From NCBI RefSeq assembly GCF_000689395.1, contig NZ_HG966617.1:1363274-1427273 (forward strand): DNA of 64,000 bases. The letters run 5' to 3'. Origin of the DNA: Candidatus Phaeomarinobacter ectocarpi. GTDB lineage: Bacteria > Pseudomonadota > Alphaproteobacteria > CGMCC-115125. Within the stretch, counting starts at the first letter, position 1. The number at the start of each line of letters is the position of its first letter. The translations under genes were made by a program, and so were the position numbers. The notes under the pieces are model-generated. The model was given only the letters and a program-made list of their open reading frames with translations, was not told where the DNA came from and made no database searches. Below, piece by piece: positions 1 through 64,000 of the stretch.

Positions 1-1
1 C

Positions 2-58
2 ATGACGCTATCTCGGACTATCCGGCTGGCTGCGGGCACTCTTTTTGAAAGTACCTAA
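2..58 (+). other. Short open frame or tail of an upstream gene, abutting the helicase start
   Basis: An open frame runs from the ATG at position 2 to a TAA at 56-58, and the next base begins the GTG start of the helicase. It could be an 18-codon leader or the C-terminal tail of a gene that lies mostly outside the window. Nothing in it is recognisable. Confidence 0.2.
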
Positions 59-1375
59 GTGACAGATTTTACATCGCTCGGTCTCGCCGAGCCGATCCTT
101 CGTGCCATTTCCGACGAAGGCTACACGACCCCTACCCCCATTCAGGCCAAGGTCATCCCATCCATGATGGATGGATCAGACATTCTCGGCATCGCGCAGA
201 CCGGCACCGGCAAGACCGCTGCGTTCGTTCTGCCCATCCTCCACGCCCTGTGTGGCGATCCGATGCCCGCAAAACACCGCACCTGCAAAGCACTGATCCT
301 TGCGCCAACGCGCGAGTTGGCAGCACAGATCGGCGACAACATTCGTGCCTATGGCAAGCATTCTCGACCTTCAGTCGCTGTGATTGTCGGTGGCGCAAAA
401 ATTCCGCCGCAGATCAAAGCTTTGGCAAAGGGCGTAGACATTGTGGTGGCGACGCCTGGCCGTCTTCTTGACCACGTGGCCTCCAAGAACCTTCGCCTCG
501 ATACGACAACCAAGGTTGTGCTCGACGAAGCGGATCAAATGTTCGACCTGGGCTTCATGCCGCAGATCAAGCGCATCATGGGCTACCTGCCGAAGAAGCG
601 GCAGACCATGCTGCTGTCAGCCACCATGCCCAAACAGGTCCGTGCGTTGGCGCAGGTGTTTTTGCACAACCCCATCGAAGTGACGGTGACACCCAATTCC
701 AAGCCGATTGATCGCATTGACCAGAAAGTGGTCATGCTCAAGACGGCGGACAAGCGCGCCGCGCTCGTTGACTATCTGGCAACGCCGGACATGGAACGGG
801 CCATTGTCTTCACCCGGACAAAGCGTGGCGCGGACAAGGTGTGCAAGCATCTTGAGATGTATGGTTTCGCCTCTGCTGCCATTCACGGCAACAAGAGCCA
901 GAACCAGCGCGTACGCAGTCTCGATGCATTCCGCAAAGGCAAGGTGAATGTACTGGTTGCAACGGACATTGCCGCCCGCGGCATTGACGTGGATGACGTT
1001 TCGCACGTCGTGAATTTCGAGCTGCCCAACGTGGCTGAGGCCTATGTGCACCGCGTTGGCCGAACGGCCCGTGCCGGCAAGAGCGGACAGGCGATTGCAT
1101 TGTGCGATGGTGCTGAACGCGGTCTTCTGCGTGACATCGAGCGGCTGATCAAGCGCAAGATTGATGTGGTAGATCGCCCCGCAGACAGTGGGCTCAAAGT
1201 TGTGCCGGAAGAAGAACGCCAGGTGCTGCAACAGCCCGAACCTGCTCAGCGTAAACCACGTCGTCGCAAGCCGGTCGGCAAGCGAAATGAAGGTGGCGGC
1301 AAGAACAGTTCCGGTCGTCCGCCACAGCGCAATCGCCGCAACCGCAAGCCATCAGCCAAGGCGAAAGCCGCCTAG
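59..1375 (+). CDS. rhlE: DEAD-box ATP-dependent RNA helicase, RhlE type
   Basis: RNA helicase that uses ATP to unwind short RNA duplexes, in ribosome assembly or RNA decay. The order of motifs is complete: Q motif (residues 4-29), Walker A AQTGTGKT (46-53), PTRELA (83-88), GG (111-112), TPGR (132-135), DEAD (156-159), SAT (187-189) and a C-terminal HRVGRTARAG motif. After the second RecA domain comes a basic, low-complexity tail of about 60 residues rich in Arg, Lys and Pro, common in RhlE-like proteins and likely to bind RNA. The start is GTG, directly after a TAA; the N-terminus then begins as in RhlE homologues. The family is sure; the symbol is by similarity only. Confidence 0.93.
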   Translation: MTDFTSLGLAEPILRAISDEGYTTPTPIQAKVIPSMMDGSDILGIAQTGTGKTAAFVLPILHALCGDPMPAKHRTCKALILAPTRELAAQIGDNIRAYGKHSRPSVAVIVGGAKIPPQIKALAKGVDIVVATPGRLLDHVASKNLRLDTTTKVVLDEADQMFDLGFMPQIKRIMGYLPKKRQTMLLSATMPKQVRALAQVFLHNPIEVTVTPNSKPIDRIDQKVVMLKTADKRAALVDYLATPDMERAIVFTRTKRGADKVCKHLEMYGFASAAIHGNKSQNQRVRSLDAFRKGKVNVLVATDIAARGIDVDDVSHVVNFELPNVAEAYVHRVGRTARAGKSGQAIALCDGAERGLLRDIERLIKRKIDVVDRPADSGLKVVPEEERQVLQQPEPAQRKPRRRKPVGKRNEGGGKNSSGRPPQRNRRNRKPSAKAKAA

Positions 1376-1388
1376 CTAGTCTTACAAG

Positions 1389-2192
1389 TTACGCTGCAAC
1401 CATTCGCCGCCGGGTCCCAGGAGCCGGCGGCGTTTCTGCTTGTCCCGCAAAGCACTGGGCAACCGCCATCCACTTTGCCGCAACGTCACCGGTCGTCTTG
1501 ATCTGGGTGTCCGCGATGTTTCGTACCTGTGTAACCACCTGGCAGAACTCGGTTGCCGTCCCCTCCACCATACTGTTTGGATCCGGCTCATTGAATTCGA
1601 GCAGCTCACCGGACGGTAGTGTCAGCTTCACATAAGGCACGTTTTCAGGCACAGGCAACTTGTTGACCATGTGCGTCCACCCAAAGGTGTTCACACCCAG
1701 GACGGCAATGTTCTTGATCCGGTCGGCATTCTTCCGCTCGACCCCAAGGGTGTCATAGACCTCCTGGCCATGTGCCCAGGTTTCCATCAGCCGTGCTGTG
1801 ATGCTGGAGCGGGCGCTCATGCTGGGGCCAGCCCAGACCACGCGTTGTTTGGGATCAGCATCCAGAAAACGATCCGCCACACCTGGATAAAAGTCATGCC
1901 ACCGTTTGACCAGGTCGTGGCCGCTGACGCCTTCGAGCTCAGCATTCTCAAATCCACGCAGGCCACCAGTGGCCACGAATTCCCCTACCCGCTCGAAAAA
2001 CGCATTGAATGCTGCTTCGTCATTGAGCGACATATCTGCCGCCTGGTTCCAGATATGCAAATGCCCGATCACGTCGCGGATCGTCCAACCTTTGAATTGG
2101 GTTGGTTCCAGCAGGCGTTCTTCCGGCAAATCCTTGATCAGCTCATAGAGCGCATTGCTTTCGTTGCGAAAGTCATTGGGTTGATCAAACAT
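1389..2192 (-). CDS. TIGR03084-like metal-binding protein, DinB/maleylpyruvate isomerase fold
   Basis: 267 residues. The N-terminal half reads like the four-helix DinB/mycothiol-dependent maleylpyruvate isomerase fold: GWTIRDVIGHLHIW carries His44/His46, and METWAHGQEV carries Glu137 and His141 four residues apart, the usual metal-binding triad. An ATG at 2192 with GGAG upstream is preferred over a longer open frame that would run into the upstream gene. It lies 25 bp downstream of the carboxylase alpha gene, so it is probably the last gene of the atu-like operon. Proteobacteria lack mycothiol, so it may use another thiol or none. The reaction is unknown; a role in the same acyl-CoA pathway is inference. 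Confidence 0.75.
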   Translation of the reverse strand: MFDQPNDFRNESNALYELIKDLPEERLLEPTQFKGWTIRDVIGHLHIWNQAADMSLNDEAAFNAFFERVGEFVATGGLRGFENAELEGVSGHDLVKRWHDFYPGVADRFLDADPKQRVVWAGPSMSARSSITARLMETWAHGQEVYDTLGVERKNADRIKNIAVLGVNTFGWTHMVNKLPVPENVPYVKLTLPSGELLEFNEPDPNSMVEGTATEFCQVVTQVRNIADTQIKTTGDVAAKWMAVAQCFAGQAETPPAPGTRRRMVAA

Positions 2193-2217
2193 CTGGAGTC
2201 TCCTTACAGGTCCGCCT

Positions 2218-4218
2218 TCAGGCGTCCGTGTCTTCATCAATTTCGATTTCCACCAACAGCTCATCTGCGGGGACTTGATCTCCCGCTGCACAGGCAACGG
2301 CTGTGATAGTACCGTCAACTTCGGCAAGTATCTGATGTTGCATTTTCATGGCTTCGAGCACCGCCAGACGGTCACCCTTTTTGACAGTCTGTCCTTCACG
2401 CACATGGACCTCAAGTATGAGCCCGTGCATCGGAGCCAGCACACGTCCGCCTCCCGCTGCGTCGTCCGCCATACCAGCAGTTGCAAGCACATTCGTAAGG
2501 GTCGCACTGGTGTCGGCCATGCTCAGGTGAATGGTGCCTGGTCGCGGCAGGGCGAATACGACAACACATGTCGCGCCATCTATCGTCAGGCAGGCGCGAT
2601 GCGTGTTCCAAGAAACAAGCGACACAGTAACCGATCCTGCGTCCATTTCCACAGTCCATGATTTGCCATCGCCTGCAACAACGCGAGCATCAATCGCGTT
2701 GTCATCGAAGTTGAAACGATAGAGCGTCGACAGGCGGCCGGTGCTGCCCCAGTTGAGTAATTCCTCGTCAACACCGATGGCGGCCTTGTGAGCTGCATGT
2801 TGCTCAGAGTGGTAGAGTAGAACAGCAGCAGCGCCGACCATCTGCGTAGATGGCGCCTGCCGGGCCAGGTCGTCTGCTGAATATGTCTCACCAATGAAGG
2901 CTGTTGTTGCCTCACCGGCGGCAAAGGCTGGCTGGGAGAGTGCATCAATCAGAAAATCACGGTTCGTTTGAGGGCCGAAAATTCCGGTGTTTCGCAACGC
3001 TTCAATCACCCGCTGTCGTGCCACGTCGCGGTTGGGACCATGGGCCATGACCTTGGCAATCATCGGGTCGTAGAAGGGTGAGACCTCAAGCCCGGTGGCG
3101 ATGCCCGCATCAATGCGGACGCCCTCGCCCGCTGCGGGATCCCACAGGTCAATATGTCCGGTGCTGGGCAGAAAATCCTCAGCCACATCTTCTGCGTAGA
3201 GCCGCACTTCGATGGCATGCCCGGTCAAAGCCACGTCGTCCTGCGAAAGCCCAAGGTCTTCACCCTGGGCGACCTTGATCTGCAACGCCACCAAGTCGAG
3301 CCCGGTAACCAGCTCGGTGACAGGATGCTCAACCTGCAGGCGGGTATTCATTTCCAGGAAATAGAATGCGCCATCCGCACCAAGCAGAAATTCAACTGTT
3401 CCCGCACCCCGATACTTGATGGTTTGCGCCGCCTCGACCGCAGCGGCCCCCATGCGCGCACGAAGCTCTGGTGTCATGACAGGGCACGGAGCTTCTTCGA
3501 TCACCTTTTGATGGCGTCGCTGAACAGAGCAGTCCCGCTCCCCCAGATGGATCGTATTGCCCGCCACATCCGCAAAGACCTGTATCTCCACGTGACGCGG
3601 CTGGATGATGGCTTTTTCAAGGATCAACTCGCCGGACCCGAAGGCATTTTCCGCTTCTGACCGGGCAAGCCTGATCGCGTCCGGTAACTCCGCAGCGTCA
3701 TGTACAAGACGCATGCCGCGACCACCACCACCTGCTGCCGCCTTGACCATGACTGGAAAGCCGATGTCTTTGGATGCGGCAATGAAAGCATCATCGGCCT
3801 GGTCCTCGCCTTCATAACCCGGCACGCACGGCACGTTGGCGGCAATCATACGGCGCTTGGCTTCAGCCTTGTTGCCCATAAGGTCTACGGCATCCGGTCG
3901 TGGACCAATAAAAACGAGCCCGGCTTGTTCGCACGCTCGGGCAAAGTCGGCATTTTCACTCAGGAATCCATATCCTGGGTGAATAGCCTGCGCGCCGGTA
4001 TCGGCTGCTGCCTTGAGCACTTTTTGAGGATCAAGATAGGACTCGCCCACCGGGGCTGCACCCACGCACACGGCTTCATCGGCCATCTTGACATGGGGGG
4101 CTTCACTATCGGCTTCTGAATAGATGGCGATGACCCGATATCCGAGCGACTTTGCGGTCCGCATGACCCGAACTGCAATCTCACCGCGATTGGCAACCAG
4201 AATGGAATTGAAGCGCAT
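2218..4218 (-). CDS. atuF: Acyl-CoA carboxylase alpha subunit (biotin carboxylase + biotin carrier), geranyl/methylcrotonyl-CoA type
   Basis: Carboxylates its own biotin with bicarbonate and ATP, then presents carboxybiotin to the beta subunit. From the ATG at 4218 (MRFNSILVANRGEIA) the 666 residues comprise the biotin-carboxylase domain, with the glycine-rich ATP-grasp loop AAGGGGRGM and the EMNTRLQVEHPVTE motif, and a C-terminal carrier domain with biotinyl lysine near residue 625 in EAMKMQH. The length suits GCC or MCC alpha subunits rather than pyruvate carboxylase. It lies in a run with beta subunit, hydratase and AtuA, so AtuF is the best fit. A methylcrotonyl-CoA enzyme (LiuD) is the alternative, since alpha subunits do not reveal the acyl substrate. 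Confidence 0.88.
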   Translation of the reverse strand: MRFNSILVANRGEIAVRVMRTAKSLGYRVIAIYSEADSEAPHVKMADEAVCVGAAPVGESYLDPQKVLKAAADTGAQAIHPGYGFLSENADFARACEQAGLVFIGPRPDAVDLMGNKAEAKRRMIAANVPCVPGYEGEDQADDAFIAASKDIGFPVMVKAAAGGGGRGMRLVHDAAELPDAIRLARSEAENAFGSGELILEKAIIQPRHVEIQVFADVAGNTIHLGERDCSVQRRHQKVIEEAPCPVMTPELRARMGAAAVEAAQTIKYRGAGTVEFLLGADGAFYFLEMNTRLQVEHPVTELVTGLDLVALQIKVAQGEDLGLSQDDVALTGHAIEVRLYAEDVAEDFLPSTGHIDLWDPAAGEGVRIDAGIATGLEVSPFYDPMIAKVMAHGPNRDVARQRVIEALRNTGIFGPQTNRDFLIDALSQPAFAAGEATTAFIGETYSADDLARQAPSTQMVGAAAVLLYHSEQHAAHKAAIGVDEELLNWGSTGRLSTLYRFNFDDNAIDARVVAGDGKSWTVEMDAGSVTVSLVSWNTHRACLTIDGATCVVVFALPRPGTIHLSMADTSATLTNVLATAGMADDAAGGGRVLAPMHGLILEVHVREGQTVKKGDRLAVLEAMKMQHQILAEVDGTITAVACAAGDQVPADELLVEIEIDEDTDA

Positions 4219-4231
4219 CGTTGTGATGTCC

Positions 4232-5053
4232 CTAGCCTTTGGCCCAGACGGGTTTGCGTTTTTCAAGGAATGACGCCACACCCTCGCGGCCTTCGTCACT
4301 GAGGAGACGCCCGGTAAAGTTTTCAGCCGCAGCTTGAATGGCTTCTTCGCGGCTCATGTCTGGCAGCGCGATGATCAGCGATTTGGTGTCCGCAATGGCA
4401 CCGGGTGCACATTTCAGAACCTGACTGCGGATTTGCTGCTCAATGGCATTGAGACCGTCCACGTCACTGGCAACAAAATCTGCAAAGCCAAGATCGTGGG
4501 CGCCTTCGCCGTTAAAGCGGGCGGCTGTCAGCATGAGGCGTCGAGCGGTGGCGTAACCCAGTTTCTGAATCACGAAAGGAGCTATCTGCGCGGGTGAGAT
4601 GCCGATGGCCGTTTCAGTCATCGCGAACTTGGCATCCGCTTCGCAGATGACAACATCCGCGCAGCAGGCCATGCCAAACCCGCCGGCCATGGCGGCTCCC
4701 TCAATGATGGCAATGACAACCTGCGGTGCCTCATTGATGAGATCAAAAAGCACAGCCGCACCTTTGGACATCTCAATGGTGCTATCTCGCGAGCCGCCAC
4801 CATCACTGCCGCCGCCCTGAAATGAGGCTTTGAATTGTTTGAGGTTGCCGCCTGCGCAGAACACGCCATGCCTGCCCCGCAATGTGATGCCCCGCACGTC
4901 CCGGTCATCGCTAACGGCTTCGAGGGTGCGGCGCACACCGTCCACTAGTTCATCGGTCAAGGCGTTGCGAGTTTCAGGCTGGTTGAACCAGATGGTAAGC
5001 CAGCCATTGTCCAGATCAAGGTCAACACCGGTCACGTCAGGGAGTGTGGTCAT
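4232..5053 (-). CDS. atuE: Enoyl-CoA hydratase family, AtuE-like (isohexenylglutaconyl-CoA hydratase)
   Basis: Crotonase-fold protein of 273 residues. The two oxyanion-hole segments are visible: FCAGGNLKQ (residues 65-73) and EGAAMAGGFGMACCADV (118-134), followed by MTETAIGISPAQIAPF. That last stretch resembles isohexenylglutaconyl- and methylglutaconyl-CoA hydratases more than plain fatty-acid crotonases. In the atu pathway this step hydrates the product of geranyl-CoA carboxylase. The gene sits between the carboxylase beta and alpha genes, as in atu and liu clusters, with 15 and 13 bp spacers. A glycine-rich insert at residues 80-88 is unusual. Substrate assignment is inferred from neighbours. 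Confidence 0.82.
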   Translation of the reverse strand: MTTLPDVTGVDLDLDNGWLTIWFNQPETRNALTDELVDGVRRTLEAVSDDRDVRGITLRGRHGVFCAGGNLKQFKASFQGGGSDGGGSRDSTIEMSKGAAVLFDLINEAPQVVIAIIEGAAMAGGFGMACCADVVICEADAKFAMTETAIGISPAQIAPFVIQKLGYATARRLMLTAARFNGEGAHDLGFADFVASDVDGLNAIEQQIRSQVLKCAPGAIADTKSLIIALPDMSREEAIQAAAENFTGRLLSDEGREGVASFLEKRKPVWAKG

Positions 5054-5068
5054 GTGTTTGTCCTGCCT

Positions 5069-6691
5069 TTAGTGCCGGCCAACGCCGAAGCTGTTGGGGT
5101 GGAGTTTCTTGTTGCGCCCTTCCCAGATGGTCTGGAGAGCAAAACCAAGCACCTTGCGCGTGTCGCGTGGATCAATGATGCCGTGATCAAGCAGGCGGCC
5201 GGACGTATAGAACGATGTCGACTGGTCATCGAACAGTTTGACGACGGCTGCCCGCTGCTGGGCGAGCGCCTCTTCATCCACATCCTGGCCGCGACGCGCA
5301 GCACCGCTGCGTGCCACCTCCTCCATGGTGCCAGCGGCCTGCTCGCCGCCCATTACACCCGTGGTGGCATTGGGCCATGCGAACAGGAATTCAGGCTCAT
5401 AGGCATAGCCCGACATGCCGTAATTGCCGGCGCCAAAGCTTGCGCCGATATAGAGCGATATTTTTGGTACCCGAACATTCGACACGGCCTGGATCATCTT
5501 GGACCCGTGCTTGATCATTCCGGCCTGCTCATACTCTGTACCCACCATATAACCGGTGGTGTTGTTGAGGAAGACGATCGGCATGTCCGACTGATCGCAC
5601 AGCTGGAAAAAATGAGACGCCTTGGTGGCACCGGCTGGATCAATGGGACCATTATTGCCGATCAGGCCGCAGGCGTGCCCCATGATGCTGGCCTGAATAC
5701 AGACGGTGGCAGGACCATATCGGGGTTTGAACTCAACAAAGTCTGATCCATCCACGACGCGGGCAACCACTTCACGCACATCATAGGGTTGCCGATAGTC
5801 CACCGGCACTGTCCCGGCAATGTCTTCGGTGCTGAGCACCGGAGGTTCGTAGTCGCGCTTGGGTGCTACGGGTATCTGCTTGTTGTGGTCAATGCGATCG
5901 AGCAGGTCGCGCAGGATGAGAATGCCGTGGGCATCATCTTCAGCCACATACTCCACAAGGCCGGTGGTGCTGGCATGCATCTCTGAGCCACCAAGCTCAT
6001 CCGCATCAGCGACTTCGCCGGTCGCAGCTTTCACCAGCGCGGCACCGGCAAGGGCTGCCATACCGTTTTTCTTGACGCCGATGACATAGTCACTCATGCC
6101 CGGCTGGTAGGCCCCACCGGCGGTCGATGGACCATGCAGAACCACAAAGGTCGGGATGCCCGCGGCGCTGAGCTGCGCCAGGTGGTAGAACATCTTGCCG
6201 CCATGGGCCCACAGTTCGACCGTGTATTCAAACAGGTTGGCCCCTGCACTTTCCACCAGATGGACAAAGGGCAGCTTCTGACGAAGAGCACACTGCATCA
6301 CGCCGATCATTACGCCAACGGATTGTGTGGTCATCGCTCCGGCGCTGATGCCGCTGTCATCCACATAGACCATGCACCGGACACCGCTGACAAAGCCGAT
6401 GCCGGCGATGATATTGCCGCCGGGTACGGAGGTTTCAATGTTGGGATCATCGACCAGAAAGTTGGCCATGTTGTAGAGCCGCTGGAACGGCATGCCCGGG
6501 TCAAGCAAACGTTCCAGTCGTTCACGGGGCGTGAGCTGGCCGCGTTCTTCAAACCGGGGTTTGCGTTTCTCTGATTTGGTCGCGGCGCGGGCTTCATAGC
6601 TGCGCAATTGCTCAATGAGCCCAAGCATGTCTTCACGGTTCTTCGCAAAGATGTCCGACTTGGGATCAATCTTGGTCTGGAAAATCGCCAT
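5069..6691 (-). CDS. atuC: Acyl-CoA carboxylase beta subunit (carboxyltransferase), geranyl-CoA carboxylase-like
   Basis: Transfers the carboxyl group from carboxybiotin to the acyl-CoA. 540 residues, full length, with two crotonase-like halves: STAGGAYQPGMSDY (N half) and FGAGNYGMSGYAYEPEF (C half) hold the oxyanion glycines. Residues 163-165 read HGG where methylcrotonyl-CoA carboxylases usually read HFG; the small residue is what makes room for the longer geranyl chain in the GCC structure, from memory of that work. Its ATG overlaps the TAA of the AtuA gene by one base, so the two are translationally linked. Function as a biotin-dependent carboxyltransferase is firm; the geranyl substrate is likely but unproven. 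Confidence 0.88.
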   Translation of the reverse strand: MAIFQTKIDPKSDIFAKNREDMLGLIEQLRSYEARAATKSEKRKPRFEERGQLTPRERLERLLDPGMPFQRLYNMANFLVDDPNIETSVPGGNIIAGIGFVSGVRCMVYVDDSGISAGAMTTQSVGVMIGVMQCALRQKLPFVHLVESAGANLFEYTVELWAHGGKMFYHLAQLSAAGIPTFVVLHGPSTAGGAYQPGMSDYVIGVKKNGMAALAGAALVKAATGEVADADELGGSEMHASTTGLVEYVAEDDAHGILILRDLLDRIDHNKQIPVAPKRDYEPPVLSTEDIAGTVPVDYRQPYDVREVVARVVDGSDFVEFKPRYGPATVCIQASIMGHACGLIGNNGPIDPAGATKASHFFQLCDQSDMPIVFLNNTTGYMVGTEYEQAGMIKHGSKMIQAVSNVRVPKISLYIGASFGAGNYGMSGYAYEPEFLFAWPNATTGVMGGEQAAGTMEEVARSGAARRGQDVDEEALAQQRAAVVKLFDDQSTSFYTSGRLLDHGIIDPRDTRKVLGFALQTIWEGRNKKLHPNSFGVGRH

Positions 6692-8505
6692 TACAGTCTC
6701 CCGGCCAGGTCCGCAGGAACGGACACCGGATGGTCAAGAAGGATTTGTGCGTAAGCCTTGGCTTGCGGGTCTGCACGCAAGCTGGCAACCCCGCCGCCGC
6801 CCAGCGCATCGTCCATCAAAAAATTGAATGCGTGCGATCCAGGCAGGAAAAAGCGTTCAACGTTTCCACCGCCGTTGGATGAGTCCAGAAAATGCGAGAA
6901 ACGAGTTGCCACGGCATGCTCTGTTACGGATGCGCTGATATAGGGCAGATAGCTTTCATCTCGCGCGATGATCCCGATATTGGCCTTGTTGCCTTTGTCG
7001 CCGCTGCGGGCCCAGGCGAGTTTGACCAGCGGGACGTCGACCATGCTGCCGTGACTGGCTGGCCCTGCCGGGTCGGCGGGCCGCTCCAGTTTGGATGGAT
7101 CGAAGGCAACGCCTTTTTCCGTCTCCAGGGTGGTCACATTTCCATCAACATCAACGGTGATGCTCAAGGCATCTTTGGGCAGGGCAAATGAGAATAGCCG
7201 CACTACGGGTGACGGTTTGGGACGTCCACCTGCAAAGCTTGTAAGGCCCGCCGGGGTCGCGAGTGCCAGGCCGGTCACTTCCTTCAACAGGACACCAATG
7301 CCGCGGGCGTCTGGATGTTTGGCGGCCAGCTTCATCACAACTTCACGCGACGCAATGTCCCTTGCGGCGGCACCATACTGGCTGTCGTCACCGATGATCT
7401 CGATGCTGGTTTCCGTGAAGTCAGCGGCGTTGGCTTGCCGCAGGATGTTCTGCGCGCGCTTGATAGATGTTTCCGCGTAGGTGCGGGCCTTGTCCGCTGC
7501 ATCAAGCCCGATGAAGGCCATCATCAGCCCGCCGCGCCATCCATCCGAATAGGTGGTGCAGACCTTGTATGTGTCCGGAGCCGGTAGCCCGCACGCGCCC
7601 GTGACCGTTACCTCGTCAGGTCCGCTCTGTGTCACGTGTACTGCAGAGAAGTCACAAACCACATCCGGGACCAGATAGGCCTGCGGGTCACCAATCTCAT
7701 AGACCATCTGTTCGCACACGGTACCGACGGATACCTTGCCGCCGGTCTTGGGTGGCTTGCTGCAAACAAAGCTGCCGTCCGGGCTCACCTCGGCAATGGG
7801 GTACCCGATGGCATCAAGGTCGTCGGCAACGTCGCGCCAATCCGTGAAGTTGCCGCCGGTGGCCTGGGGGCCGCACTCAATTATGTGACCGGCAAGGGTG
7901 CCTGCCGCCAGCAGATTATGATCGTCCCTGGTCCAGCCGAAAGCATGGATGCACGCCCCCAGCGTCACAGCACTGTCCACGACACGCCCCGTGATTACGA
8001 TGTCTGCACCCCGGTCCAGCGCATCTGAAATCGGGAAAGCGCCAAGATACGCGTTGATGCTGGCGATGGCATCAACCGGCGGAAAGGCTGCGCCGGTAAA
8101 CATTTCCGCATAGCTGCCGCTGGCCAGGTCCTGAGCCCGGTCAAGAAGGTCATCGCCGGCGACCACTGCGACCTTGAGATCAAGGCCTGCATTCTTGATC
8201 AATTCGCGAACAGCGGCACCGCAGGCTGCCGGATTGACGCCGCCTGCATTTGAAATGACTTTGACTCCACGCGCGGCGATATCCTTCAGGTGAGGCGCCA
8301 TCACGCCGGTGACGAAGTCCGTGGCATATCCCTGGTCCGGGTTCTTGGCTCTCGCCCGCGCCATAATCGACATGGTGATTTCAGCCAGATAGTCGAAGAC
8401 CAGATAGTCCAGCTTGCCGCCGGCAAGCAGTTGTGGCGTAGCGTGCAATGCCTCGCCCCAAAACCCACCTGCGCCGCCAATGCGAATGCTTTTTTCGCTG
8501 CCCAT
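6691..8505 (-). CDS. atuA: Acyclic terpene utilization protein AtuA family (DUF1446)
   Basis: 604 residues from the ATG at 8505 (MGSEKSIRIGGAGGFWGEA). The conserved beginning RIGGAGGFWGEALHA and the CELL-type signature ...NAGGVNPAACG mark the AtuA/DUF1446 family. AtuA is needed for growth of Pseudomonas on citronellol and geraniol, but its reaction is not established. The C-terminal 100 residues (WARSGDKGNKANIGIIAR) form the second conserved AtuA-type domain, here fused as in most long members. First gene of the leftward operon; it stands divergent from the TetR gene with the operator palindrome in between. A longer start at 8571 would run through the operator region and is not favoured. Confidence 0.85.
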   Translation of the reverse strand: MGSEKSIRIGGAGGFWGEALHATPQLLAGGKLDYLVFDYLAEITMSIMARARAKNPDQGYATDFVTGVMAPHLKDIAARGVKVISNAGGVNPAACGAAVRELIKNAGLDLKVAVVAGDDLLDRAQDLASGSYAEMFTGAAFPPVDAIASINAYLGAFPISDALDRGADIVITGRVVDSAVTLGACIHAFGWTRDDHNLLAAGTLAGHIIECGPQATGGNFTDWRDVADDLDAIGYPIAEVSPDGSFVCSKPPKTGGKVSVGTVCEQMVYEIGDPQAYLVPDVVCDFSAVHVTQSGPDEVTVTGACGLPAPDTYKVCTTYSDGWRGGLMMAFIGLDAADKARTYAETSIKRAQNILRQANAADFTETSIEIIGDDSQYGAAARDIASREVVMKLAAKHPDARGIGVLLKEVTGLALATPAGLTSFAGGRPKPSPVVRLFSFALPKDALSITVDVDGNVTTLETEKGVAFDPSKLERPADPAGPASHGSMVDVPLVKLAWARSGDKGNKANIGIIARDESYLPYISASVTEHAVATRFSHFLDSSNGGGNVERFFLPGSHAFNFLMDDALGGGGVASLRADPQAKAYAQILLDHPVSVPADLAGRL

Positions 8506-8592
8506 GCCGTGCGTTGCCCTGCTCTTGTCACCATGGAGGTGCGGCCTGTTTTTCGACCGCTTGCATCTCATGATCTGCTGACTTAGTTTCCT

Positions 8593-8614
8593 ACAGACCG
8601 ACCAGTCGGTCTGT
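8593..8614. promoter_or_regulatory. Perfect inverted repeat, probable TetR (AtuR-type) operator
   Basis: ACAGACCGAC (8593-8602) and GTCGGTCTGT (8605-8614) are exact reverse complements separated by CA. The site lies between the divergent AtuA and TetR starts, where a self-regulating TetR repressor would act on both promoters. Confidence 0.75.
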
Positions 8615-8664
8615 CAACTGTCATCCGGACCATCGCCTGATCCGGAATGAGGAACAATCTTGCC

Positions 8665-9309
8665 ATGACGCACGCAGCGCAGATAGCAAAACCGGGAGTA
8701 CCTGCTTCGAAAGAACTGCAGGCCGGAAAAACCCGCCGTGCAATCTGCGAGGCCGCGATCGCGTGCCTGGATGAGATGGGATATGCGGACACATCCCTCA
8801 CACGCATCCAGGAACGCGCGGGCCTGTCACGTGGCGCCCTCACCCATCATTTTCCTACCAAGGAAGATCTGATTGCCGCGACGTTGGACATGTTGCTTGG
8901 CCGCAGCGTGATGACCGGTAAGCGGGTGGAGCGTGCTGCATGGAGCAAACTGCCGGATGAGGACGCGCGTGTACGAGCCCACCTGAAGTGGCTTTGGGAG
9001 CGGCTCGTGCGCACGCCTGAGGGGCGGTCGCTGATGGAAATCCTCATGGCCGCACGGACCGATAAAGCGCTGGGAAAACGTACCGCCAAGAGTTTGATCG
9101 AATGGGATGCCCGCATGGGAACCGCGATCATCGAGGTGTATGAATCGCCTGACCTTGATGACGCCGATGTGGTGACCCTGTGGGCGATCTGTCGTGTCTT
9201 TATGCGTGGGATGCTGGCCCATGAGCGGTTTACGAGGAACCGCGCTGAGGAAACACTGATCGTGGACCGCTTTATCGAACTGATCGCGCCGCACCTGAAA
9301 CTTCGCTAA
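8665..9309 (+). CDS. atuR: TetR/AcrR family repressor, AtuR-like
   Basis: 214 residues. The N-terminal helix-turn-helix spans about residues 24-68: TRRAICEAAIACLDEMGYADTS, then LTRIQERAGLSRGALTHHF. The remaining 145 residues are the variable ligand-binding, dimerising part. An ATG at 8647 is also in frame, but GAGGA at 8649-8653 is well placed for the ATG at 8665. It is divergent from the AtuA operon and 54 bp upstream of the acyl-CoA dehydrogenase, which it probably shares a transcript with. The palindrome at 8593-8614 is the expected binding site. By analogy with AtuR the inducer should be an acyl-CoA of the pathway; that is inference. Confidence 0.85.
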   Translation: MTHAAQIAKPGVPASKELQAGKTRRAICEAAIACLDEMGYADTSLTRIQERAGLSRGALTHHFPTKEDLIAATLDMLLGRSVMTGKRVERAAWSKLPDEDARVRAHLKWLWERLVRTPEGRSLMEILMAARTDKALGKRTAKSLIEWDARMGTAIIEVYESPDLDDADVVTLWAICRVFMRGMLAHERFTRNRAEETLIVDRFIELIAPHLKLR

Positions 9310-9363
9310 AACAAATACCAACGACATAAGACAGTCGGCATTGTCCGACCCGAGGAGAACCCC

Positions 9364-10506
9364 ATGCTCAGCCCCCATGACACCGAAGAACGCCGTCAGT
9401 TCCGCGATACGGTTCGCCGTTTTGTTGACACGGAAGTCCGCCCCCATGCGGATGAGTGGGACGAGGCGGAGGAGATTCCCTGGGAACTGCACGAGAAGGC
9501 AGGCGCGCTGGGCGTCTTTGGCTTTGGCATCGACGAAGCATATGGCGGCCTTGGTATGGACGACGCCTTCCTGCGCATGGCGTGGATGGAGGAAATGGGC
9601 AAGTCCGGGGCGAACGGGGTCCTCGCCGCGCTTGTGGGACGGACGATTTCTCTGGACCCGATCCAGAAACTGGCAACTGAGGAAATTCGCGAGCGGGTAC
9701 TCCCGGACGTGGTTGCAGGCCGCAAGGGATCGAGCCTGGCCATTACGGAACCATCCGGTGGGTCTGACGTCGCCAACATGAAAACCAGGGCTCACAAGGA
9801 CGGAAATTCCTGGGTGCTCAACGGGTCCAAGACCTTCATCACCGGCGGCATGAAAAGCGACTACTTTGTCGTCGGCGCCCGTACCGGCGGCGAAGGTCTC
9901 AACGACATTTCATTGTTCTTCGTTGAAAAGGACGCGCCCGGGTTTGAGCGCACCAAGCTGGGCAAGAAGATGGGCTGGTGGGCGTCAGATCAGGCGACAC
10001 TTTATTTCGACAATTGCCGCGTCCCCGCTGAAAATCTCATGGGCGAAGAAGGCCGCGGCTTTATCGAGATCATGAAGAACTTCAATCTTGAGCGCGTCGG
10101 GCTGACAGCTGAAGCTCTGGGCATGATGAAGGAAGCGCTGCGCTGCTCCATTGAGTGGGCACAGGAGCGCGAGACATTCGGCGCTCCAATGATCCAGCAT
10201 CAGGTCATCCGGCACAAAATTGCCGACATGTCCGCCAAGACGGATGCACTCGATGCCTACCTGCAGCAGATCTGTTACGCCATCAATGAGGGCGACATGC
10301 CGGTCGCAGAAATCTGCAAGGCGAAGTTCTTCGGCACGAAGGCATTGGAATTTGTGGCTTCCGAAGCCATGCAAATTCTGGGCGGCGCTGGCTATCTGCG
10401 CGGCAATTCGGTCGAGCGGATTTACCGGGAGGTCAAGGTTCTGGCCATCGGTGGTGGCTCAGAAGAAATCATGCGTGACCTGGCGGTGCGCCAGATGGGG
10501 CTTTAG
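9364..10506 (+). CDS. atuD: Acyl-CoA dehydrogenase, AtuD-like (citronellyl-CoA dehydrogenase candidate)
   Basis: FAD-dependent alpha,beta-dehydrogenase of an acyl-CoA, 380 residues with the usual N-terminal helical, central beta (SLAITEPSGGSDVANM, 124-139) and C-terminal helical domains. The place of the MCAD catalytic Glu is glycine (AIGGGSEEIM), while Glu243 sits in FNLERVGL, matching the catalytic base of isovaleryl-CoA and long-chain enzymes. That arrangement fits a branched substrate. GAGGAG stands seven bases before the ATG. Its stop overlaps by four bases the stop of the convergent TetR gene. With AtuR, AtuA, AtuC, AtuE and AtuF around it, the likely reaction is citronellyl-CoA to geranyl-CoA. 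Confidence 0.85.
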   Translation: MLSPHDTEERRQFRDTVRRFVDTEVRPHADEWDEAEEIPWELHEKAGALGVFGFGIDEAYGGLGMDDAFLRMAWMEEMGKSGANGVLAALVGRTISLDPIQKLATEEIRERVLPDVVAGRKGSSLAITEPSGGSDVANMKTRAHKDGNSWVLNGSKTFITGGMKSDYFVVGARTGGEGLNDISLFFVEKDAPGFERTKLGKKMGWWASDQATLYFDNCRVPAENLMGEEGRGFIEIMKNFNLERVGLTAEALGMMKEALRCSIEWAQERETFGAPMIQHQVIRHKIADMSAKTDALDAYLQQICYAINEGDMPVAEICKAKFFGTKALEFVASEAMQILGGAGYLRGNSVERIYREVKVLAIGGGSEEIMRDLAVRQMGL

Positions 10507-11117
10507 TCAGCCTCGGCCTGCAAGCCGCGAAGTAACATGTCGCAGGTTTCCCGGTATAGGCTGCTTGCCTGTGCCACGCCCCACGCTTCCATGTGAACTG
10601 GTAGGGAAATCGTGCCGTGCAGTGCTGCCCACAGGGACTGGGCCATGAGGTCGGCATCACCGCGACGCACTGCTCCCAGGGCCTGCGCGTCGCGAATTGC
10701 ATCTCGCAGCACGACATGGAGTGGCAGGCCATTCAAGGATTGCACCTCAGGTGGCGGTGTCTGCGTCGGGCGCACATGCATCAGCGCGCCTTGGTAGATG
10801 TCCGGGTTACGCAGGGCAAAATCGAGATACATGTCCAGCACAGTGCGCAGCCGCTCTACAGGATCGGCAATCCCGTGCGTCCTATCGTGCATCTCGCTCA
10901 ACCAGGCCACAATAGGATCCCGCCACAGGGATTCGATCAGGATACGGATCGTTGGAAAGTACGAATAGATGCTCGCAGGCGATAAGCCGGCCCGAGCAGC
11001 AACTGAGCGTAGGGACACGGCATCGAGGCCGCCTTCGCGGTACAGCGCGAGGGCATGGGATCGGATTGTTTCGCGCGTCTGGGCGCGTTGTTCCGCCGTC
11101 AGATATGGTCGGGCCAT
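10503..11117 (-). CDS. TetR/AcrR family regulator paired with Coq4
   Basis: 204 residues. The N-terminal helix-turn-helix (about residues 14-60, ending in LRSVAARAGLSPASIYSYF) is typical; the C-terminal domain has no recognised ligand. The start has GAGGCG upstream and follows the Coq4-family gene by 10 bp, so both are likely read from one promoter beyond 11844, where a 28-bp inverted repeat is found. Convergent with the acyl-CoA dehydrogenase, stops overlapping by 4 bp. It may control its own operon; nothing in the sequence names the inducer. Confidence 0.82.
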   Translation of the reverse strand: MARPYLTAEQRAQTRETIRSHALALYREGGLDAVSLRSVAARAGLSPASIYSYFPTIRILIESLWRDPIVAWLSEMHDRTHGIADPVERLRTVLDMYLDFALRNPDIYQGALMHVRPTQTPPPEVQSLNGLPLHVVLRDAIRDAQALGAVRRGDADLMAQSLWAALHGTISLPVHMEAWGVAQASSLYRETCDMLLRGLQAEAD

Positions 11118-11127
11118 TGCAAGCGCC

Positions 11128-11844
11128 TCAGGCAGCGGAGGCAGTGTCCGGTGCGCCTACCCGGTCAAGGCCGTAGGCCGCGCGCAGGTCCGACAACGGA
11201 CGCTCCAGCATGGTCTCCCACTTTTCGAATTGCAGGTTCTCCGCCTGCCGGCCGTAGTGCCACCCGGCGCTGATGGCGTCCATCATCGGGCCGATGGTCT
11301 TGGGATCAAGCAGGGTCATTCGCGTCGTTACCACCGACATCCACATCCCGAAATATGGAAACCGTATCTGCGCTAGGCAGAACGCCTGAAGCGCAATTTC
11401 CCCGGATGATGTCGGTTCGTAGCCAGTCAACACATGCAACAGGTCATGGATCTGGAAGCCGCGGATGATGGCGTAGCGCAGCGCGGCCGGCATGCGGTCA
11501 AGCTGTCCGGACGCTTCAAGAGATTTATGAAAATCCCGGTAGTTGACCGCAATGTTCTTCTCCAGCCCGTTGGACACGATAAAATCGTAGTAACCAAGGC
11601 CGAGTGATCCCGCGGGCATATCCTTTAGTGTGTCGAGCTCGAGCGGATCGCTGAAATAGCCTTCTTCCAGAAAGGCCTTTTGCGCGGGGATACTCTCGAA
11701 GTCCGCCATGTAGTCGGCGATCACGTTTTGCGGTGCTGTCTCCCACCACTGATTGAAGAGCAGATGCACCCCGTGTTTTTGCGGATCATCAAAGGTCTTC
11801 AGCAATTCTCCCGCGAAACTGCGGTCCAGTGTGATCGCGCCCAT
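11128..11844 (-). CDS. coq4: Coq4 family protein (ubiquinone biosynthesis)
   Basis: 238 residues with the metal-binding signature HDxxH(x)11E: His133, Asp134, His137 and Glu149 in IHDLLHVLTG...GE. Coq4 has been linked to C1 decarboxylation/hydroxylation of the ubiquinone ring precursor and to organising other Coq proteins. No other coq gene lies near it; instead it forms an operon with a TetR gene. GGAGGGG precedes the ATG at a good distance. Because some alphaproteobacterial genomes carry Coq4 paralogues outside ubiquinone operons, it may not be the housekeeping copy. Confidence 0.82.
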   Translation of the reverse strand: MGAITLDRSFAGELLKTFDDPQKHGVHLLFNQWWETAPQNVIADYMADFESIPAQKAFLEEGYFSDPLELDTLKDMPAGSLGLGYYDFIVSNGLEKNIAVNYRDFHKSLEASGQLDRMPAALRYAIIRGFQIHDLLHVLTGYEPTSSGEIALQAFCLAQIRFPYFGMWMSVVTTRMTLLDPKTIGPMMDAISAGWHYGRQAENLQFEKWETMLERPLSDLRAAYGLDRVGAPDTASAA

Positions 11845-11870
11845 AGTCCCCTCCCATTACATTCGTTTCA

Positions 11871-11898
11871 TAGTTAATTGACCATGTTCAAATAACTA
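11871..11898. promoter_or_regulatory. 28-bp inverted repeat, candidate operator of the Coq4-TetR operon
   Basis: TAGTTAATTGA (11871-11881) and TCAAATAACTA (11888-11898) are reverse complements at 10 of 11 positions around a 6-bp spacer. It lies 27 bp upstream of the Coq4 start in an A+T-rich stretch, the position expected for TetR autoregulation. Confidence 0.6.
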
Positions 11899-11995
11899 AT
11901 GCAAGGAACGGCTAGAATGCGTTCTTGAGACGGTTCTGTTGCCGCAAGGATTCGTTCATAGCCCGGTCTTACTCTCTGGCTGATTGGAGTTTTTG

Positions 11996-12379
11996 ATGCG
12001 TATTTATCTTTGCCTGACCGCACTGGCAGTCGCTTTGGCGATGCCGGCCAATGCCAACAACGAATCGACACTGCCCCAGTGCCAGCCATCATCGCTAGGC
12101 GCCACGGCATGTATGCAAGGCGTGCTTTGCGAATGCACTCAAGTGCGCGGCGGCACAATCACCGGCGAACTCTCAGGCGTAAAATGGAACTGCGATGCGT
12201 TGCGGCCGCGCTGCGGCGATGAGGCCTCCCTCGGCGACGGTGGCGTGTCGGCAACCATCCCGCACACAGAGTTTCAGTATCCGCAGTCAGTCGGCATTGA
12301 TCGCAGTGAAGAGACCACGATCATTCAGCAGAACCAGACGGCCAATCCTGAGAACACCAACGTCAACATCAACCCATAA
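11996..12379 (+). CDS. Secreted hypothetical protein with paired cysteines
   Basis: 127 residues, not recognised. Residues 1-19 form a signal peptide (MRIYLCLTALAVALAMPANA) with an ANA cleavage site. The mature part has cysteines near 29, 39, 45, 47, 66 and 73, which suggests disulfides, and an Asn/Gln-rich tail. ATG 11996 is chosen because GGAG lies six bases upstream; a TTG 12 bp earlier is also open. Likely periplasmic or exported. It is divergent from the Coq4 gene and convergent with the lipoprotein gene that follows. Confidence 0.6.
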   Translation: MRIYLCLTALAVALAMPANANNESTLPQCQPSSLGATACMQGVLCECTQVRGGTITGELSGVKWNCDALRPRCGDEASLGDGGVSATIPHTEFQYPQSVGIDRSEETTIIQQNQTANPENTNVNINP

Positions 12380-12399
12380 CTGTTGCGTTGCGATGTGGC

Positions 12400-12843
12400 T
12401 TAGGTGCAGGTGTAGTTGACCCTGATTTCAGCGCCCATCGCCCTCTCCTGCGGATCGTAGTCCCGACTGGAGCTGATGATTTCGCCTTGTGCAGGAGCGA
12501 TGCAACGGCGGGCGATCTCGTCCTGGGCCACTAGCATCATCTCGTTCCAATGGCGCTCTTTGACGCCGCCAGGTCCCCGGTTGGTCGGATGATAGGACAC
12601 AAGCACCTCATACACCGGCTTTTGCAGGAGGATCTGATCCTGAAGTGTGATCCAGGCAATGTTGTAGGTCCCATGCTCGCCGACGACGGCTCCACGCGGT
12701 CCCCTCTCAAACAGGCCTTTGTGCTGGGACGGCTGCTGGCCGGATGTCGTCTGGCAACCGGCGATGAGAATCGCCAAAGAAGCGGCCAGAAATGGCCTGC
12801 CAAAGCCGCTGGAATGCAAGATTGCCTGAAATGGGTCTTTCAT
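12400..12843 (-). CDS. Small lipoprotein, hypothetical
   Basis: 147 residues from the ATG at 12843, preceded by GGGAGAG. The N-terminus carries a hydrophobic stretch ending in the lipobox LIAGC (Cys near residue 30), so the mature protein should be lipid-anchored. The rest is soluble with two cysteines, one at the very C-terminus (YTCT). No family recognised. It is divergent from the mechanosensitive channel gene. Confidence 0.62.
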   Translation of the reverse strand: MKDPFQAILHSSGFGRPFLAASLAILIAGCQTTSGQQPSQHKGLFERGPRGAVVGEHGTYNIAWITLQDQILLQKPVYEVLVSYHPTNRGPGGVKERHWNEMMLVAQDEIARRCIAPAQGEIISSSRDYDPQERAMGAEIRVNYTCT

Positions 12844-12937
12844 GCTGTATCTCTCCCTTGCGCCGAGCCTGATTTGTGGAATCCGCTGCGGCAAAGCACC
12901 CGTGCTTAAGTAAACCTAACATATTGCGAGTGGCCCG

Positions 12938-13783
12938 ATGGACGAAAACATCCAGACAATGACTGACCAGGCAACGGAAACTCTTGGGGCGCTGGCCGTG
13001 ACCTATGGCATTAGCTTGGTCGGTGCCATCGTCATTCTCATCATCGGTTTTTGGGTCGCCAACCGCGCGCGCATTGCAGTCGTGCGGCTGATGGAACGAT
13101 TTGACGAGATCGATCAGACACTCACCTCGTTCCTTGCCGGGCTGGTTCGCTACATAATCATTGCCGTTACAATCCTTGCCGTCCTGGCTGAATTTGGCGT
13201 TCAGACGGCAAGTCTGTTGGCTGTAATGGGTGCTGCCGGCCTAGCCGTAGGCCTTGCACTCCAAGGGACACTCTCCAATGTGGCGGCGGGTGTCATGCTG
13301 CTGTTTCTGCGGCCGTTCAAGCTGGGCGACTATATCGAGGCTGGTGGTGTGTCCGGTTCGGTAAAAGCCATCACCCTCTTTCGGACTGAGCTTTCCACTC
13401 CGGACAATGTGCAGGTATTCGTACCCAACAGCGATGTTTGGGGATCCGCAATCAGCAATTACAGCTACAATTCAACCCGCCGCGTCGAGATTGAATGCGG
13501 CATCGCCTACGATGATGATATTGGCAAGGCGTTTGAAGTGATGCGCAGCGTGGTTGCCGAGGACGCGCGCGTTCTGGCAACGCCTGCACCGATGGTGGCC
13601 GTGAAGACTCTCGGGGACAGTTCCGTCAATGTGATTTGCCGTGTATGGGTCAAATCAGGTGACTATTGGCCCTTCACCTTCGACAAGCAGCGTGAGATCA
13701 AAGAAGGCTATGATGCTGCAGGGCTCAACATTCCCTTCCCGACTCGCACGGTTTATCAAATCGATGAAAAATCGGCTGACTGA
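12938..13783 (+). CDS. mscS: Small-conductance mechanosensitive channel, MscS family
   Basis: 281 residues, the short MscS architecture of E. coli. Three membrane segments at about 17-40, 61-84 and 88-122; the third is the pore-lining helix rich in Gly and Ala (MGAAGLAVGLALQGTLSNVAAG) that continues into LRPFKLGDYIE and the beta domain with VPNSD. It opens on hypo-osmotic shock to release solutes from the cytoplasm. The next gene (HspQ-like) follows after 32 bp on the same strand. Confidence 0.92.
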   Translation: MDENIQTMTDQATETLGALAVTYGISLVGAIVILIIGFWVANRARIAVVRLMERFDEIDQTLTSFLAGLVRYIIIAVTILAVLAEFGVQTASLLAVMGAAGLAVGLALQGTLSNVAAGVMLLFLRPFKLGDYIEAGGVSGSVKAITLFRTELSTPDNVQVFVPNSDVWGSAISNYSYNSTRRVEIECGIAYDDDIGKAFEVMRSVVAEDARVLATPAPMVAVKTLGDSSVNVICRVWVKSGDYWPFTFDKQREIKEGYDAAGLNIPFPTRTVYQIDEKSAD

Positions 13784-13815
13784 CGTAACTGCTGAAAGAG
13801 ACTGACCCAGAGCCA

Positions 13816-14145
13816 ATGGTACACAGCGAAGCCAAATTCCAGATCGGCCAGGTAGTGAAACACCGCCTGTTCCCGTTTAGAGGTGTCATCTTTGATGTCG
13901 ACCCGGTGTTCAACAACACCGAGGAATGGTGGCTTGCGATCCCCGAGCATCTGCGTCCGCGCAAGGACCAGCCGTTTTATCACTTGCTCGCTGAAAACGA
14001 TGAGACGGAATACGAGGCTTATGTGTCCGAGCAAAACCTGCTGATCGACGAAACCGGCAAGCCGGTCCGCCATCCGCAGGTGAAGGAAATGTTTGGCGAC
14101 CTGAAGGATGGCCTCTACGCCATTCTGCCAGGGTCAGCGCACTAG
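13816..14145 (+). CDS. hspQ: HspQ-like heat shock protein / YccV-like hemimethylated DNA-binding domain
   Basis: 109 residues, full length for HspQ. The family signature KFQIGQVVKHRLFPFRGVIFDVDP (starting near residue 7) and the YHLLAENDETEYEAYVSEQNL segment are clear. In enterobacteria HspQ is a specificity factor for Lon protease and was earlier linked to DnaA stability. Its stop overlaps by four bases the stop of the convergent VOC gene. Confidence 0.88.
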   Translation: MVHSEAKFQIGQVVKHRLFPFRGVIFDVDPVFNNTEEWWLAIPEHLRPRKDQPFYHLLAENDETEYEAYVSEQNLLIDETGKPVRHPQVKEMFGDLKDGLYAILPGSAH

Positions 14146-15047
14146 GCTGTTTCGTCGGCGTCTGGGGCAGCGTCGGGGTCCGGCCCGACAATCAACACCG
14201 GAACACCACCGCTCTTGTCCCGCACCGTGGCGACAAGCGTGCCCGGTTTGCGTCCTTTTCTCACATCCGAGACATTCACCCCACTGGATGCCAGACGGTC
14301 ACGAGCGGCAGCCACATCGCGCGCCCTGAACGCCATACCCCAATACACTGATCGTGCATCCAAAGGCATGGCCGGTGTTTTTTCATCGCCATATCGCTGT
14401 ATCACCTCAAGAGTGATGCCGCCCAGTCGGAAGAACATCATCCGTGCACCCCATTGCTTGGCGTCTCGATCAAGTGCCAGGCGAATGCCCATCTTGTCCC
14501 CGAACACGGATATGGCTTTGTCGCCGTCCGGCGTGTTGACCACCACATGGTCAACCGCATGGAAGGTGGCGTCTGGGGCCGTTTGCGGCGCTGCGAGGGG
14601 CCGCGTGCTCGCATCCGACACATGTTCAATCGCAAACAGAAACAGGCCGAGTACGTCCTCCTTGGACACGTACACGTTGCGCCACTGGCGTACGCTCCCG
14701 TCGGGACTATGCCCTTCTCCGGGTTGCGGAGGCGTCGCCCGTAGGCCCTTTTGTTGCCATTCGTCGGACGTGGCCTGTGCATCGTCTGTGCCGAAGGTGA
14801 TGCCAAACAGGCCATCGCCCTTCTTCTTCAGATGGTCGCGAAGCTGTTCAGCGAACGCGCCCTCACCAACCGGCGTGATCAGCTCTATGTAGGTGTTCTC
14901 AAGCTGAAAGATGGCGTTTGCCGTGCCGTAGTCAGGATGGCTGCCGCGAATAGAAACTGCCCTGCCCGTCAGAACCTCATAGTCGCGAGTCACCGCGTCC
15001 AGATCACCGACGGCAACAAGTACATGGTCAACTTGGTTCAACGGCAT
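14142..15047 (-). CDS. Two-domain VOC (glyoxalase-like) protein
   Basis: 301 residues with two related beta-alpha-beta-beta-beta units, beginning VDHVLVAVGDLDAV and VDHVVVNTPDGDKAI. The N-terminal half resembles the Glyoxalase_3-like module (NAIFQLENTYIELITP). Such proteins bind a metal between the modules, but the reaction cannot be told. Two ATG codons lie six bases apart; the one at 15047 has GGAGGG eight bases upstream and is preferred. It follows the old-yellow-enzyme gene on the same strand. Confidence 0.75.
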   Translation of the reverse strand: MPLNQVDHVLVAVGDLDAVTRDYEVLTGRAVSIRGSHPDYGTANAIFQLENTYIELITPVGEGAFAEQLRDHLKKKGDGLFGITFGTDDAQATSDEWQQKGLRATPPQPGEGHSPDGSVRQWRNVYVSKEDVLGLFLFAIEHVSDASTRPLAAPQTAPDATFHAVDHVVVNTPDGDKAISVFGDKMGIRLALDRDAKQWGARMMFFRLGGITLEVIQRYGDEKTPAMPLDARSVYWGMAFRARDVAAARDRLASSGVNVSDVRKGRKPGTLVATVRDKSGGVPVLIVGPDPDAAPDADETA

Positions 15048-15152
15048 GGGCATATCCCTCCAGCAGGTATGCAGCTCTCATTACGCGGTCGGGAGGCATG
15101 TTTCCATGCCTCCCAAAAGCTGACCGCTCAAGGCTTTGCGGTTGCGTGGCGA

Positions 15153-16259
15153 CTAGTAGAGTGTAGCCAGAGCTTCCTTTGTGAACGGGTTCAGATTGTC
15201 GAACTGGCCCTTGTGGATCTTCGCAGCCCATTCATGGTCACTTATGAGCGCCCGGCCAACGGCGATGAGGTCGAACTCATCCGCTTCCATGCGTTCCAGA
15301 AGGTCGTCCATATGGCCCTCGTCATTTGCCGCGTCCATACCGGCAAATGTTGCAATGAACTCTTCATTGAGGCTGACACTACCAACCGAAATTGTCGGTT
15401 TTCCTGTCAGCTTTTTCGTCCAGCCGGCGAGGTTCATGTTCGAGCCTTCAAACTCCGGCTCCCAGAAGCGGCGCGTTGAGCAATGGAAGATATCGACACC
15501 CGCATCTGTCAGCGGTGCCAGGAATGCTTCGAGTTCACCCTGGGTTGGCGCAAGGCGGGCATCGTAGTCCTGCTGCTTCCACTGTGAGTAACGCAGGATG
15601 ATCGGGAAGTCCGGGCTTGTTGCCGCGCGACAGGCCTTGACGATTTCCTCGCCCAGGTGAACGCGCTTCAGCTGGTTGCCGCCAAAGGCATCGGATCGCT
15701 CATTTGTGCCGCCCCAGAAGAACTGATCAATGATGTAGCCATGGGCGCCATGAATCTCGATGCCATCAAAACCGATGCGCTGAGCGTCCGCGGCCCCCTT
15801 GGCAAATGCTGCAATCAGATCAGCCACATCGTTTTCAGTCATCGGTTCGGCAACCTGCTTGCCCGGCTTGACCATGCCGGAAGGTCCAGCGCTTGGCAGA
15901 TCGGGGTTTGGACCAGTGCCTGGTTTGCGCATCATGCCCACGTGCCAGAGCTGCGGCATGATCTTGCCGCCAACGGAATGCACTTCTTTCACGACATTGG
16001 CCCAGCCTTTGAGCGATGCTTCGCCGTGAAACGCTGGAACATTCGTGTCAAAGCTGGCAACCGGGTGATCCACGGTCGTACCTTCAGTGATGATGAGGCC
16101 GACTTCGGCTTCCGCACGGCGGCGGTAGTAGTCGGCCACGTTCTGGCCGGGGATCTGGTTTGGTGACTGGCTGCGTGTCATGGGTGCCATGACAATGCGA
16201 TTGGAAAGCGAGAGTGGGCCGAGCTTGAACGGCCGAAAAAGCGTGTCTACGGAGGTCAT
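15153..16259 (-). CDS. NADH:flavin oxidoreductase, old yellow enzyme family
   Basis: 368-residue TIM-barrel flavoprotein that reduces activated C=C bonds, using FMN and NAD(P)H. Substrate-binding His170 and His173 (HGAHGYIIDQF), acid Tyr175 and N-terminal MAPMTRS are visible. The HxxH pair is usual in YqjM/OPR-like members, while classical yeast enzymes have HxxN. It begins a leftward pair with the VOC gene; physiological substrate unknown, perhaps an enoate or a nitro compound. Confidence 0.9.
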   Translation of the reverse strand: MTSVDTLFRPFKLGPLSLSNRIVMAPMTRSQSPNQIPGQNVADYYRRRAEAEVGLIITEGTTVDHPVASFDTNVPAFHGEASLKGWANVVKEVHSVGGKIMPQLWHVGMMRKPGTGPNPDLPSAGPSGMVKPGKQVAEPMTENDVADLIAAFAKGAADAQRIGFDGIEIHGAHGYIIDQFFWGGTNERSDAFGGNQLKRVHLGEEIVKACRAATSPDFPIILRYSQWKQQDYDARLAPTQGELEAFLAPLTDAGVDIFHCSTRRFWEPEFEGSNMNLAGWTKKLTGKPTISVGSVSLNEEFIATFAGMDAANDEGHMDDLLERMEADEFDLIAVGRALISDHEWAAKIHKGQFDNLNPFTKEALATLY

Positions 16260-16376
16260 GATAATCCACGTTCTAGATGGGGAAATATGTTCGCCGCGTA
16301 TTTAGCAGCAAATGGGGGAATGGGCTAATGTCGCCGCATATTGGGCCTGATCGAACGATCCACAAGGGAAAAACCC

Positions 16377-17099
16377 GTGCGCAAAGAACACCGCCCCCAT
16401 TGGGCCAAACGCCTGCACCGCTTGTATCAGCGAGCTTGGGTCAAACACTTCCTGGAACCACAATTTGATTCTGTGGGCCCCTATCTGGATGCCGGGCACC
16501 CGAAATATGTAAGCCTTTATGGGCCGAATATTTCAATCGGCAGGTGCGCCACCCTTCGGACCACACCTGCCTACCCCATCACCCTTACTGTCTGGACAAG
16601 CGCCGATCGCGAAGGCCGGATCGACATGGGGGACTATGTGCTGATCAGCCCGGGCACCCGCATCCTGTCGTCGGACAATGTCACCATTGGCAGCAACACG
16701 ATGATCGCCGGTGAGGTCTATATCTCGGATTCCGACTGGCATGACGTTTATGACCGCACCAGCGAACAGGGTGCCCACAAGCCGATTGCTGTGGAGGAGA
16801 ATGTCTGGCTGGGCTATGGCGTTAAGGTCTGCAAGGGCGTGACAATAGGCAAAAATTCGGTGATTGGTGCCGGGTCCGTTGTCGCGAAGTCCATCCCGGC
16901 AAACGTCATCGCTGTCGGCAATCCTGCCCGTGTCGTGCGTGAGCTTGATCCCGACCGAGCCATAAAGAAGCGCGAAGACCTCTATGCGGACCCCGATGCC
17001 CTGATGGCTGAAATGCAGCAACTGGAGCGATATTTTTTGCGCAACAACTCTCTGTTCTCGTGGCTGCGCGCGTTGGTCGCACCCTCAAGAAACGACTAG
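16377..17099 (+). CDS. Hexapeptide-repeat (left-handed beta helix) acyltransferase
   Basis: 240 residues with imperfect hexapeptide repeats from about 50 to 185 (GPNISIGRCATL, IDMGDYVLISPG, VTIGSNTMIAGEV, VTIGKNSVIGAGSVV), ending in IPANVIAVGNPARVV, the usual end of WbbJ/Maa-type transferases. Likely O- or N-acetylates a sugar or surface polymer. A GTG at 16377 has AAGGG eight bases upstream; a TTG 36 bases earlier is in frame but has no clear ribosome site. Divergent from the old-yellow-enzyme gene. Confidence 0.8.
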   Translation: MRKEHRPHWAKRLHRLYQRAWVKHFLEPQFDSVGPYLDAGHPKYVSLYGPNISIGRCATLRTTPAYPITLTVWTSADREGRIDMGDYVLISPGTRILSSDNVTIGSNTMIAGEVYISDSDWHDVYDRTSEQGAHKPIAVEENVWLGYGVKVCKGVTIGKNSVIGAGSVVAKSIPANVIAVGNPARVVRELDPDRAIKKREDLYADPDALMAEMQQLERYFLRNNSLFSWLRALVAPSRND

Positions 17100-17210
17100 G
17101 CCCCTTGGGCTGATCCAGATCAAAGCGACTCCCGGCCTTCCGCCCATAGCCTTTGGGGGTGTTGAAGATGCGCAGGCACATCCAGCCTGTGCTCAATGGG
17201 AGTTCACATC

Positions 17211-17339
17211 ATGGATACCGGAAACATTGCCTATCTCGCCATGGTCGGCGTTGGCATGCTGTCTTTTGCAGTGACGCTTTTCGTCTGCTCAATGGTCGCA
17301 GCAGATCGCTCGGACCCCTTCGGTTCCGCAGCCGACTAA
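17211..17339 (+). CDS. Small single-pass membrane protein (42 aa)
   Basis: A short open frame, MDTGNIAYLAMVGVGMLS..., with one hydrophobic helix at about residues 6-30 and a polar tail (ADRSDPFGSAAD). GGGAG lies nine bases before the ATG. The composition is protein-like and coding wobble is GC-rich as in its neighbours. No family is recognised; it stands alone between the acyltransferase and the IalB gene. Confidence 0.55.
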   Translation: MDTGNIAYLAMVGVGMLSFAVTLFVCSMVAADRSDPFGSAAD

Positions 17340-17369
17340 ACGACGTGTCCCGGTCTGGCCACCTGCGCG

Positions 17370-17975
17370 TTACTGCGCAGGGGCTGTCAGGGATGGCTGC
17401 GTTGCAACAGGCTTGCGGGCCGTAATTGCGTTGTACGCTGCGGTGAAGCCCGTCAGTGATACGGGTGCATCAATCCGCTGGCCGCGATAGCCGAATGAAA
17501 TCTTCATCGTGTTGCCGTTCTTGAGCGTGTTCACGAGATCTGCGCTCAAGGGTGCCGTTGCCCGGCAGCCTGCCGTGGTGCAGTTGGTGTATGGCGCAGC
17601 CATCTGCTGACCTTCGTCAACCTGGAGCCCCACGCCAAGCGGCAGTTCTACGCCAAGCGGTGTGCGTGACACCATCAACAGGTCCGCCGTACGCGGATGA
17701 TATGCGATCGTCACATGAAGTAGCACTTCCTTTGTGTCTGCATTGGAAAGGACCTGCTGCATAGAGCAGAATTCCTTACCTTCTGACGGCGTGCATTCAA
17801 ACACCCACATTCCATGCTGTTCCACAACCGACGGCTCAACCTTTGCGCCTTCGGCCTGTTGTGCCTGCGCACTGCTAAACCCGGCAAGAGCAATCAAAGC
17901 AGCACCGGCAGTCACACCCAGTTTGTGAGGGCTCATGAGGCTGCGGAGTGAACGGCGGATCGTGTGGCGGATCAT
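17370..17975 (-). CDS. IalB-family (invasion associated locus B) periplasmic protein
   Basis: 201 residues with a long signal sequence (basic residues, hydrophobic core at about 20-35, AQA cleavage). The mature part shows the IalB pattern: WVFECTPSEGKEFCSMQQ, LPLGVGLQVDEG, NCTTAGCRATAPLS, each holding cysteine pairs. The family is common in alphaproteobacteria, in most cases with no tie to invasion, and its biochemical role is not known. AGGAAC lies seven bases upstream of the ATG. Confidence 0.85.
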   Translation of the reverse strand: MIRHTIRRSLRSLMSPHKLGVTAGAALIALAGFSSAQAQQAEGAKVEPSVVEQHGMWVFECTPSEGKEFCSMQQVLSNADTKEVLLHVTIAYHPRTADLLMVSRTPLGVELPLGVGLQVDEGQQMAAPYTNCTTAGCRATAPLSADLVNTLKNGNTMKISFGYRGQRIDAPVSLTGFTAAYNAITARKPVATQPSLTAPAQ

Positions 17976-18284
17976 GTCTGTGTTCCTGTATTCTGTGCGT
18001 TCCCGACCGTGGCCGGGCTTCGATTGCGCACCACCGCTAACGCGGCATGCTCTGTCCTGTCAAATCAACCAGCAGATCAACCGCTGTTAAGCATAATGAC
18101 CGCATCGTTGAAGGCACGGTTTGGCAATTGAATATGCCTAAAATCGGCCTTGTTGGCCTGTCATCAAAACCCAGCATGCCTGCGGTTAGATGAACAAACC
18201 CAGTATTACTGACTGCGATATTGCTGAATGTCCGGGTTACGGGCCAATCTTCGAATGGATGCGACTCGCTACCAAACCAGCGGG
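17976..18284. other. Intergenic stretch between divergent IalB and binding-protein genes
   Basis: About 310 bases with the two divergent promoters. No reading frame with protein-like composition and no clear operator was seen. Confidence 0.4.
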
Positions 18285-20117
18285 ATGAAAATGAAAACAA
18301 AGATGGGCGCTTTTATGGTCATGCGGCGGATGCTTCTCACACTTCTGATTTCCCTTGCTGGGAGCCTTGTAGCTCTTGCCAGCGCTCAGGCTCAGACGCC
18401 GCAGCACGGCATTGCCATGCACGGCAGCCCCAAATACCCGGCTGATTTCACCCGATTTGATTACGTGAATGACCGGGCACCGCAGGAAGGTGAGATCAAG
18501 CTCGCTGCGATTGGTGGTTTTGATAGCCTGAACCCGATGATCATCCGCGGCTCGTCCGCAGCCGGTATCCGGTGGCATGTCTTTGAGAGCCTTATGGGCC
18601 GCGCCTATGACGAACCATTTTCGCTTTATGGTTTGATCGCTGAAACCATAACGACACCCGATGATCGCAGTTGGGTTGAGTTCACCCTGCGTCCGGAAGC
18701 GCGCTTTTCGGATGGTCAGCCGGTGACAGTGGAGGACGTCATTTTCACCGTTGAAACCTTGCGCGATCAGGGGCGGCCAAACCACAAGTTCTATTATGGC
18801 AAGGTCGCGTCAATGGAGAAGACCGGAGACCGAAAAGTCCGCCTCACATTCACCGAAGAAGGTGATCGTGAGATGCCCCTGATCATGGGGCTTATGCCGA
18901 TCCTGCCCAAGCATGTGTATGAGGGGCAGGATTTTACACGCACAGGTCTGACACCAATGATCGGGTCCGGGCCCTACACGATCGGCAATGTTGATCCAGG
19001 CAGTAGCATCACCTTTTTGCGCAACCCTGACTATTGGGGCAAGGATGTGCCTGCTGCGCGCGGCCACAACAATTTTGATCGCATTCGCTACGACTATTTT
19101 CGTGATGCGAATGCGTCCTTCGAGGCTTTCAAATCCGGCGAGTACACCTTGCGTATCGAAGATGATCCCACGCGCTGGTCCACCGGCTATGACGTGCCGG
19201 CGGTGAAGGATGGCCGCATCATCCGCGAGCAACTCAAGAAGAGCACCCCGTCAGGCATGCGGGCATTGGTGTTCAACACCCGTCGCGACGTCTTCTCGGA
19301 TATCAATGTCCGCAAGGCATTGGGCATGATGTTTGACTTTGAGTGGATCAACAAAAACCTCTTCTACGGCCTCTACACGCGGACCCAGAGCTTCTATGAC
19401 AATTCCGAATTGTCCTCGGCTGGACGTCCGGCCAGCCCGGCCGAAAAAGCCCTGCTTGCACCCTTCCCTGATGCCGTGACACCGGAGATCATGGCGTCGG
19501 GATATGTAGCACCACGAACGGATGGTTCGGGACGCAACCGGTCTCAGATGCGTGATGCTCTGGCTCTTCTCAAAGAGGCTGGCTACACCGTTCAGGATGC
19601 CAAGCTTGTTGATGCATCTGGCGCGCAATTCGCGTTCGAGATTTTGGTCGCGAGTCCGGAAGACGAACGCCTCGCGCTGACCTTTGCTCGCAATCTGGAG
19701 CGGCTGGGCATTGATGCAAAAATCCGCAACGTGGATTCAAGCCAGTATCAGCAACGCCGTCAGACCTATGACTACGACATGATTTTCAACTTCTGGTCGG
19801 CGTCTCTTAGCCCGGGCAACGAACAATCGTTCTATTGGGGTGGCGATAGCGCAGACACGGACGGCACGCGCAACTATATGGGCGTCAGATCAGATGCGGT
19901 GGATGCGATGATCGCGGCAATGCTTGAGGCCCGCGAGCGTGAGGATTTCGTGACTGCAGTGCGGGCGTTGGACCGCGTCCTGCTGTCAGGTCACTACGTG
20001 ATCCCGCTCTATCATGCGCCTGACCAGTGGGTGGCACGCTGGAACAATCTGGATCACCCGCAGGTGCAGCCCAACTTTGTTCGTTTCGACACCTGGTGGT
20101 CCGCTGGCACCAACTAG
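18285..20117 (+). CDS. Peptide ABC transporter substrate-binding protein, YejA-like (SBP family 5)
   Basis: 610 residues. An N-terminal signal peptide (MLLTLLISLAGSLVALASAQA) directs it to the periplasm. The mature start (HGIAMHGSPKYPADFTRFDYVN) and GFDSLNPMIIRG are typical of the YejA branch of family 5 binding proteins, which feed oligopeptides or microcin C to YejBEF. No permease or ATPase gene lies next to it, so it is an orphan here. Several in-frame ATGs precede the signal peptide (18285, 18291, 18303, 18315), so the exact start is uncertain. Confidence 0.85.
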   Translation: MKMKTKMGAFMVMRRMLLTLLISLAGSLVALASAQAQTPQHGIAMHGSPKYPADFTRFDYVNDRAPQEGEIKLAAIGGFDSLNPMIIRGSSAAGIRWHVFESLMGRAYDEPFSLYGLIAETITTPDDRSWVEFTLRPEARFSDGQPVTVEDVIFTVETLRDQGRPNHKFYYGKVASMEKTGDRKVRLTFTEEGDREMPLIMGLMPILPKHVYEGQDFTRTGLTPMIGSGPYTIGNVDPGSSITFLRNPDYWGKDVPAARGHNNFDRIRYDYFRDANASFEAFKSGEYTLRIEDDPTRWSTGYDVPAVKDGRIIREQLKKSTPSGMRALVFNTRRDVFSDINVRKALGMMFDFEWINKNLFYGLYTRTQSFYDNSELSSAGRPASPAEKALLAPFPDAVTPEIMASGYVAPRTDGSGRNRSQMRDALALLKEAGYTVQDAKLVDASGAQFAFEILVASPEDERLALTFARNLERLGIDAKIRNVDSSQYQQRRQTYDYDMIFNFWSASLSPGNEQSFYWGGDSADTDGTRNYMGVRSDAVDAMIAAMLEAREREDFVTAVRALDRVLLSGHYVIPLYHAPDQWVARWNNLDHPQVQPNFVRFDTWWSAGTN

Positions 20118-20140
20118 ACCGGCGCAGCGAGCGCGCACGC

Positions 20141-20179
20141 AAAAGGCCCCTTCAACAACAAATGCTTAAGGGGCCTTTT
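20141..20179 (+). terminator. Intrinsic terminator, usable on both strands
   Basis: AAAAGGCCCCTT (20141-20152) pairs perfectly with AAGGGGCCTTTT (20168-20179) across a 15-base loop, followed by a T-rich run. It lies between convergent genes, 23 bases after the binding-protein stop. Confidence 0.88.
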
Positions 20180-20205
20180 CTTTGAACGGGTCTCTTTGTC
20201 GACGG

Positions 20206-20793
20206 CTATTCGGCTGCTGCAGGCGTCAGCTTTGCCTGCTTCATGGCCTCGGTCTTTGCCGTCCACTTGGCGATGGCCGCGCGCGCTTCTGCGCCTTCTT
20301 CCGCCATGTACGTGTCGTGGCACGCGTCGCGAACCGTGATTTCAAGCGCCAGACCATTGGGGTCAAAGAAGTAGATCGAGTGACAGAACTCGTGGTCAAT
20401 CGGTCCGAAAACCGGGACCTTTGCCTCTTCAAGCCGTGTCTTGAACTGCGCCTGTTCGTCCATCGAGGCCACTTCAAAGGCGAAGTGATAATCCTCAATA
20501 CCGTCCTTCATGGTGAAAAGATCTTCCTTCACCGAGTTGGGTTCATCAAAAAAAGCCAAGAAGTTCCCGTCGCCCATCTTGAAAAACAGGTGCATGTAGG
20601 GCCGGTCATTGCCTGCCGGATCCTTGTCGAAAGCCAACGCCGCGCCGTCTTCCAGTCCCAGGATATCGACGTAGAATTTCCGCGTTTCCCCTGCGTCACG
20701 GCAGCGAAAAGCCGAGTGATGGATGCCCGCAATTTTTGGTGCGGCGGTCTTGATGTTGTCGATGTGATCGACCGTTCCAAGCAGCTCTTTCAT
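20206..20793 (-). CDS. VOC family protein (glyoxalase/ring-cleavage dioxygenase-like)
   Basis: 195 residues with one VOC module of about 130 residues: IAGIHHSAFRCRDAGETRKFY, then MHLFFKMGDGNFLAFF and IEDYHFAFEV, IYFFDPNGLALEI. Candidate metal ligands are His26, a mid-domain His and the final Glu. An Ala/Lys-rich helical tail follows. Function not assignable. Confidence 0.75.
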   Translation of the reverse strand: MKELLGTVDHIDNIKTAAPKIAGIHHSAFRCRDAGETRKFYVDILGLEDGAALAFDKDPAGNDRPYMHLFFKMGDGNFLAFFDEPNSVKEDLFTMKDGIEDYHFAFEVASMDEQAQFKTRLEEAKVPVFGPIDHEFCHSIYFFDPNGLALEITVRDACHDTYMAEEGAEARAAIAKWTAKTEAMKQAKLTPAAAE

Positions 20794-20866
20794 AGTGCGT
20801 CTCCCAATATGTTTGGATAGAGCCTAGCGCGTTGTCCGGCACGTGAAAACACCACCAGCTTACTGT

Positions 20867-21382
20867 CTACCTGCCGAAACTCTCGTCGCCCCACATGCGG
20901 TTTTCAATTTCCTCGCGACGCTCCATTTCGCGCTCCCGAGCCTGAATCTCTCTTTGCCGCATAGGCATTGTATCAATCAGGTCCATCATGTCCTGGATGT
21001 CGCCGGGCACAGTACCCCGGTCCTTGATGTCACCGTCCTTGCCGACAAGCGCAATGGAGATCGCAGCTCCAGCCTGGCCATATGTCGCGCGCAGGCGGGT
21101 CGCATCGAAAGAGTGGTCTGGCGCCTCGTCAAGCGCCGGGTTCCATGCGGTAACGTCATCGCCCGCCACTGTGACCACCAAGACGTCGCGGTCCGCCAGT
21201 GCGTCGCGTGATTGACGCAGCACAATATGCAGGTCGCGAAGCGCTGGCTCGTCATCTGATTGCGCGATTACGACCAGTGGCCGATACGTCCATTGGAACT
21301 GCTCCATCTGAGCCACTGCTGGTCTCATTGGTAACACTGATGTTGCTGTTAGAAAGACAGCGAGCGCATGTGTATGTTTCAT
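20867..21382 (-). CDS. DUF4174-like secreted protein
   Basis: 171 residues. Signal peptide from MKHTHALAVFLTA with a VAQ/AVAQ cleavage area, then WTYRPLVVIAQSDDEPALRD, a thioredoxin-like beta strand and helix typical of DUF4174, and VALVGKDGDIKDR. The C-terminus is a charged helix rich in Arg and Glu. Likely periplasmic, role unknown. The frame is open further upstream, but the signal peptide fixes the start. Confidence 0.7.
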   Translation of the reverse strand: MKHTHALAVFLTATSVLPMRPAVAQMEQFQWTYRPLVVIAQSDDEPALRDLHIVLRQSRDALADRDVLVVTVAGDDVTAWNPALDEAPDHSFDATRLRATYGQAGAAISIALVGKDGDIKDRGTVPGDIQDMMDLIDTMPMRQREIQAREREMERREEIENRMWGDESFGR

Positions 21383-21461
21383 GATACTCGAGTACATAGA
21401 TGACTTGACGCTTTCGCCAAGTCGCAGTCGACGCTCAAATTTCTGTCCTGGTAGTCCGCAA

Positions 21462-21920
21462 ATGAACGTCACACTCTTGACGACGCCCTTCAGCGCCGCA
21501 GATCTGGCAGAGTTCGAAGGCCTGAGCCGTCAGATATTTGGCGGCGATGCGACGGATGAGTGGCTGGCGAGCCTCGCCTGGCGTTTGGAAAACATGCCTG
21601 ATGTGACGCTCTTCTTTGCAGAGCAGGCAGGCAAGCGCTTCGGTTTCAAGGCAGGATATGCGACAGCTTACGATCGCTACTACAGTTGGCTTGGCGGCGT
21701 AAGTCCAAGTGTCAGGCGCCAGGGCATTGCGCGTACCCTGATGCAACATCAGCATGATTGGCTGGTGCAGTCGCGTTTCAATCAGGTCGAGTGCCACGTC
21801 GATCAGGACAATGCGGCGATGATTGACGCAAATCTGAAAGCAGGCCTCATCGTCGTCGGGTCCTTTCTAAAGGACGGAAAGCCTTACACCATCATGCAAA
21901 AGGCAACACCGACCGACTAA
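21462..21920 (+). CDS. GNAT family N-acetyltransferase
   Basis: 152 residues. The acetyl-CoA-binding signature is RRQGIARTLM (about residues 87-96) after a beta strand YYSWLGGVSPSV; the C-terminal strand VVGSFLKDGKPYTIMQK completes the fold. No strong ribosome site is seen; the ATG at 21462 is chosen because the fold starts there and upstream codons look non-coding. Stop overlaps the convergent phosphatase stop by four bases. Acceptor unknown. Confidence 0.78.
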   Translation: MNVTLLTTPFSAADLAEFEGLSRQIFGGDATDEWLASLAWRLENMPDVTLFFAEQAGKRFGFKAGYATAYDRYYSWLGGVSPSVRRQGIARTLMQHQHDWLVQSRFNQVECHVDQDNAAMIDANLKAGLIVVGSFLKDGKPYTIMQKATPTD

Positions 21921-22654
21921 GCAGGATCACGCGCAAAAATGGCTTCAAGGCTCGTCATGTTCATGCCGTGCTTCACGTAGTTGTAGGGTGTGACGTTTAC
22001 GGCCTTGATGATCTTGCGGACGATTTCGGTCCCGTCGCCTGTCTCCTTGGGCACCAGGTCCACATCAATGATGTTGATGCAGGCCGGGTCCTGCTCAAAC
22101 GCCTGAATGGCTTTCAGGCCATTGCCGGTGCACCAACCAAGCAGCAGACGGTTGATGCCTTCATGGGCAACCACCAACGCTGTGTGCCAGTTGGGTGTAT
22201 TGAGAAGATCATTGATGCCCTCGACAGCGCGGTCCATCGCGTCACCGAAGACTTCACCCGCAGGCCCCATCTTCGCATCAGGTTCTGCCGCCTGATCGAA
22301 TGTGAACGTCATCACAGACGCAATGTCATCCTGCTCCATGACCGGTCCAAAGCCACCGCCGTGGATTTCCACAAGACGCCGGTCGTATTCAAGCTCCGGC
22401 ACGGTGGTGTCCAACTGTTCAAGCGCGAGCTTTGCGGTTTGTTCCGTGCGTGGATAGCCCGAGCAGATCGCGCGATCGAACGTCACATGCGCCAACGCCT
22501 GACCAGCCGCTTTGGCCTGGGCCTGTCCCAGTTCGGTTAGCGGCACCAGTGAGGTGTCGCCGGTCTCGCGCACCTGGCGTGAGAAATAGTTCACGTGGCC
22601 ATGACGCATCAAATAGATGCGCCGCCGGCCCGTTGTGCCCGGCAATGCACTCAT
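21917..22654 (-). CDS. Histidine phosphatase family protein
   Basis: 245 residues. The phospho-accepting His lies in YLMRHGHVNYFS (residues 15-26), the second catalytic His in VVAHEGINRLLLG, and an Arg in SGYPRTEQTAK. The fold fits phosphoglycerate-mutase-like phosphatases. It follows the racemase gene by 33 bp on the same strand, so it may serve CoA or phosphate-ester turnover; the substrate is unknown. Confidence 0.88.
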   Translation of the reverse strand: MSALPGTTGRRRIYLMRHGHVNYFSRQVRETGDTSLVPLTELGQAQAKAAGQALAHVTFDRAICSGYPRTEQTAKLALEQLDTTVPELEYDRRLVEIHGGGFGPVMEQDDIASVMTFTFDQAAEPDAKMGPAGEVFGDAMDRAVEGINDLLNTPNWHTALVVAHEGINRLLLGWCTGNGLKAIQAFEQDPACINIIDVDLVPKETGDGTEIVRKIIKAVNVTPYNYVKHGMNMTSLEAIFARDPA

Positions 22655-22687
22655 GCCGCTTACTCCAAACTGGGATAGATGAGGGAC

Positions 22688-23818
22688 CTAAATCGCTTCT
22701 TTGGTTTTCAGGCCCGCAATGTCGTCGGATGAAAAGCCCCACGCTGTCAGGACTTCATCCGTGTTGCCGCCAGCTTCTGGGGGTGGACCCTGAATTTCCG
22801 ACGGTGTGCCAAAGAACCGTGGCGCCACGTTGGGCTGTGCCACACCATCAATTTCGACAACGGTTTTGCGTGCCGCGTTGTGGGGATGGTCGATCGTCTC
22901 ACCAATGGACAGGACCGGTGCAAAGCAGATGTCGGTGCCTTCCATGATCTCGCACCATTCGTCCCGGGTCTTGGACTTCATGACAGTCGAGAGCTTTTCC
23001 TTGAGGTCCGGCCACTGGCCCTTGTCCATCTGCGCATCGAAGGCCGGATCATTGAGGCCCGCCTTCTCACGCAGCAAGGCATAGAACTGCGGCTCGATGG
23101 AACCCAGTGAGACAAACTTGCCGTCTGAACATTCATAGGTGTCATAGAAGTGCGCGCCGCCATCCAGCATGTTGCGATAGCGGTCGTCTTCCCACATGCC
23201 CGACGCCATGAAGCCGAAGAACATGGACATGAGCGACGTGGCACCATCGGTCATGGCAGTGTCAACGACCTGGCCCTTGCCCGTGGCGGAGGCGCTGTGC
23301 AGAGCCGCAAGCATGCCCATGGCGAGGTAGAGCGCACCACCGCCAAAATCACCCACGAGGTTGAGTGGCGGAACGGGCTTGCCTTCCTTGGGGCCGATGG
23401 CATGAAGCGCACCGGTGAGAGAAATATAGTTGATGTCGTGGCCGGCGGCGTGCGCCAGCGGGCCTTCCTGACCCCATCCCGTCATGCGGCCATAGACGAT
23501 TTTGGGATTGCGACCGAGAACCACATCCGGACCAAGGCCAAGGCGTTCCATCACACCAGGACGGAAGCCTTCCTGAAGAATGTCCGCCTGCTCAACGAGC
23601 TTCAGAACCGTTTCAATGGCGTCCGGGTTCTTGAGGTCCAGCGCAATGGATTTGCGGCCGCGTGCGGTCACGTCAAACTTGGACCCGCCATGCGCCCCCT
23701 TGCGGTCAATGCGAATGACTTCCGCGCCCATGTCTGACAGCAGCATCGCGCAGAACGGCCCCGGGCCGATGCCTGCAAATTCCAGAACCTTGACGCCTGA
23801 AAGCGGCCCTTTACCCAT
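22688..23818 (-). CDS. CaiB/BaiF family, alpha-methylacyl-CoA racemase
   Basis: 376 residues. His127 in AGHDINYIS and Asp157 in [13 protein letters not shown] match the His/Asp pair of mycobacterial alpha-methylacyl-CoA racemase in both motif and numbering, which favours racemase over CoA transferase. It would interconvert 2R- and 2S-methyl-branched acyl-CoA so that chains can enter beta-oxidation, for example pristane-like or terpene-derived acids. The ATG at 23818 has GGGAGAA six bases upstream and replaces a longer frame. Divergent from the acyl-CoA synthetase. Confidence 0.87.
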
Positions 23819-23988
23819 GACGATTTCTCCCGATGTGTGTTGATTCAAATAGCTTTGTTGCGATCGGTTTTAGCGGCTTGGGAGGGGTGCGGCAAATACC
23901 CATATGCGGCCAAGCGTGACCCTGCGTAAACCTGCTGGCGCTCGGGGTGAGACTGGCGCACTGCGGCCCCGCGCTCTATACCGCCGCT

Positions 23989-25515
23989 ATGAGCGAACAT
24001 CACTACACCGGCGACCTGCCACCTGAAAAATTCAACATGGCGGCGTTCTGTCTGTCGCCCGCCCTCCATCGCGATCCCGCCAAAATCGCATTGACCATCG
24101 ATCACGGTGACGACCAGCCGGATCGGTGGAGTTATGCAGCGCTTGATCGTGCGGTTCAGGGTATCGCTGCCGGTCTTCAGGCGCGCGGCCTCTCAAAGGG
24201 TGACAGGGTGCTCATACGAATGGGCAATACACCTGAAGCGGCATTGATGTTCTTTGGCGCAATTGCCGGTGGGTTTGTGCCGGTGCCGACATCCGCACAG
24301 CTGACCCAGCTCGAAGCGGCATTTGTCCTGCGGAATTCGGGTGCCGAGTTGATCGCGTTGTCACCAGATCTGCCAATCGATAGCGGCCAGACACCCACGC
24401 TCCTGCCGCCAGACATCGCTGAGCTTGCCCAGTCACCCGGCGCTGGATACGCGGACACGCACAAGGATGATCCCGCTTTTCTGGTTTACACGTCAGGCAC
24501 CAGTGGGACACCCAAAGGGGTGCTGCATGCGCACCGCAGCGTCTGGGGCCGCAAGCCGATGGTCGAGGGCTGGTATGGCCTGACGTCCAATGACGTGATG
24601 GTGCACGCAGGTGCCGTCAATTGGACGTACACCCTGGGCGTTGGCCTGTCGGATCCTTGGGCAAATGGCGCGGCAACGGTTTTGTATAACGGGCCAAAGG
24701 ACATCAATGTCTGGCCGCGCTTGATACGCACGCACAAAGGCACCCTGTTTGCGGCGGTGCCCAGTCTCTATCGACAGCTACTGCGTGACAGCGACATCTG
24801 CGACGGTATTCCAACACTGCGCCATGGCCTCACAGCGGGCGAGCCTCTTCCCGAACAGGTGGCCGCAGATTGGGCCGGCATGACAGGCCTGCCGCTCTTT
24901 GAAGCTTTGGGGATGAGCGAATGCTCTACATACATCTCATCTGGGCCCGTCACACCCACGCGAGCCGGATCGCCGGGACGACCCCAGCCGGGGCGCTGCG
25001 TTGCCATTCTGCCTGCCGAAAAAACGGCGGATGCGACCCCTCTCCCACCAGGTGAGACGGGGTTGCTGGCAGTCCACAGGACGGACCCGGCGCTCATGCT
25101 TGGCTATTGGAAGCGCCCTGAAGAAGATATGCAAGTTTGGCACGGTGACTGGTTCTGTGGAGGCGATCTCGCCCATATGGATGACGATGGGTATGTGTGG
25201 TTTGAAGGCCGGGCCGATGACGTGATGAACGCGCAGGGCTATCGCGTAAGCCCGGCAGAAGTGGAGGCTGCCCTTCTAAGTCACCGTGGCGTCCATGAGG
25301 TGGCCGTGCGCGAAGTCGAAGTATCGTCCGGGGTCCACTTGATTGCAGCATTCGTGAAGCCGGAAGGGATTGCTCCCGAGATTGCAGACCTGTTGGCCCA
25401 TGCCGCAAATAGTCTGGCGCCCTATAAGCGTCCAAGGGAAATCCGCTTCCTGGATGAAATGCCGCGCACCGCCAACGGCAAACTGGCACGCAAACAGCTG
25501 CCAGCACGTCTGTAG
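23989..25515 (+). CDS. Acyl-CoA synthetase (AMP-forming), benzoate-CoA-ligase-like branch
   Basis: 508 residues. AMP-binding P-loop YTSGTSGTPKG (residues 167-177), adenine-binding ALGMSECSTY, hinge motif FEGRADDVMNAQGYRVSPAEVE, and C-terminal catalytic Lys in RTANGKLARKQL. It activates a carboxylic acid to acyl-CoA via an acyl-adenylate. Divergent from the racemase, so the two probably handle the same class of branched or aromatic acid. The start at 23989 replaces a 14-codon longer frame. Confidence 0.88.
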   Translation: MSEHHYTGDLPPEKFNMAAFCLSPALHRDPAKIALTIDHGDDQPDRWSYAALDRAVQGIAAGLQARGLSKGDRVLIRMGNTPEAALMFFGAIAGGFVPVPTSAQLTQLEAAFVLRNSGAELIALSPDLPIDSGQTPTLLPPDIAELAQSPGAGYADTHKDDPAFLVYTSGTSGTPKGVLHAHRSVWGRKPMVEGWYGLTSNDVMVHAGAVNWTYTLGVGLSDPWANGAATVLYNGPKDINVWPRLIRTHKGTLFAAVPSLYRQLLRDSDICDGIPTLRHGLTAGEPLPEQVAADWAGMTGLPLFEALGMSECSTYISSGPVTPTRAGSPGRPQPGRCVAILPAEKTADATPLPPGETGLLAVHRTDPALMLGYWKRPEEDMQVWHGDWFCGGDLAHMDDDGYVWFEGRADDVMNAQGYRVSPAEVEAALLSHRGVHEVAVREVEVSSGVHLIAAFVKPEGIAPEIADLLAHAANSLAPYKRPREIRFLDEMPRTANGKLARKQLPARL

Positions 25516-25527
25516 ACCGCGCAAAAA

Positions 25528-25555
25528 CGGGCGCCCGGTCTGAACCGGACGCCCG
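25528..25555 (-). terminator. Terminator of the chemotaxis receptor gene
   Basis: CGGGCGCCCGGT (25528-25539) and ACCGGACGCCCG (25544-25555) form a 12-bp stem with one mismatch. Read on the minus strand it ends in TTTTTGC. It lies between the convergent synthetase and receptor genes. Confidence 0.75.
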
Positions 25556-25579
25556 CCAATTATCGTGTCTGCCAGTGAA

Positions 25580-27664
25580 CTAGGCTGCGCGCACGCGGCC
25601 CAGGAACTGTTCGACCTTCTGGCGAAGATCTTCCGACTGTCCGGAAAGGTCCGTCGCAGTATCAAGAGCACGGCGGGCCGCTGTCCCGGTCTCTTCTGAT
25701 GAACGCTGAACTTCTCCGATGTTTTCATTCACCTGCTGCGTGCCGCGGGCGGCATGCTGCGTGCTGTTTGAAATTTCAGCCACGGCAGCTGTCTGTTCTT
25801 CAACGGCTGCTGAGATTGAACCCGCGATCTCGTCCACCTTCATGATGGTGTCCTTGATCCGGCCAATGGCCTGCACAGCGGTATCAGTCGTGCTCTGCAC
25901 ACCATCAATCTGCTGAGCAATCTCGCCGGTTGCCTTGGCTGTCTGCTGCGCAAGGTTTTTGACCTCGGAGGCAACAACCGCAAAGCCCTTGCCGGATTCC
26001 CCTGCCCGTGCGGCCTCAATCGTTGCATTGAGAGCCAGGAGGTTCGTCTGCTCGGCAATGTCAGAAATCAGCGTAACAACCTCGCCAATTTTCTGAGCGG
26101 CTTCCGCAAGGTCACGGACCACCGCATCGGTCTGCTCGACTTCATCCTTGGCGTCACCTGTGCTGCGTGTCGATTCTGAAACCTGACGTGCAATCTCCTG
26201 AATGGAACTCGACATTTCTTCAGAGGCAGCAGCCACCGTCTGCACATTGCCGGATGCTTCAGTTGAGGCATCAGCAACAGCTGTCGACTTCTGCACAGCA
26301 CTCTCAGCAGCAGAAGTGAGTTGCTGAGCCGCAGCCGTAATGTCCGAAGCACCAGTGGATACGCTTGCGACGACCTGCTTGACCGAAGCCTCGAAGTCAT
26401 CAGCAAGCGCCATCATGGCCTGCCGCTTTTCTTCCTCGGCGGTGCGGTCACGCTCTGCCTGCTCTTCATTCAGCCGGTCAACTTCAAGCGCGTTTTCCTT
26501 AAACACCTGAACTGCACCGGCCATGGCGCCGATCTCGTCTTTCTGGTCACGTGACGGCACATCAATGGTCTTGTTGCCCTCGGCGATTTCCTTCATAGCT
26601 GTGGTCATGCGCTGGATTGGACCGGAAATTCCTGTCCCGATAATCCATGCCATGACGGCACCGAAGGCCAGGCTGAACCCGGCAACCGCCACGTCAACGA
26701 TCACCGACTGGTGAATATGTGCCGACGCTTCCGTGCCGATGCGCGTCTGCTGTTCCTGGATCGAGACTTCATAACTCTCGATGGACTTGGCAATCCGCGG
26801 CCCGATCACGTCCAGTTCGCTGGCGATCTCGGTGTTCCGCTCAACGATGATCCCGTGGACCTTGTCGAAGGCATCGCGGTACTTGCCGATATAGCTGGCC
26901 GCATCCTGCGCCAGCGCACGCCGCCCTGGATTCTGCAGCCGTGACGCCAGGGCATTCGCGCTGGCGGTGAGTTCTTCGAACTCATGCATGGTCTTTTTGT
27001 AAGTGTCTTCGCGGTTGTTCACCAGAAACTCTGTCGCATGCAGTTCAGCGAGCAGGAGTTGGCGTTGGACAACGGCGGTTTCATAGGCCGCATCGGCGTC
27101 ACCGTCTGCATACGCACTGTCCATGATCTCGGTAAGCTCTTTTTCGACGCGCGGGCCCGCCTTTTCAAGAACCTCGGTCACGACTGCATTGCGCTGGTTG
27201 TTGAGCTCGATAACGCGGTCGAAATGGCGTTCATACTCCGCCATTTCTTCTGCCATCCCGAGCAAAAGCGTTTTGCGTTCTGAATCCGCGACAACCGTAA
27301 GAGCGTGCTCGATGTCGGCGATGGTCCGGTCGACATATTTGTGGACCGCATCTGCCGCCGTGTCGGACTTGGTGATGATGAAATCTTTCACCTTGATGCG
27401 CGTCGTCAGCAAGTGCGCCTGAACGACGGCCACCGCATTGGCCTGTTCGGCCAACGCGCGGTATTCCTCAAATGTGACTTCCGCATCATCAAGGGCGAAG
27501 ACCGACAGCCCCCCGACCAGCGCGAGAAGCGCAAGGACAATGCCGAACCCGCCGAAGATGCGCGTTGAAACCTTGAGATTGTTCATAAATCCGAAAAAGC
27601 CGCCGGCGTTTTGTCCAGCGGATTTGAGTGAGCCCGTCACGGCCGCCAACTTTGATGTTTTCAT
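25580..27664 (-). CDS. Methyl-accepting chemotaxis protein
   Basis: 694 residues. Membrane segments at about 27-48 and 320-345 flank a large all-helical periplasmic sensor of about 270 residues (four-helix or HBM type). HAMP follows ([17 protein letters not shown]), then a long coiled-coil signalling domain with the conserved tip [19 protein letters not shown]. No CheR-binding pentapeptide is present at the C-terminus (GRVRAA). No che genes lie nearby, so it is an orphan receptor. The ATG at 27664 has GGGGA upstream; another ATG lies four codons earlier. Confidence 0.93.
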
Positions 27665-28112
27665 CTGGGTCCCCATCCAGAAAGGTGTGAATCTGGCTCG
27701 ATAAAACCGCTATTGCGAGCAGCAACGGGTCATCCAGCCTGATTGTTGTCTCCTTAAGAGGACAACTTCTGGTTTAGAGAATGAGACAAGTTGAGTTAAA
27801 GGCGTATGAACCACTTAAGCGAGTATTTGCTTGTATGCCGGGCTTTCAGAGCACTGTTGGGCTGACAATGCCAAAAACCCTACGAATTCAGGGGCAAATT
27901 CGAGATTTTCGAATGCACGTATAACGGGCAAAATTTTTTTTCTAAAAAATCGCAGTCGCAGTGATCCGGAGAGGGCCAGCCGCCGTAATCTCCCTGTCTT
28001 CGCTAGAAGGCATCCTTTTGAGCCGTGCTGGTGGACTATCCGGAGTACCTTGTCCCCTCTCTCCATCCATCCGGCACGGCTCACTTAGGGTCCTGTAGCT
28101 GCAACGTGCAGA
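27665..28112. other. Long intergenic region upstream of the chemotaxis receptor
   Basis: About 450 bases without a convincing gene. Visible elements are an inverted repeat GTTGTC (27745-27750)/GACAAC (27761-27766) near the receptor promoter, a small hairpin ATTCGA/TCGAAT (27898-27903/27909-27914), and an A/T-run segment around 27925-27950. It holds the receptor promoter and the tail of the SDR transcript. Confidence 0.4.
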
Positions 28113-28877
28113 TCACAGCGATTGCCCGTCATCAATCGTCAGCGACGTTCCAGTGATGATGCGGCCCTGATCAGATGCCATCAGCAACAGCGCTCCATCC
28201 AGATCCGCAATTTCTCCAAGACGCCGCCTTGGATAGCCCTTCACCTGCTTTTGTCCGGGGTCGGTGGCAAACCAGTGTGCGTTCAACTCGGTTTCGATGA
28301 AGCCCGGGCACAGCGCGGTGACGTTGATATCGTATCGCGCCCATTCGCGCGCCAAAGACTTCGTCATCATCAATACAGCCGCTTTTGACATGCAGTAGAC
28401 GGAGAGGCCTGGCAGCACGGTGTGCCCGCCGATGGAAGCAATATTGATGATGCGCCCGGGTCGGCCCTTCTCAATCATCCGCTTGGATGCTTCCTGCGCC
28501 ATGAAGAATGCACCTTTGAGGTTGGTATTCATTACCGTGTCATAGGCGTCCTCAGTCACGTCCGATGCCATCTGGTCGATGTTCATGCCCGCATTGTTGA
28601 CGAGGATGTCCAGCGGACCGAGTTCGGTTTCGCATGTTTCGATGCACCTCTTGATGCTGTCCATGTGGGTCACATCAAGCGCGATGGGCAGTGCCCGGCC
28701 GTCAAAGGCCTCGATTTCCTTCTTGAGGTCATCCAGCCGTTCAACCCGCCGACCGGTAATGGCCACATGGGCGCCGGCTTTCGCCAGAGTTATGGCCATG
28801 TGCCGCCCGAACCCTGACGTGGTGCCGGAGATGAGGGCTGTCTTGCCGGTCAGGTCAAATACATGGGCGTCGGTCAT
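28113..28877 (-). CDS. Short-chain dehydrogenase/reductase (SDR)
   Basis: 254 residues, classical SDR. Cofactor loop SGTTSGFGR (17-25), NNAG (94-97), catalytic Ser148, Tyr161 and Lys165 (YCMSK). TGRRVER after beta-2 hints at NADP. The C-terminus TGTSLTIDDGQSL is typical. It oxidises or reduces an alcohol/ketone; the substrate is unknown. Start at 28877 because CCGGAG precedes it and the conserved N-terminus begins there. Confidence 0.9.
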   Translation of the reverse strand: MTDAHVFDLTGKTALISGTTSGFGRHMAITLAKAGAHVAITGRRVERLDDLKKEIEAFDGRALPIALDVTHMDSIKRCIETCETELGPLDILVNNAGMNIDQMASDVTEDAYDTVMNTNLKGAFFMAQEASKRMIEKGRPGRIINIASIGGHTVLPGLSVYCMSKAAVLMMTKSLAREWARYDINVTALCPGFIETELNAHWFATDPGQKQVKGYPRRRLGEIADLDGALLLMASDQGRIITGTSLTIDDGQSL

Positions 28878-29040
28878 GGGGGGCTCCGGGATGGCTGCGA
28901 ACAAGGGAGCCGCATCCTAGAAATCCGTCGCGCCGCGTCAACATCGTGCTCTGCAGGGTGTGATTTGGCCTTAGTGCTGCTTGAGGCCATAATACCGGTG
29001 AAACAGATTTTAGAATTCTGGCTGAATGGGAGGCCATCTC

Positions 29041-29685
29041 ATGTTCATCGACGTCGTATCAGACACTGTCTGCCCGTGGTGTTACATCGGCAAACGCCGT
29101 TTCGACATGGCAAAGGCTGAACGCCCCGACATTGAGATTGACCTGCGCTGGCGCCCCTATCAGCTGGACCCGACGATCCCGGCTGAAGGTGTGGACCGTC
29201 GCGAATACATGGAAGCCAAGTTCGGCAAGAACCGCTCCAAGGAGGTTGGCAACGTCATTCGAGAGGCGGCCGACGAAGCCGGAATTACCCTGGCTTTCGA
29301 CAAAATTCAGCGCTCGCCTAATACGTTTGATTCGCACCGGCTGATCCGCTGGGGCGCAAGTGCCGGGGCGCAAAACGAAATCGTGGAAATCCTGTTCCGC
29401 CGCTACTTCGAGGATGGCGAAGACATTGGTGACCGCAAGGTCCTGGTCGATGCCGCCAAGGAAGCGGCCATGGACCATGAACTGGTGGCCTATCTGCTGC
29501 TTCACAACAAGGATGCTGATCTGGTGGCCAACGAAGCCAATCAGGCCCGGGAAATGGGCATCTCCGGCGTCCCCACATTCCTGTTTGAAGGCAAGTTCGC
29601 CGTTGTTGGGGCGCAGGAAACAGAAGGCTATTTACGGGCCATCGACAAAGTGCAGGCAAAGCTCAGCGAGCAGGCTGCCCAATAG
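29041..29685 (+). CDS. DsbA family oxidoreductase, FrnE-like
   Basis: 214 residues without a signal peptide. Thioredoxin motif CPWC (Cys11, Cys14) in SDTVCPWCYIGKRRF and cis-Pro loop GISGVPTFLFEGKF. Cytoplasmic FrnE-type proteins act as thiol oxidoreductases or isomerases in stress. GGGAGG precedes the ATG at 29041. It converges on the mfd gene. Confidence 0.9.
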   Translation: MFIDVVSDTVCPWCYIGKRRFDMAKAERPDIEIDLRWRPYQLDPTIPAEGVDRREYMEAKFGKNRSKEVGNVIREAADEAGITLAFDKIQRSPNTFDSHRLIRWGASAGAQNEIVEILFRRYFEDGEDIGDRKVLVDAAKEAAMDHELVAYLLLHNKDADLVANEANQAREMGISGVPTFLFEGKFAVVGAQETEGYLRAIDKVQAKLSEQAAQ

Positions 29686-29699
29686 GGCACCAATAGCAC

Positions 29700-32600
29700 T
29701 TAGGCCCCAGAACCACCCTCAGCAAGCGTGGCCAATTCTTCCATCACGGCACGGGTGCCCTTGAGGCGATCCTCCGCATCCGGCCAGTTGTGCTTCACCA
29801 CAATCTTGTGGTCGGGCCGCAGCTTTGCGTCCCCCCGGGCGCGGTTGATGAACTGAACAAGGCCTGCCGGGTTGGCAAACTCATTGTTGCGAAGACCAAT
29901 CACGCAGCCCTTCGGACCCGCATCAATCTTCTCCACATTGGCAGCACGGCACAGGCGCTTGATCTCAACGATCTCGAGCAGATGCTTCACTTCACCCGGC
30001 AGGTGCCCGAAGCGGTCGATGAGTTCAGCAGCAAACCCCTCAATCTCCTGATGTTCTTCAAGCGATGCCAGGCGGCGATAGAGACTCATACGGACGTCAA
30101 GATCAGCCACATAGGTATCGGGTATGAGAACCGCCGTGCCGACACTGATCTGTGGTGACCATTCACCTTCTTCCTTGTCGAGGCCCCCTGCACGCGCCTG
30201 CGCTACGGCTTCTTCCAGCATGTGCTGATAGAGCTCGTAGCCGACTTCACGAATGTGCCCGGACTGCTCATCACCTAGCAAATTGCCCGCGCCACGAATA
30301 TCAAGGTCATGGCTTGCCAGATTGAAACCAGCCCCCAGCGAGTCCAGCGACTGGAGAACCTTCAGGCGTTTCTCGGCGTTGACCGTCAGGGTGCGGTTGG
30401 GCGGAACCGTCAGATAGGCAAAGGCGCGCGCCTTCGAGCGCCCGACGCGGCCACGCAGCTGATAGAGCTGCGCCAGACCAAACCGGTCCGCCCGATGGAC
30501 CACCATGGTGTTGGCCGTTGGAATATCGAGACCACTCTCCACAATCGTCGTCGACAGCAGCACGTCATACTTGCCGTCGTAAAACGCATTCATGATGTCA
30601 TCGAGTTCGCCCGGTGGCATCTGGCCATGGGCAACAACGGTCTTTACTTCCGGCACATATTCCTTGAGGAATGCTTCCGCATCTGCCAGGTCCGAAATCC
30701 GTGGGCACACATAGAAGCTCTGTCCACCGCGATACCGCTCGCGCAACAACGCCTCACGAATGACCACCGGGTCAAACGGCGTGACGAAAGTACGCACCGC
30801 CAACCGGTCCACCGGCGGCGTTGTGATCAAAGATAGTTCGCGCACGCCGGTAAGGGCCAACTGCAAGGTGCGCGGGATCGGTGTCGCGGTCAGCGTCAGC
30901 ACATGCACGTCGGCCTTGAGCTGCTTGAGTTGTTCCTTGTGGGTCACGCCAAAGCGCTGCTCTTCATCGACGATCAGCAGGCCCAGATCCTTGAACTTGA
31001 TCGATTTTGCCAGCAGCGCGTGGGTGCCGACCACAATGTCCAGATCACCGGACGCCATGGCTTCGCGGGTCTCATCCGCCTGCTTTGCCGTGACCATGCG
31101 AGACAGCTGCGCAACCTTGAGGGGCCAGCCGGCAAAGCGCTCCGTGAATGTCTTGGTGTGCTGGCGGGCCAGCAGGGTCGTAGGCACAACGACGGCCACT
31201 TGCTTGCCGGACATGGCGGCGGCAAAGGCTGCGCGCAACGCAACTTCGGTCTTCCCGAAGCCCACGTCGCCGCAAACAAGGCGATCCATCGGCTTTGACT
31301 CAGCCAGATCAGAAATGACGTCGCCGATGGCATTCTGCTGATCTTCGGTTTCCTCATACGGGAACCGCGAGGAGAACTCATCATAGAGGCCCGGTGCGGG
31401 GACAGCTGGTTCAGCGGTTTTCAGCGCACGGGCTGCGGCAACAGCGATGAGCTGGTTTGCAATCTCTCGGATGCGCTCCTTCATTTTGGACTTGCGGGCC
31501 TGCCAGGCCCCACCGCCAAGCTTGTCCAGCTGCACGTCCGTGTCGTCAGACCCGTAGCGCGACAAGAGCTCGATGTTCTCTACCGGCAGATAGAGCTTGT
31601 CATTACCCGCATAGACAATCAGCAGGCAGTCATGGGGCGCGCCCTGCACTTCGATGGTTTCAAGGCTGGTGAACTGGCCGATGCCATGATCCACGTGAAC
31701 CACGAAGTCGCCCTGGCTGAGGCTTGATACTTCCGACAGGAAGTTCTGCGCACGCCGTGCCTTGCGAGTCCGAACAAGCCGGTCACCCAGAACATCCTGC
31801 TCGGCGATGATCGCCGTCGTCGGTGTTTCAAACCCTGTTTCAAGGCCAAGGACGACCAGGGCCACAGTTGAGGCTGGCAGGCTCTGGGCGTCCTTCCAGT
31901 CATCCGCAATGACAACCGGCTGAATGCCATGCTCGCCAAGCACGTGGCTCATGCGTTCGGCGGACCCGTCTGACCAGGCGGCGAGCACCACGCGCTTGCT
32001 GTTTTTCTTCAGCGAATTGATGTGGCCGCGCAGGGCGTCAAAGACGTTTGCGTTTTCCGCTTTGCGTTCCGGCGCAAAGTCACGGCCGGGCCGCGCGCCC
32101 ATGTCGAGCGCATCAGGACCATCAGGAACATCGAAATGGGACAGCGCACGGCTTGGATGGTCCCCGAGTGCTGCCTTCAGCTCGTCTATGGTCAGATAGA
32201 GTGAGTCCGGCGGCATGGGGCGGTAGGCCGGTGCGTCAAACCCGGCGGCGCCGGCGTTCTTCTTTTTCTTTGAGGCCTTGGCGACGGACTGGCTGACGTC
32301 TGCGTCCTCGGTGCGGGCCGCGTAGTAGTCATCAATCATCTCACGGCGTTCGCCGGCGGCCTCTTCAGTCAGAGGATCAAGCGTAATGACCGTGCCCGGC
32401 CCGGCGTAATCAAACAGGGTTGCCATCTCCTCGTGGAAGAGCGGCAGCCAATGCTCCATGCCCTGATGACGGCGTCCTTCACTGACCGCTTCATAGAGCG
32501 GGTCTTCTCCCGTCACTGTGCCGAAGTTCTGGACATAGCCTGCCCGAAACCGCCGGATGGTTTCTTCATCGAGGAGAATTTCAGTGGCGGGTACCAGCTC

Positions 32601-33269
32601 GACACGATCAAGTTTGCCGGTCGTCAGCTGCGTCTCGGGATCAAACGAGCGCACGCCTTCGAGCGTGTCGCCAAACAGATCAAGCCGCACCGGCTCTTCA
32701 AAGCCCGGAGGGAAGATGTCCACAATGCCACCGCGCACGGCAAACTCACCCTGCTCGCGCACGGTGCCGGAGCGCAGATACCCATCGCGGCCCAGATAGG
32801 CCAGCAAGGCATCCAGGTCGATCCGGTCCCCCTGCTCCGCGCGCCAGCTGGACTGCGCCATGGTCGAGCGTGATGGCATCCTCTGCAATGCCGCGTTGAC
32901 CGTTGCGATCAGAATGGCTGGACCTGAAGTCTCATTACGTGCGGCAAGCTCGGCAAGGGCTGCCATGCGCCGCGCAATCACATCGCTGTTTGGCGAGACA
33001 CGGTCATAGGGCAGACAGTCCCACCCCGGCAGCTCGATGACCGGCAGCTCCGGCGCAAAAAAGCGTAGCGCTTCTTTCAGCCGCGCAAGCCGAGGCTCAT
33101 CCCGTGCGATATGCACAACCAGTTCGCCACGCGCCCGGGCGAGATCACTGAGCGCAATGGCATCAAACCCCTCCGGCACACCGCCCGTCGTGAGGCGTCC
33201 GGTAGCAGAGACGAACTGACCGTCCGCCGCCGCCCCATGGCCCGGTGCGTGTGTGAGAGAGGAATTCAT
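29700..33269 (-). CDS. mfd: Transcription-repair coupling factor Mfd
   Basis: 1189 residues, full length. Mfd displaces RNA polymerase stalled at DNA lesions and recruits UvrA. In order: UvrB-like N-terminal module, RNA-polymerase-interaction domain (about 515-590, GDFVVHVDHGIGQF), Walker A GDVGFGKTEVALRAAF (near 665), DEEQRFGV (near 765), helicase domain with QLRGRVGRS, and the C-terminal TRCF domain. A short low-complexity Lys stretch (SKKKKN) near residue 335 is a lineage insert. Downstream of sdhE by 12 bp, so co-transcribed. Confidence 0.97.
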   Translation of the reverse strand: MNSSLTHAPGHGAAADGQFVSATGRLTTGGVPEGFDAIALSDLARARGELVVHIARDEPRLARLKEALRFFAPELPVIELPGWDCLPYDRVSPNSDVIARRMAALAELAARNETSGPAILIATVNAALQRMPSRSTMAQSSWRAEQGDRIDLDALLAYLGRDGYLRSGTVREQGEFAVRGGIVDIFPPGFEEPVRLDLFGDTLEGVRSFDPETQLTTGKLDRVELVPATEILLDEETIRRFRAGYVQNFGTVTGEDPLYEAVSEGRRHQGMEHWLPLFHEEMATLFDYAGPGTVITLDPLTEEAAGERREMIDDYYAARTEDADVSQSVAKASKKKKNAGAAGFDAPAYRPMPPDSLYLTIDELKAALGDHPSRALSHFDVPDGPDALDMGARPGRDFAPERKAENANVFDALRGHINSLKKNSKRVVLAAWSDGSAERMSHVLGEHGIQPVVIADDWKDAQSLPASTVALVVLGLETGFETPTTAIIAEQDVLGDRLVRTRKARRAQNFLSEVSSLSQGDFVVHVDHGIGQFTSLETIEVQGAPHDCLLIVYAGNDKLYLPVENIELLSRYGSDDTDVQLDKLGGGAWQARKSKMKERIREIANQLIAVAAARALKTAEPAVPAPGLYDEFSSRFPYEETEDQQNAIGDVISDLAESKPMDRLVCGDVGFGKTEVALRAAFAAAMSGKQVAVVVPTTLLARQHTKTFTERFAGWPLKVAQLSRMVTAKQADETREAMASGDLDIVVGTHALLAKSIKFKDLGLLIVDEEQRFGVTHKEQLKQLKADVHVLTLTATPIPRTLQLALTGVRELSLITTPPVDRLAVRTFVTPFDPVVIREALLRERYRGGQSFYVCPRISDLADAEAFLKEYVPEVKTVVAHGQMPPGELDDIMNAFYDGKYDVLLSTTIVESGLDIPTANTMVVHRADRFGLAQLYQLRGRVGRSKARAFAYLTVPPNRTLTVNAEKRLKVLQSLDSLGAGFNLASHDLDIRGAGNLLGDEQSGHIREVGYELYQHMLEEAVAQARAGGLDKEEGEWSPQISVGTAVLIPDTYVADLDVRMSLYRRLASLEEHQEIEGFAAELIDRFGHLPGEVKHLLEIVEIKRLCRAANVEKIDAGPKGCVIGLRNNEFANPAGLVQFINRARGDAKLRPDHKIVVKHNWPDAEDRLKGTRAVMEELATLAEGGSGA

Positions 33270-33281
33270 CGGATCGTCCGT

Positions 33282-33593
33282 CTAGCGTTCAAGCCGCGTG
33301 CGGGCTGGCACGATGTGAGACTGGAGCCGCGTCATCAGATTGGTCTTGTAGTTGTCCGGAACAGGCTTGGTGTTTGAGATCCACCCATAGACGTCCTGAT
33401 CCGGCGCTTCCATGAGCTGCTCGAAATCCGTGAGGTCATCCGTGGTCAGGTCTTCCACGTAAGCGTCTGCGAATGTCCCGAGGATAAGGTCATTTTCCTT
33501 GATACCCCGGTGCCACGCACGGAACTTGATCCTGCGGCGACGGGCGTCATCGTCGAGGGTGGAAGACTCATATGAAGGCGTGTTGTCGGTCAT
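33282..33593 (-). CDS. sdhE: FAD assembly factor SdhE
   Basis: 103 residues. The signature RGIKENDLILG (RGxxE) and FEQLMEAPDQDVYGWI mark SdhE (DUF339), which helps attach FAD covalently to succinate dehydrogenase. Placement beside mfd and recG is usual in alphaproteobacteria. The N-terminus has an acidic, disordered extension of about 20 residues. Confidence 0.93.
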   Translation of the reverse strand: MTDNTPSYESSTLDDDARRRRIKFRAWHRGIKENDLILGTFADAYVEDLTTDDLTDFEQLMEAPDQDVYGWISNTKPVPDNYKTNLMTRLQSHIVPARTRLER

Positions 33594-33713
33594 GGCGTGC
33601 GATATACCTTGTTGAGGGGCTGTAAGTCAGCCCCCTGATAGCTATATCGCCCACACAATCTCGCCACCCGCCTGCCCGTGAAATGACTGCCAAAAGCTGG
33701 AAACACCCGCCAA

Positions 33714-34595
33714 ATGAACGCATTCGAGACGATCAAGAGCCAGAATGCCCGGCTGACCGCTCCTCTGCCCGATGGCCGCAAACTTGGCTATTCCGACACC
33801 GGCGACCAGAACCTGCCGCCGGTCTTCTATCTGCATGGCTTTCCCGGGTCGCGGCTTGAGGCCTCCTTTCTGATCATCGAGGGCGCCCGGCTGATTGGCA
33901 TTGATCGTCCAGGCTATGGCCTTTCAAGCCCCAAGCGCCGCCGTAAGCTGGCAGACTTTCCAAAGGACGTTGCCGCCTTTGCAGACCATCTGGGCATAGA
34001 CAGATTTGCCGTCATGGGCGTCTCAGGCGGGGGGCCTTATGCCGCCGCCTGCGCCCATTGGCTGCCGGACCGCGTGGCGGCTGCAGCCCTCGTATGCCCA
34101 CTGGGACCACCAGAAGCGCCCGGCATGAGCCAGGGCCGACTGAAGATGCTGACCAACCTCGCCCGCCGTCCCATTGCCCGTCAGGCCCTGTTCGGCATCG
34201 GGCGCGCCATAGTGATGGACGACAATTGGATGCGCCGGGCTGCCGCCTATCGGGCCAAGCAGCCACGCGCCGAAGCAGACAAAGGCCTCATGAAAAGCGA
34301 CATGAGCCGCCTGATGCTGGCGAGCTGGCGTGAAGCGATCGGCAGCGGTGTTGCCGGCATGTCGAGTGACAGCCGCATCTATGGCAGCCCGTGGGGCTGG
34401 CGCATCTCCGAGATACAGGTGCCGACCTATCTGTGGCACGGCCACGCAGACACAGTGGTGCCGTCATCCATCGGCCGCTACTACGCCGCGCGGGTGCCAG
34501 ACATCAAAGCCACCTTCACCGAAGATGACGGTCACTTCTCCATCGTGCTGAACTTCAAAGACGAGATCATTCAAAAACTGATCAGCCATCTTTAG
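33714..34595 (+). CDS. Alpha/beta-hydrolase
   Basis: 293 residues. Oxyanion HGFPGSR (41-47), nucleophile Ser104 in GVSGGGPYAA, acid in HGHADTVVP and His in DDGHFSIV near the C-terminus. Substrate unknown, probably a small ester or lactone. It lies between divergent sdhE and recG, about 80 bp upstream of recG on the same strand. Confidence 0.87.
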   Translation: MNAFETIKSQNARLTAPLPDGRKLGYSDTGDQNLPPVFYLHGFPGSRLEASFLIIEGARLIGIDRPGYGLSSPKRRRKLADFPKDVAAFADHLGIDRFAVMGVSGGGPYAAACAHWLPDRVAAAALVCPLGPPEAPGMSQGRLKMLTNLARRPIARQALFGIGRAIVMDDNWMRRAAAYRAKQPRAEADKGLMKSDMSRLMLASWREAIGSGVAGMSSDSRIYGSPWGWRISEIQVPTYLWHGHADTVVPSSIGRYYAARVPDIKATFTEDDGHFSIVLNFKDEIIQKLISHL

Positions 34596-34674
34596 GAACA
34601 CGGCGCACTTTATCTGGCGTCATAACACCGCGATGGGCGGACAGGCCGTTGGCGATCATGCTAAATGATGGTCC

Positions 34675-36810
34675 ATGACCCCGCCGTCCACCACATCAAA
34701 CCCAAAAGCCGTGCCGCCCAAAGGCCGTCCCGAGGCGCTGTTTCCGCTGTTCGCGGATGCCGTCAAGCTGCCTGGTATCGGGCCGCGCCTGCAAAAGCTT
34801 CTGGAAAAACTGACCGGCCCCAAAGTCGTGGACCTGTTGTGGCACCTGCCTGTCGGTTTGATTGACCGCCGCAACCGTCCACACATCATTGACGCGCAGC
34901 CCGGTGTGATCGCGACCCTTGAGGTCACGATCGGGCCGCACACGCCCCCGCCACGAGGCAGCCGCGCCCCCTATCGTATTCCGTGTACGGATGAGACTGG
35001 TGAGATCACCCTCACCTTCTTCCATGCTCGCGAAGACTATCTGCGCCGCACATTGCCGGAAGGCGAAAAACGCGTCATCTCCGGCGAGGTCGAGGCCTAT
35101 GGCGGGCAGATACAGATGACCCATCCTGACCACATGCTGACGCTGGAAGATGCGGCAAAACTGCCCCCCTATGAACCGGTCTATCCCTTGACCGCAGGGC
35201 TCTCCGGCAAGGTGCTGACCAAGGCCATTCTGGCAGGCCTGGAACGAGTGCCGGAGCTGCCTGAGTGGATGGATGCGGCCTGGGCGCGACAGCAGAAATA
35301 TCCCCATTGGCATGAGGCGGTTAAGGCCGTCCATCAACCAGACAGCCCACAGGCCGTCGACCCGCGGCACCCCGCCCGCGCGCGCCTGGCCTATGACGAG
35401 ATGCTGGCGAACCAGTTGGCGCTGGCTCTTGTCCGCGCCCGCATGAAACGCAGCCGCGGCAGGCCGCTCTCCGGCGACGGAACATTGCGACGCAAGGTGG
35501 AGGATGCCCTTCCATTTGAGCTCACCCGCGGCCAGCGTGTGGCCGTGGCTGAAATCGAGTCCGACCTCAAAGAGCCGTACCGGATGTTGCGATTGCTGCA
35601 GGGCGATGTCGGTTCCGGCAAAACCATGGTGGCGCTCATGGCCATGCTGGTAGCCGTTGAGGCCGGTGCACAGGCCGCCTTGATGGCGCCGACAGAAATT
35701 CTGGCTCGCCAGCACGCCAAGACACTTGAGCCTCTTTGCGAAGCAGCAGGCATCCGCATGGCCGTGCTGACAGGACGAGACAAGGGTAAGGCCCGGGAGG
35801 CTATCGTTGCCGCAGCCGAAGCCGGAGACATAGACATCCTGGTTGGCACCCACGCTCTCTTTCAGGGAAGCGTTGCCTTCAAGGACCTGGCCGTTGCGGT
35901 GGTCGATGAGCAGCATCGCTTCGGTGTTCGCGAGCGCATGGAGCTGTCGTCAAAGGGCGTGGCGGGAACAGACGTGCTGGTGATGACGGCCACGCCGATA
36001 CCGCGCACCCTTCAGCTCACGGCTTATGGCGACATGGATGTATCGCGCCTGACGGAAAAACCCGCTGGCCGCAAACCCATCGCGACACGCGCCCTGCCCC
36101 TTGAACGTATGGATGAGGTTACGTCCGGCCTCGGCCGTGCCATCAGCGAGGGACGCCAGATCTACTGGGTCTGCCCCCTGGTCGAAGAATCCGACGTGCT
36201 GGACGTCGCCGCCGCAGAAGAACGCTATGCAGGCCTCAAGGTCTCGCTGGGTGCGCGTGTTGGCATGGTCCATGGCCGCATGAAAGGCCCGGAGCGTGAA
36301 GAGGTCATGACCGCGTTTCAGGCCGGTGAGATCGATATTCTTGTGGCAACGACGGTGATCGAGGTGGGCGTCGATGTGCCCAACGCGTCGATCATGGTGA
36401 TTGAGCATGCGGAAAGGTTTGGCCTCGCCCAACTCCATCAGCTGCGCGGTCGCGTGGGCCGTGGGTCGGCTGCGTCAAGCTGCCTCCTGCTTTACAAGAC
36501 ACCCTTGGGAGAGATGGCCAAGAAACGCATCGCGACACTTCGGGATACCGAGGACGGATTTGTTATCGCGGAGGAGGATCTGATCCTGCGTGGTGCTGGC
36601 GAGGTTCTGGGAACGCGTCAGTCCGGTCTTCCACAGTTCCGGCTGGCCTCTCTGGAAGCCCATGCGGACCTCATTGCCGCGGCCAGAGACGATGTAGAAC
36701 TTATCCTCAACAAAGACCCCGAACTTGAGACGGAACGTGGTGCCGCCTTGCGCGTGCTGCTCTATCTGTTCGAACGCGACGAAGCGATCCGTTACCTGCG
36801 TGCCGGGTAG
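34675..36810 (+). CDS. recG: ATP-dependent DNA helicase RecG
   Basis: 711 residues, full length. RecG reverses stalled replication forks. N-terminal wedge (OB) domain, then Walker A GDVGSGKTMVALMAM (near 311), DEQHRFGVRERM (near 410), motif QLRGRVGRG, and the TRG motif region at the C-terminus. Its last 19 bases overlap the convergent cupin gene. Confidence 0.97.
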   Translation: MTPPSTTSNPKAVPPKGRPEALFPLFADAVKLPGIGPRLQKLLEKLTGPKVVDLLWHLPVGLIDRRNRPHIIDAQPGVIATLEVTIGPHTPPPRGSRAPYRIPCTDETGEITLTFFHAREDYLRRTLPEGEKRVISGEVEAYGGQIQMTHPDHMLTLEDAAKLPPYEPVYPLTAGLSGKVLTKAILAGLERVPELPEWMDAAWARQQKYPHWHEAVKAVHQPDSPQAVDPRHPARARLAYDEMLANQLALALVRARMKRSRGRPLSGDGTLRRKVEDALPFELTRGQRVAVAEIESDLKEPYRMLRLLQGDVGSGKTMVALMAMLVAVEAGAQAALMAPTEILARQHAKTLEPLCEAAGIRMAVLTGRDKGKAREAIVAAAEAGDIDILVGTHALFQGSVAFKDLAVAVVDEQHRFGVRERMELSSKGVAGTDVLVMTATPIPRTLQLTAYGDMDVSRLTEKPAGRKPIATRALPLERMDEVTSGLGRAISEGRQIYWVCPLVEESDVLDVAAAEERYAGLKVSLGARVGMVHGRMKGPEREEVMTAFQAGEIDILVATTVIEVGVDVPNASIMVIEHAERFGLAQLHQLRGRVGRGSAASSCLLLYKTPLGEMAKKRIATLRDTEDGFVIAEEDLILRGAGEVLGTRQSGLPQFRLASLEAHADLIAAARDDVELILNKDPELETERGAALRVLLYLFERDEAIRYLRAG

Positions 36811-37130
36811 ACATGCACTGCAAGCCAGACGGTAGGCGGCGATGTCCGGGTGTAGGTAACACGATGTCTTTGATGGGCCGGGATAAATGTCCAGTCGCCG
36901 CGTGACAGTGCGGTCTCTCCCTGACCATCAATCTCCAGTCGGGCATCTCCTTCAAGAACACAGACCCACTCGTCCTGCTCCTGATCAAACCATCCAGTTT
37001 CAGGTGCGCAGTGTCCGGTCGAGATGATCCGCTCAATTTTGACATTGCTGTGGTCCAGCAACGTGTCGAATTGTTCTGTCGGCAGCGCTGCCTGTGGAAG
37101 ACCGGAAAAAAGATTGGTGGCCCCGGTCAT
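36792..37130 (-). CDS. Cupin-domain protein
   Basis: 112 residues, one cupin barrel: WFDQEQDEWVCVLEGDARLEI (motif 1; the usual HxH is replaced by QxQ/E) and GDWTFIPAHQRHRVTYT (motif 2 with His). Missing motif-1 histidines suggest weak or no metal binding. It is 4 bp downstream of the DUF502 gene and its 3' end overlaps recG on the other strand. Confidence 0.78.
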   Translation of the reverse strand: MTGATNLFSGLPQAALPTEQFDTLLDHSNVKIERIISTGHCAPETGWFDQEQDEWVCVLEGDARLEIDGQGETALSRGDWTFIPAHQRHRVTYTRTSPPTVWLAVHVYPARR

Positions 37131-37133
37131 GGC

Positions 37134-37856
37134 CTATTTATGCAGCTCATCTTCTTCAGCCTGCGTACGCACGTGATAGCCAGGGAGTGTCGTGCCGTCT
37201 GCATCAAACTCAGGCGCTACCAGCCCAGCCGAGATCACCATCTTGGCTGCGTCTTCAACGGACATCTCCAGCGTGATGACATCCCGCCGGGGAACGAACA
37301 GCAGGAAACCGCTTGTCGGGTTTGGTGTGGTCGGCAGGAAGACACTCACCATTTCCTCATCCGCGCGCGCCTGCACCTCGCCTTTGGCTGCAGTGGTGAC
37401 GAAGGCAATCGAATAGACACCGCGGCGCGGATACTCGATCAGCGCGACTTCTCGGAAGGATTGTTGCGACTGGCTGAGAACGGTTTCGAATATCTGTTTG
37501 AGGGCGCCATAGATGTTGCGCACCAGCGGCATGCGGCCCACGAGCCGCTCGCCATAGTTCACCAACGTCCGACCAAACAGATTGGCCGTCAGGGCCCCCA
37601 GAAGTGTCAGCAGAACAACGGCAATGATGACACCGAGGCCGGGGACCGTGAAATCCAGGTACTGCTCGGGTCGATACTGGTCCGGGATCATCGGCGTGAA
37701 CCAGGCATCCACAAAATCCACAAACCACATCACCAGCACGACAGTAATCGTGACCGGTGCCGCAACCACCAGGCCCGTCAGGAAGTAGTTGCGCAGCCGC
37801 GACAGGAAGCGCGACGGTTCCTTCGGTTCTATCAGAGGTGATTGTGGATCGCTCAT
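37134..37856 (-). CDS. DUF502 family inner-membrane protein
   Basis: 240 residues. Two hydrophobic segments at about 23-47 and 72-96, the first starting NYFLTGLVVAAPVTITVVL, and the family pattern MPLVRNIYGALKQIFETV and VFLPTTPNPTSGFLLFVP. The family is widespread but has no assigned function. Co-transcribed with the cupin gene. Confidence 0.85.
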   Translation of the reverse strand: MSDPQSPLIEPKEPSRFLSRLRNYFLTGLVVAAPVTITVVLVMWFVDFVDAWFTPMIPDQYRPEQYLDFTVPGLGVIIAVVLLTLLGALTANLFGRTLVNYGERLVGRMPLVRNIYGALKQIFETVLSQSQQSFREVALIEYPRRGVYSIAFVTTAAKGEVQARADEEMVSVFLPTTPNPTSGFLLFVPRRDVITLEMSVEDAAKMVISAGLVAPEFDADGTTLPGYHVRTQAEEDELHK

Positions 37857-38015
37857 GACAGGTGCGACTCAGGGGTTGAGGTGGAACATCCGCTACTCTA
37901 GCGCGCAATGGCACGGCTGGTCATCCGCGCTGTGACGTCTAGAATGATCCTCGAAAAGTCATTGCAGATAAACAAAAGAGTGGTGCCCCATGAGGCATCG
38001 CCTGAGGAAACACAG

Positions 38016-39047
38016 ATGAAAATCCCTGAAGGATACCGTGTCCGCCTGGACCCTGAAGACGAGTACTGCCACGAGCCTGACGCAGCGTCCAACTACAATG
38101 AGAGCATGTATTTCAACATGTTCGATCCTGCTCAGAAGATCGGTGGCTGGTTCCGTCTGGGCAACCGCCCGAACGAGGGCTACGCCGAAATGACCAATTG
38201 CCTGTATCTGCCAGATGGGCGTGTCGCCTTCATGTATGCGCGCCCCAAGATCGACGGCAACAAGGAGCTAAAGGCCGGCGGCATGCATTTTGAGGTCGTG
38301 GAGCCATTCAAAAAGCTGCGCGTGACATACAAAGGCAAGGTCTGCGTGCTGACTGATCCCAACGAAATGGCCGACCCGGCAGGCGCCTTCAAGAACAACC
38401 CCATCGTCGATTGCGAGGTTGATCTCACCTATGAAGGCGTCTCGCCGATGTTTGGCGGTGAGACCGTGAAAGAGGACGGCTCGTCGCTGGAGATCGATCC
38501 GGAGAAGAGTTTCGCCAAGGCCCATTACGAGCAGCACATGGCCGCCAAGGGGCATTTCATTATTGGCGATGAACGCTTTGAGGTGTCCGGCCACGGCCTG
38601 CGCGACAAGTCCTGGGGCCCCCGATACTGGCAGGCGATCCACTGGTATCGCTGGTTGCCGATGAACTTTGGCGCCGACTTCGCGATGATGATTTCCATTG
38701 TCACCAATGCCGAAGGTCAAAGCCGCATGGGTGGCATGGTGCTGAAAGACGGAAAGTACGACCTGATTGAGCATGCGGAGATTGACAGCGACTGGGACGA
38801 CAACTGGTACCAGACCGCCCTCACCGCCCGCATCAAGACTGAAAGCGGCACTGACTATGAAGTTTCAGGCAAGGTGATGTCACTCATTCCCTTGCGCAAC
38901 CGGCGCAAGACGCCGGACGGCGAAGAAATGCTGACCCGCATCACCGAAGGCATGACCGAGTACACCTGCAACGGTCAGGTCGGCTATGGACTGTCGGAAT
39001 ATCTCGACCAGATTGTGGACGGCAAACCAGTGAGCATCGCGTCATGA
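38016..39047 (+). CDS. DUF7064/DUF7065-like protein
   Basis: 343 residues. The pattern MYFNMFDPAQKIGGWFRLGNRPNEGYAE followed by RYEVSGHGLRDKSWGPRYWQAIHWYRW is typical of a two-domain beta-rich family distantly like AttH/CrtC hydratases, often placed beside phosphotransferase and acyl-CoA genes in alphaproteobacteria. Two aromatic- and Asp/Lys-rich segments could form the active site, but no reaction is known. The start at 38016 has GAGGAAA upstream; the frame is open for 36 codons before it. Its TGA overlaps the next ATG (ATGA). Confidence 0.7.
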   Translation: MKIPEGYRVRLDPEDEYCHEPDAASNYNESMYFNMFDPAQKIGGWFRLGNRPNEGYAEMTNCLYLPDGRVAFMYARPKIDGNKELKAGGMHFEVVEPFKKLRVTYKGKVCVLTDPNEMADPAGAFKNNPIVDCEVDLTYEGVSPMFGGETVKEDGSSLEIDPEKSFAKAHYEQHMAAKGHFIIGDERFEVSGHGLRDKSWGPRYWQAIHWYRWLPMNFGADFAMMISIVTNAEGQSRMGGMVLKDGKYDLIEHAEIDSDWDDNWYQTALTARIKTESGTDYEVSGKVMSLIPLRNRRKTPDGEEMLTRITEGMTEYTCNGQVGYGLSEYLDQIVDGKPVSIAS

Positions 39048-40075
39048 GTAGCGCTGCCAAACTGGATGACACGCCGCACGCGCTGGCACAGCCGCTCAAA
39101 AAAGCTCTGGAACGTGTGTGGGCCAATACGGAATATGTGGGCGGCGTCCGCCGGTTATCCGGTGGCGCGAGCCAGGAAACCTGGGCATTTGAAGCGCAGG
39201 CCGGGCACCACAATCACCGCCTGATCCTGCGTCGCGCCCCAGGCGGCACGACGAACAACAAGCGCGATACAGCGGTTCCTCTGGCGACCGAAGCCGCGCT
39301 CATTCAACTGGCCGCCAAGCAGGGCGTGCCGGTTCCACCGGTGAAGCTTGTGCTCAATGAGGCCGATGATCTGGGCGATGGTTTTGTGATGGACCGCATT
39401 GAAGGCGAAACCATAGCCCGCAAGATACTGCGCGATGCCGAATATGCCGACGCCCGGCCAAAGCTGGCGCGCCAGTGCGGGGAAATCCTGGCCCGCATTC
39501 ACGCCGTGCCACGCAGCTCCCTGCCGGAGATACAGACCTCACCGGCCCGGTCTGAAATCGACAAGTATCGCGACATCTACAACTCGATGAAGCACCCTCA
39601 CCCGGTCTTCGAGCTGGCGTTCAGATATCTGGAAGACAATCTCCCGACCGATGACAGCCTGACACTCGTGCATGGCGATTTCCGCAATGGCAATCTGATG
39701 ATCGGGGCGGACGGTGTGCGTGCGGTACTCGACTGGGAACTCGCCCATGTGGGCGACCCGATGGAGGACCTTGGCTGGATTTGCGTCAACTCCTGGCGCT
39801 TTGGCGAGATTGATAATCCGGTCGGAGGCTTTGGGTCTCGCGAGGACATGTTTGCCGGCTATGAAGCCGCCGGCGGTGCAGCAATTGACCCGGAGCGCGT
39901 CAAATACTGGGAAGTTCTGGGTACGCTCAAATGGGGCATCATGTGCATGATCATGGTGTCCGCCTTCTCAAGTGGCATGGACCGCTCCGTTGAGCGTGCA
40001 GCCATCGGCAGGCGGTCGTCTGAAACCGAAATCGACCTTCTCACCCTTCTGGCACCGCGCGGAGGACAAAAATAA
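39044..40075 (+). CDS. APH/choline-kinase-like phosphotransferase (ACAD10/YcbJ type)
   Basis: 343 residues with the protein-kinase-like fold. Catalytic loop LVHGDFRNGNLMI (near 206-218) and metal-binding DWELAHVGDPMEDLGW (near 229-244). This branch works with acyl-CoA dehydrogenases in some organisms, where phosphorylation of a 4-hydroxyacyl-CoA precedes its breakdown; that role is possible here because a hydratase is in the same operon. Overlaps the gene before by 4 bp and the gene after by 1 bp. Confidence 0.86.
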   Translation: MSSAAKLDDTPHALAQPLKKALERVWANTEYVGGVRRLSGGASQETWAFEAQAGHHNHRLILRRAPGGTTNNKRDTAVPLATEAALIQLAAKQGVPVPPVKLVLNEADDLGDGFVMDRIEGETIARKILRDAEYADARPKLARQCGEILARIHAVPRSSLPEIQTSPARSEIDKYRDIYNSMKHPHPVFELAFRYLEDNLPTDDSLTLVHGDFRNGNLMIGADGVRAVLDWELAHVGDPMEDLGWICVNSWRFGEIDNPVGGFGSREDMFAGYEAAGGAAIDPERVKYWEVLGTLKWGIMCMIMVSAFSSGMDRSVERAAIGRRSSETEIDLLTLLAPRGGQK

Positions 40076-40464
40076 TGCAGGACCAACCCGCAGCCCACGA
40101 CCTTGTGACGGCCGTGCGCGAGTTTCTTGAAAAAGTGGCGATGCCAAAGCTGGAAGGCCACGACGCTTTCCATGCCCGCGTGGCCGCAAATGCCCTGGCC
40201 ATCGTCGAACGCGAGCTGGCCATTGCGCCCAAAGACAACGCGCAGGAAGTTGATCGCCTTGAAGCCCTGCTGGGCCATGGCGGCACATTGCAGGACTTGA
40301 ACGAAGAGCTCTGCACGGAGATCCGCGAAGGACGCGTCACATTGGACACGCCCCACCTGGCAGATCATCTGTGGGCCACCACGCTCACCAAACTGTCCAT
40401 CGATCAGCCGCGCTACGCCGCCTACAAAAGAGCGATTGAGCACACCAACACGCTCGATGTGTAA
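40075..40464 (+). CDS. DUF6285 protein
   Basis: 129 residues, mostly helical: LVTAVREFLEKVAMPKLEGHDAFHARVAANALAIVERELA. This small family almost always follows an APH-like phosphotransferase, as here, so it is likely an accessory subunit. The start codon overlaps the phosphotransferase stop (TAATG). Confidence 0.82.
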   Translation: MQDQPAAHDLVTAVREFLEKVAMPKLEGHDAFHARVAANALAIVERELAIAPKDNAQEVDRLEALLGHGGTLQDLNEELCTEIREGRVTLDTPHLADHLWATTLTKLSIDQPRYAAYKRAIEHTNTLDV

Positions 40465-40485
40465 CCCCTCAGCAGGAGACAAGTC

Positions 40486-41283
40486 ATGATCATGATGTCT
40501 GATGACGGCCCGGTTGCCATCGTAACCTTTGAAAATCCGCCCATGGGCTACATGAATATGGAGATGGTGAAGGAGCTTGATCGCATCGTCGCGGCCTATG
40601 AGCAGGACGACAATGTGCGGGCCATCGTGTTCACCGGCGGGCTGCCGAATGTTTTTATCCGTCACTACGATGTGGCGGAAATCATTGCGGCAGGTGACTT
40701 CGTCAAATCCACCGGGCGCAGCGTTGACGACATAGTTGAAAGCGCTGCCGCTGAAACTGATATTTCCAACCTGTTCAACCGGGTTGATAACTGCCCCAAG
40801 CCCACCATCGCCGCCATCAACGGCATGTGCATGGGGGGTGGTTTTGAGTTTGCGCTGTGCTGTGATTTCCGGATTGCGGGCCAGGGCGCTTACACGATCG
40901 GTCTTCCGGAAACCAACATTGGCATTTTCCCCGGCGCCGGCGGCACACAGCGGCTACCCCGCGTGATCGGGGAAGCACGGGCACTGGAGATGATCCTGCG
41001 TGGACGCGTCGCCGGTCCGCAGGAAGCCGCAGAGCTCGGCCTGGTTCACCGGTTTGAAACAGGTGACGTTCTTGCCGCCGCCATAGCCCTTGGCAAGGAG
41101 CTGGCGCAAAAGGCACCCCGCTCTCTGGCGGCTGCCAAAATGTTGGTGAAGTCAGCTACCCAGAAAACCCTGTCACAGGGCCTCGCTGACGAGCGCGCAG
41201 AATTCATGCGCCTGCTGGCGGATGATCCTGAAGCCATGGACGCCATGAAAGAGTTTCTGACCGGCGATGGAGAGATTGCCTGA
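40486..41283 (+). CDS. Enoyl-CoA hydratase/isomerase
   Basis: 265 residues, crotonase fold. The glycine-rich oxyanion segment is [23 protein letters not shown], followed by [24 protein letters not shown] with the Glu that acts in hydratases. The first oxyanion loop is RHYDVAEI (near residue 56) instead of the usual FSAGADL, so the first glutamate is absent and substrate range cannot be told. AGGAG lies seven bases upstream of the ATG. Its stop overlaps the YceI start (TGATG). Confidence 0.86.
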
Positions 41284-41876
41284 TGCGTTTTCTGTCTGGA
41301 TTGTCCGCGCTGATAGCAGCGTTGCTTGTTGGTTTGACGCCTGCCCGCTCTGAAACCGTGCAGCTGGAATTTGATCCCGGCCACACGCACATCATGTTCA
41401 GCGTCATGCATCTGGGCCTGTCACGGACCTATGGCGAGTTCGAAGACTTTGAAGGACGCGCCGTCCTCGACGTCGACCGTCCCGAAGGTGTGGTCGTTGA
41501 GCTCACCATAGATATTGCCAGTCTGGACAGCGGTCTGCAGGCCCGGGACGACAATCTCATGGGCGGCTCATGGTTCGACGTCAAGGATCATCCAACCATG
41601 ACCTTCAAGGCCACAGGTCTCGACGTGACCAGCGAAACGACGGGGAAACTGACCGGTGACCTCACTCTCCTGGGCGTGACCCGACCAATTCTGCTGGACG
41701 TCGTGTTCAACGGAACCGCATCTGATCCGTTTTCTTCCAGAACAACACGCTGGGGTTTTTCAGCCAACGGCGCTATTAAGCGCTCTGACTTTGGAATGGA
41801 TTTCGGTCTGAGTTTTGTCGGTGATGAGATCACACTGGTGATCGAAACCGAGTTGCTCCAGCGCGACGACGAGTAG
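41283..41876 (+). CDS. YceI family periplasmic lipid-binding protein
   Basis: 197 residues with a signal peptide (cleavage after LTPARS) and the YceI lipocalin-like barrel: ETVQLEFDPGHTHIMFSVMHLGL, MGGSWFDVKDHPTMTFKAT and GDLTLLGVTRPI. Binds isoprenoids or fatty acyl chains in the periplasm. It is the last gene of the five-gene operon, the TGATG overlap suggesting coupling. Confidence 0.9.
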   Translation: MRFLSGLSALIAALLVGLTPARSETVQLEFDPGHTHIMFSVMHLGLSRTYGEFEDFEGRAVLDVDRPEGVVVELTIDIASLDSGLQARDDNLMGGSWFDVKDHPTMTFKATGLDVTSETTGKLTGDLTLLGVTRPILLDVVFNGTASDPFSSRTTRWGFSANGAIKRSDFGMDFGLSFVGDEITLVIETELLQRDDE

Positions 41877-42193
41877 TGGATTGATTCCACATGCTGATCA
41901 TGAGGACACGAAGGTTTGGTCGCGGATTTTGCGCGATCTGCAAGTGATAAAACATAGACACTGTTGGCTTTGGAACGGTGATCTCAATGGAGATGAGCGG
42001 TACCGCCAAGTTATCTCGCTACAGCCCGAGAGAATTTATCCAGTGTCCAAATTTCAAAATCAATTTCAATTAGAGCCTTGGCTTCAGCACAAAGGATTGG
42101 GTGGGCTTCACCCTCTCGACACCAATCAATTTGGGAATTATCCCCTTGAAGCAAGTATAATAAGCCCCTATATTGAAGTCATCGGAGGATACG
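41877..42193. other. Junction between core operon and accessory island
   Basis: About 320 bases with a higher A+T content. A 120-codon frame (41881-42243, TTG start) contains CWLWNG, reminiscent of HNH leader motifs, but it has no ribosome site and reads into the transposase start, so I do not accept it as a gene. TATAAT at 42156-42161 may be a promoter -10 for the transposase. No clear terminal repeat of the insertion element was found. Confidence 0.35.
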
Positions 42194-43069
42194 ATGGCTT
42201 CTCAACTCACAGTTCGCGACTTTTTCAAACGCTTCCCGGATGACGAGGCTTGCCTTACGCACATCATGCAGGTGCGTTACGGCCTAAAGCACGATTGCCG
42301 GGCTTGCGGCGTTGAAGCGACGTTCCACCGTATGAGCAACCGCCGGGCCTATGCGTGTTCCCATTGTGGCGACCACCTGTACCCGACTGCTGGCACTATC
42401 TTTGAGAACACGCGGACGCCCCTGCAACTCTGGTTCTATGCAATTTACCTGTTTGTCACGACGCGCCACGGCGTATCCGGTAAGGAACTGGAGCGCTCGC
42501 TCGGCGTGACCTACAAGACGGCTTGGCGCATGGGCCAGCAAATCCGCGACCTTATGACCAAGGCCGACCAGTTCGACATGCTGCAAGGCCACGTTGAACT
42601 TGATGAGGCTTATGTGGGTGGTCACCGCCCCGGCAAGCGTGGTCGCGGTGCGGCGGGCAAGACGATTGTGATGGGCCTCAAAGAGCGGGATGGCCGCATC
42701 AAGGCCGAAGTGATCCCGAACGTTAAAATGCCCACGCTTCGCGGTGTGGTACTTCGCAATGTTGAGGAAGGCGCTACCGTCTCAACGGACGAACTCATGT
42801 CCTACGGCTTACTGGAAGGCGACGGCTACAAGCACGGTGCCGTGAAGCATGGCGCTAAGGAATGGGCCTATTACGACTACCGGCATGATGCTCTGCACCA
42901 CACTAACAGCGTCGAGTCGTTCTGGCGTCTGTTCAAGAAGTCGGTTGCCGGTACGCATATCCATGTGTCTCAGAAATACATGGGCCGCTACCTTGGCGAG
43001 TTCACTTTTCGGGCGAACCACCGCCAGATGGAGAACGCGATGTTTGATCTTCTGATTGGTGCGGTCTAG
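42194..43069 (+). mobile_element. IS1595-family transposase
   Basis: 291 residues, full length. N-terminal zinc ribbon (Cys35, Cys38, Cys55, Cys58), then helix-turn-helix (KELERSLGVTYKTAWRMGQ), then the ISXO2-like DDE/N catalytic domain: Asp137 in VELDEAYVGG, Asp199 in STDELMSY and Asn238/Glu241 in HHTNSVESFW. GGAGG precedes the ATG. Codon usage is more GC-rich than the genes to its right. Terminal inverted repeats and target duplication could not be defined by eye, so the copy may be degenerate at its ends. Confidence 0.9.
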
Positions 43070-43202
43070 CAACGGCCTTGAGTGCGTCGCCATATTCTTT
43101 GGCATCAATCGGCCCTACGCCACGAGCCTCTTCTTGATCTGCAAAATCGTCTAAGCGATTCAAATCTATAGCCTTTCTAAGACTTAAGCGTTCATCTGCC
43201 AT
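43002..43202 (-). CDS. Small ORF antisense to the transposase 3' end (66 aa)
   Basis: An open frame of 66 codons reads MADERLSLRKAIDLNRLDDF...; the first 45 residues are helical and acidic, the last 20 (SEDQTSRSPSGGGSPEK) lie on the strand opposite to the transposase C-terminus. Similar small proteins seem to accompany some alphaproteobacterial insertion sequences, but I can only recall that loosely. No strong ribosome site. It may be a real passenger gene or a chance frame. Confidence 0.35.
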   Translation of the reverse strand: MADERLSLRKAIDLNRLDDFADQEEARGVGPIDAKEYGDALKAVARPHQSEDQTSRSPSGGGSPEK

Positions 43203-43404
43203 TCTTAACCAACTGAAAAACTTGACGGAATCCGAATAGATTCCTAGTAATAGTACTGCCCCGGCAGGCCGTTGCCTACCGGGGACAGGCGAGCGTCGGT
43301 CCCTTGCTAACGCAAGGTTAGCGAAGCCCTAGCTAAGCTAACAAGACGGCTTGCCACATGGGATACTCCTTTTCTCCCGCGACGGGTCTGGGGGTGTGCC
43401 GCGA
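43203..43404 (-). promoter_or_regulatory. Leader peptide with alternative hairpins (attenuator-like)
   Basis: On the minus strand a strong AAGGAG lies six bases before ATG TGG CAA GCC GTC TTG TTA GCT TAG (43359-43333), an eight-residue peptide. GTTAGC inside its last codons (43342-43337) can pair with GCTAAC (43322-43317), which can instead pair with GTTAGC (43311-43306). A GC-rich hairpin follows (43259-43284, 11-bp stem, one mismatch). This resembles translational attenuation upstream of the 66-residue ORF. Confidence 0.4.
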
Positions 43405-44058
43405 TCAGGAAAGCATGTCATTCCATGCCTCCTGATCATCTGACCCGGATGACTGATCATCGTCCGGGGTAGCGGTGGAGCCGGAGGGAATCGAACCCTC
43501 GGGGGCAGAAGGTGGGAAGCCCTTCCCCCGGCCAGTGACCGGCCCCACGTTAGAACTTGAAGGCCTCGCTTCGGCGGGGCCTTCTCGCATTTTGAACCAA
43601 AGAGAACCGCGCTTCTCCACCTGGTCGCTGTCTTTAAGGCGGTGAAGTGTTGTCCGGACTGTCGTGGCTGTGACGCTGGGCATGCCTAGGCTGGCCATCT
43701 TGTCGCGCAATTCGCTTGGTGAGCGTCCACGTTCTGGATGGTCAAACAGGTCGAACACTTCAAGGATGGCGTTTTTTGTCGCACCCCGCTTGGCGCGTTT
43801 GGGTGGGGTTGAGGCGGACAGGTCGGCGCGATCCACAACTTCAGCGGTTGCGCCGTCGACAGTTTGGCCTGCCAGCACTCGCTCGAGGGCAAGTTGCATC
43901 TCTTTCTGGATAGCGGAGGCTGACTCTGCGCGAGCTTCCGCCGCACCGGCTGTTTTGCCAGCGTGGTAGATGTGGAGGACAAGTTGCTCAAGGTGCGTCG
44001 ACAGTCGACGGATGTACTCGAGGGCCTCATCCAGATCAGACTCGGGTGAACCGCTCAT
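43405..44058 (-). CDS. Coiled-coil / winged-helix protein, third gene of the island operon
   Basis: 217 residues, not assigned to a family. Residues 8-65 form a long amphipathic helix, likely coiled coil; residues 92-157 read as a winged helix (AILEVFDLFDHPERGRSPSELRDKM..VRTTLHRLKDSDQVEKRG). The last 60 residues are low-complexity and are encoded by DNA with strong RNA-like hairpins, so the natural end of the protein may once have been near residue 158. ATG at 44058 overlaps the PIN gene's TGA (ATGA). A sensor or transcription regulator for the operon is a fair guess. Confidence 0.65.
   Translation of the reverse strand: MSGSPESDLDEALEYIRRLSTHLEQLVLHIYHAGKTAGAAEARAESASAIQKEMQLALERVLAGQTVDGATAEVVDRADLSASTPPKRAKRGATKNAILEVFDLFDHPERGRSPSELRDKMASLGMPSVTATTVRTTLHRLKDSDQVEKRGSLWFKMREGPAEARPSSSNVGPVTGRGKGFPPSAPEGSIPSGSTATPDDDQSSGSDDQEAWNDMLS
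43474..43546 (-). other. tRNA-like minihelix (acceptor and T arm) inside the coding region
   Basis: On the minus strand GGGGCCG (43546-43540) pairs with CGGCTCC (43483-43477), seven pairs with a G-U at position 3-70, then A and CC. The T arm GAGGG-TTCGATT-CCCTC (43500-43484) is canonical. In the 39 bases between there is no D arm but a 9-bp stem (GGGGGAAGG with CCTT..CCCCC). Its 73-base length is that of a tRNA. It may be a degenerate tRNA-Ala, an integration site remnant, or a tRNA mimic. Confidence 0.5.
43559..43584. other. Strong hairpin with TTCG tetraloop in coding sequence
   Basis: GAAGGCCTCGC (43559-43569) pairs with GCGGGGCCTTC (43574-43584) around TTCG: 11 pairs, one of them T-G. 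It lies just past the winged-helix domain, 12 bases before the tRNA-like element. Confidence 0.6.
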
Positions 44059-44876
44059 GTAGCGTAACATACTTGAGCCGGCATGCCGCGCAAGCACTTT
44101 TTGCCCATTGGTACGCCCCGTTCGCAACATGTTCTGAATGGGGGTTTTGTTATTCTACTTGCGTCAAGGGGATAAACCCCATCAATTTTTCCATCGTTGG
44201 TAACTAGTATCAATTTAGACGGCATTTGTATTGTTTCAGAAATTGACAGCAGCCCAAAAAGTAAATCTACCCAAACATAAAAGTCTCCGTCGCCGTCATC
44301 ACGGAAGCCGGGCGGCGTTTTTACCCTTTTTCGGTGCCGGGCGACCTGCTGGAAAGCCATGCGTGGTGCATAAGGAACAATTGCATTGTCGGCTAGAGTT
44401 TCCAGAAAAGTAATCGTTTTACGAACGGTGTCAGGATGAAATAGTTCGCTATTTTCGTCTTTGAATGCTTCAAGCCCATCGCTAATTTTTGTGAACGATT
44501 CGCTATTGGTTTTTTTGTACTTGTTGACTTCGCTCTGAAAAGTATCAAATTTTTTCTGCATTCCTTTAGAGATAGAATCAACCGCAGCCAGCTGGTTGTT
44601 CCAGTATTCTTGGATGACTTGTCCAGGCAAGATAATTGGGCCGGAATGCTGTCCGGACAAGTAGTCAACAACATCAGAGCTTTTTTCATGCTGCGGTATC
44701 CTTAGGACGGCATTGGAATCAATAGCTATAGCAGCATCCGCCAGAGTAGCCGCGTCGTCATTGGCCTTCAGAGCAGAGATCAGAGCTTTAAGAGCTGGAA
44801 TTTCAACTCTTCTGTCAAAGACCTCCAGCATCCTTTCAACAATTGCATCGGCACTTGGTGAAGTGCCGCTAGTCAT
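44055..44876 (-). CDS. PIN-like domain nuclease (PIN_8 type)
   Basis: 273 residues. The four acidic PIN residues are visible: Asp53 (AIDSNAVLRI), Glu90 (LPGQVIQEYW), Asp198 (GFRDDGDGDFYVW) and Asp228 (ILVTNDGKIDG), with the PPGF motif of the PIN_8 branch. The domain is predicted to be a metal-dependent RNase or flap-type nuclease. A 44-residue helical N-terminus precedes it and a Cys-rich tail (TCCERGVPMGKKC) follows. Its ATG lies inside the last codons of the DUF262 gene (8-bp overlap), so the two are translationally coupled. Confidence 0.78.
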   Translation of the reverse strand: MTSGTSPSADAIVERMLEVFDRRVEIPALKALISALKANDDAATLADAAIAIDSNAVLRIPQHEKSSDVVDYLSGQHSGPIILPGQVIQEYWNNQLAAVDSISKGMQKKFDTFQSEVNKYKKTNSESFTKISDGLEAFKDENSELFHPDTVRKTITFLETLADNAIVPYAPRMAFQQVARHRKRVKTPPGFRDDGDGDFYVWVDLLFGLLSISETIQMPSKLILVTNDGKIDGVYPLDASRITKPPFRTCCERGVPMGKKCLRGMPAQVCYAT

Positions 44877-46485
44877 ACCAGATGTTCCCAGCGGTTTCTG
44901 CCAAGCGTTCTCCAATAGATCTAACAGCTTCGACATTCCATGCCTCGTGCCCAGCCAGCTCATCTGTCCATTCACCGTCGATCGCTGTAGGAAACAATGC
45001 TTCCTTGACGCCCTTCCAAGTCAATGCACCTTCAGGTCTCCTGCTTTCATTGGACAATAAGGTATTGCCAATTCGCGGTACCCAGATAGAGCGCTCGTCG
45101 TCGCTAAATCCGGGCCAATTGGTCGTAGTTCTCGGGAGGATAAAGTGCAGCGTGTGGTATTCACTAGGGGCAATAGTTTCGCCAATTATTGAACTTCGCA
45201 GAAATGTCAAGATACCTTTATTGAAGGAACGCCTCTTCAATTGATTAATAAAGTCGTCTTTGCTGGGGTTGAGATCTGCAAGTTCTGTCTCCAGAAATGT
45301 CCAAGTCTTGTCATCAAAAACTCTTTTTGCGGCATCGGAAAATCGTCTTTCAATGTTACCTGTACCAAGCGTACCGACAACCATCCTCCGAACGACCAGT
45401 TTTAAAACGTATTCAAGGCCCTCACGCGGATTCGGCAAATCGCTGATAGCCATCATCAGGGGACGGACTGTGATTACATTGAGTTGGTTGAGCGCAAGAA
45501 ACACCCGCAGCGCAAAGTCGTCTGCTGGTCCGGAAAGTGCTGGATCGACGATTTGAGAGTACAATGGAAACCGGGACTCTAATAGATCTAAGAGGCCGTA
45601 GGCCGTAGGTGGTTCCTTTGTTGATGATTTGTTTCTCCCTGCAAGGAATGCAAAAAGGTCGCGAGGCAAGACATGCCCGCTCTCTACCGTCACAGCATGT
45701 CGTATGAACTGGACATAGCTGGTCGAGCCAGAGGACGGGAAAGCGCCCGCAAGGTCTTGCCACCGTTTGTAAATAGCAAGCTTCTCACCTTCTTTTACTT
45801 GGCTCAGTATATAGTTCTTCAGCAGATCCGCCGTCGTAAGATCTCTACCTCTAGTGTTGATAACTTCAAACAGGCTATAGACCGTTGCGGGATCTGGGTG
45901 TGCAAAAACGGCAAAATAGAGCTTGTGAGTTATAAACTCCGTCCATTTTCCAAGCCGCTTAAACGGATCGGACGCCAAATCCGCAGCTAGTGATCTTGAG
46001 ACTAGTTCAAAAGATTCACGCATTTGCGCGGAGACCCCCTCCGCGTCCTTGGCCTTTTTTGCGTTTGAGCCATGGTCAATGATGTCTTGAAGCGTCTCGT
46101 TGTCCTTGGGATCAGTCAAGATAACTCGCGGATCTGTCTCATCAGTAGCGTAGTCAATTGAACGCAAAAAGTCTGCTTGGAGGCGGTCTGCGAGCGCCTC
46201 TCGACCACGATTCTTTGCTTCATGGTAAAGTGCAGCAGCAAGCAGACTTAGAGTCACGATCCGCTGTTGCCCATCAACTATCTGCCGCCGAGATTCCTTT
46301 TCTGTAATTATCACCAGCCCTAAGAAATAGCTCTCTTGATCCAAGGCACCTTGAATATCATTGAAGAATTCTCTGACTTCGTCGCTGGTCCAAGAGTACT
46401 CTCGCTGAAATGGTGGTACTTCGAAAACCGAGCTCGAGAAGAGCGACCCGGCTGTGCTCGCATTTGCATTTAATTCGTTTTGCAC
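44869..46485 (-). CDS. DUF262 protein with C-terminal DUF1524-like domain (GmrSD/SspE architecture)
   Basis: 538 residues. DUF262 signatures PPFQREYSWTSDEV (24-37) and QIVDGQQRIVTL (68-79) form the ParB-like NTPase/nuclease domain of GmrS and SspE. A helical middle follows. Near residues 438-480 EYHTLHFILPR...GNTLLSNES resembles the HNH (DUF1524) end, but the position of the usual catalytic His of EHILP is Phe. Proteins of this type restrict modified phage DNA. Start is GTG with AAGGG upstream. First gene of the three-gene operon; A+T-rich codons unlike its neighbours indicate horizontal origin. Confidence 0.82.
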   Translation of the reverse strand: MQNELNANASTAGSLFSSSVFEVPPFQREYSWTSDEVREFFNDIQGALDQESYFLGLVIITEKESRRQIVDGQQRIVTLSLLAAALYHEAKNRGREALADRLQADFLRSIDYATDETDPRVILTDPKDNETLQDIIDHGSNAKKAKDAEGVSAQMRESFELVSRSLAADLASDPFKRLGKWTEFITHKLYFAVFAHPDPATVYSLFEVINTRGRDLTTADLLKNYILSQVKEGEKLAIYKRWQDLAGAFPSSGSTSYVQFIRHAVTVESGHVLPRDLFAFLAGRNKSSTKEPPTAYGLLDLLESRFPLYSQIVDPALSGPADDFALRVFLALNQLNVITVRPLMMAISDLPNPREGLEYVLKLVVRRMVVGTLGTGNIERRFSDAAKRVFDDKTWTFLETELADLNPSKDDFINQLKRRSFNKGILTFLRSSIIGETIAPSEYHTLHFILPRTTTNWPGFSDDERSIWVPRIGNTLLSNESRRPEGALTWKGVKEALFPTAIDGEWTDELAGHEAWNVEAVRSIGERLAETAGNIWYD

Positions 46486-46782
46486 TGGGACCCTTCTTCG
46501 ACTTTCAAAAGTTAAGCTTAGTTTCAGAGAACACCTTGCCGCTAGCGGTTGAGGTATTCAATGGATTTAGCCAAGCTACAGCGTCTCCGCGCAAATAGTG
46601 AGGACGTCTTTTCCGTCGTCGAAAAATTGCTATCTCAACAACTAATTGTCCGCCTAGGAAATATGGCATGCTAGCTGTCTTGGCGCCGAGAAGGTCAAAA
46701 AAGTCCGCATTGAAGTCATCCGACCATTGCTGAAGCGACGGTATCAGGCATCCACGTCAAATCACTAAAAAAGGACACATGC
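46486..46782. other. Right edge of the accessory island
   Basis: Just under 300 A+T-rich bases that contain the divergent promoter of the DUF262 operon. A 37-codon frame lies at 46561-46674, and further right a frame ending at 46768 reads EKVKKVRIEVIRPLLKRRYQ without a start, possibly the tail of a lost gene. No copy of the tRNA-like sequence was found here. Confidence 0.35.
46561..46674 (+). CDS. Possible 37-residue small protein
   Basis: MDLAKLQRLRANSEDVFSVV... is helical and protein-like, with GAGG six bases before the ATG. It ends in TAG; reading resumes in another frame a few codons later, so it could also be the 5' piece of a broken gene. Divergent from the DUF262 gene. Confidence 0.25.
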   Translation: MDLAKLQRLRANSEDVFSVVEKLLSQQLIVRLGNMAC

Positions 46783-47946
46783 ATGCTGCGATATCTGGCT
46801 TGGGGAGCAGCGGGACTTGTCGCGCTGATTGCGATTGGGGGTGCTGCGGCGTACCTGTTCCGTGGGGAGCTGGTTGCCTATTACGTCAATCCGGGAAAAC
46901 CGTTTGCCGCGTTCACGCCGCCTGCGGCACCAGACTATGAGACACCCGACGCCTGGGCCGCCATGCCCGGTCGGGCGGATACGGCTGATCTGAGCCCGGC
47001 GGGCATGTCACCGGCTGTCGCAGATGACGCCGCGCGGATCGATGTCTTCTTCATCCATCCAACCACGTTCCTCTCCAGCGACGCATGGAACGCGGACATC
47101 AACGAAGTGGCCTCTCGCTACATCATCGACAATGCGGTGATGGCGCATCAGGCCAGTGCCTACAATCTGGCCGGTCGGATTTATGCGCCGCGCTACCGTC
47201 AGGCGGGCATCTATGCCTTCATGGAACCCTGGGCGGAGCTTGACGAGTCTCAGGGAGAACTGGCGCTCGACCTTGCCTATCAGGATGTGGCGCGGGCGTT
47301 CGAGACGTATATTCGCCTCTACAACAATGGCCGTCCCTTCATCCTTGCCGCCCACAGTCAGGGCTCGCTGCACCTCATTCGCCTGATGCAGGACTATCTC
47401 AAGCGTCCCGAGCTCAAGCAGCGGCTTGTTGCGGCCTATCCCGTCGGCATGTCCATGCCGTCGCACCTGTTTGACGGATTGTTGGCGCATGTTCCTCCGT
47501 GTACGGAGCCTGATCAGACGGGCTGCCTTGTCAGCTTCAACTCCTTTGGCCCCGAGGGGAATCCAAAAGTGTGGTTTGATCAGCAACGCATCTGGGAAGG
47601 CAGCGACCTCGTGCCCGTCGCCGGTCGCGCCATCAACTGTACCAATCCGCTCAGCTGGAGCGACGATGGCGAGGCTGCCGGCGGTGATCTGCACAAAGGT
47701 GCCCTGCCCTATGCAGCGGCCCTGGGCGAAGAACAGCCCGTGACCCGGCTGGCCGATCCGCAGGTGCTGGAGTTCTCAGTCCAGTGCCGCGATGGCATTG
47801 CTTACATGGATCAATTGCCGCCCGAAGAGTTTGGTGAGTTGGTGTTCGAGAACGAGGACTACCACGTCTACGACTACAATCTCTTCTATGGCTCGATCCG
47901 CGAAAACGCGGCATTGCGCGCTGCAGCATATATGGCGGTTCAGTAG
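46783..47946 (+). CDS. DUF3089 alpha/beta-hydrolase, membrane-anchored
   Basis: 387 residues. One N-terminal hydrophobic helix (residues 5-27) anchors or exports the protein. The DUF3089 signature FFIHPTTFLSSDAWNAD and nucleophile Ser192 in AAHSQGSLHLIRL are present. The family is an esterase/lipase-like branch of the alpha/beta fold without assigned substrates. It marks the return to core-like GC-rich DNA. Confidence 0.86.
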   Translation: MLRYLAWGAAGLVALIAIGGAAAYLFRGELVAYYVNPGKPFAAFTPPAAPDYETPDAWAAMPGRADTADLSPAGMSPAVADDAARIDVFFIHPTTFLSSDAWNADINEVASRYIIDNAVMAHQASAYNLAGRIYAPRYRQAGIYAFMEPWAELDESQGELALDLAYQDVARAFETYIRLYNNGRPFILAAHSQGSLHLIRLMQDYLKRPELKQRLVAAYPVGMSMPSHLFDGLLAHVPPCTEPDQTGCLVSFNSFGPEGNPKVWFDQQRIWEGSDLVPVAGRAINCTNPLSWSDDGEAAGGDLHKGALPYAAALGEEQPVTRLADPQVLEFSVQCRDGIAYMDQLPPEEFGELVFENEDYHVYDYNLFYGSIRENAALRAAAYMAVQ

Positions 47947-48126
47947 GCATATACGCGCTTCTAACGTGGCAATTGCTGCACTGCACTCCTGCCCCGTTGG
48001 CGTTTGGCCGCAGCGGCGCTAGGCTTTCATCCAAGGAAACGAGTCCGCACCCAAATGACGGACCATCCGGGATGGAAGCGTGACAGCCCGAGCGCAATAG
48101 CTGCCGGGCCTAGGGGAGAGAAAACC

Positions 48127-48672
48127 ATGAAGAATTTGAAAGCCAGACTCCGTCTGGCAGCCGCATTGGCAGCGATGGCTGCCATGTTTGGTGCGCCGTC
48201 GGCCAATGCGTTTACCGGGATCGAGCCGTTCCTCGGCCAATGGCTGGGCGATGGCGTGACAGCCACAACCGGTGCCATGGAGAATGTGGACTTCCGGGGC
48301 ACAGACCTGGACGTGCAGATTTATCCAAAAGGCGCCACCGGCTTCATCGTGTCCCAGCGCGAAGTGCTGTGGTCAGCGGGTGAAGAAGAACAGCACTCCA
48401 TGACTCTGGTGTTTGATCCAACAGCACAGCCAGGCGTTTTTGAAGCGCAGGCGGACTGCAATCCCGTGTCACAGGTCGGCTGTGCCTGGGCGCGCATTGC
48501 CGGTGATACGCTCACCATCACCATGCTGTCGTTCAAGCGGTCTGATGAAGCCAACTACCGCGTCTACAAGCGGACCCTGACAGACAATGGCCTCGACCTC
48601 GCTTACAGCCACATGGTGGATGACACGGTAGCTGAGAGCTTTGAAGGCTTCGCGGTCCGCCAGATCAACTAG
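48127..48672 (+). CDS. Secreted hypothetical protein
   Basis: 181 residues with a signal peptide (NLKARLRLAAALAAMAAMF, cleavage after ANA). The mature part is a single beta-rich domain (FLGQWLGDGVTATTG, DLDVQIYPKGATGFIVSQRE) reminiscent of lipocalin-like folds, with two cysteines ten residues apart (ADCNPVSQVGCAW). GGGGAGAG precedes the ATG. Likely periplasmic, unknown role. Confidence 0.68.
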   Translation: MKNLKARLRLAAALAAMAAMFGAPSANAFTGIEPFLGQWLGDGVTATTGAMENVDFRGTDLDVQIYPKGATGFIVSQREVLWSAGEEEQHSMTLVFDPTAQPGVFEAQADCNPVSQVGCAWARIAGDTLTITMLSFKRSDEANYRVYKRTLTDNGLDLAYSHMVDDTVAESFEGFAVRQIN

Positions 48673-48694
48673 GCGCGCCAGACACCACACAACA

Positions 48695-48723
48695 AAAAGG
48701 CCGGGGAAATTCCCCGGCCTTTT
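48695..48723. terminator. Bidirectional intrinsic terminator
   Basis: AAAAGGCCGGGG (48695-48706) and CCCCGGCCTTTT (48712-48723) pair perfectly around a 5-base loop, with T-rich ends in both directions. It separates the secreted-protein gene from the convergent thiolase gene. Confidence 0.92.
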
Positions 48724-48746
48724 CTTTTGAACTGAACCGCGTGGCC

Positions 48747-49949
48747 TTAGGCCCCGTGCGCCCCGATGATCGAGACCGAGCACACATTCTGCGATGGCGA
48801 GCCGCCCAGATTATGGGTGAGGCCGATCTTGGGATCCGCCAACTGACGCGCATCTGCGCGACCCTGAAGCTGCAGATACATTTCGTAGAGCATCCGCAGG
48901 CCTGAGGCCCCGATCGGATGGCCGAAGCACTTGAGCCCACCGTCAATCTGGCATGGCACCTGACCATCCGCGTCATAGAAGCCGTCCATGACATCTTTCA
49001 CAGCGCCCCCTTCCGGCGAGATGAAAAGGTCTTCCATGGTGACAAGCTCGGTGACGGAGAAGCAGTCATGCACTTCCATCATCGAGACTTCATCGCGGGG
49101 CTTTTCAATGCCTGCTTCCTGATAGGCCTTCTTGGCGGCAATGCGCGCCGTGTGGAAGTAGGAGCCGTCCCAGGAATTGTGCTGGCTTTCCAGACCGTTG
49201 GAGACCGACAGCTGCAGCGCCTTCACGGTGACGATGTCATGCTTGCCCATGGCCTTGGCGATTTCCGGTGTCGTGACGATGGCCGCCGCGGCGCCGTCTG
49301 ATACACCACAGCAGTCAAACAGACCCAGCGGTTCGGCAATCATCGGCGCGTTGAGCACCTGCTCTTCAGACACGGCCTTTTGCAGATGCGCCTTGCCGTT
49401 CTTGGCACCGTTTTCGTGGCTCTTCACGGACACATGCGCGATGGCGCGCTTGAGATCATCCTTGGACACATCGTGCTTGGCGCGATAGGCCGACGCCAGC
49501 TGCGCGAAGTTGCCTGGCGCAGAGCCCGTCGGTGACCACTGCGGGATGAGCGTGCCCATATTGCCCGTCGGCAGACCGCCATAACCCGTGTCCTTCAGCT
49601 TCTCGACGCCCAGCGCCAGAGCAATGTCGCAGGCGCCCGACGCAACCGCATAGACGGCCCCGCGAAACGCTTCAGACCCGGAGGCGCAGAAATTCTCCAC
49701 CCGGGTCACGGCGATGTTCGGCAGCTTCAGCGCGATGGAGAGCGGCGTGCCGCCCTTGCCGGTACCGATTTCATCAATGTGGGTGGAGAACCACGCCGCA
49801 TCCAGCTGTGTCGGCTCAACGCCTGCATCCTGCATGGCTTCGAGATAGGCCTCGACCATCAGGTCTTCTGGATCGCTGTCCCACCGCTCGCCGAATTTCG
49901 AGCAGCCCATGCCCAGAATGGCGACTTTGTCTTTGATGCCGCTAGCCAT
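48747..49949 (-). CDS. Thiolase family protein (SCP2-thiolase/lipid-transfer type)
   Basis: 400 residues, thiolase fold. Nucleophile Cys88 in VENFCASGSEAFRG and His in FGHPIGASGLRM are present; the usual CxG end is replaced by GGSPSQNVCSVSIIG. This is typical of SCP2-type thiolases and of the Ltp group, which act on branched or sterol side-chain beta-ketoacyl-CoA. GGAGGAAC lies upstream of the ATG. It heads a leftward gene run in map position but is the last to be read after the DUF35-fusion, hydrolase and DoxX genes. Confidence 0.87.
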   Translation of the reverse strand: MASGIKDKVAILGMGCSKFGERWDSDPEDLMVEAYLEAMQDAGVEPTQLDAAWFSTHIDEIGTGKGGTPLSIALKLPNIAVTRVENFCASGSEAFRGAVYAVASGACDIALALGVEKLKDTGYGGLPTGNMGTLIPQWSPTGSAPGNFAQLASAYRAKHDVSKDDLKRAIAHVSVKSHENGAKNGKAHLQKAVSEEQVLNAPMIAEPLGLFDCCGVSDGAAAAIVTTPEIAKAMGKHDIVTVKALQLSVSNGLESQHNSWDGSYFHTARIAAKKAYQEAGIEKPRDEVSMMEVHDCFSVTELVTMEDLFISPEGGAVKDVMDGFYDADGQVPCQIDGGLKCFGHPIGASGLRMLYEMYLQLQGRADARQLADPKIGLTHNLGGSPSQNVCSVSIIGAHGA

Positions 49950-50014
49950 TGATGTTCCTCCGCTTGGCCGCCTTGGCGCAGCCGATTTTCAGTTCAAGGT
50001 TTCTCTTCAAATGT

Positions 50015-50389
50015 CTAATTGCGCTTAGAATACTCCCAAGCGCTCGTAACCAAAAGCCCCGCCAGAATGCCCGTGTTTTTCACAAACAGCTGCGCTTCGG
50101 CAAACACCAGGTCCTCCGGCACCGCCCAGAAATTATGGACACCGATATTGATCGCCAGCGTGAGGGCCGCCAGTGACAGTGCCGCGATGACCGGCCTGAA
50201 ACCGATGATCAGCATCGCCCCCAGAACAACTTCAAGGACAGCAGCTGCCCAATGCAGCGGCTCCACAAGTGGCATGCCGCGTTCCGTCATCAGCGTCATG
50301 CCGGACGATGGATCAACAAACTTCATGATCCCCGGCAGCAAGAAGTAGGTGCCGAGGAGAATACGGCCGATAAGTCCGACAAGGGTCAT
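50015..50389 (-). CDS. DoxX family membrane protein
   Basis: 124 residues with four hydrophobic segments; the pattern GRILLGTYFLLPGIMKFVDP and AAAVLEVVLGAMLIIGF is typical of DoxX/DoxD-like proteins. Role unclear, often linked to redox homeostasis. Its ATG overlaps the stop of the hydrolase gene by 4 bp. Confidence 0.85.
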   Translation of the reverse strand: MTLVGLIGRILLGTYFLLPGIMKFVDPSSGMTLMTERGMPLVEPLHWAAAVLEVVLGAMLIIGFRPVIAALSLAALTLAINIGVHNFWAVPEDLVFAEAQLFVKNTGILAGLLVTSAWEYSKRN

Positions 50390-51120
50390 GATGCTTCTGC
50401 CATGTGCGTGACAGCCTTTGTAATGAGATCAGCCAGTTCCTTAGGCTTCGACACAAACGGAGAGTGGCTGGCGTCCATCTCATAGGTCGGCATCTCGTTG
50501 CGCGCGTCATACATCATGCGCTGCAGGCCGGGATGTACCGCCCGGTCCTGTTCGCAGACGATGCCAATTGCAGGCAGCGCCATTGCCCTGCCCTCCATAT
50601 CTTCAAGAGCATCCATCAGGGGTTGGATGGGTTGCGGGATCAGCCGTGCATTGGCTGCGGCCTGATCTTCCGGTGTGCAGTCTTCATAAAACACGAAGCT
50701 GCCAGCCCCCTTCTGAATGACCGTCCGGCCGCCGTCCGGTGCCATGTCCACATGGTCGCTCAGCTCATCCACTTCCGACGCGCCGGCAAGGGCCGCGATG
50801 CTGTCGCCATGCTGCAGCACGAAGGCCGCCAGATAAATCAGCCCGGCAATATTGGTCGAGTAGCTGGGGGCCTGCGAGATGACACCGCCCCCCATGGAAT
50901 GGCCCACCAGCACAACCTGCTCGCTTTGTGTGTTGGCAAGGGATGCAACCGCGCGGCCATAGTCTTCCAGCGTGGTGGTCGCAGGCGCACCGTCCGGCAA
51001 TTCATGCCCCGGCAGATCAAGCGTCAGAACTGTGTGTCCCTGTGCTTCAAGCACAGGCACCAGCTTGTCCCAGCACCACGCGCCATGCCATGCGCCGTGA
51101 ACGAGAAGGAGCGTTGCCAC
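50386..51120 (-). CDS. Alpha/beta-hydrolase, EstC/salicylate esterase-like
   Basis: 244 residues. LLLVHGAWHGAWCW (5-18) and nucleophile Ser75 in LVGHSMGGGV; acid in GIVCEQDRAVHP and His in MDASHSPFVSKP. The opening is that of the plant-type methyl esterase branch. The start is GTG, overlapping the TAG of the previous gene by one base. Confidence 0.87.
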   Translation of the reverse strand: MATLLLVHGAWHGAWCWDKLVPVLEAQGHTVLTLDLPGHELPDGAPATTTLEDYGRAVASLANTQSEQVVLVGHSMGGGVISQAPSYSTNIAGLIYLAAFVLQHGDSIAALAGASEVDELSDHVDMAPDGGRTVIQKGAGSFVFYEDCTPEDQAAANARLIPQPIQPLMDALEDMEGRAMALPAIGIVCEQDRAVHPGLQRMMYDARNEMPTYEMDASHSPFVSKPKELADLITKAVTHMAEAS

Positions 51121-52616
51121 TATTCAGCCGCCTGAGCGGTTGCGCCCGCCTGCGCGCTGACACGCGGCACGGCCTTCCAGAAGTACCGCGTGAACCCACG
51201 CCGTGAATCCTTGGAGTGGATGCGGAACGCAAGGTCTACCTCCATGCCGGAATCCACCGTACCCGGTATAACGTCGGTGAACGACATCATGATCCGGCCG
51301 CCTTCTTCAAAGGTCACCATGCCGTAGTGGTTTGGCGGCGCCTTGGAGAACGACAGGAAGTCAGCTGACCAGGACAGGATCTTCGCTTCCTTCTCGGCAA
51401 ACTTGTAGGGCTCCTGCGTGTCCACCGTGTGGTCATTCGGGTTCACCGAAATGCGCGAGCGTGGAAATTGGACTGTGCCCGTCTTGGTGCACTTGCCACC
51501 CACAAGACCCATGATCATGTCTTCGTTGCGGTAAAGCGTGGTGAGTGCCGTCTTGTTGTCCTGCTCCGCGCGCATGCCCTGCTCCCATTCAACCAGCTCG
51601 TTGAACACCAGCAGCTTCATGTAATTGTCTTCCTGGCGGCCCTGCGCCAGCGATCCGGTGATACCGCGCTTCTCGGACATGGTGCCGATGAGGTCGGTTG
51701 TTTCAAAGATCAGCGCGTCACAGCCCTGGCCAAACTGAAGCACAAGGATTTTCTCGCCGGGCTTTGCGTCCTGTAGCGCATGCACCAGCATCACCAGCCC
51801 GTGGGCGGCACCCGCTTCACCACAATTGAGCGCCAGGTTGTCACGTACCTTGTCGGGATCAATGCCGGACTTCTTGGCAAGGGTGGCTGGCAGACGCGGG
51901 AACGTGCACGGCATCACGAAGTGATCAATGCCGTCGGCGCTCACACCGGTCTTGTCCAGAACCTCTGCAATCGCCTTGGGCACGATCTTGGAAAAGCCCT
52001 CGTCGCGGATCCAGCGTTCTTCCCAGTTGTAGTCGAACTCTTCACCTTCGCCACGGAAGTGATCAACAAAATCGACCGTTTCCGTATGACTGCCGATGAA
52101 CTTGGCGATGAGCTTGTCGGCCCCCACGGTCAGAGCAGCACCCGCATCCCCGAAATCCATCTCCTGCGTGCTGGCAGCCCGTGTCCTTCGGTGTTCACCG
52201 GCGGCCACCAGCGCATTCCTGGCTGTACCCGCGCCGACGGCGTTGAGAGCCTGAATGAGGGCCGTTGTGCCCGCGCGCTGGGTAGATGCGATGTCAGCAG
52301 ACTGAATGCCGCTTTCCAGCGTCAGGGCCGCTGCCACCATCCCCGCATTGAGGCGGTCGGAAAACGGCATCGTGGTTGATGCAAAGTAAATGGCGTCAAT
52401 GTGGCTGCGGTCATCATCCCGCCCCAGAGCGTCCCGGGAGGCTTCCACGGCCATGGTCAGGGCGTCTTCATCCCAGTTGGCAAGCGACCTTTCGCCCTTG
52501 GCCTTGCCCATTAAATTTGGTGCCAGCCATTGGTGTGCGGCTGCAACAGACTTACGTTGTAGGCGAAGGCGCGGAATATATCCGCCAAGCGAGGTGATCC
52601 CGATGTCCTGGGTCAT
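51120..52616 (-). CDS. HMG-CoA-synthase-like thiolase-fold protein fused to DUF35 OB-fold
   Basis: 498 residues. The first 350 read as the HMG-CoA-synthase branch (ITSLGGYIPRLRLQRKSV, DAIYFASTTMPF), but the nucleophile Cys is replaced: STQRAGTTAL has Gln113 where HMG-CoA synthases have Cys. The His of the usual FHxPF is also absent (FVMPCTFPRL). A DUF35-type OB domain is fused at the C-terminus (MVTFEEGGRIMMSFTDV), and only one Cys of its zinc ribbon remains. It may be a non-condensing partner or a retro-aldolase-like enzyme. First gene of an operon with hydrolase and DoxX. Confidence 0.8.
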   Translation of the reverse strand: MTQDIGITSLGGYIPRLRLQRKSVAAAHQWLAPNLMGKAKGERSLANWDEDALTMAVEASRDALGRDDDRSHIDAIYFASTTMPFSDRLNAGMVAAALTLESGIQSADIASTQRAGTTALIQALNAVGAGTARNALVAAGEHRRTRAASTQEMDFGDAGAALTVGADKLIAKFIGSHTETVDFVDHFRGEGEEFDYNWEERWIRDEGFSKIVPKAIAEVLDKTGVSADGIDHFVMPCTFPRLPATLAKKSGIDPDKVRDNLALNCGEAGAAHGLVMLVHALQDAKPGEKILVLQFGQGCDALIFETTDLIGTMSEKRGITGSLAQGRQEDNYMKLLVFNELVEWEQGMRAEQDNKTALTTLYRNEDMIMGLVGGKCTKTGTVQFPRSRISVNPNDHTVDTQEPYKFAEKEAKILSWSADFLSFSKAPPNHYGMVTFEEGGRIMMSFTDVIPGTVDSGMEVDLAFRIHSKDSRRGFTRYFWKAVPRVSAQAGATAQAAE

Positions 52617-52681
52617 TAACGCGTTCCCCATGTTTTATGTTGTTCAATACTGTTTGGCCGGGAGTTTAGGGGGAATGACCG

Positions 52682-53212
52682 ATGTCGCACAACAATTTGG
52701 GCATGTGGGATGCAGCAGCATCCGCGGAGGCCTTTTTGCGGCTCAACGATGACGAGACAGACCCTGCGGAAACCGACCGCCTCATCAAAGAGGCCGTGAA
52801 GGAAGAGCTCCGCAATAGCTGGTTGCACATGTCCCGTCGCGGCTTGTGGATCGCCCTTGGCGTCACATTTTTGATTATTGGCGCCGTTGGCGTGTTTTTG
52901 CCGCTGATCCCCACAACAGGACCTCTGCTGGTCGCCGCCTGGGCTTTTGCCAAGGGGTCGCCGGCGCTTCACCACTGGCTGATTTCAAACAAGCTGCTGG
53001 GGCCATTCATTGTGGAATGGGAGACCTATGGGGTCATCAAGCCGCGCGCCAAGCTCTTTGCACTCAGCAGCATGGGGCTGGCATCTGCGTGGATGATATT
53101 CGGTGCAGACATGCACTGGGCATTGGGAGCGCTAGGTGTTGGTCTTTGCCTGTTTGGCTCGGCTTACGTGGCAAGCCGCCCGTCATCCCCCGCCGGTCAA
53201 AACGACATCTGA
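52682..53212 (+). CDS. DUF454 (YbaN-like) membrane protein
   Basis: 176 residues. N-terminal 50 residues are soluble and acidic, then the DUF454 pattern WIALGVTFLIIGAVGVFLPLIPTTGPLLVAAWAFAKGSP and two more hydrophobic segments. Inner-membrane protein of unknown role. AGGGGG lies upstream of the ATG. Divergent from the HMG-CoA-synthase-like gene. Confidence 0.86.
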   Translation: MSHNNLGMWDAAASAEAFLRLNDDETDPAETDRLIKEAVKEELRNSWLHMSRRGLWIALGVTFLIIGAVGVFLPLIPTTGPLLVAAWAFAKGSPALHHWLISNKLLGPFIVEWETYGVIKPRAKLFALSSMGLASAWMIFGADMHWALGALGVGLCLFGSAYVASRPSSPAGQNDI

Positions 53213-53214
53213 CC

Positions 53215-53448
53215 CTAGGAGTCGAGGCGCGACGGACCAGCTTCGTCGGTCAGCACCTCAACAGCAGCCAGTACCATTTCCCAATGGGTGTAGCCCTCGA
53301 TATCGCCTGAGAACCCCAACTCGGAGACGCGCATCATGGCAATGACCTGGGCGTCCTCGCCATATTGCGCAATCAGTGTCCGGGCCGCCGCAATGGCCTG
53401 CGCTTCCTCGCTGGTGTCCGAATGGGGCATGTCTTCGTGATCTGTCAT
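53215..53448 (-). CDS. Small acidic hypothetical protein
   Basis: 77 residues, mostly helical (AIAAARTLIAQYGEDAQVIAMMRVSELGFSGD), ending two bases from the stop of the convergent DUF454 gene. The ATG at 53448 is preferred to a longer, Arg/His-rich upstream extension that looks non-coding. Family not recognised. Confidence 0.6.
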   Translation of the reverse strand: MTDHEDMPHSDTSEEAQAIAAARTLIAQYGEDAQVIAMMRVSELGFSGDIEGYTHWEMVLAAVEVLTDEAGPSRLDS

Positions 53449-53501
53449 AGCTGCAAAGCTAGGCCTCGTGTGCGGCCTGTCCAGAAATCCGTCCTGCAAA
53501 T

Positions 53502-53972
53502 CTAGAGGATCTGGTGCACGTCGTAGCTGACGCCGGTGGAGGTGAGACGGCCGACACCCACAGCCTGAATGCGATTGAGCCACGCATAGCGCTCATCACC
53601 CGTCTCAAACAGCGGACATGTCCGGAAATAGTAATCCGCCGGATCAACGCTTTCAGCCGTCTGCGGATTGAACACTTTGGGCTGGAGGTCGGCGGGAATA
53701 TCCATCCGCCCGCCATAGGTCACATAGATGATGGCACCATCATGGGTCTTGATGCAGATGCGCACATCAATCACCAGGCAGCCATCCTGGCGGACCAGCG
53801 CCCAGTCGCCGCCGCCCGGCAAAATCTCGCCCTTGAGCTTGTCGCCTTCGACAGTGCCGCTGGCCACATAGGCCACCATGCGATTGCCGATGGGGCCTGC
53901 CCCAACCGGCAGCGACGCATCAAGCGATGCCGCCATGGAACAAAGGAACTCGCTCTTGAGCGCTGCAACCAT
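53502..53972 (-). CDS. DUF3237 protein
   Basis: 156 residues, beta-rich. ASGTVEGDKLKGEILPGGGDW followed by DVRICIKTHDGAIIYVTYGGR is the DUF3237 signature. Small cytoplasmic protein of unknown role, seen beside aromatic or lipid catabolism genes. Two ATGs lie side by side at 53975 and 53972. Confidence 0.82.
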   Translation of the reverse strand: MVAALKSEFLCSMAASLDASLPVGAGPIGNRMVAYVASGTVEGDKLKGEILPGGGDWALVRQDGCLVIDVRICIKTHDGAIIYVTYGGRMDIPADLQPKVFNPQTAESVDPADYYFRTCPLFETGDERYAWLNRIQAVGVGRLTSTGVSYDVHQIL

Positions 53973-54054
53973 CAATCGTCTCCCCGAATTTGTTTTCGGG
54001 GCAGTCTAGTCACACGCCGGACAGTCCGTAAACGACAGACGTCAAAGCACAGCC

Positions 54055-55671
54055 TTACAACTTGGTGACGTAGCAGTCCTGGCCTTCAGCCTTGAGCGTG
54101 TTGCACAGGGCAGCAGCGGTTGACTTGCCCGCCATGGGACCAACACGCAGACGATAATACGTACCCTTGCCGGGCACCTCGGCGCGCTGCACCAGGTGCT
54201 CGCGGTCCTGCAATGTGGTGGCGTGGGAGGACCGGACACTCTCCCACGCCAGTGCGGCTTCAGCCTCAGAACGGAAGCTTGCAATTTGCACCGCATATCC
54301 TGTTGCGCTCGAGGGCGCGTAACTGCGTTGTGGCACCGGCGCTGGCGCAAGCGCTGCCTGCCGGTACGTATCAGCAGCAACACCTGGAAAGGACAGCCCG
54401 GTTTTGGGCTGAGGCGCCATGGCCGCCACCTGCGTTTCCTGAGATGTCCGCAACGCTTTGGCCGGGAGGGAAGGTTGTGGCGTGACATCATCAAGCGTCA
54501 GAACTGCATTGCTCCCCGCAGGCAGAATGGTCGTCGTCCACGTGCCCATCATCGGCATGGGTGCTGCCGGGGTCACCTCAACTGGCTGGGCTGTGCCCGC
54601 CGTCGTGATCCGCCGCGCTTCATTGACCGGAGCAGCCTGTGCGAATTGCTGCGTTGGCTGCGGAACCGCCGCCGGGCGGATGGCGACCGGAGCAGAAGCA
54701 ACAGTAACAGGCGCTGGCACATCAACCCGCGTAGGCTGCACAGGCGTGACCACAGGCGTGGGCACGGGTGCCGGAGCGGGCGTTGCCGCAGGTGGCGGCG
54801 GGAGCATGGCCGTTTCCACTATCGTGACATCCGCCGGCGGCAGATCCGCCAAGTCAGCCATGGCGGACATGGCAGGCGTCACAGCCTCAGGCGCTGCAGC
54901 CACCGCAAGCGCCGACGGTGCCTCCGGCAATGCCGCAAGGGCAGCGCTGGCGGGTTCATAGTCCGGCGCCAGAGAGATGGCCTTTTCGAGGTCGGCCCGC
55001 GCGCCTTCTATGTCGCCCAGGGCTTCCCTGGCGATGGCCCGGCCATAATGCGGCAGGTGCGGCAGCGGATTTCCAAGGGCAATGGACTGGTCATAGTCCG
55101 CAACAGCCGCCTCAAGCGCTCCAACCCGGCGCAATACATTTGCGCGGTTGTTGTAGGCAGCCGACATGTCTGGTGCCAGCGAGATGGCCAGATCAAAGTC
55201 CTGCTTGGCGCGCTCCTGCTGGCCCAGATTGTCCAGCGCCGTGCCGCGATTGTAATGGGCGCGCGCGCGCATGTTGTCCGGCAGTTGTTCCAGCCACAGG
55301 GCCGTTGTGTAGTCGGCAGCTGCCTCGTTAAACGCGCCGCGCTTTTGATGGATGATGCCGCGATGATAATGCGCCGCCGCCATGATGCGTGGCAGCTGGG
55401 CATTGGTGGCGATGATCTCGTCAAACAGCCGCCGCGCTTCATCCAGCCGTCCATCAATCAGCGCCTGCGTGGCCTCATTGGTGCGCGCCAGAATCGCTTT
55501 TTCAGCTTCTGCCTGAGTTTGTGCCTGACTTTGAGCTTGCGGCTGCGCCTGCGACAAAGCCGCGCCGGGCATGGCAAGTTCCGCTGCAAGCACCACAAAA
55601 GCACTCAGGGTCACCCCCCGCAGGGATACGCCAAATGTGGTCGTCTCAGCTGTCACGAATCGCTCCACCAC
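54055..55671 (-). CDS. TPR and SPOR-domain periplasmic protein
   Basis: 538 residues. N-terminal hydrophobic segment at about 20-42 (signal or anchor), a Gln/Ala-rich stretch, then five or so TPR units (70-250; AHYHRGIIHQKRGAFNEAAADY). A Pro/Ala/Val-rich linker (260-430) leads to a SPOR domain (about 460-538; YAVQIASFRSEAEAALAWE), which binds peptidoglycan stripped of stem peptides, as at septa. Likely helps cell division or wall remodelling. Confidence 0.85.
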   Translation of the reverse strand: MVERFVTAETTTFGVSLRGVTLSAFVVLAAELAMPGAALSQAQPQAQSQAQTQAEAEKAILARTNEATQALIDGRLDEARRLFDEIIATNAQLPRIMAAAHYHRGIIHQKRGAFNEAAADYTTALWLEQLPDNMRARAHYNRGTALDNLGQQERAKQDFDLAISLAPDMSAAYNNRANVLRRVGALEAAVADYDQSIALGNPLPHLPHYGRAIAREALGDIEGARADLEKAISLAPDYEPASAALAALPEAPSALAVAAAPEAVTPAMSAMADLADLPPADVTIVETAMLPPPPAATPAPAPVPTPVVTPVQPTRVDVPAPVTVASAPVAIRPAAVPQPTQQFAQAAPVNEARRITTAGTAQPVEVTPAAPMPMMGTWTTTILPAGSNAVLTLDDVTPQPSLPAKALRTSQETQVAAMAPQPKTGLSFPGVAADTYRQAALAPAPVPQRSYAPSSATGYAVQIASFRSEAEAALAWESVRSSHATTLQDREHLVQRAEVPGKGTYYRLRVGPMAGKSTAAALCNTLKAEGQDCYVTKL

Positions 55672-55881
55672 GTCACTCCTTCAACCTAGCAGACGTATGG
55701 CGGAGGTTCATGCCTCCTGATCGCACCCATACAGCCCTGTTAAGTCAAACTCTGACCCAGGAGGCGTTGCATCGAAGTGCTTTTGCAGGATTGGTTTTTT
55801 GGCAGTTTAGAGACGCAATTCGAGCGTATTCTCACGTGAATGAATCGAAATATGTTTCAATTCTTACAGATGTTGCTGCGC

Positions 55882-57705
55882 TTACTCGACCGTCACAGAC
55901 TTGGCGAGGTTGCGCGGTTGATCCACATCCGTGCCCTTGTGGACCGCCGTATGGTAGGCGATGAGCTGCAACGGAACGGCATAGAGAATAGGTGCCGTAA
56001 ATGGATCGACGTCCGGCATCTGCAACAGCGCACTCGCCTCATCTCCGGCAATGTCGATGCCGCGCTTGTCGGACAGCAGAATGATCCGACCGCCACGCGC
56101 CATGACCTCCTGCATGTTAGACACTGTTTTCTCAAACAGCTTGTCCCAAGGCGCGATGACAATCACCGGCAACGTGTCGTCAATAAGCGCAATCGGCCCA
56201 TGCTTGAGTTCGCCCGCCGGGTAACCTTCCGCATGGATGTAGGAAATTTCCTTGAGCTTCAGCGCCCCTTCCAGCGCCAGCGGGAAACTGACACCGCGCC
56301 CCAGATAGAGCACGTCACGCGCGTTGGAGAGCTCGTAAGAAAGCTTCTCGATCTGAGGCTCAAGCCGCAGGACGTCTGACAGGTGCCGGGGGATGGCCGT
56401 CAGTTCGCTTGTGAGGCGCGCATGTTCCGCATCATCAATCGTGTCGCGCTTGTGGGCAGTGGCAATCGCAAGCACCGCCAGAACCATCAGCTGACACACA
56501 AAGGCCTTGGTTGAGGCAACACCGATTTCAGGACCGGCAAGCGTCGGGAAAATATGATCCGACTCCCGCGCAATCGTGCTCTCGGTGACATTCACGATAC
56601 TTGCAATGTGTTGTCCGTTGGCACGGCAATAGCGCAGGGCTGCGAGTGTGTCTGCGGTCTCGCCTGACTGGCTGATGAAGAGCGCCAGTCCGCCCGGCGT
56701 CATCGCCCCTTCGCGGTAACGGAACTCTGATGCCACATCCACTTCCACCGGAACACGCGCCAATTGCTCAAACCAGTATTTGGCGACCACAGCTGCGTAG
56801 TAGGCCGTGCCGCAGGCCACGATGGTGATCTTGGGAATGCCCGCAAGATCAAACGGCAGATCAGGCAGCCGCGTTGTCTGCGTGAAAGGATCTACGTAGT
56901 GACCCAGCACATGCCCGGCCACTTCCGGCTGCTCGTGAATTTCTTTTGCCATGAAATGGCGATGATTGCCCTTGTCCACGAGCGCCGCAGACACCGGAAC
57001 AACCTGCACGGGACGTGACACTTCCCGGCCATCGGCGGTGTACACAACAGCGCTGGTATCGGTAATGACGACCCAGTCGCCATCCTCTAGATACGCCACC
57101 CGGTTCGTCATCGGGGCCAGGGCAAAGGCGTCGGACCCCAGATACATTTCCCCGTCGCCATAGCCGACCGCCAGCGGACTGCCCTGCCGCGCCCCGATCA
57201 TCAGCTTGTTCTCGCCTTTGAAGACAATCGCCAGCGCAAAGGCACCTTCCAGGCGCGCAAGTGTTGCTTCCACCGCGTCCTTGGGTGTCTTGCCGTCTGC
57301 AAGATACCCGTTGATGAGATGGGCAATGACTTCAGTGTCGGTGTCTGATGAGAAGGTTGCACCCGCAGCCTCAAGCTCCTGCCGCAGCGCGCGAAAATTC
57401 TCGATGATGCCGTTGTGAACAACCGCCACATTTTCTGTCGCGTGGGGGTGTGCATTGTTTTGTGTGGGCGCACCGTGCGTGGCCCAACGGGTATGGCCAA
57501 TACCGATGGTGCCATTCAGGGGCGACGCATCCAGTTCGCCTGACAGCGCATTGAGCTTGCCGGTCGCCCGGCGGCGATCAATGGCGCCATCCACCAGGGT
57601 GGCAATGCCCGCGCTGTCATAGCCGCGATATTCCAGCCGTCGCAGGCTCTCCAGAATGACGGGAGCCACATCGCTTTTGCCGATGACACCAACAATGCCG
57701 CACAT
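55882..57705 (-). CDS. glmS: Glutamine-fructose-6-phosphate aminotransferase (isomerizing)
   Basis: 607 residues, full length. Makes glucosamine-6-phosphate from fructose-6-phosphate and glutamine. Cys2 (MCGIVGVIG) is the glutaminase nucleophile; two SIS domains follow (SGETADTLAALRY, GRGVSFPLALEGALKLKEISYIHAEGYPAGELKHGP), and the end DQPRNLAKSVTVE is canonical. Three bases separate it from glmU; the two are one transcript. Confidence 0.98.
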   Translation of the reverse strand: MCGIVGVIGKSDVAPVILESLRRLEYRGYDSAGIATLVDGAIDRRRATGKLNALSGELDASPLNGTIGIGHTRWATHGAPTQNNAHPHATENVAVVHNGIIENFRALRQELEAAGATFSSDTDTEVIAHLINGYLADGKTPKDAVEATLARLEGAFALAIVFKGENKLMIGARQGSPLAVGYGDGEMYLGSDAFALAPMTNRVAYLEDGDWVVITDTSAVVYTADGREVSRPVQVVPVSAALVDKGNHRHFMAKEIHEQPEVAGHVLGHYVDPFTQTTRLPDLPFDLAGIPKITIVACGTAYYAAVVAKYWFEQLARVPVEVDVASEFRYREGAMTPGGLALFISQSGETADTLAALRYCRANGQHIASIVNVTESTIARESDHIFPTLAGPEIGVASTKAFVCQLMVLAVLAIATAHKRDTIDDAEHARLTSELTAIPRHLSDVLRLEPQIEKLSYELSNARDVLYLGRGVSFPLALEGALKLKEISYIHAEGYPAGELKHGPIALIDDTLPVIVIAPWDKLFEKTVSNMQEVMARGGRIILLSDKRGIDIAGDEASALLQMPDVDPFTAPILYAVPLQLIAYHTAVHKGTDVDQPRNLAKSVTVE

Positions 57706-57708
57706 GGC

Positions 57709-59070
57709 CTAAGACCCTTTCTTCTTGGCAGCTTCCTTGCGCGCGCGGAATTTGGCAGCCCATCCGGCGACCTCCTTCTGCTGCGCACGTTCCACTGCCA
57801 GCGCGTCTGCGCTTACATCCTTGGTGATAACGCTGCCGGACCCGGTGAAACCGCCATCGGCAACTTTGACCGGCGCCACCAGAGACGTGTTGGAGCCGAT
57901 AAACGCCCCTGCCCCGACATCGGTGAAGTGCTTGTCATAGCCGTCATAGTTACAGGTAATGGTGCCAGCCCCCACATTGGCGTGCGCGCCGATACGCGCG
58001 TCGCCGATATAGGAGAGGTGACTGACTTTGGCGCCTTCCTCGATCGAGGCCTTCTTCACTTCCACAAAATTGCCGATCTTCGCCCCGACGCCCACATCCG
58101 CTCCCGGTCGAAGCCGCACATAGGGTCCCACTGTGGCACTGTCTGCAACCGTCGCGCCTTCAAGGTGCGAGAACGCTTTGACAGTCACATTGTCGGCCAC
58201 CACGACGCCGGGTCCGAAAACCACATGCGGCTCTATGATGACGTCACGACCCAGTTTTGTGTCGTGGCTGAAAAATACCGTGTCGGGTGCAATCAGAGTT
58301 GCCCCTTCTTCCATGGCGCGTCGGCGCAGGCGCGTCTGAAGAAAGCCTTCAGCGCGAGCAAGTTCTACGCGGGAATTGATCCCGTGAACTTCATCTTCCG
58401 GCGCCAATGCGTATGTGCAGCTGAGCCCCTTGGCCCGCGCAACCTTGACCACATCCGGCAGGTAGTACTCGCCTTGGGCATTGTCATTGTCGATGGCCGT
58501 CAGAATGTCCCAGGCGTGATCCGCAGCCAGAACAATCGCGTTCGAGTTGCACAGGTTGGTCTGCTTTTCGGCGTCGGTCGCATCCTTGTTTTCAACGATG
58601 CGGTCCAGCGCGCCGTTCACGTCGATGATCAAACGTCCATAGGCATGCTCGGTGCTGCAGTGATACCCCAGCACGGCCACAGCAGCGCCCGTCTTGATGG
58701 ACTGACGAAGGTCCACCAGCGTTTTGGGTTGAATGAGCGGCACATCACCATTCAGGATCATCAGGTCGCCATCAAAATCGGCAAGTGCCTCGCGCGCGGT
58801 GAGCACCGCGTGAGCCGTCCCCAGGCGTTCATGCTGAACGACAGCAACGGCGCCCGGCACGTCATCTGCGATGCTTTCCATGCCCGGCCCGACAACTATC
58901 ACCAGCCTGTCCGGTGATAGTTGCGCCGGTGCAGACGCCGCATGACCAACAATGCTCTTGCCGGCAATCTTGTGCAGCACCTTGGGAATGTCCGACCGCA
59001 TGCGTGTCCCCTTGCCGGCGGCAAGGATGACCACGGCCAGGGGGCGCGTGTCGGAAGAAGGTGAAGTCAT
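57709..59070 (-). CDS. glmU: Bifunctional GlmU (UDP-GlcNAc pyrophosphorylase / GlcN-1-P acetyltransferase)
   Basis: 453 residues. N-terminal nucleotidyltransferase (ILAAGKGTRMRSDIPKVLHKIAG) and C-terminal left-handed beta helix with hexapeptide repeats and the acetyl-CoA site (GNFVEVKKASIEEGAKVSHLSYIGDA). Together with GlmS it supplies UDP-GlcNAc for peptidoglycan and lipopolysaccharide. A Lys-rich tail (KEAAKKKGS) ends the protein. Confidence 0.98.
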   Translation of the reverse strand: MTSPSSDTRPLAVVILAAGKGTRMRSDIPKVLHKIAGKSIVGHAASAPAQLSPDRLVIVVGPGMESIADDVPGAVAVVQHERLGTAHAVLTAREALADFDGDLMILNGDVPLIQPKTLVDLRQSIKTGAAVAVLGYHCSTEHAYGRLIIDVNGALDRIVENKDATDAEKQTNLCNSNAIVLAADHAWDILTAIDNDNAQGEYYLPDVVKVARAKGLSCTYALAPEDEVHGINSRVELARAEGFLQTRLRRRAMEEGATLIAPDTVFFSHDTKLGRDVIIEPHVVFGPGVVVADNVTVKAFSHLEGATVADSATVGPYVRLRPGADVGVGAKIGNFVEVKKASIEEGAKVSHLSYIGDARIGAHANVGAGTITCNYDGYDKHFTDVGAGAFIGSNTSLVAPVKVADGGFTGSGSVITKDVSADALAVERAQQKEVAGWAAKFRARKEAAKKKGS

Positions 59071-59243
59071 GTCTTAGGCTCTCTGCAGATAGGCGTCTGG
59101 TCGATGTCAGCGTTCCGGCGATGCATACGGCAGCCGGTCGATTAATCGAAATAAAGTATGATTTCCGAGCGTTACTATTACGTCTCTAAATCGGCGTTAA
59201 CCAGCAATCAGCGGTGATTTACCGGTTTGAGCCCTGCGGTGCG

Positions 59244-61166
59244 CTAGTTACTGGCGACAGCAGCGGACACATCAGCCTTTGGCGCACCGGAAACCTGTGC
59301 CTCCAGCGCTGCGCGGACAGCCGCCTCATCACTCTTGCGCGCCAGATCAACCATGTGATCGATGGATTGCCGGACCTGCGCCAGACCGCCGACATCGGGC
59401 CGCGCCAGCAAAAGGCCGGGGTGTCCGGACGGCAGGTGTTCTTCCCGCTTGTCAAACAATGGCTCGGACAATCGCTCGCCGGGACGTGCACCGGTGATCT
59501 TGATCTCGATGTCCTCGTCAGGCTCCAGCCCTGCCAGGCGGATCATTTGCCGGGCCATGTCGATGATGCGCACCGGCTCGCCCATATCCAGCACCAGAAT
59601 AGACCCGATGCTGGCATCCAGTTTCATCTCGCGGGCGCTGGCAAAGAGCACCAGCTGCACGGCTTCGCGGATGGTCATGAAGTAGCGAACCATCTCCGGG
59701 TCGGTCACCGTAAGCGGCCCGCCCTTTTCAAGCTGCTTTTGAAACAGCGGCACCACGGAACCGGCAGAACCAAGCACATTGCCAAAGCGCACTGTTACGA
59801 AGCGCGTGCCGTTGGGCCGGTTGCGTTGATCAATGTCCAGCACCTGCGCATAGGACTCCGCCACACGTTTGCTGGCACCCATGATGCTGATCGGGTCAGA
59901 TGCCTTGTCGGTGGAAATCATCACCATCACATCGGCACCACATTTGACACTGGCGTCAGCCACATTGCGGCTGCCATGAATGTTTGTGAGCACCGCTTGC
60001 GATGGTTGCGGCTCAAGCAGGGGCACGTGCTTCAGCGCAGCAGCGTGCACCACCACCTGCGGCGATGCGTCGGTGAAAATGCTTTGCACCTGGTCTGCAT
60101 TGCGCACATTGCACAGATGCGCCGTACGCGGAAGGTCGGGATATTCCTCACCCAGCACGCGATCAATTTCGTAGAGATTGTATTCCGACTGATCGAGAAG
60201 GGTGATGCTCGCCGGATCAAATTCGGCAATCTGCAAGACCAGCTCAGAGCCAATGGAGCCACCCGCGCCCGTCACGACAACGCGCTTGCCCGCCAGCAGA
60301 TGGCGCATGTCGGACTTGTCCAGCTGCGCTTGCGGACGGCTCAACAGGTCTTCGACGTCCACCGGCTGCACTTCAAGCTGCTTGCCGTCTTCCTTGCGCA
60401 GGGTGCTTTGCGCCGGAATGCGATCCAGCCGCATGCCAAGCTCGGACGCCAGATGAAACAGATCAGACCGGCTGGCTGACCCGTCATAATCAGCGGTCAG
60501 CACAAGTCTCTCAGGGCGGGCCCCGCGGCGTTCCAGTTTGTCGGTGATCTCGGCAAGTTTGTCCAAAGGCCCGTGCACCCGCACACCACGAATGGTCGTG
60601 CCAATGCGCGCCGGGTCATCGTCCAGAATGCCGATCACGCGATAGGGCGCATCGGTGTCGCGCAGCATCTGCCGGTGAAACGCCTCGGCCTGGTCCCCTG
60701 CCCCGACGATCAGCACCGGGATGCGCCAGTGGGTGCCGCGCTCCAGCAAGGTGGCCATGCGTCCATCGCGATAGGCGCGATACAAAAGGCGCGGGCCTGC
60801 AAGCAGGGCTGCAAACACGAAGATGTTGATCAGGACCACGGAACGCGGAATGGCTTCCGCACGGAACAGCAGGAACAGCGCCAGCAGGAAGATCATGTTG
60901 GCGATGACCGATACCCGCCCGATCCGGAACGCGTCATCAATGGAGGCATAGCGCCACGACCCGCGGTCAAGCCGGGTGCCTGCCATGACGCCCATCGCCA
61001 CAATGACGAACAGCAGCCACGCCTGACCCAGAACCATTGGATCATGATCGGCGGCCTCGCGGCCAAGACGCAAAAACACAGCAATGGGATACGCCAGTAT
61101 GGCGGCGCCCAGATCATGTGCGGAAATCACCGCACGTCGGAGTGCTTTTTCGTTAAGTCCAGCCAT
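59244..61166 (-). CDS. Membrane-bound nucleotide-sugar 4,6-dehydratase (PglF/CapD-like)
   Basis: 640 residues. Four membrane segments in the first 115 residues, a first Rossmann-like domain (about 145-270), then the SDR domain with TGAGGSIGSELVLQ (near 290) and MGASKRVAESYAQ, in which Met takes the place of the usual catalytic Tyr (MxxxK), as in UDP-GlcNAc 4,6-dehydratases. It makes a keto-deoxy sugar for surface polysaccharide or glycoprotein. It is upstream of glmU by 173 bp. Confidence 0.92.
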   Translation of the reverse strand: MAGLNEKALRRAVISAHDLGAAILAYPIAVFLRLGREAADHDPMVLGQAWLLFVIVAMGVMAGTRLDRGSWRYASIDDAFRIGRVSVIANMIFLLALFLLFRAEAIPRSVVLINIFVFAALLAGPRLLYRAYRDGRMATLLERGTHWRIPVLIVGAGDQAEAFHRQMLRDTDAPYRVIGILDDDPARIGTTIRGVRVHGPLDKLAEITDKLERRGARPERLVLTADYDGSASRSDLFHLASELGMRLDRIPAQSTLRKEDGKQLEVQPVDVEDLLSRPQAQLDKSDMRHLLAGKRVVVTGAGGSIGSELVLQIAEFDPASITLLDQSEYNLYEIDRVLGEEYPDLPRTAHLCNVRNADQVQSIFTDASPQVVVHAAALKHVPLLEPQPSQAVLTNIHGSRNVADASVKCGADVMVMISTDKASDPISIMGASKRVAESYAQVLDIDQRNRPNGTRFVTVRFGNVLGSAGSVVPLFQKQLEKGGPLTVTDPEMVRYFMTIREAVQLVLFASAREMKLDASIGSILVLDMGEPVRIIDMARQMIRLAGLEPDEDIEIKITGARPGERLSEPLFDKREEHLPSGHPGLLLARPDVGGLAQVRQSIDHMVDLARKSDEAAVRAALEAQVSGAPKADVSAAVASN

Positions 61167-61323
61167 AAAGGCGCCTGCTACAGATCCAGATCACGGGAAA
61201 CAGGCATCCCCCCGCAAATCGCGAGCGACGCATGCAAAAATCCCAGACTTGGCAGTAGCAGACACAGCGCCTGCCCGCAAAATCTGTCTGCAAAAGCGGT
61301 GAACGGTAAAAAGCCGGTTCGGC

Positions 61324-61704
61324 CTAGCGGCCTGCCATGCTGCGCGGACCATAGGACGTGCGGTCGGCTGGTCTGGCGGCAGACTTTTGGGCGCTGACGA
61401 CCTTGCGCCGCCGTATGGGACGTGGCGATCCGGCCGGGCCGGGCCCTTTGGGTCCACCGGTCTGGCCGTCATTGGTGGACACCAGGCTGCTCAATTGGTT
61501 CACCAGCTTCGCTGCTTCCCGGCGTGAGGCCTGGGCATTCTGCACGGCTGAGCTCACCCCATGAATAAGGGCCAGCAGGATCATTGAGCCGATAAACGCT
61601 CCAATGCCGATCAGGCCCTCAACGGGCACACCTTCAAACATGTTGGCAATCCTTCTCACAAGTTCGCCCAATATTTCAAAGACACGGGCAGCAGCAGCCG
61701 ACAT
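61324..61704 (-). CDS. Small membrane protein with basic tail, hypothetical
   Basis: 126 residues. One hydrophobic segment (about 29-52, GLIGIGAFIGSMILLALIHGVS) and a soluble part with a helical stretch (NAQASRREAAKLVNQLSSLV) and a Pro/Arg-rich tail. No family recognised; it lies upstream of the dehydratase gene and may share its transcript. Confidence 0.6.
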   Translation of the reverse strand: MSAAAARVFEILGELVRRIANMFEGVPVEGLIGIGAFIGSMILLALIHGVSSAVQNAQASRREAAKLVNQLSSLVSTNDGQTGGPKGPGPAGSPRPIRRRKVVSAQKSAARPADRTSYGPRSMAGR

Positions 61705-62094
61705 CCCCCGATGCCGGGCCGCGCCTCCCGTCTTTTGAATTTCATGGTCCGGATTGCATGATCCGGGCCGGTCTTCGCAAACGCCTGTTAACCTGCGTAA
61801 ACCTTGCAGCTATCTTCGAAAATCCAGAAGAACCAATAGATTTCTTGGTTAATTTTAGAGCATTTTTCCGTGCTTGAAGCATGAATCTGCCCATTTGTTA
61901 ATCATCATGGCGGCTTCTTCGGCATCGACGCCCGGTTAGGCAGCGTGTGTTGGGGCTATCCCCTGCGGCGCTCAACCAGCTCAGGTTTGACGCCTGCCCG
62001 GGGCACGGGTACCAGCGATGTTGGACGTTTTTTCGTTGATTCGCGCGGATTTGGCAGCTTTGGCTCCCTATCCGCCCGCGATGAGGTGGTGGTT
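61705..62094. other. Divergent intergenic region with inverted repeats
   Basis: About 390 bases, A+T-rich from 61780 to 61920. CCGGAT/ATCCGG (61749-61754/61761-61766) and AACCAA/TTGGTT (61831-61836/61845-61850) are inverted repeats that may be operator sites. The frame of the next gene stays open from 61945, but its upstream codons look non-coding. Confidence 0.4.
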
Positions 62095-62817
62095 ATGGGC
62101 AGAAAACAGCCGCCCGGACAGGCAACAACCCGCAAGGCCCGCCATGCAGGCTGCGCGCTTGCGGCGTCTTTGCTCCTTGCCGCCTGCGCCCAGACGCCCG
62201 ACACATCTGACATAACCACAGCCTCTATTGGCAGTCCTGCGCCTGTTGTTCAGGCCGATCTGCCCTCCAACATTCCCGGCGAAACCATGGAAGCCCGGCT
62301 TGCCCGGCTCGAATACGACCTGGCGCAGCTCAAACTCGACTACTCCATCGTGCGACCGAGTTTTGAGCAGCTGGTCAGCCGTGAAGGCGAACTGGATCAG
62401 CGCATGGCTGCTCTGGAAAGCGCGTTGGGACCGATCACCGCCTCAGTGCCGAAAGCAGCGCCCAAGCCCATGCCGGCAAAGCCTGCAGCGGCTCCAAAGC
62501 CTGCCAAGGCAACGCCAGCGCCTAGGGCGGCAGCGCCAGCGGCACCAGCTTCTAGTGCGATAGGCATTCACCTTGCCTCCTACCGCACCCTGGACCGGTT
62601 GAAGGAAGGCTGGGCTGAATTGAAGGCCGCTCATTCATCCGAATTGACGGGTCTGGACGTCAGGATCCAACGAATCGACACCGGTAAAAATGGTGTTTTT
62701 CGGAGACTCTTGGCCGGACCGGTCAATTCGCGCACGGCCGCCAATGGGCTGTGTCAGGCCCTCTCCGCCAAGGGTGTCTATTGCAAAACTGTCACTTTTT
62801 CAGGCAGCACGCTTTAG
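62095..62817 (+). CDS. SPOR-domain lipoprotein
   Basis: 240 residues. Lipobox LLLAAC after a basic N-terminus (MGRKQPPGQATTRKARHAGC), an amphipathic, coiled-coil-like stretch (70-125), an Ala/Pro/Lys-rich linker (about 127-155) and a C-terminal SPOR domain (AIGIHLASYRTLDRLKEGW to the end) with two Cys (GLCQ and VYCK). Probably an outer-membrane-linked peptidoglycan-binding protein. GAGGTGG precedes the ATG at 62095. Confidence 0.8.
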   Translation: MGRKQPPGQATTRKARHAGCALAASLLLAACAQTPDTSDITTASIGSPAPVVQADLPSNIPGETMEARLARLEYDLAQLKLDYSIVRPSFEQLVSREGELDQRMAALESALGPITASVPKAAPKPMPAKPAAAPKPAKATPAPRAAAPAAPASSAIGIHLASYRTLDRLKEGWAELKAAHSSELTGLDVRIQRIDTGKNGVFRRLLAGPVNSRTAANGLCQALSAKGVYCKTVTFSGSTL

Positions 62818-62869
62818 CGGGCCATCGCGCCGGTATCCGGATAACTCTCATGATTTCAGAGGCATAGGC

Positions 62870-62889
62870 TTAGTCCGCATACGGACTAA
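62870..62889. promoter_or_regulatory. Perfect inverted repeat upstream of the lipase-like gene
   Basis: TTAGTCCG (62870-62877) and CGGACTAA (62882-62889) are exact reverse complements around CATA. It lies in the 244-base gap before the hydrolase, 53 bases after the SPOR gene, with no T-run after it, so an operator is more likely than a terminator. Confidence 0.45.
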
Positions 62890-63061
62890 TTACCCGGTAG
62901 TCTGACATCAAATCATGAGCGTCCAAAATGTAGCCACCGTCACAAATGCCCAAATTATAGGCATAATGTGGGTTTCAAAAAGGCATAGCGTGCCCATTTA
63001 AAAGGCGTCACACTCTTGTTGAAAATTTCACATGAGGGCTCGCCTTCGGGCGAAGGGTCAT

Positions 63062-63937
63062 ATGCCAGTTAAAACCACGCTTGATTTCCTACGGTTGCAG
63101 GGCGACGCGCTTTGGGCCGGTGGCGAGTTCACCGCAAAGGTTCTGACTGAACCGCTTCTCGATCAAATCGCACCCCGTGCGGATGGCGCCACGCCGGTTT
63201 TGACCCTGCCCGGCTTTTCAGGCCCGGAAGTCTCGCTTCGCCCGTTGAACCGTTTCCTCAACCGTCGCGGTTTTGTTGCGGACAGCTGGGGCCTTGGCAT
63301 CAACCGTGGTCCCAAGAGCATGGACTACATCGCCACTCTGGGAGGCCTTCTCGGCGACCGGATCAAATCGATGGCAGATGAGAACGGCAAAGCCGTCTCC
63401 CTCATCGGCCAGAGCCTTGGTGGCGTCTACGCCCGTGAACTCGCCCGCATGTTCCCGAACGATGTTGACCGCGTCATTACCCTGGGCAGCCCCGCCAATT
63501 TGCGCGCAGGCCACCATAACGGCATCAACAAGGGTGTCCGCATGGCGTCCCGGCTCATCATAGGCCGCCCGGTGGAAGAGCTTCTCAACGAAGCCGAGAT
63601 TGAAGAACTTGCGCTGCACGAGCCGCCGCAGGATGTGCCGCTGGTTGCCATCTACAGTCCGTATGACGGTGTGGTGCACGAAGACCTGGCCATGATCCCC
63701 GAAGAATTTCTGGACCTCGACGACGACACACCACGCGAGAACATCGAGATCATCTGCTCGCATATCGGCATGGGCGTGAACCCGCTGGTTCTGCTGGCCG
63801 TGGCTGACCGCCTGCTTGAAGACCGCAACAAGTGGCGCGCTTTCAATGCCCGCGACTACATGCCGGAGCCTTTGAAGGGGCTGCCCAAGCTGTTCTTTCC
63901 CGAAGCGGCGATGATGGTGCAAAGCAGCTACGCCTAA
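63062..63937 (+). CDS. Alpha/beta-fold lipase-like hydrolase
   Basis: 291 residues. Nucleophile Ser118 in LIGQSLGGVYARELARMF, a catalytic Asp probably in YSPYDGVVH and His in CSHIGMGVNP. The form resembles PGAP1/triacylglycerol-lipase-type cytoplasmic proteins without a signal peptide. AAGGG stands five bases before the ATG at 63062, and a CGCC-TTCG-GGCG hairpin lies just in front. Confidence 0.82.
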   Translation: MPVKTTLDFLRLQGDALWAGGEFTAKVLTEPLLDQIAPRADGATPVLTLPGFSGPEVSLRPLNRFLNRRGFVADSWGLGINRGPKSMDYIATLGGLLGDRIKSMADENGKAVSLIGQSLGGVYARELARMFPNDVDRVITLGSPANLRAGHHNGINKGVRMASRLIIGRPVEELLNEAEIEELALHEPPQDVPLVAIYSPYDGVVHEDLAMIPEEFLDLDDDTPRENIEIICSHIGMGVNPLVLLAVADRLLEDRNKWRAFNARDYMPEPLKGLPKLFFPEAAMMVQSSYA

Positions 63938-63940
63938 GGC

Positions 63941-64000
63941 CTAGTTTGCCTTGCGGTCAAACTTCCAATTGACGTTGGTTTTTCTTGGTGCGAATGAGCA
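63941..64000 (-). CDS. C-terminal end of a gene running in from outside the window
   Basis: On the minus strand the last 20 codons read CSFAPRKTNVNWKFDRKAN and a TAG at 63941. The tail is basic and not assignable; the rest is beyond position 64000. It could be the end of a transposase or of a small basic protein. Confidence 0.3.
   Translation of the reverse strand, partial: CSFAPRKTNVNWKFDRKAN

What the first reader, a model, noticed from the sequence alone, without database searches (positions are those of the whole stretch)
43405..46485. Three-gene island operon: DUF262/DUF1524-like protein, PIN-like nuclease, coiled-coil winged-helix protein
The genes overlap by 8 and 4 bp, share A+T-rich composition unlike their neighbours and lie beside an IS1595 transposase. 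DUF262 proteins with an HNH end restrict modified phage DNA (GmrSD, SspE). I recall no described system that joins such a protein with a PIN_8 nuclease and a third wHTH gene, so this may be a new defence or abortive-infection module with DNA recognition, RNA cutting and control in one transcript.
Basis: partly seen in the sequence, partly recalled or inferred. Interest (0 to 1): 0.78.

Follow-up and report, generated by a model that had tools for sequence, protein, structure and literature searches.

The report
Sensor-nuclease pair broken by transposon
The supposed three-gene defence operon is really a widespread two-gene pair, a DNA-sensing protein that has lost its own cutting site plus a separate PIN nuclease, and in this genome the nuclease gene has been split by a jumping element that supplied the 'third gene'.

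Summary
A 2,048-bp IS1595-family element (42133-44180) sits inside the PIN gene. It has 31-nt inverted repeats and a perfect 8-bp target duplication (ATCAATTT). The last 39 residues of the PIN protein resume on the far side. The wHTH ORF is cargo of that element; it is G+C-rich and absent from all related loci.

What remains is real and conserved: a DUF262 gene followed directly by a PIN_8 gene, in 25 of 25 genome loci with a complete PIN gene plus 3 plasmids (Alpha-, Gammaproteobacteria, Actinobacteria). The linked DUF262 proteins form one fully supported clade. They keep the DGQQR NTPase motif, but their HNH (DUF1524) site is degenerate: the position of DndI N541, needed there for cutting and defence, is Arg in 25/25. 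The PIN acidic residues are intact.

Best reading: a GmrSD/DndI-type sensor that has handed the cutting to a separate PIN nuclease, broken in this genome. Defence function and the handover are inferred, not shown. I found no description of this pair in the papers I could search.

The parts
44869..46485 (-). DUF262 (GmrSD_N) gene, 538 aa, GTG start; DGQQR motif kept, C-terminal HNH region degenerate; intact
44181..44876 (-). PIN_8 gene, first part (ATG 44876; 231 native residues); overlaps the DUF262 stop by 8 bp
42011..42132 (-). PIN_8 gene, last part (39 residues IDWCREGEAHPIL... and stop), separated from the first part by the IS
   Evidence: 60% identity over 35 residues to Rhizobium PIN, E 6e-13
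42133..44180 (+). IS1595-family element, 2,048 bp, inserted in the PIN gene; single copy in the genome
42173..43069 (+). IS1595 transposase (NF033547, PF12762)
42133..42163 (+). left inverted repeat GGGAATTATCCCCTTGAAGCAAGTATAATAA
44150..44180 (-). right inverted repeat (reads GGGGTTTATCCCCTTGACGCAAGTAGAATAA on the minus strand)
42125..42132 (.). 8-bp target duplication ATCAATTT, left copy
44181..44188 (.). 8-bp target duplication ATCAATTT, right copy
43405..44058 (-). coiled-coil/wHTH-like ORF (217 aa), cargo of the IS, not part of the DUF262-PIN module
44055..44180 (-). IS-derived 42-residue tail of the chimeric PIN reading frame, ending in ATGA at the wHTH start
41877..46782 (.). whole island, absent from three congeneric genomes where the flanking genes are 70-80 bp apart

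Best explanation
The locus is a two-gene module (DUF262 sensor, then PIN_8 nuclease, overlapping by 8 bp) acquired as a small island and later broken by an IS1595 element that split the PIN gene and brought in the wHTH ORF. In intact relatives the DUF262 protein most likely works like DndI/SspE/BrxU up to the last step: the ParB/Srx-type DUF262 domain recognises a feature of DNA and hydrolyses NTP through DGQQR. Its own HNH site is dead, so the change of shape instead activates the co-translated PIN protein, which does the cutting. RNA cleavage with growth arrest is the likelier outcome given the VapC-like fold; DNA nicking is possible. Shown by sequence: the split gene, the conserved pair, the loss of HNH residues, the retention of DGQQR and of the PIN acids. 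Inferred: physical interaction, activation by NTP hydrolysis, the substrate, the trigger, and anti-phage defence itself.
For: IS boundaries, inverted repeats and 8-bp duplication; PIN C-terminus beyond the IS and an uninterrupted close relative. Pair in 25/25 genome loci with a complete PIN gene and 3/3 plasmids. Coupled evolution: Mantel r 0.79, 0/5000 permutations; one clade with 100/100 support. HNH degenerate: GmrSD_C found in 2/25 linked (best 1e-3) against 12/12 unlinked; E/D lost 25/25, His lost 23/25, second Asn to Arg 25/25, the position of DndI N541 whose Ala mutant loses nicking and protection (PMC11662687). DGQQR invariant. PIN D52, E89, D197 invariant. Fold: DndI 9jfl TM 0.70, then SspE and BrxU; PIN nearest VapC. 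Defence genes beside several copies.
Against: No experiment. The PIN-VapC structural match is weak (best E 0.02). Many copies have ordinary neighbours. One His is kept next to the expected position in 21/25, so a shifted, residual HNH activity cannot be fully excluded. Genome loci were collected through PIN, so DUF262 clade members without PIN could have been missed; the reverse test rests on 3 plasmids.
Confidence: 0.6

Rival explanations
1. Toxin-antitoxin reading: the PIN protein is a constitutive VapC-like toxin and the DUF262 protein is mainly its neutraliser, with addiction or stress control as the main role.
For: PIN fold nearest VapC toxins; two coupled genes that always travel together.
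Against: A 538-residue partner that keeps an NTPase motif and a DndI-like fold is unlike small VapB antitoxins; no small antitoxin gene is conserved at the loci.
Confidence: 0.2
2. The DUF262 protein still cuts DNA, through residual HNH residues or through the ParB/Srx domain, and the PIN protein is a second, auxiliary nuclease.
For: His447 is kept in 21/25 and the GN of the motif in 25/25; nuclease activity was proposed for the GmrS ParB/Srx fold (PMC4619093).
Against: E/D absent and second Asn replaced by Arg in 25/25; Pfam GmrSD_C undetected in 23/25; the equivalent Asn is essential in DndI.
Confidence: 0.13
3. One reading: a three-gene defence operon in which the wHTH protein is a regulator or third component.
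For: Overlapping ORFs on one strand; after insertion the cargo ORF may indeed be read from the DUF262 promoter (inference).
Against: The wHTH ORF lies inside a transposon with inverted repeats and target duplication; the PIN gene continues beyond it; wHTH absent from every other DUF262-PIN locus; different G+C.
Confidence: 0.02
4. The pair has a non-defence role, such as RNA quality control or plasmid/chromosome maintenance.
For: Many copies sit among ordinary genes; none is found in phage records and no confirmed relative of the PIN protein in viral contigs.
Against: Patchy distribution (4 of 385 class genomes match, own included), island insertion absent from congeners, defence neighbours at several loci, relatives HEC-06/SspE/DndI are defence proteins.
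Confidence: 0.12

Closest known systems
DndI and SspE (phosphorothioate-sensing DUF262-DUF1524 nickases)
   Same: Overall fold (DndI 9jfl TM 0.70), N-terminal DUF262 with DGQQR, similar length.
   Different: HNH residues lost, separate PIN gene always next door, dndC absent here and in most host genomes.
GmrSD / BrxU type IV restriction enzymes
   Same: GmrSD_N domain, DGQQR.
   Different: No intact GmrD/DUF1524 motif; a PIN protein in its place.
HEC-06 (PADLOC candidate system, reported as single-gene)
   Same: Best PADLOC match over the full length (2.4e-79); all 25 members match.
   Different: This clade is always two genes; PADLOC has no model for the PIN partner.
Menshen (DUF262 gene with an OLD-type nuclease, as described in PMC10952713)
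   Same: Idea: DUF262 protein without DUF1524 paired with another nuclease.
   Different: Different nuclease family; no sequence comparison made here.
ptuXYZ (PMC11980606)
   Same: DUF262 protein with a PIN-like protein in one operon.
   Different: ptuXYZ has an ATPase gene, its PIN domain lacks catalytic residues and is fused to a BECR RNase; here there are two genes and an intact PIN site.
IS1595-family elements with cargo genes
   Same: Transposase family, inverted repeats, 8-bp target duplication, extra ORF between transposase and right end, as in relatives L049, L079, L082, L084.
   Different: The cargo ORF itself has no close relative found.

Membership tests
GmrSD-type (type IV) restriction enzymes | N-terminal GmrSD_N/DUF262 domain with DGQQR | tested here: met
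   25/25 members match PF03235; DGQQR invariant
GmrSD-type (type IV) restriction enzymes | GmrD/DUF1524 HNH motifs (E/D)HxxP, GNLxLLxxxN, NxxFxxKK | tested here: not met
   PF07510 in 2/25, best 1e-3; E/D 0/25, His 2/25, second Asn 0/25; motifs as in PMC4619093
GmrSD-type (type IV) restriction enzymes | cuts modified DNA | not testable with these tools
   needs enzyme assays
HEC-06 | match to the PADLOC HEC-06 models | tested here: met
   2.4e-79 over residues 3-536; 25/25 members
HEC-06 | single-gene system | tested here: not met
   PIN gene directly downstream in 25/25 complete loci and 3 plasmids; single-gene description from PMC12988326
Phosphorothioate-sensing systems (SspE/DndI) | host carries Dnd/Ssp DNA-sulfur modification genes | tested here: not met
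   no dndC in this genome; over cut-off in 5 of 26 distinct module-bearing genomes
PIN-domain nucleases (PIN_8) | Pfam PIN_8 match and conserved acidic active-site residues | tested here: met
   25/25 match PF18476; D52, E89, D197 invariant, 203 and 227 always D/E
VapC toxins of VapBC | PIN protein of VapC fold with a small upstream antitoxin | tested here: not met
   weak VapC fold match (E 0.02); the upstream gene is a 538-aa DUF262 protein, no small antitoxin gene
ptuXYZ | DUF262 gene, PtuA-like ATPase gene, PIN-like/BECR fusion gene | tested here: not met
   no gene between DUF262 and PIN at any locus; PIN acids intact
IS1595 insertion sequences | IS1595 transposase, terminal inverted repeats, 8-bp target duplication (the 8 bp from general knowledge) | tested here: met
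   NF033547 2.8e-57; repeats and ATCAATTT on both sides

The most novel reading that the evidence does not exclude
DUF262-PIN is an undescribed, widespread two-gene defence system in which a DndI/SspE-type DNA sensor has lost its own HNH nuclease and instead switches on a PIN ribonuclease in trans, turning a DNA-restriction scaffold into an RNA-targeting abortive-infection system that PADLOC would at present hide under HEC-06.
Probability: 0.4. Interest if true: 0.78.

Novelty: new variant of a known kind. Interest (0 to 1): 0.57.

Why it matters
How the DUF262 NTPase controls cutting in the widespread DUF262-HNH restriction proteins is still being worked out. A natural clade in which the HNH site is dead, and a separate nuclease gene follows in every complete locus found, separates sensor from cutter and lets each be tested alone. 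It also warns that gene-by-gene annotation will label such genes HEC-06 and miss the partner. The window itself shows how a transposon can forge a convincing but false operon.

Tried and rejected
Three-gene operon: rejected (IS boundaries; co-occurrence). Phosphorothioate sensing as the general trigger: tested with dndC in host genomes; present in a minority only and absent here. Phage-borne origin: no match for PIN in phage records or viral contigs; DUF262 hits in viral contigs are distant (at most 35% identity in short segments). E. coli genomes: no DNA match. Fold search of PIN gave only weak VapC matches, and the PDB sequence search only coiled-coil noise. Homology between the window's wHTH cargo and the coiled-coil cargo of a related IS (L084): not supported by sequence (E 0.18). 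Literature: PIN_8 mostly returned plant PIN transporters; no paper held both DUF262 and DUF4935.

Full report
Observation. The three ORFs exist with the stated overlaps: DUF262 46485-44869, the PIN ORF from ATG 44876 to 44055, and the wHTH ORF 44058-43405, all on the minus strand. Pfam gives GmrSD_N for the first (8.5e-33) with only a trace of GmrSD_C (0.22), PIN_8 for the second (2.7e-11) and nothing firm for the third. Composition does not unite them: G+C is 0.487 and 0.446 for the first two but 0.599 for the third, close to the transposase (0.571) and the window average (0.582).

A transposon forged the operon. The repeat search found a 32-nt inverted repeat pair at 42132-42163 and 44150-44181. 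Read with the target duplication, the element is 42133-44180 (2,048 bp), flanked on both sides by ATCAATTT. It encodes an IS1595 transposase (NF033547, 2.8e-57) and, on the other strand, the wHTH ORF. Immediately beyond the left end, in the frame that the duplication predicts, the minus strand encodes IDWCREGEAHPILCAEAKALIEIDFEIWTLDKFSRAVAR and a stop. This aligns with the C-terminal part of intact PIN proteins, 60% identical over 35 residues to that of Rhizobium rhododendri (E 6e-13). A close, uninterrupted relative crosses the insertion point (L007/L037). The listed PIN ORF is therefore a chimera of 231 native residues and a 42-residue tail read from the transposon. It lacks a conserved Asp-Trp, a His-Pro, a Glu and the last strand, so it is probably inactive (inference). 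The ATGA overlap with the wHTH start is simply where the chimeric frame happens to end.

The IS. It is single copy in this genome. Related IS1595 elements with 62-80% identical transposases share the TTATCCCCTTGA inverted repeat and carry other ORFs between transposase and right end: a two-gene cassette in L049, L079/L080 and L082, and a coiled-coil protein in L084. Cargo at this position is thus a habit of the group, and the third gene is cargo. The wHTH protein has no close relative among 385 class genomes or in plasmids, and I could not show homology to the L084 cargo.

History of the locus. In three congeneric genomes the flanking genes (YceI-like and the gene starting at 46783) sit about 70-80 bp apart; here 4.9 kb (41877-46782) separates them. 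So the DUF262-PIN pair arrived as a small island, and the IS entered it later.

The real module. A plasmid search with the native PIN part found three records; two are annotated DUF262 + PIN-like with 8-bp overlaps like the window, and the third (Nonomuraea) shows the same pair in unannotated DNA. A scan of 84,980 species genomes with a PIN alignment gave 27 loci. Two are a remnant or cut by a contig end (L034, L037). In all 25 others a DUF262 gene of the same clade ends next to the PIN start, mostly with candidate overlaps of 4-20 bp or gaps of 1-13 bp. Neither the wHTH nor the transposase was detected at any of them. Hosts are mostly Alphaproteobacteria, with Pseudomonas/Stutzerimonas and Actinobacteria. 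In the reverse direction, the three plasmid DUF262 proteins of this clade all carry PIN, while the next-best DUF262 proteins (about 26% identity) that I inspected do not. Distances of the two proteins correlate (r 0.79, 0 of 5000 permutations). The linked DUF262s form one branch with 100/100 support, though the unlinked set has long branches.

What the proteins can do. In the 25 aligned linked DUF262 proteins DGQQR is invariant, but the HNH motif is not kept. GmrSD_C is detected in 2/25 (best 1e-3) against 12/12 unlinked controls (best 7e-30). The controls keep E-H-x-x-P, both Asn and a Lys invariantly. In the linked set the E/D is replaced in 25/25, the His in 23/25, and the second Asn is Arg in 25/25. 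By the ungapped HMMER alignment this last position is N541 of DndI. In DndI, N541A sharply reduces nicking and removes phage protection, and R87A in DGQQR reduces protection (PMC11662687). The AlphaFold model of the window protein (pLDDT 86.5) is closest to DndI 9jfl (TM 0.70), then SspE and BrxU. In the PIN family the acids D52, E89 and D197 are invariant, and positions 203 and 227 are always D or E. Its model (pLDDT 86.3) is nearest to VapC toxins, though weakly.

Mechanism. I commit to this: sensor and NTPase retained, own nuclease lost, cutting handed to the PIN protein encoded next door. Shown: the conserved pair, the motif losses and retentions, and the fold class of the sensor. Inferred: complex formation, activation by NTP hydrolysis, RNA as substrate, abortive infection, and the trigger. 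Phosphorothioate is not the general trigger: dndC is absent here and over cut-off in only 5 of 26 distinct module-bearing genomes, though commoner among the alphaproteobacterial ones (3 of about 20) than in the class sample (8/385; p 0.013 on small, biased numbers). Defence context is suggestive: a DpnII system, a site-specific methyltransferase with a helicase, Dnd genes or type I methyltransferases lie beside several copies, but many copies have ordinary neighbours.

Comparison and novelty. The scaffold is known (GmrSD, BrxU, SspE, DndI, HEC-06). DUF262 proteins paired with other effectors are known (Menshen as described in PMC10952713; ptuXYZ in PMC11980606). I found no description of DUF262 + PIN_8 with a degenerate HNH in the open-access papers searched; subscription papers and preprints were not searchable. 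PADLOC would call the first gene HEC-06 and has no model for the second. I file it as a new variant of a known kind. In this particular genome the module is probably non-functional.

Noticed in passing
window 43473-43546 (-): Inside the IS cargo, overlapping the 3' end of the wHTH ORF, is a 74-nt tRNA-like structure matching the ends of tmRNA (Rfam RF00023, 38.3 bits, E 1.4e-13, below the gathering score 47): acceptor GGGGCCG/CGGCTCC, T-arm...CTCCACCG, with no mRNA-like part. The only such match in this genome within 2 mismatches.
   Followed up: partly
L112, about 9400-9480 (-) (viral contig IMGVR_UViG_3300023218_000275): A similar minimal tmRNA-like domain (GGGGCCGG...GAGGGTTCGATTCCCTCCGGCTCCACCA, about 75 nt, no coding part visible) occurs in a viral contig; a full tmRNA with the same 3' end is in L111.
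   Followed up: no
L049:3883-5346, L079/L080, L082: IS1595 elements with the same inverted repeat carry a conserved two-gene cassette (about 252-268 aa and 172-183 aa) in the cargo position; it looks like a possible toxin-antitoxin or defence cassette, not analysed.
   Followed up: no
L084:3335-3910 (-) and L083:4551-5228: A related coiled-coil protein with an acidic tail (E 1e-53) occurs as cargo of one IS1595 element and near another IS1595 transposase.
   Followed up: no
L010:4144-5807 and L030:6414-8010: The DUF262 gene appears frameshifted in these two relatives while PIN stays open, so other copies of the module may be decaying too.
   Followed up: no
L009, L023 (downstream of PIN): Actinobacterial copies lie beside genes that look like dndC and dndD (DNA phosphorothioation); dndC confirmed by family search in the L023 genome.
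   Followed up: partly
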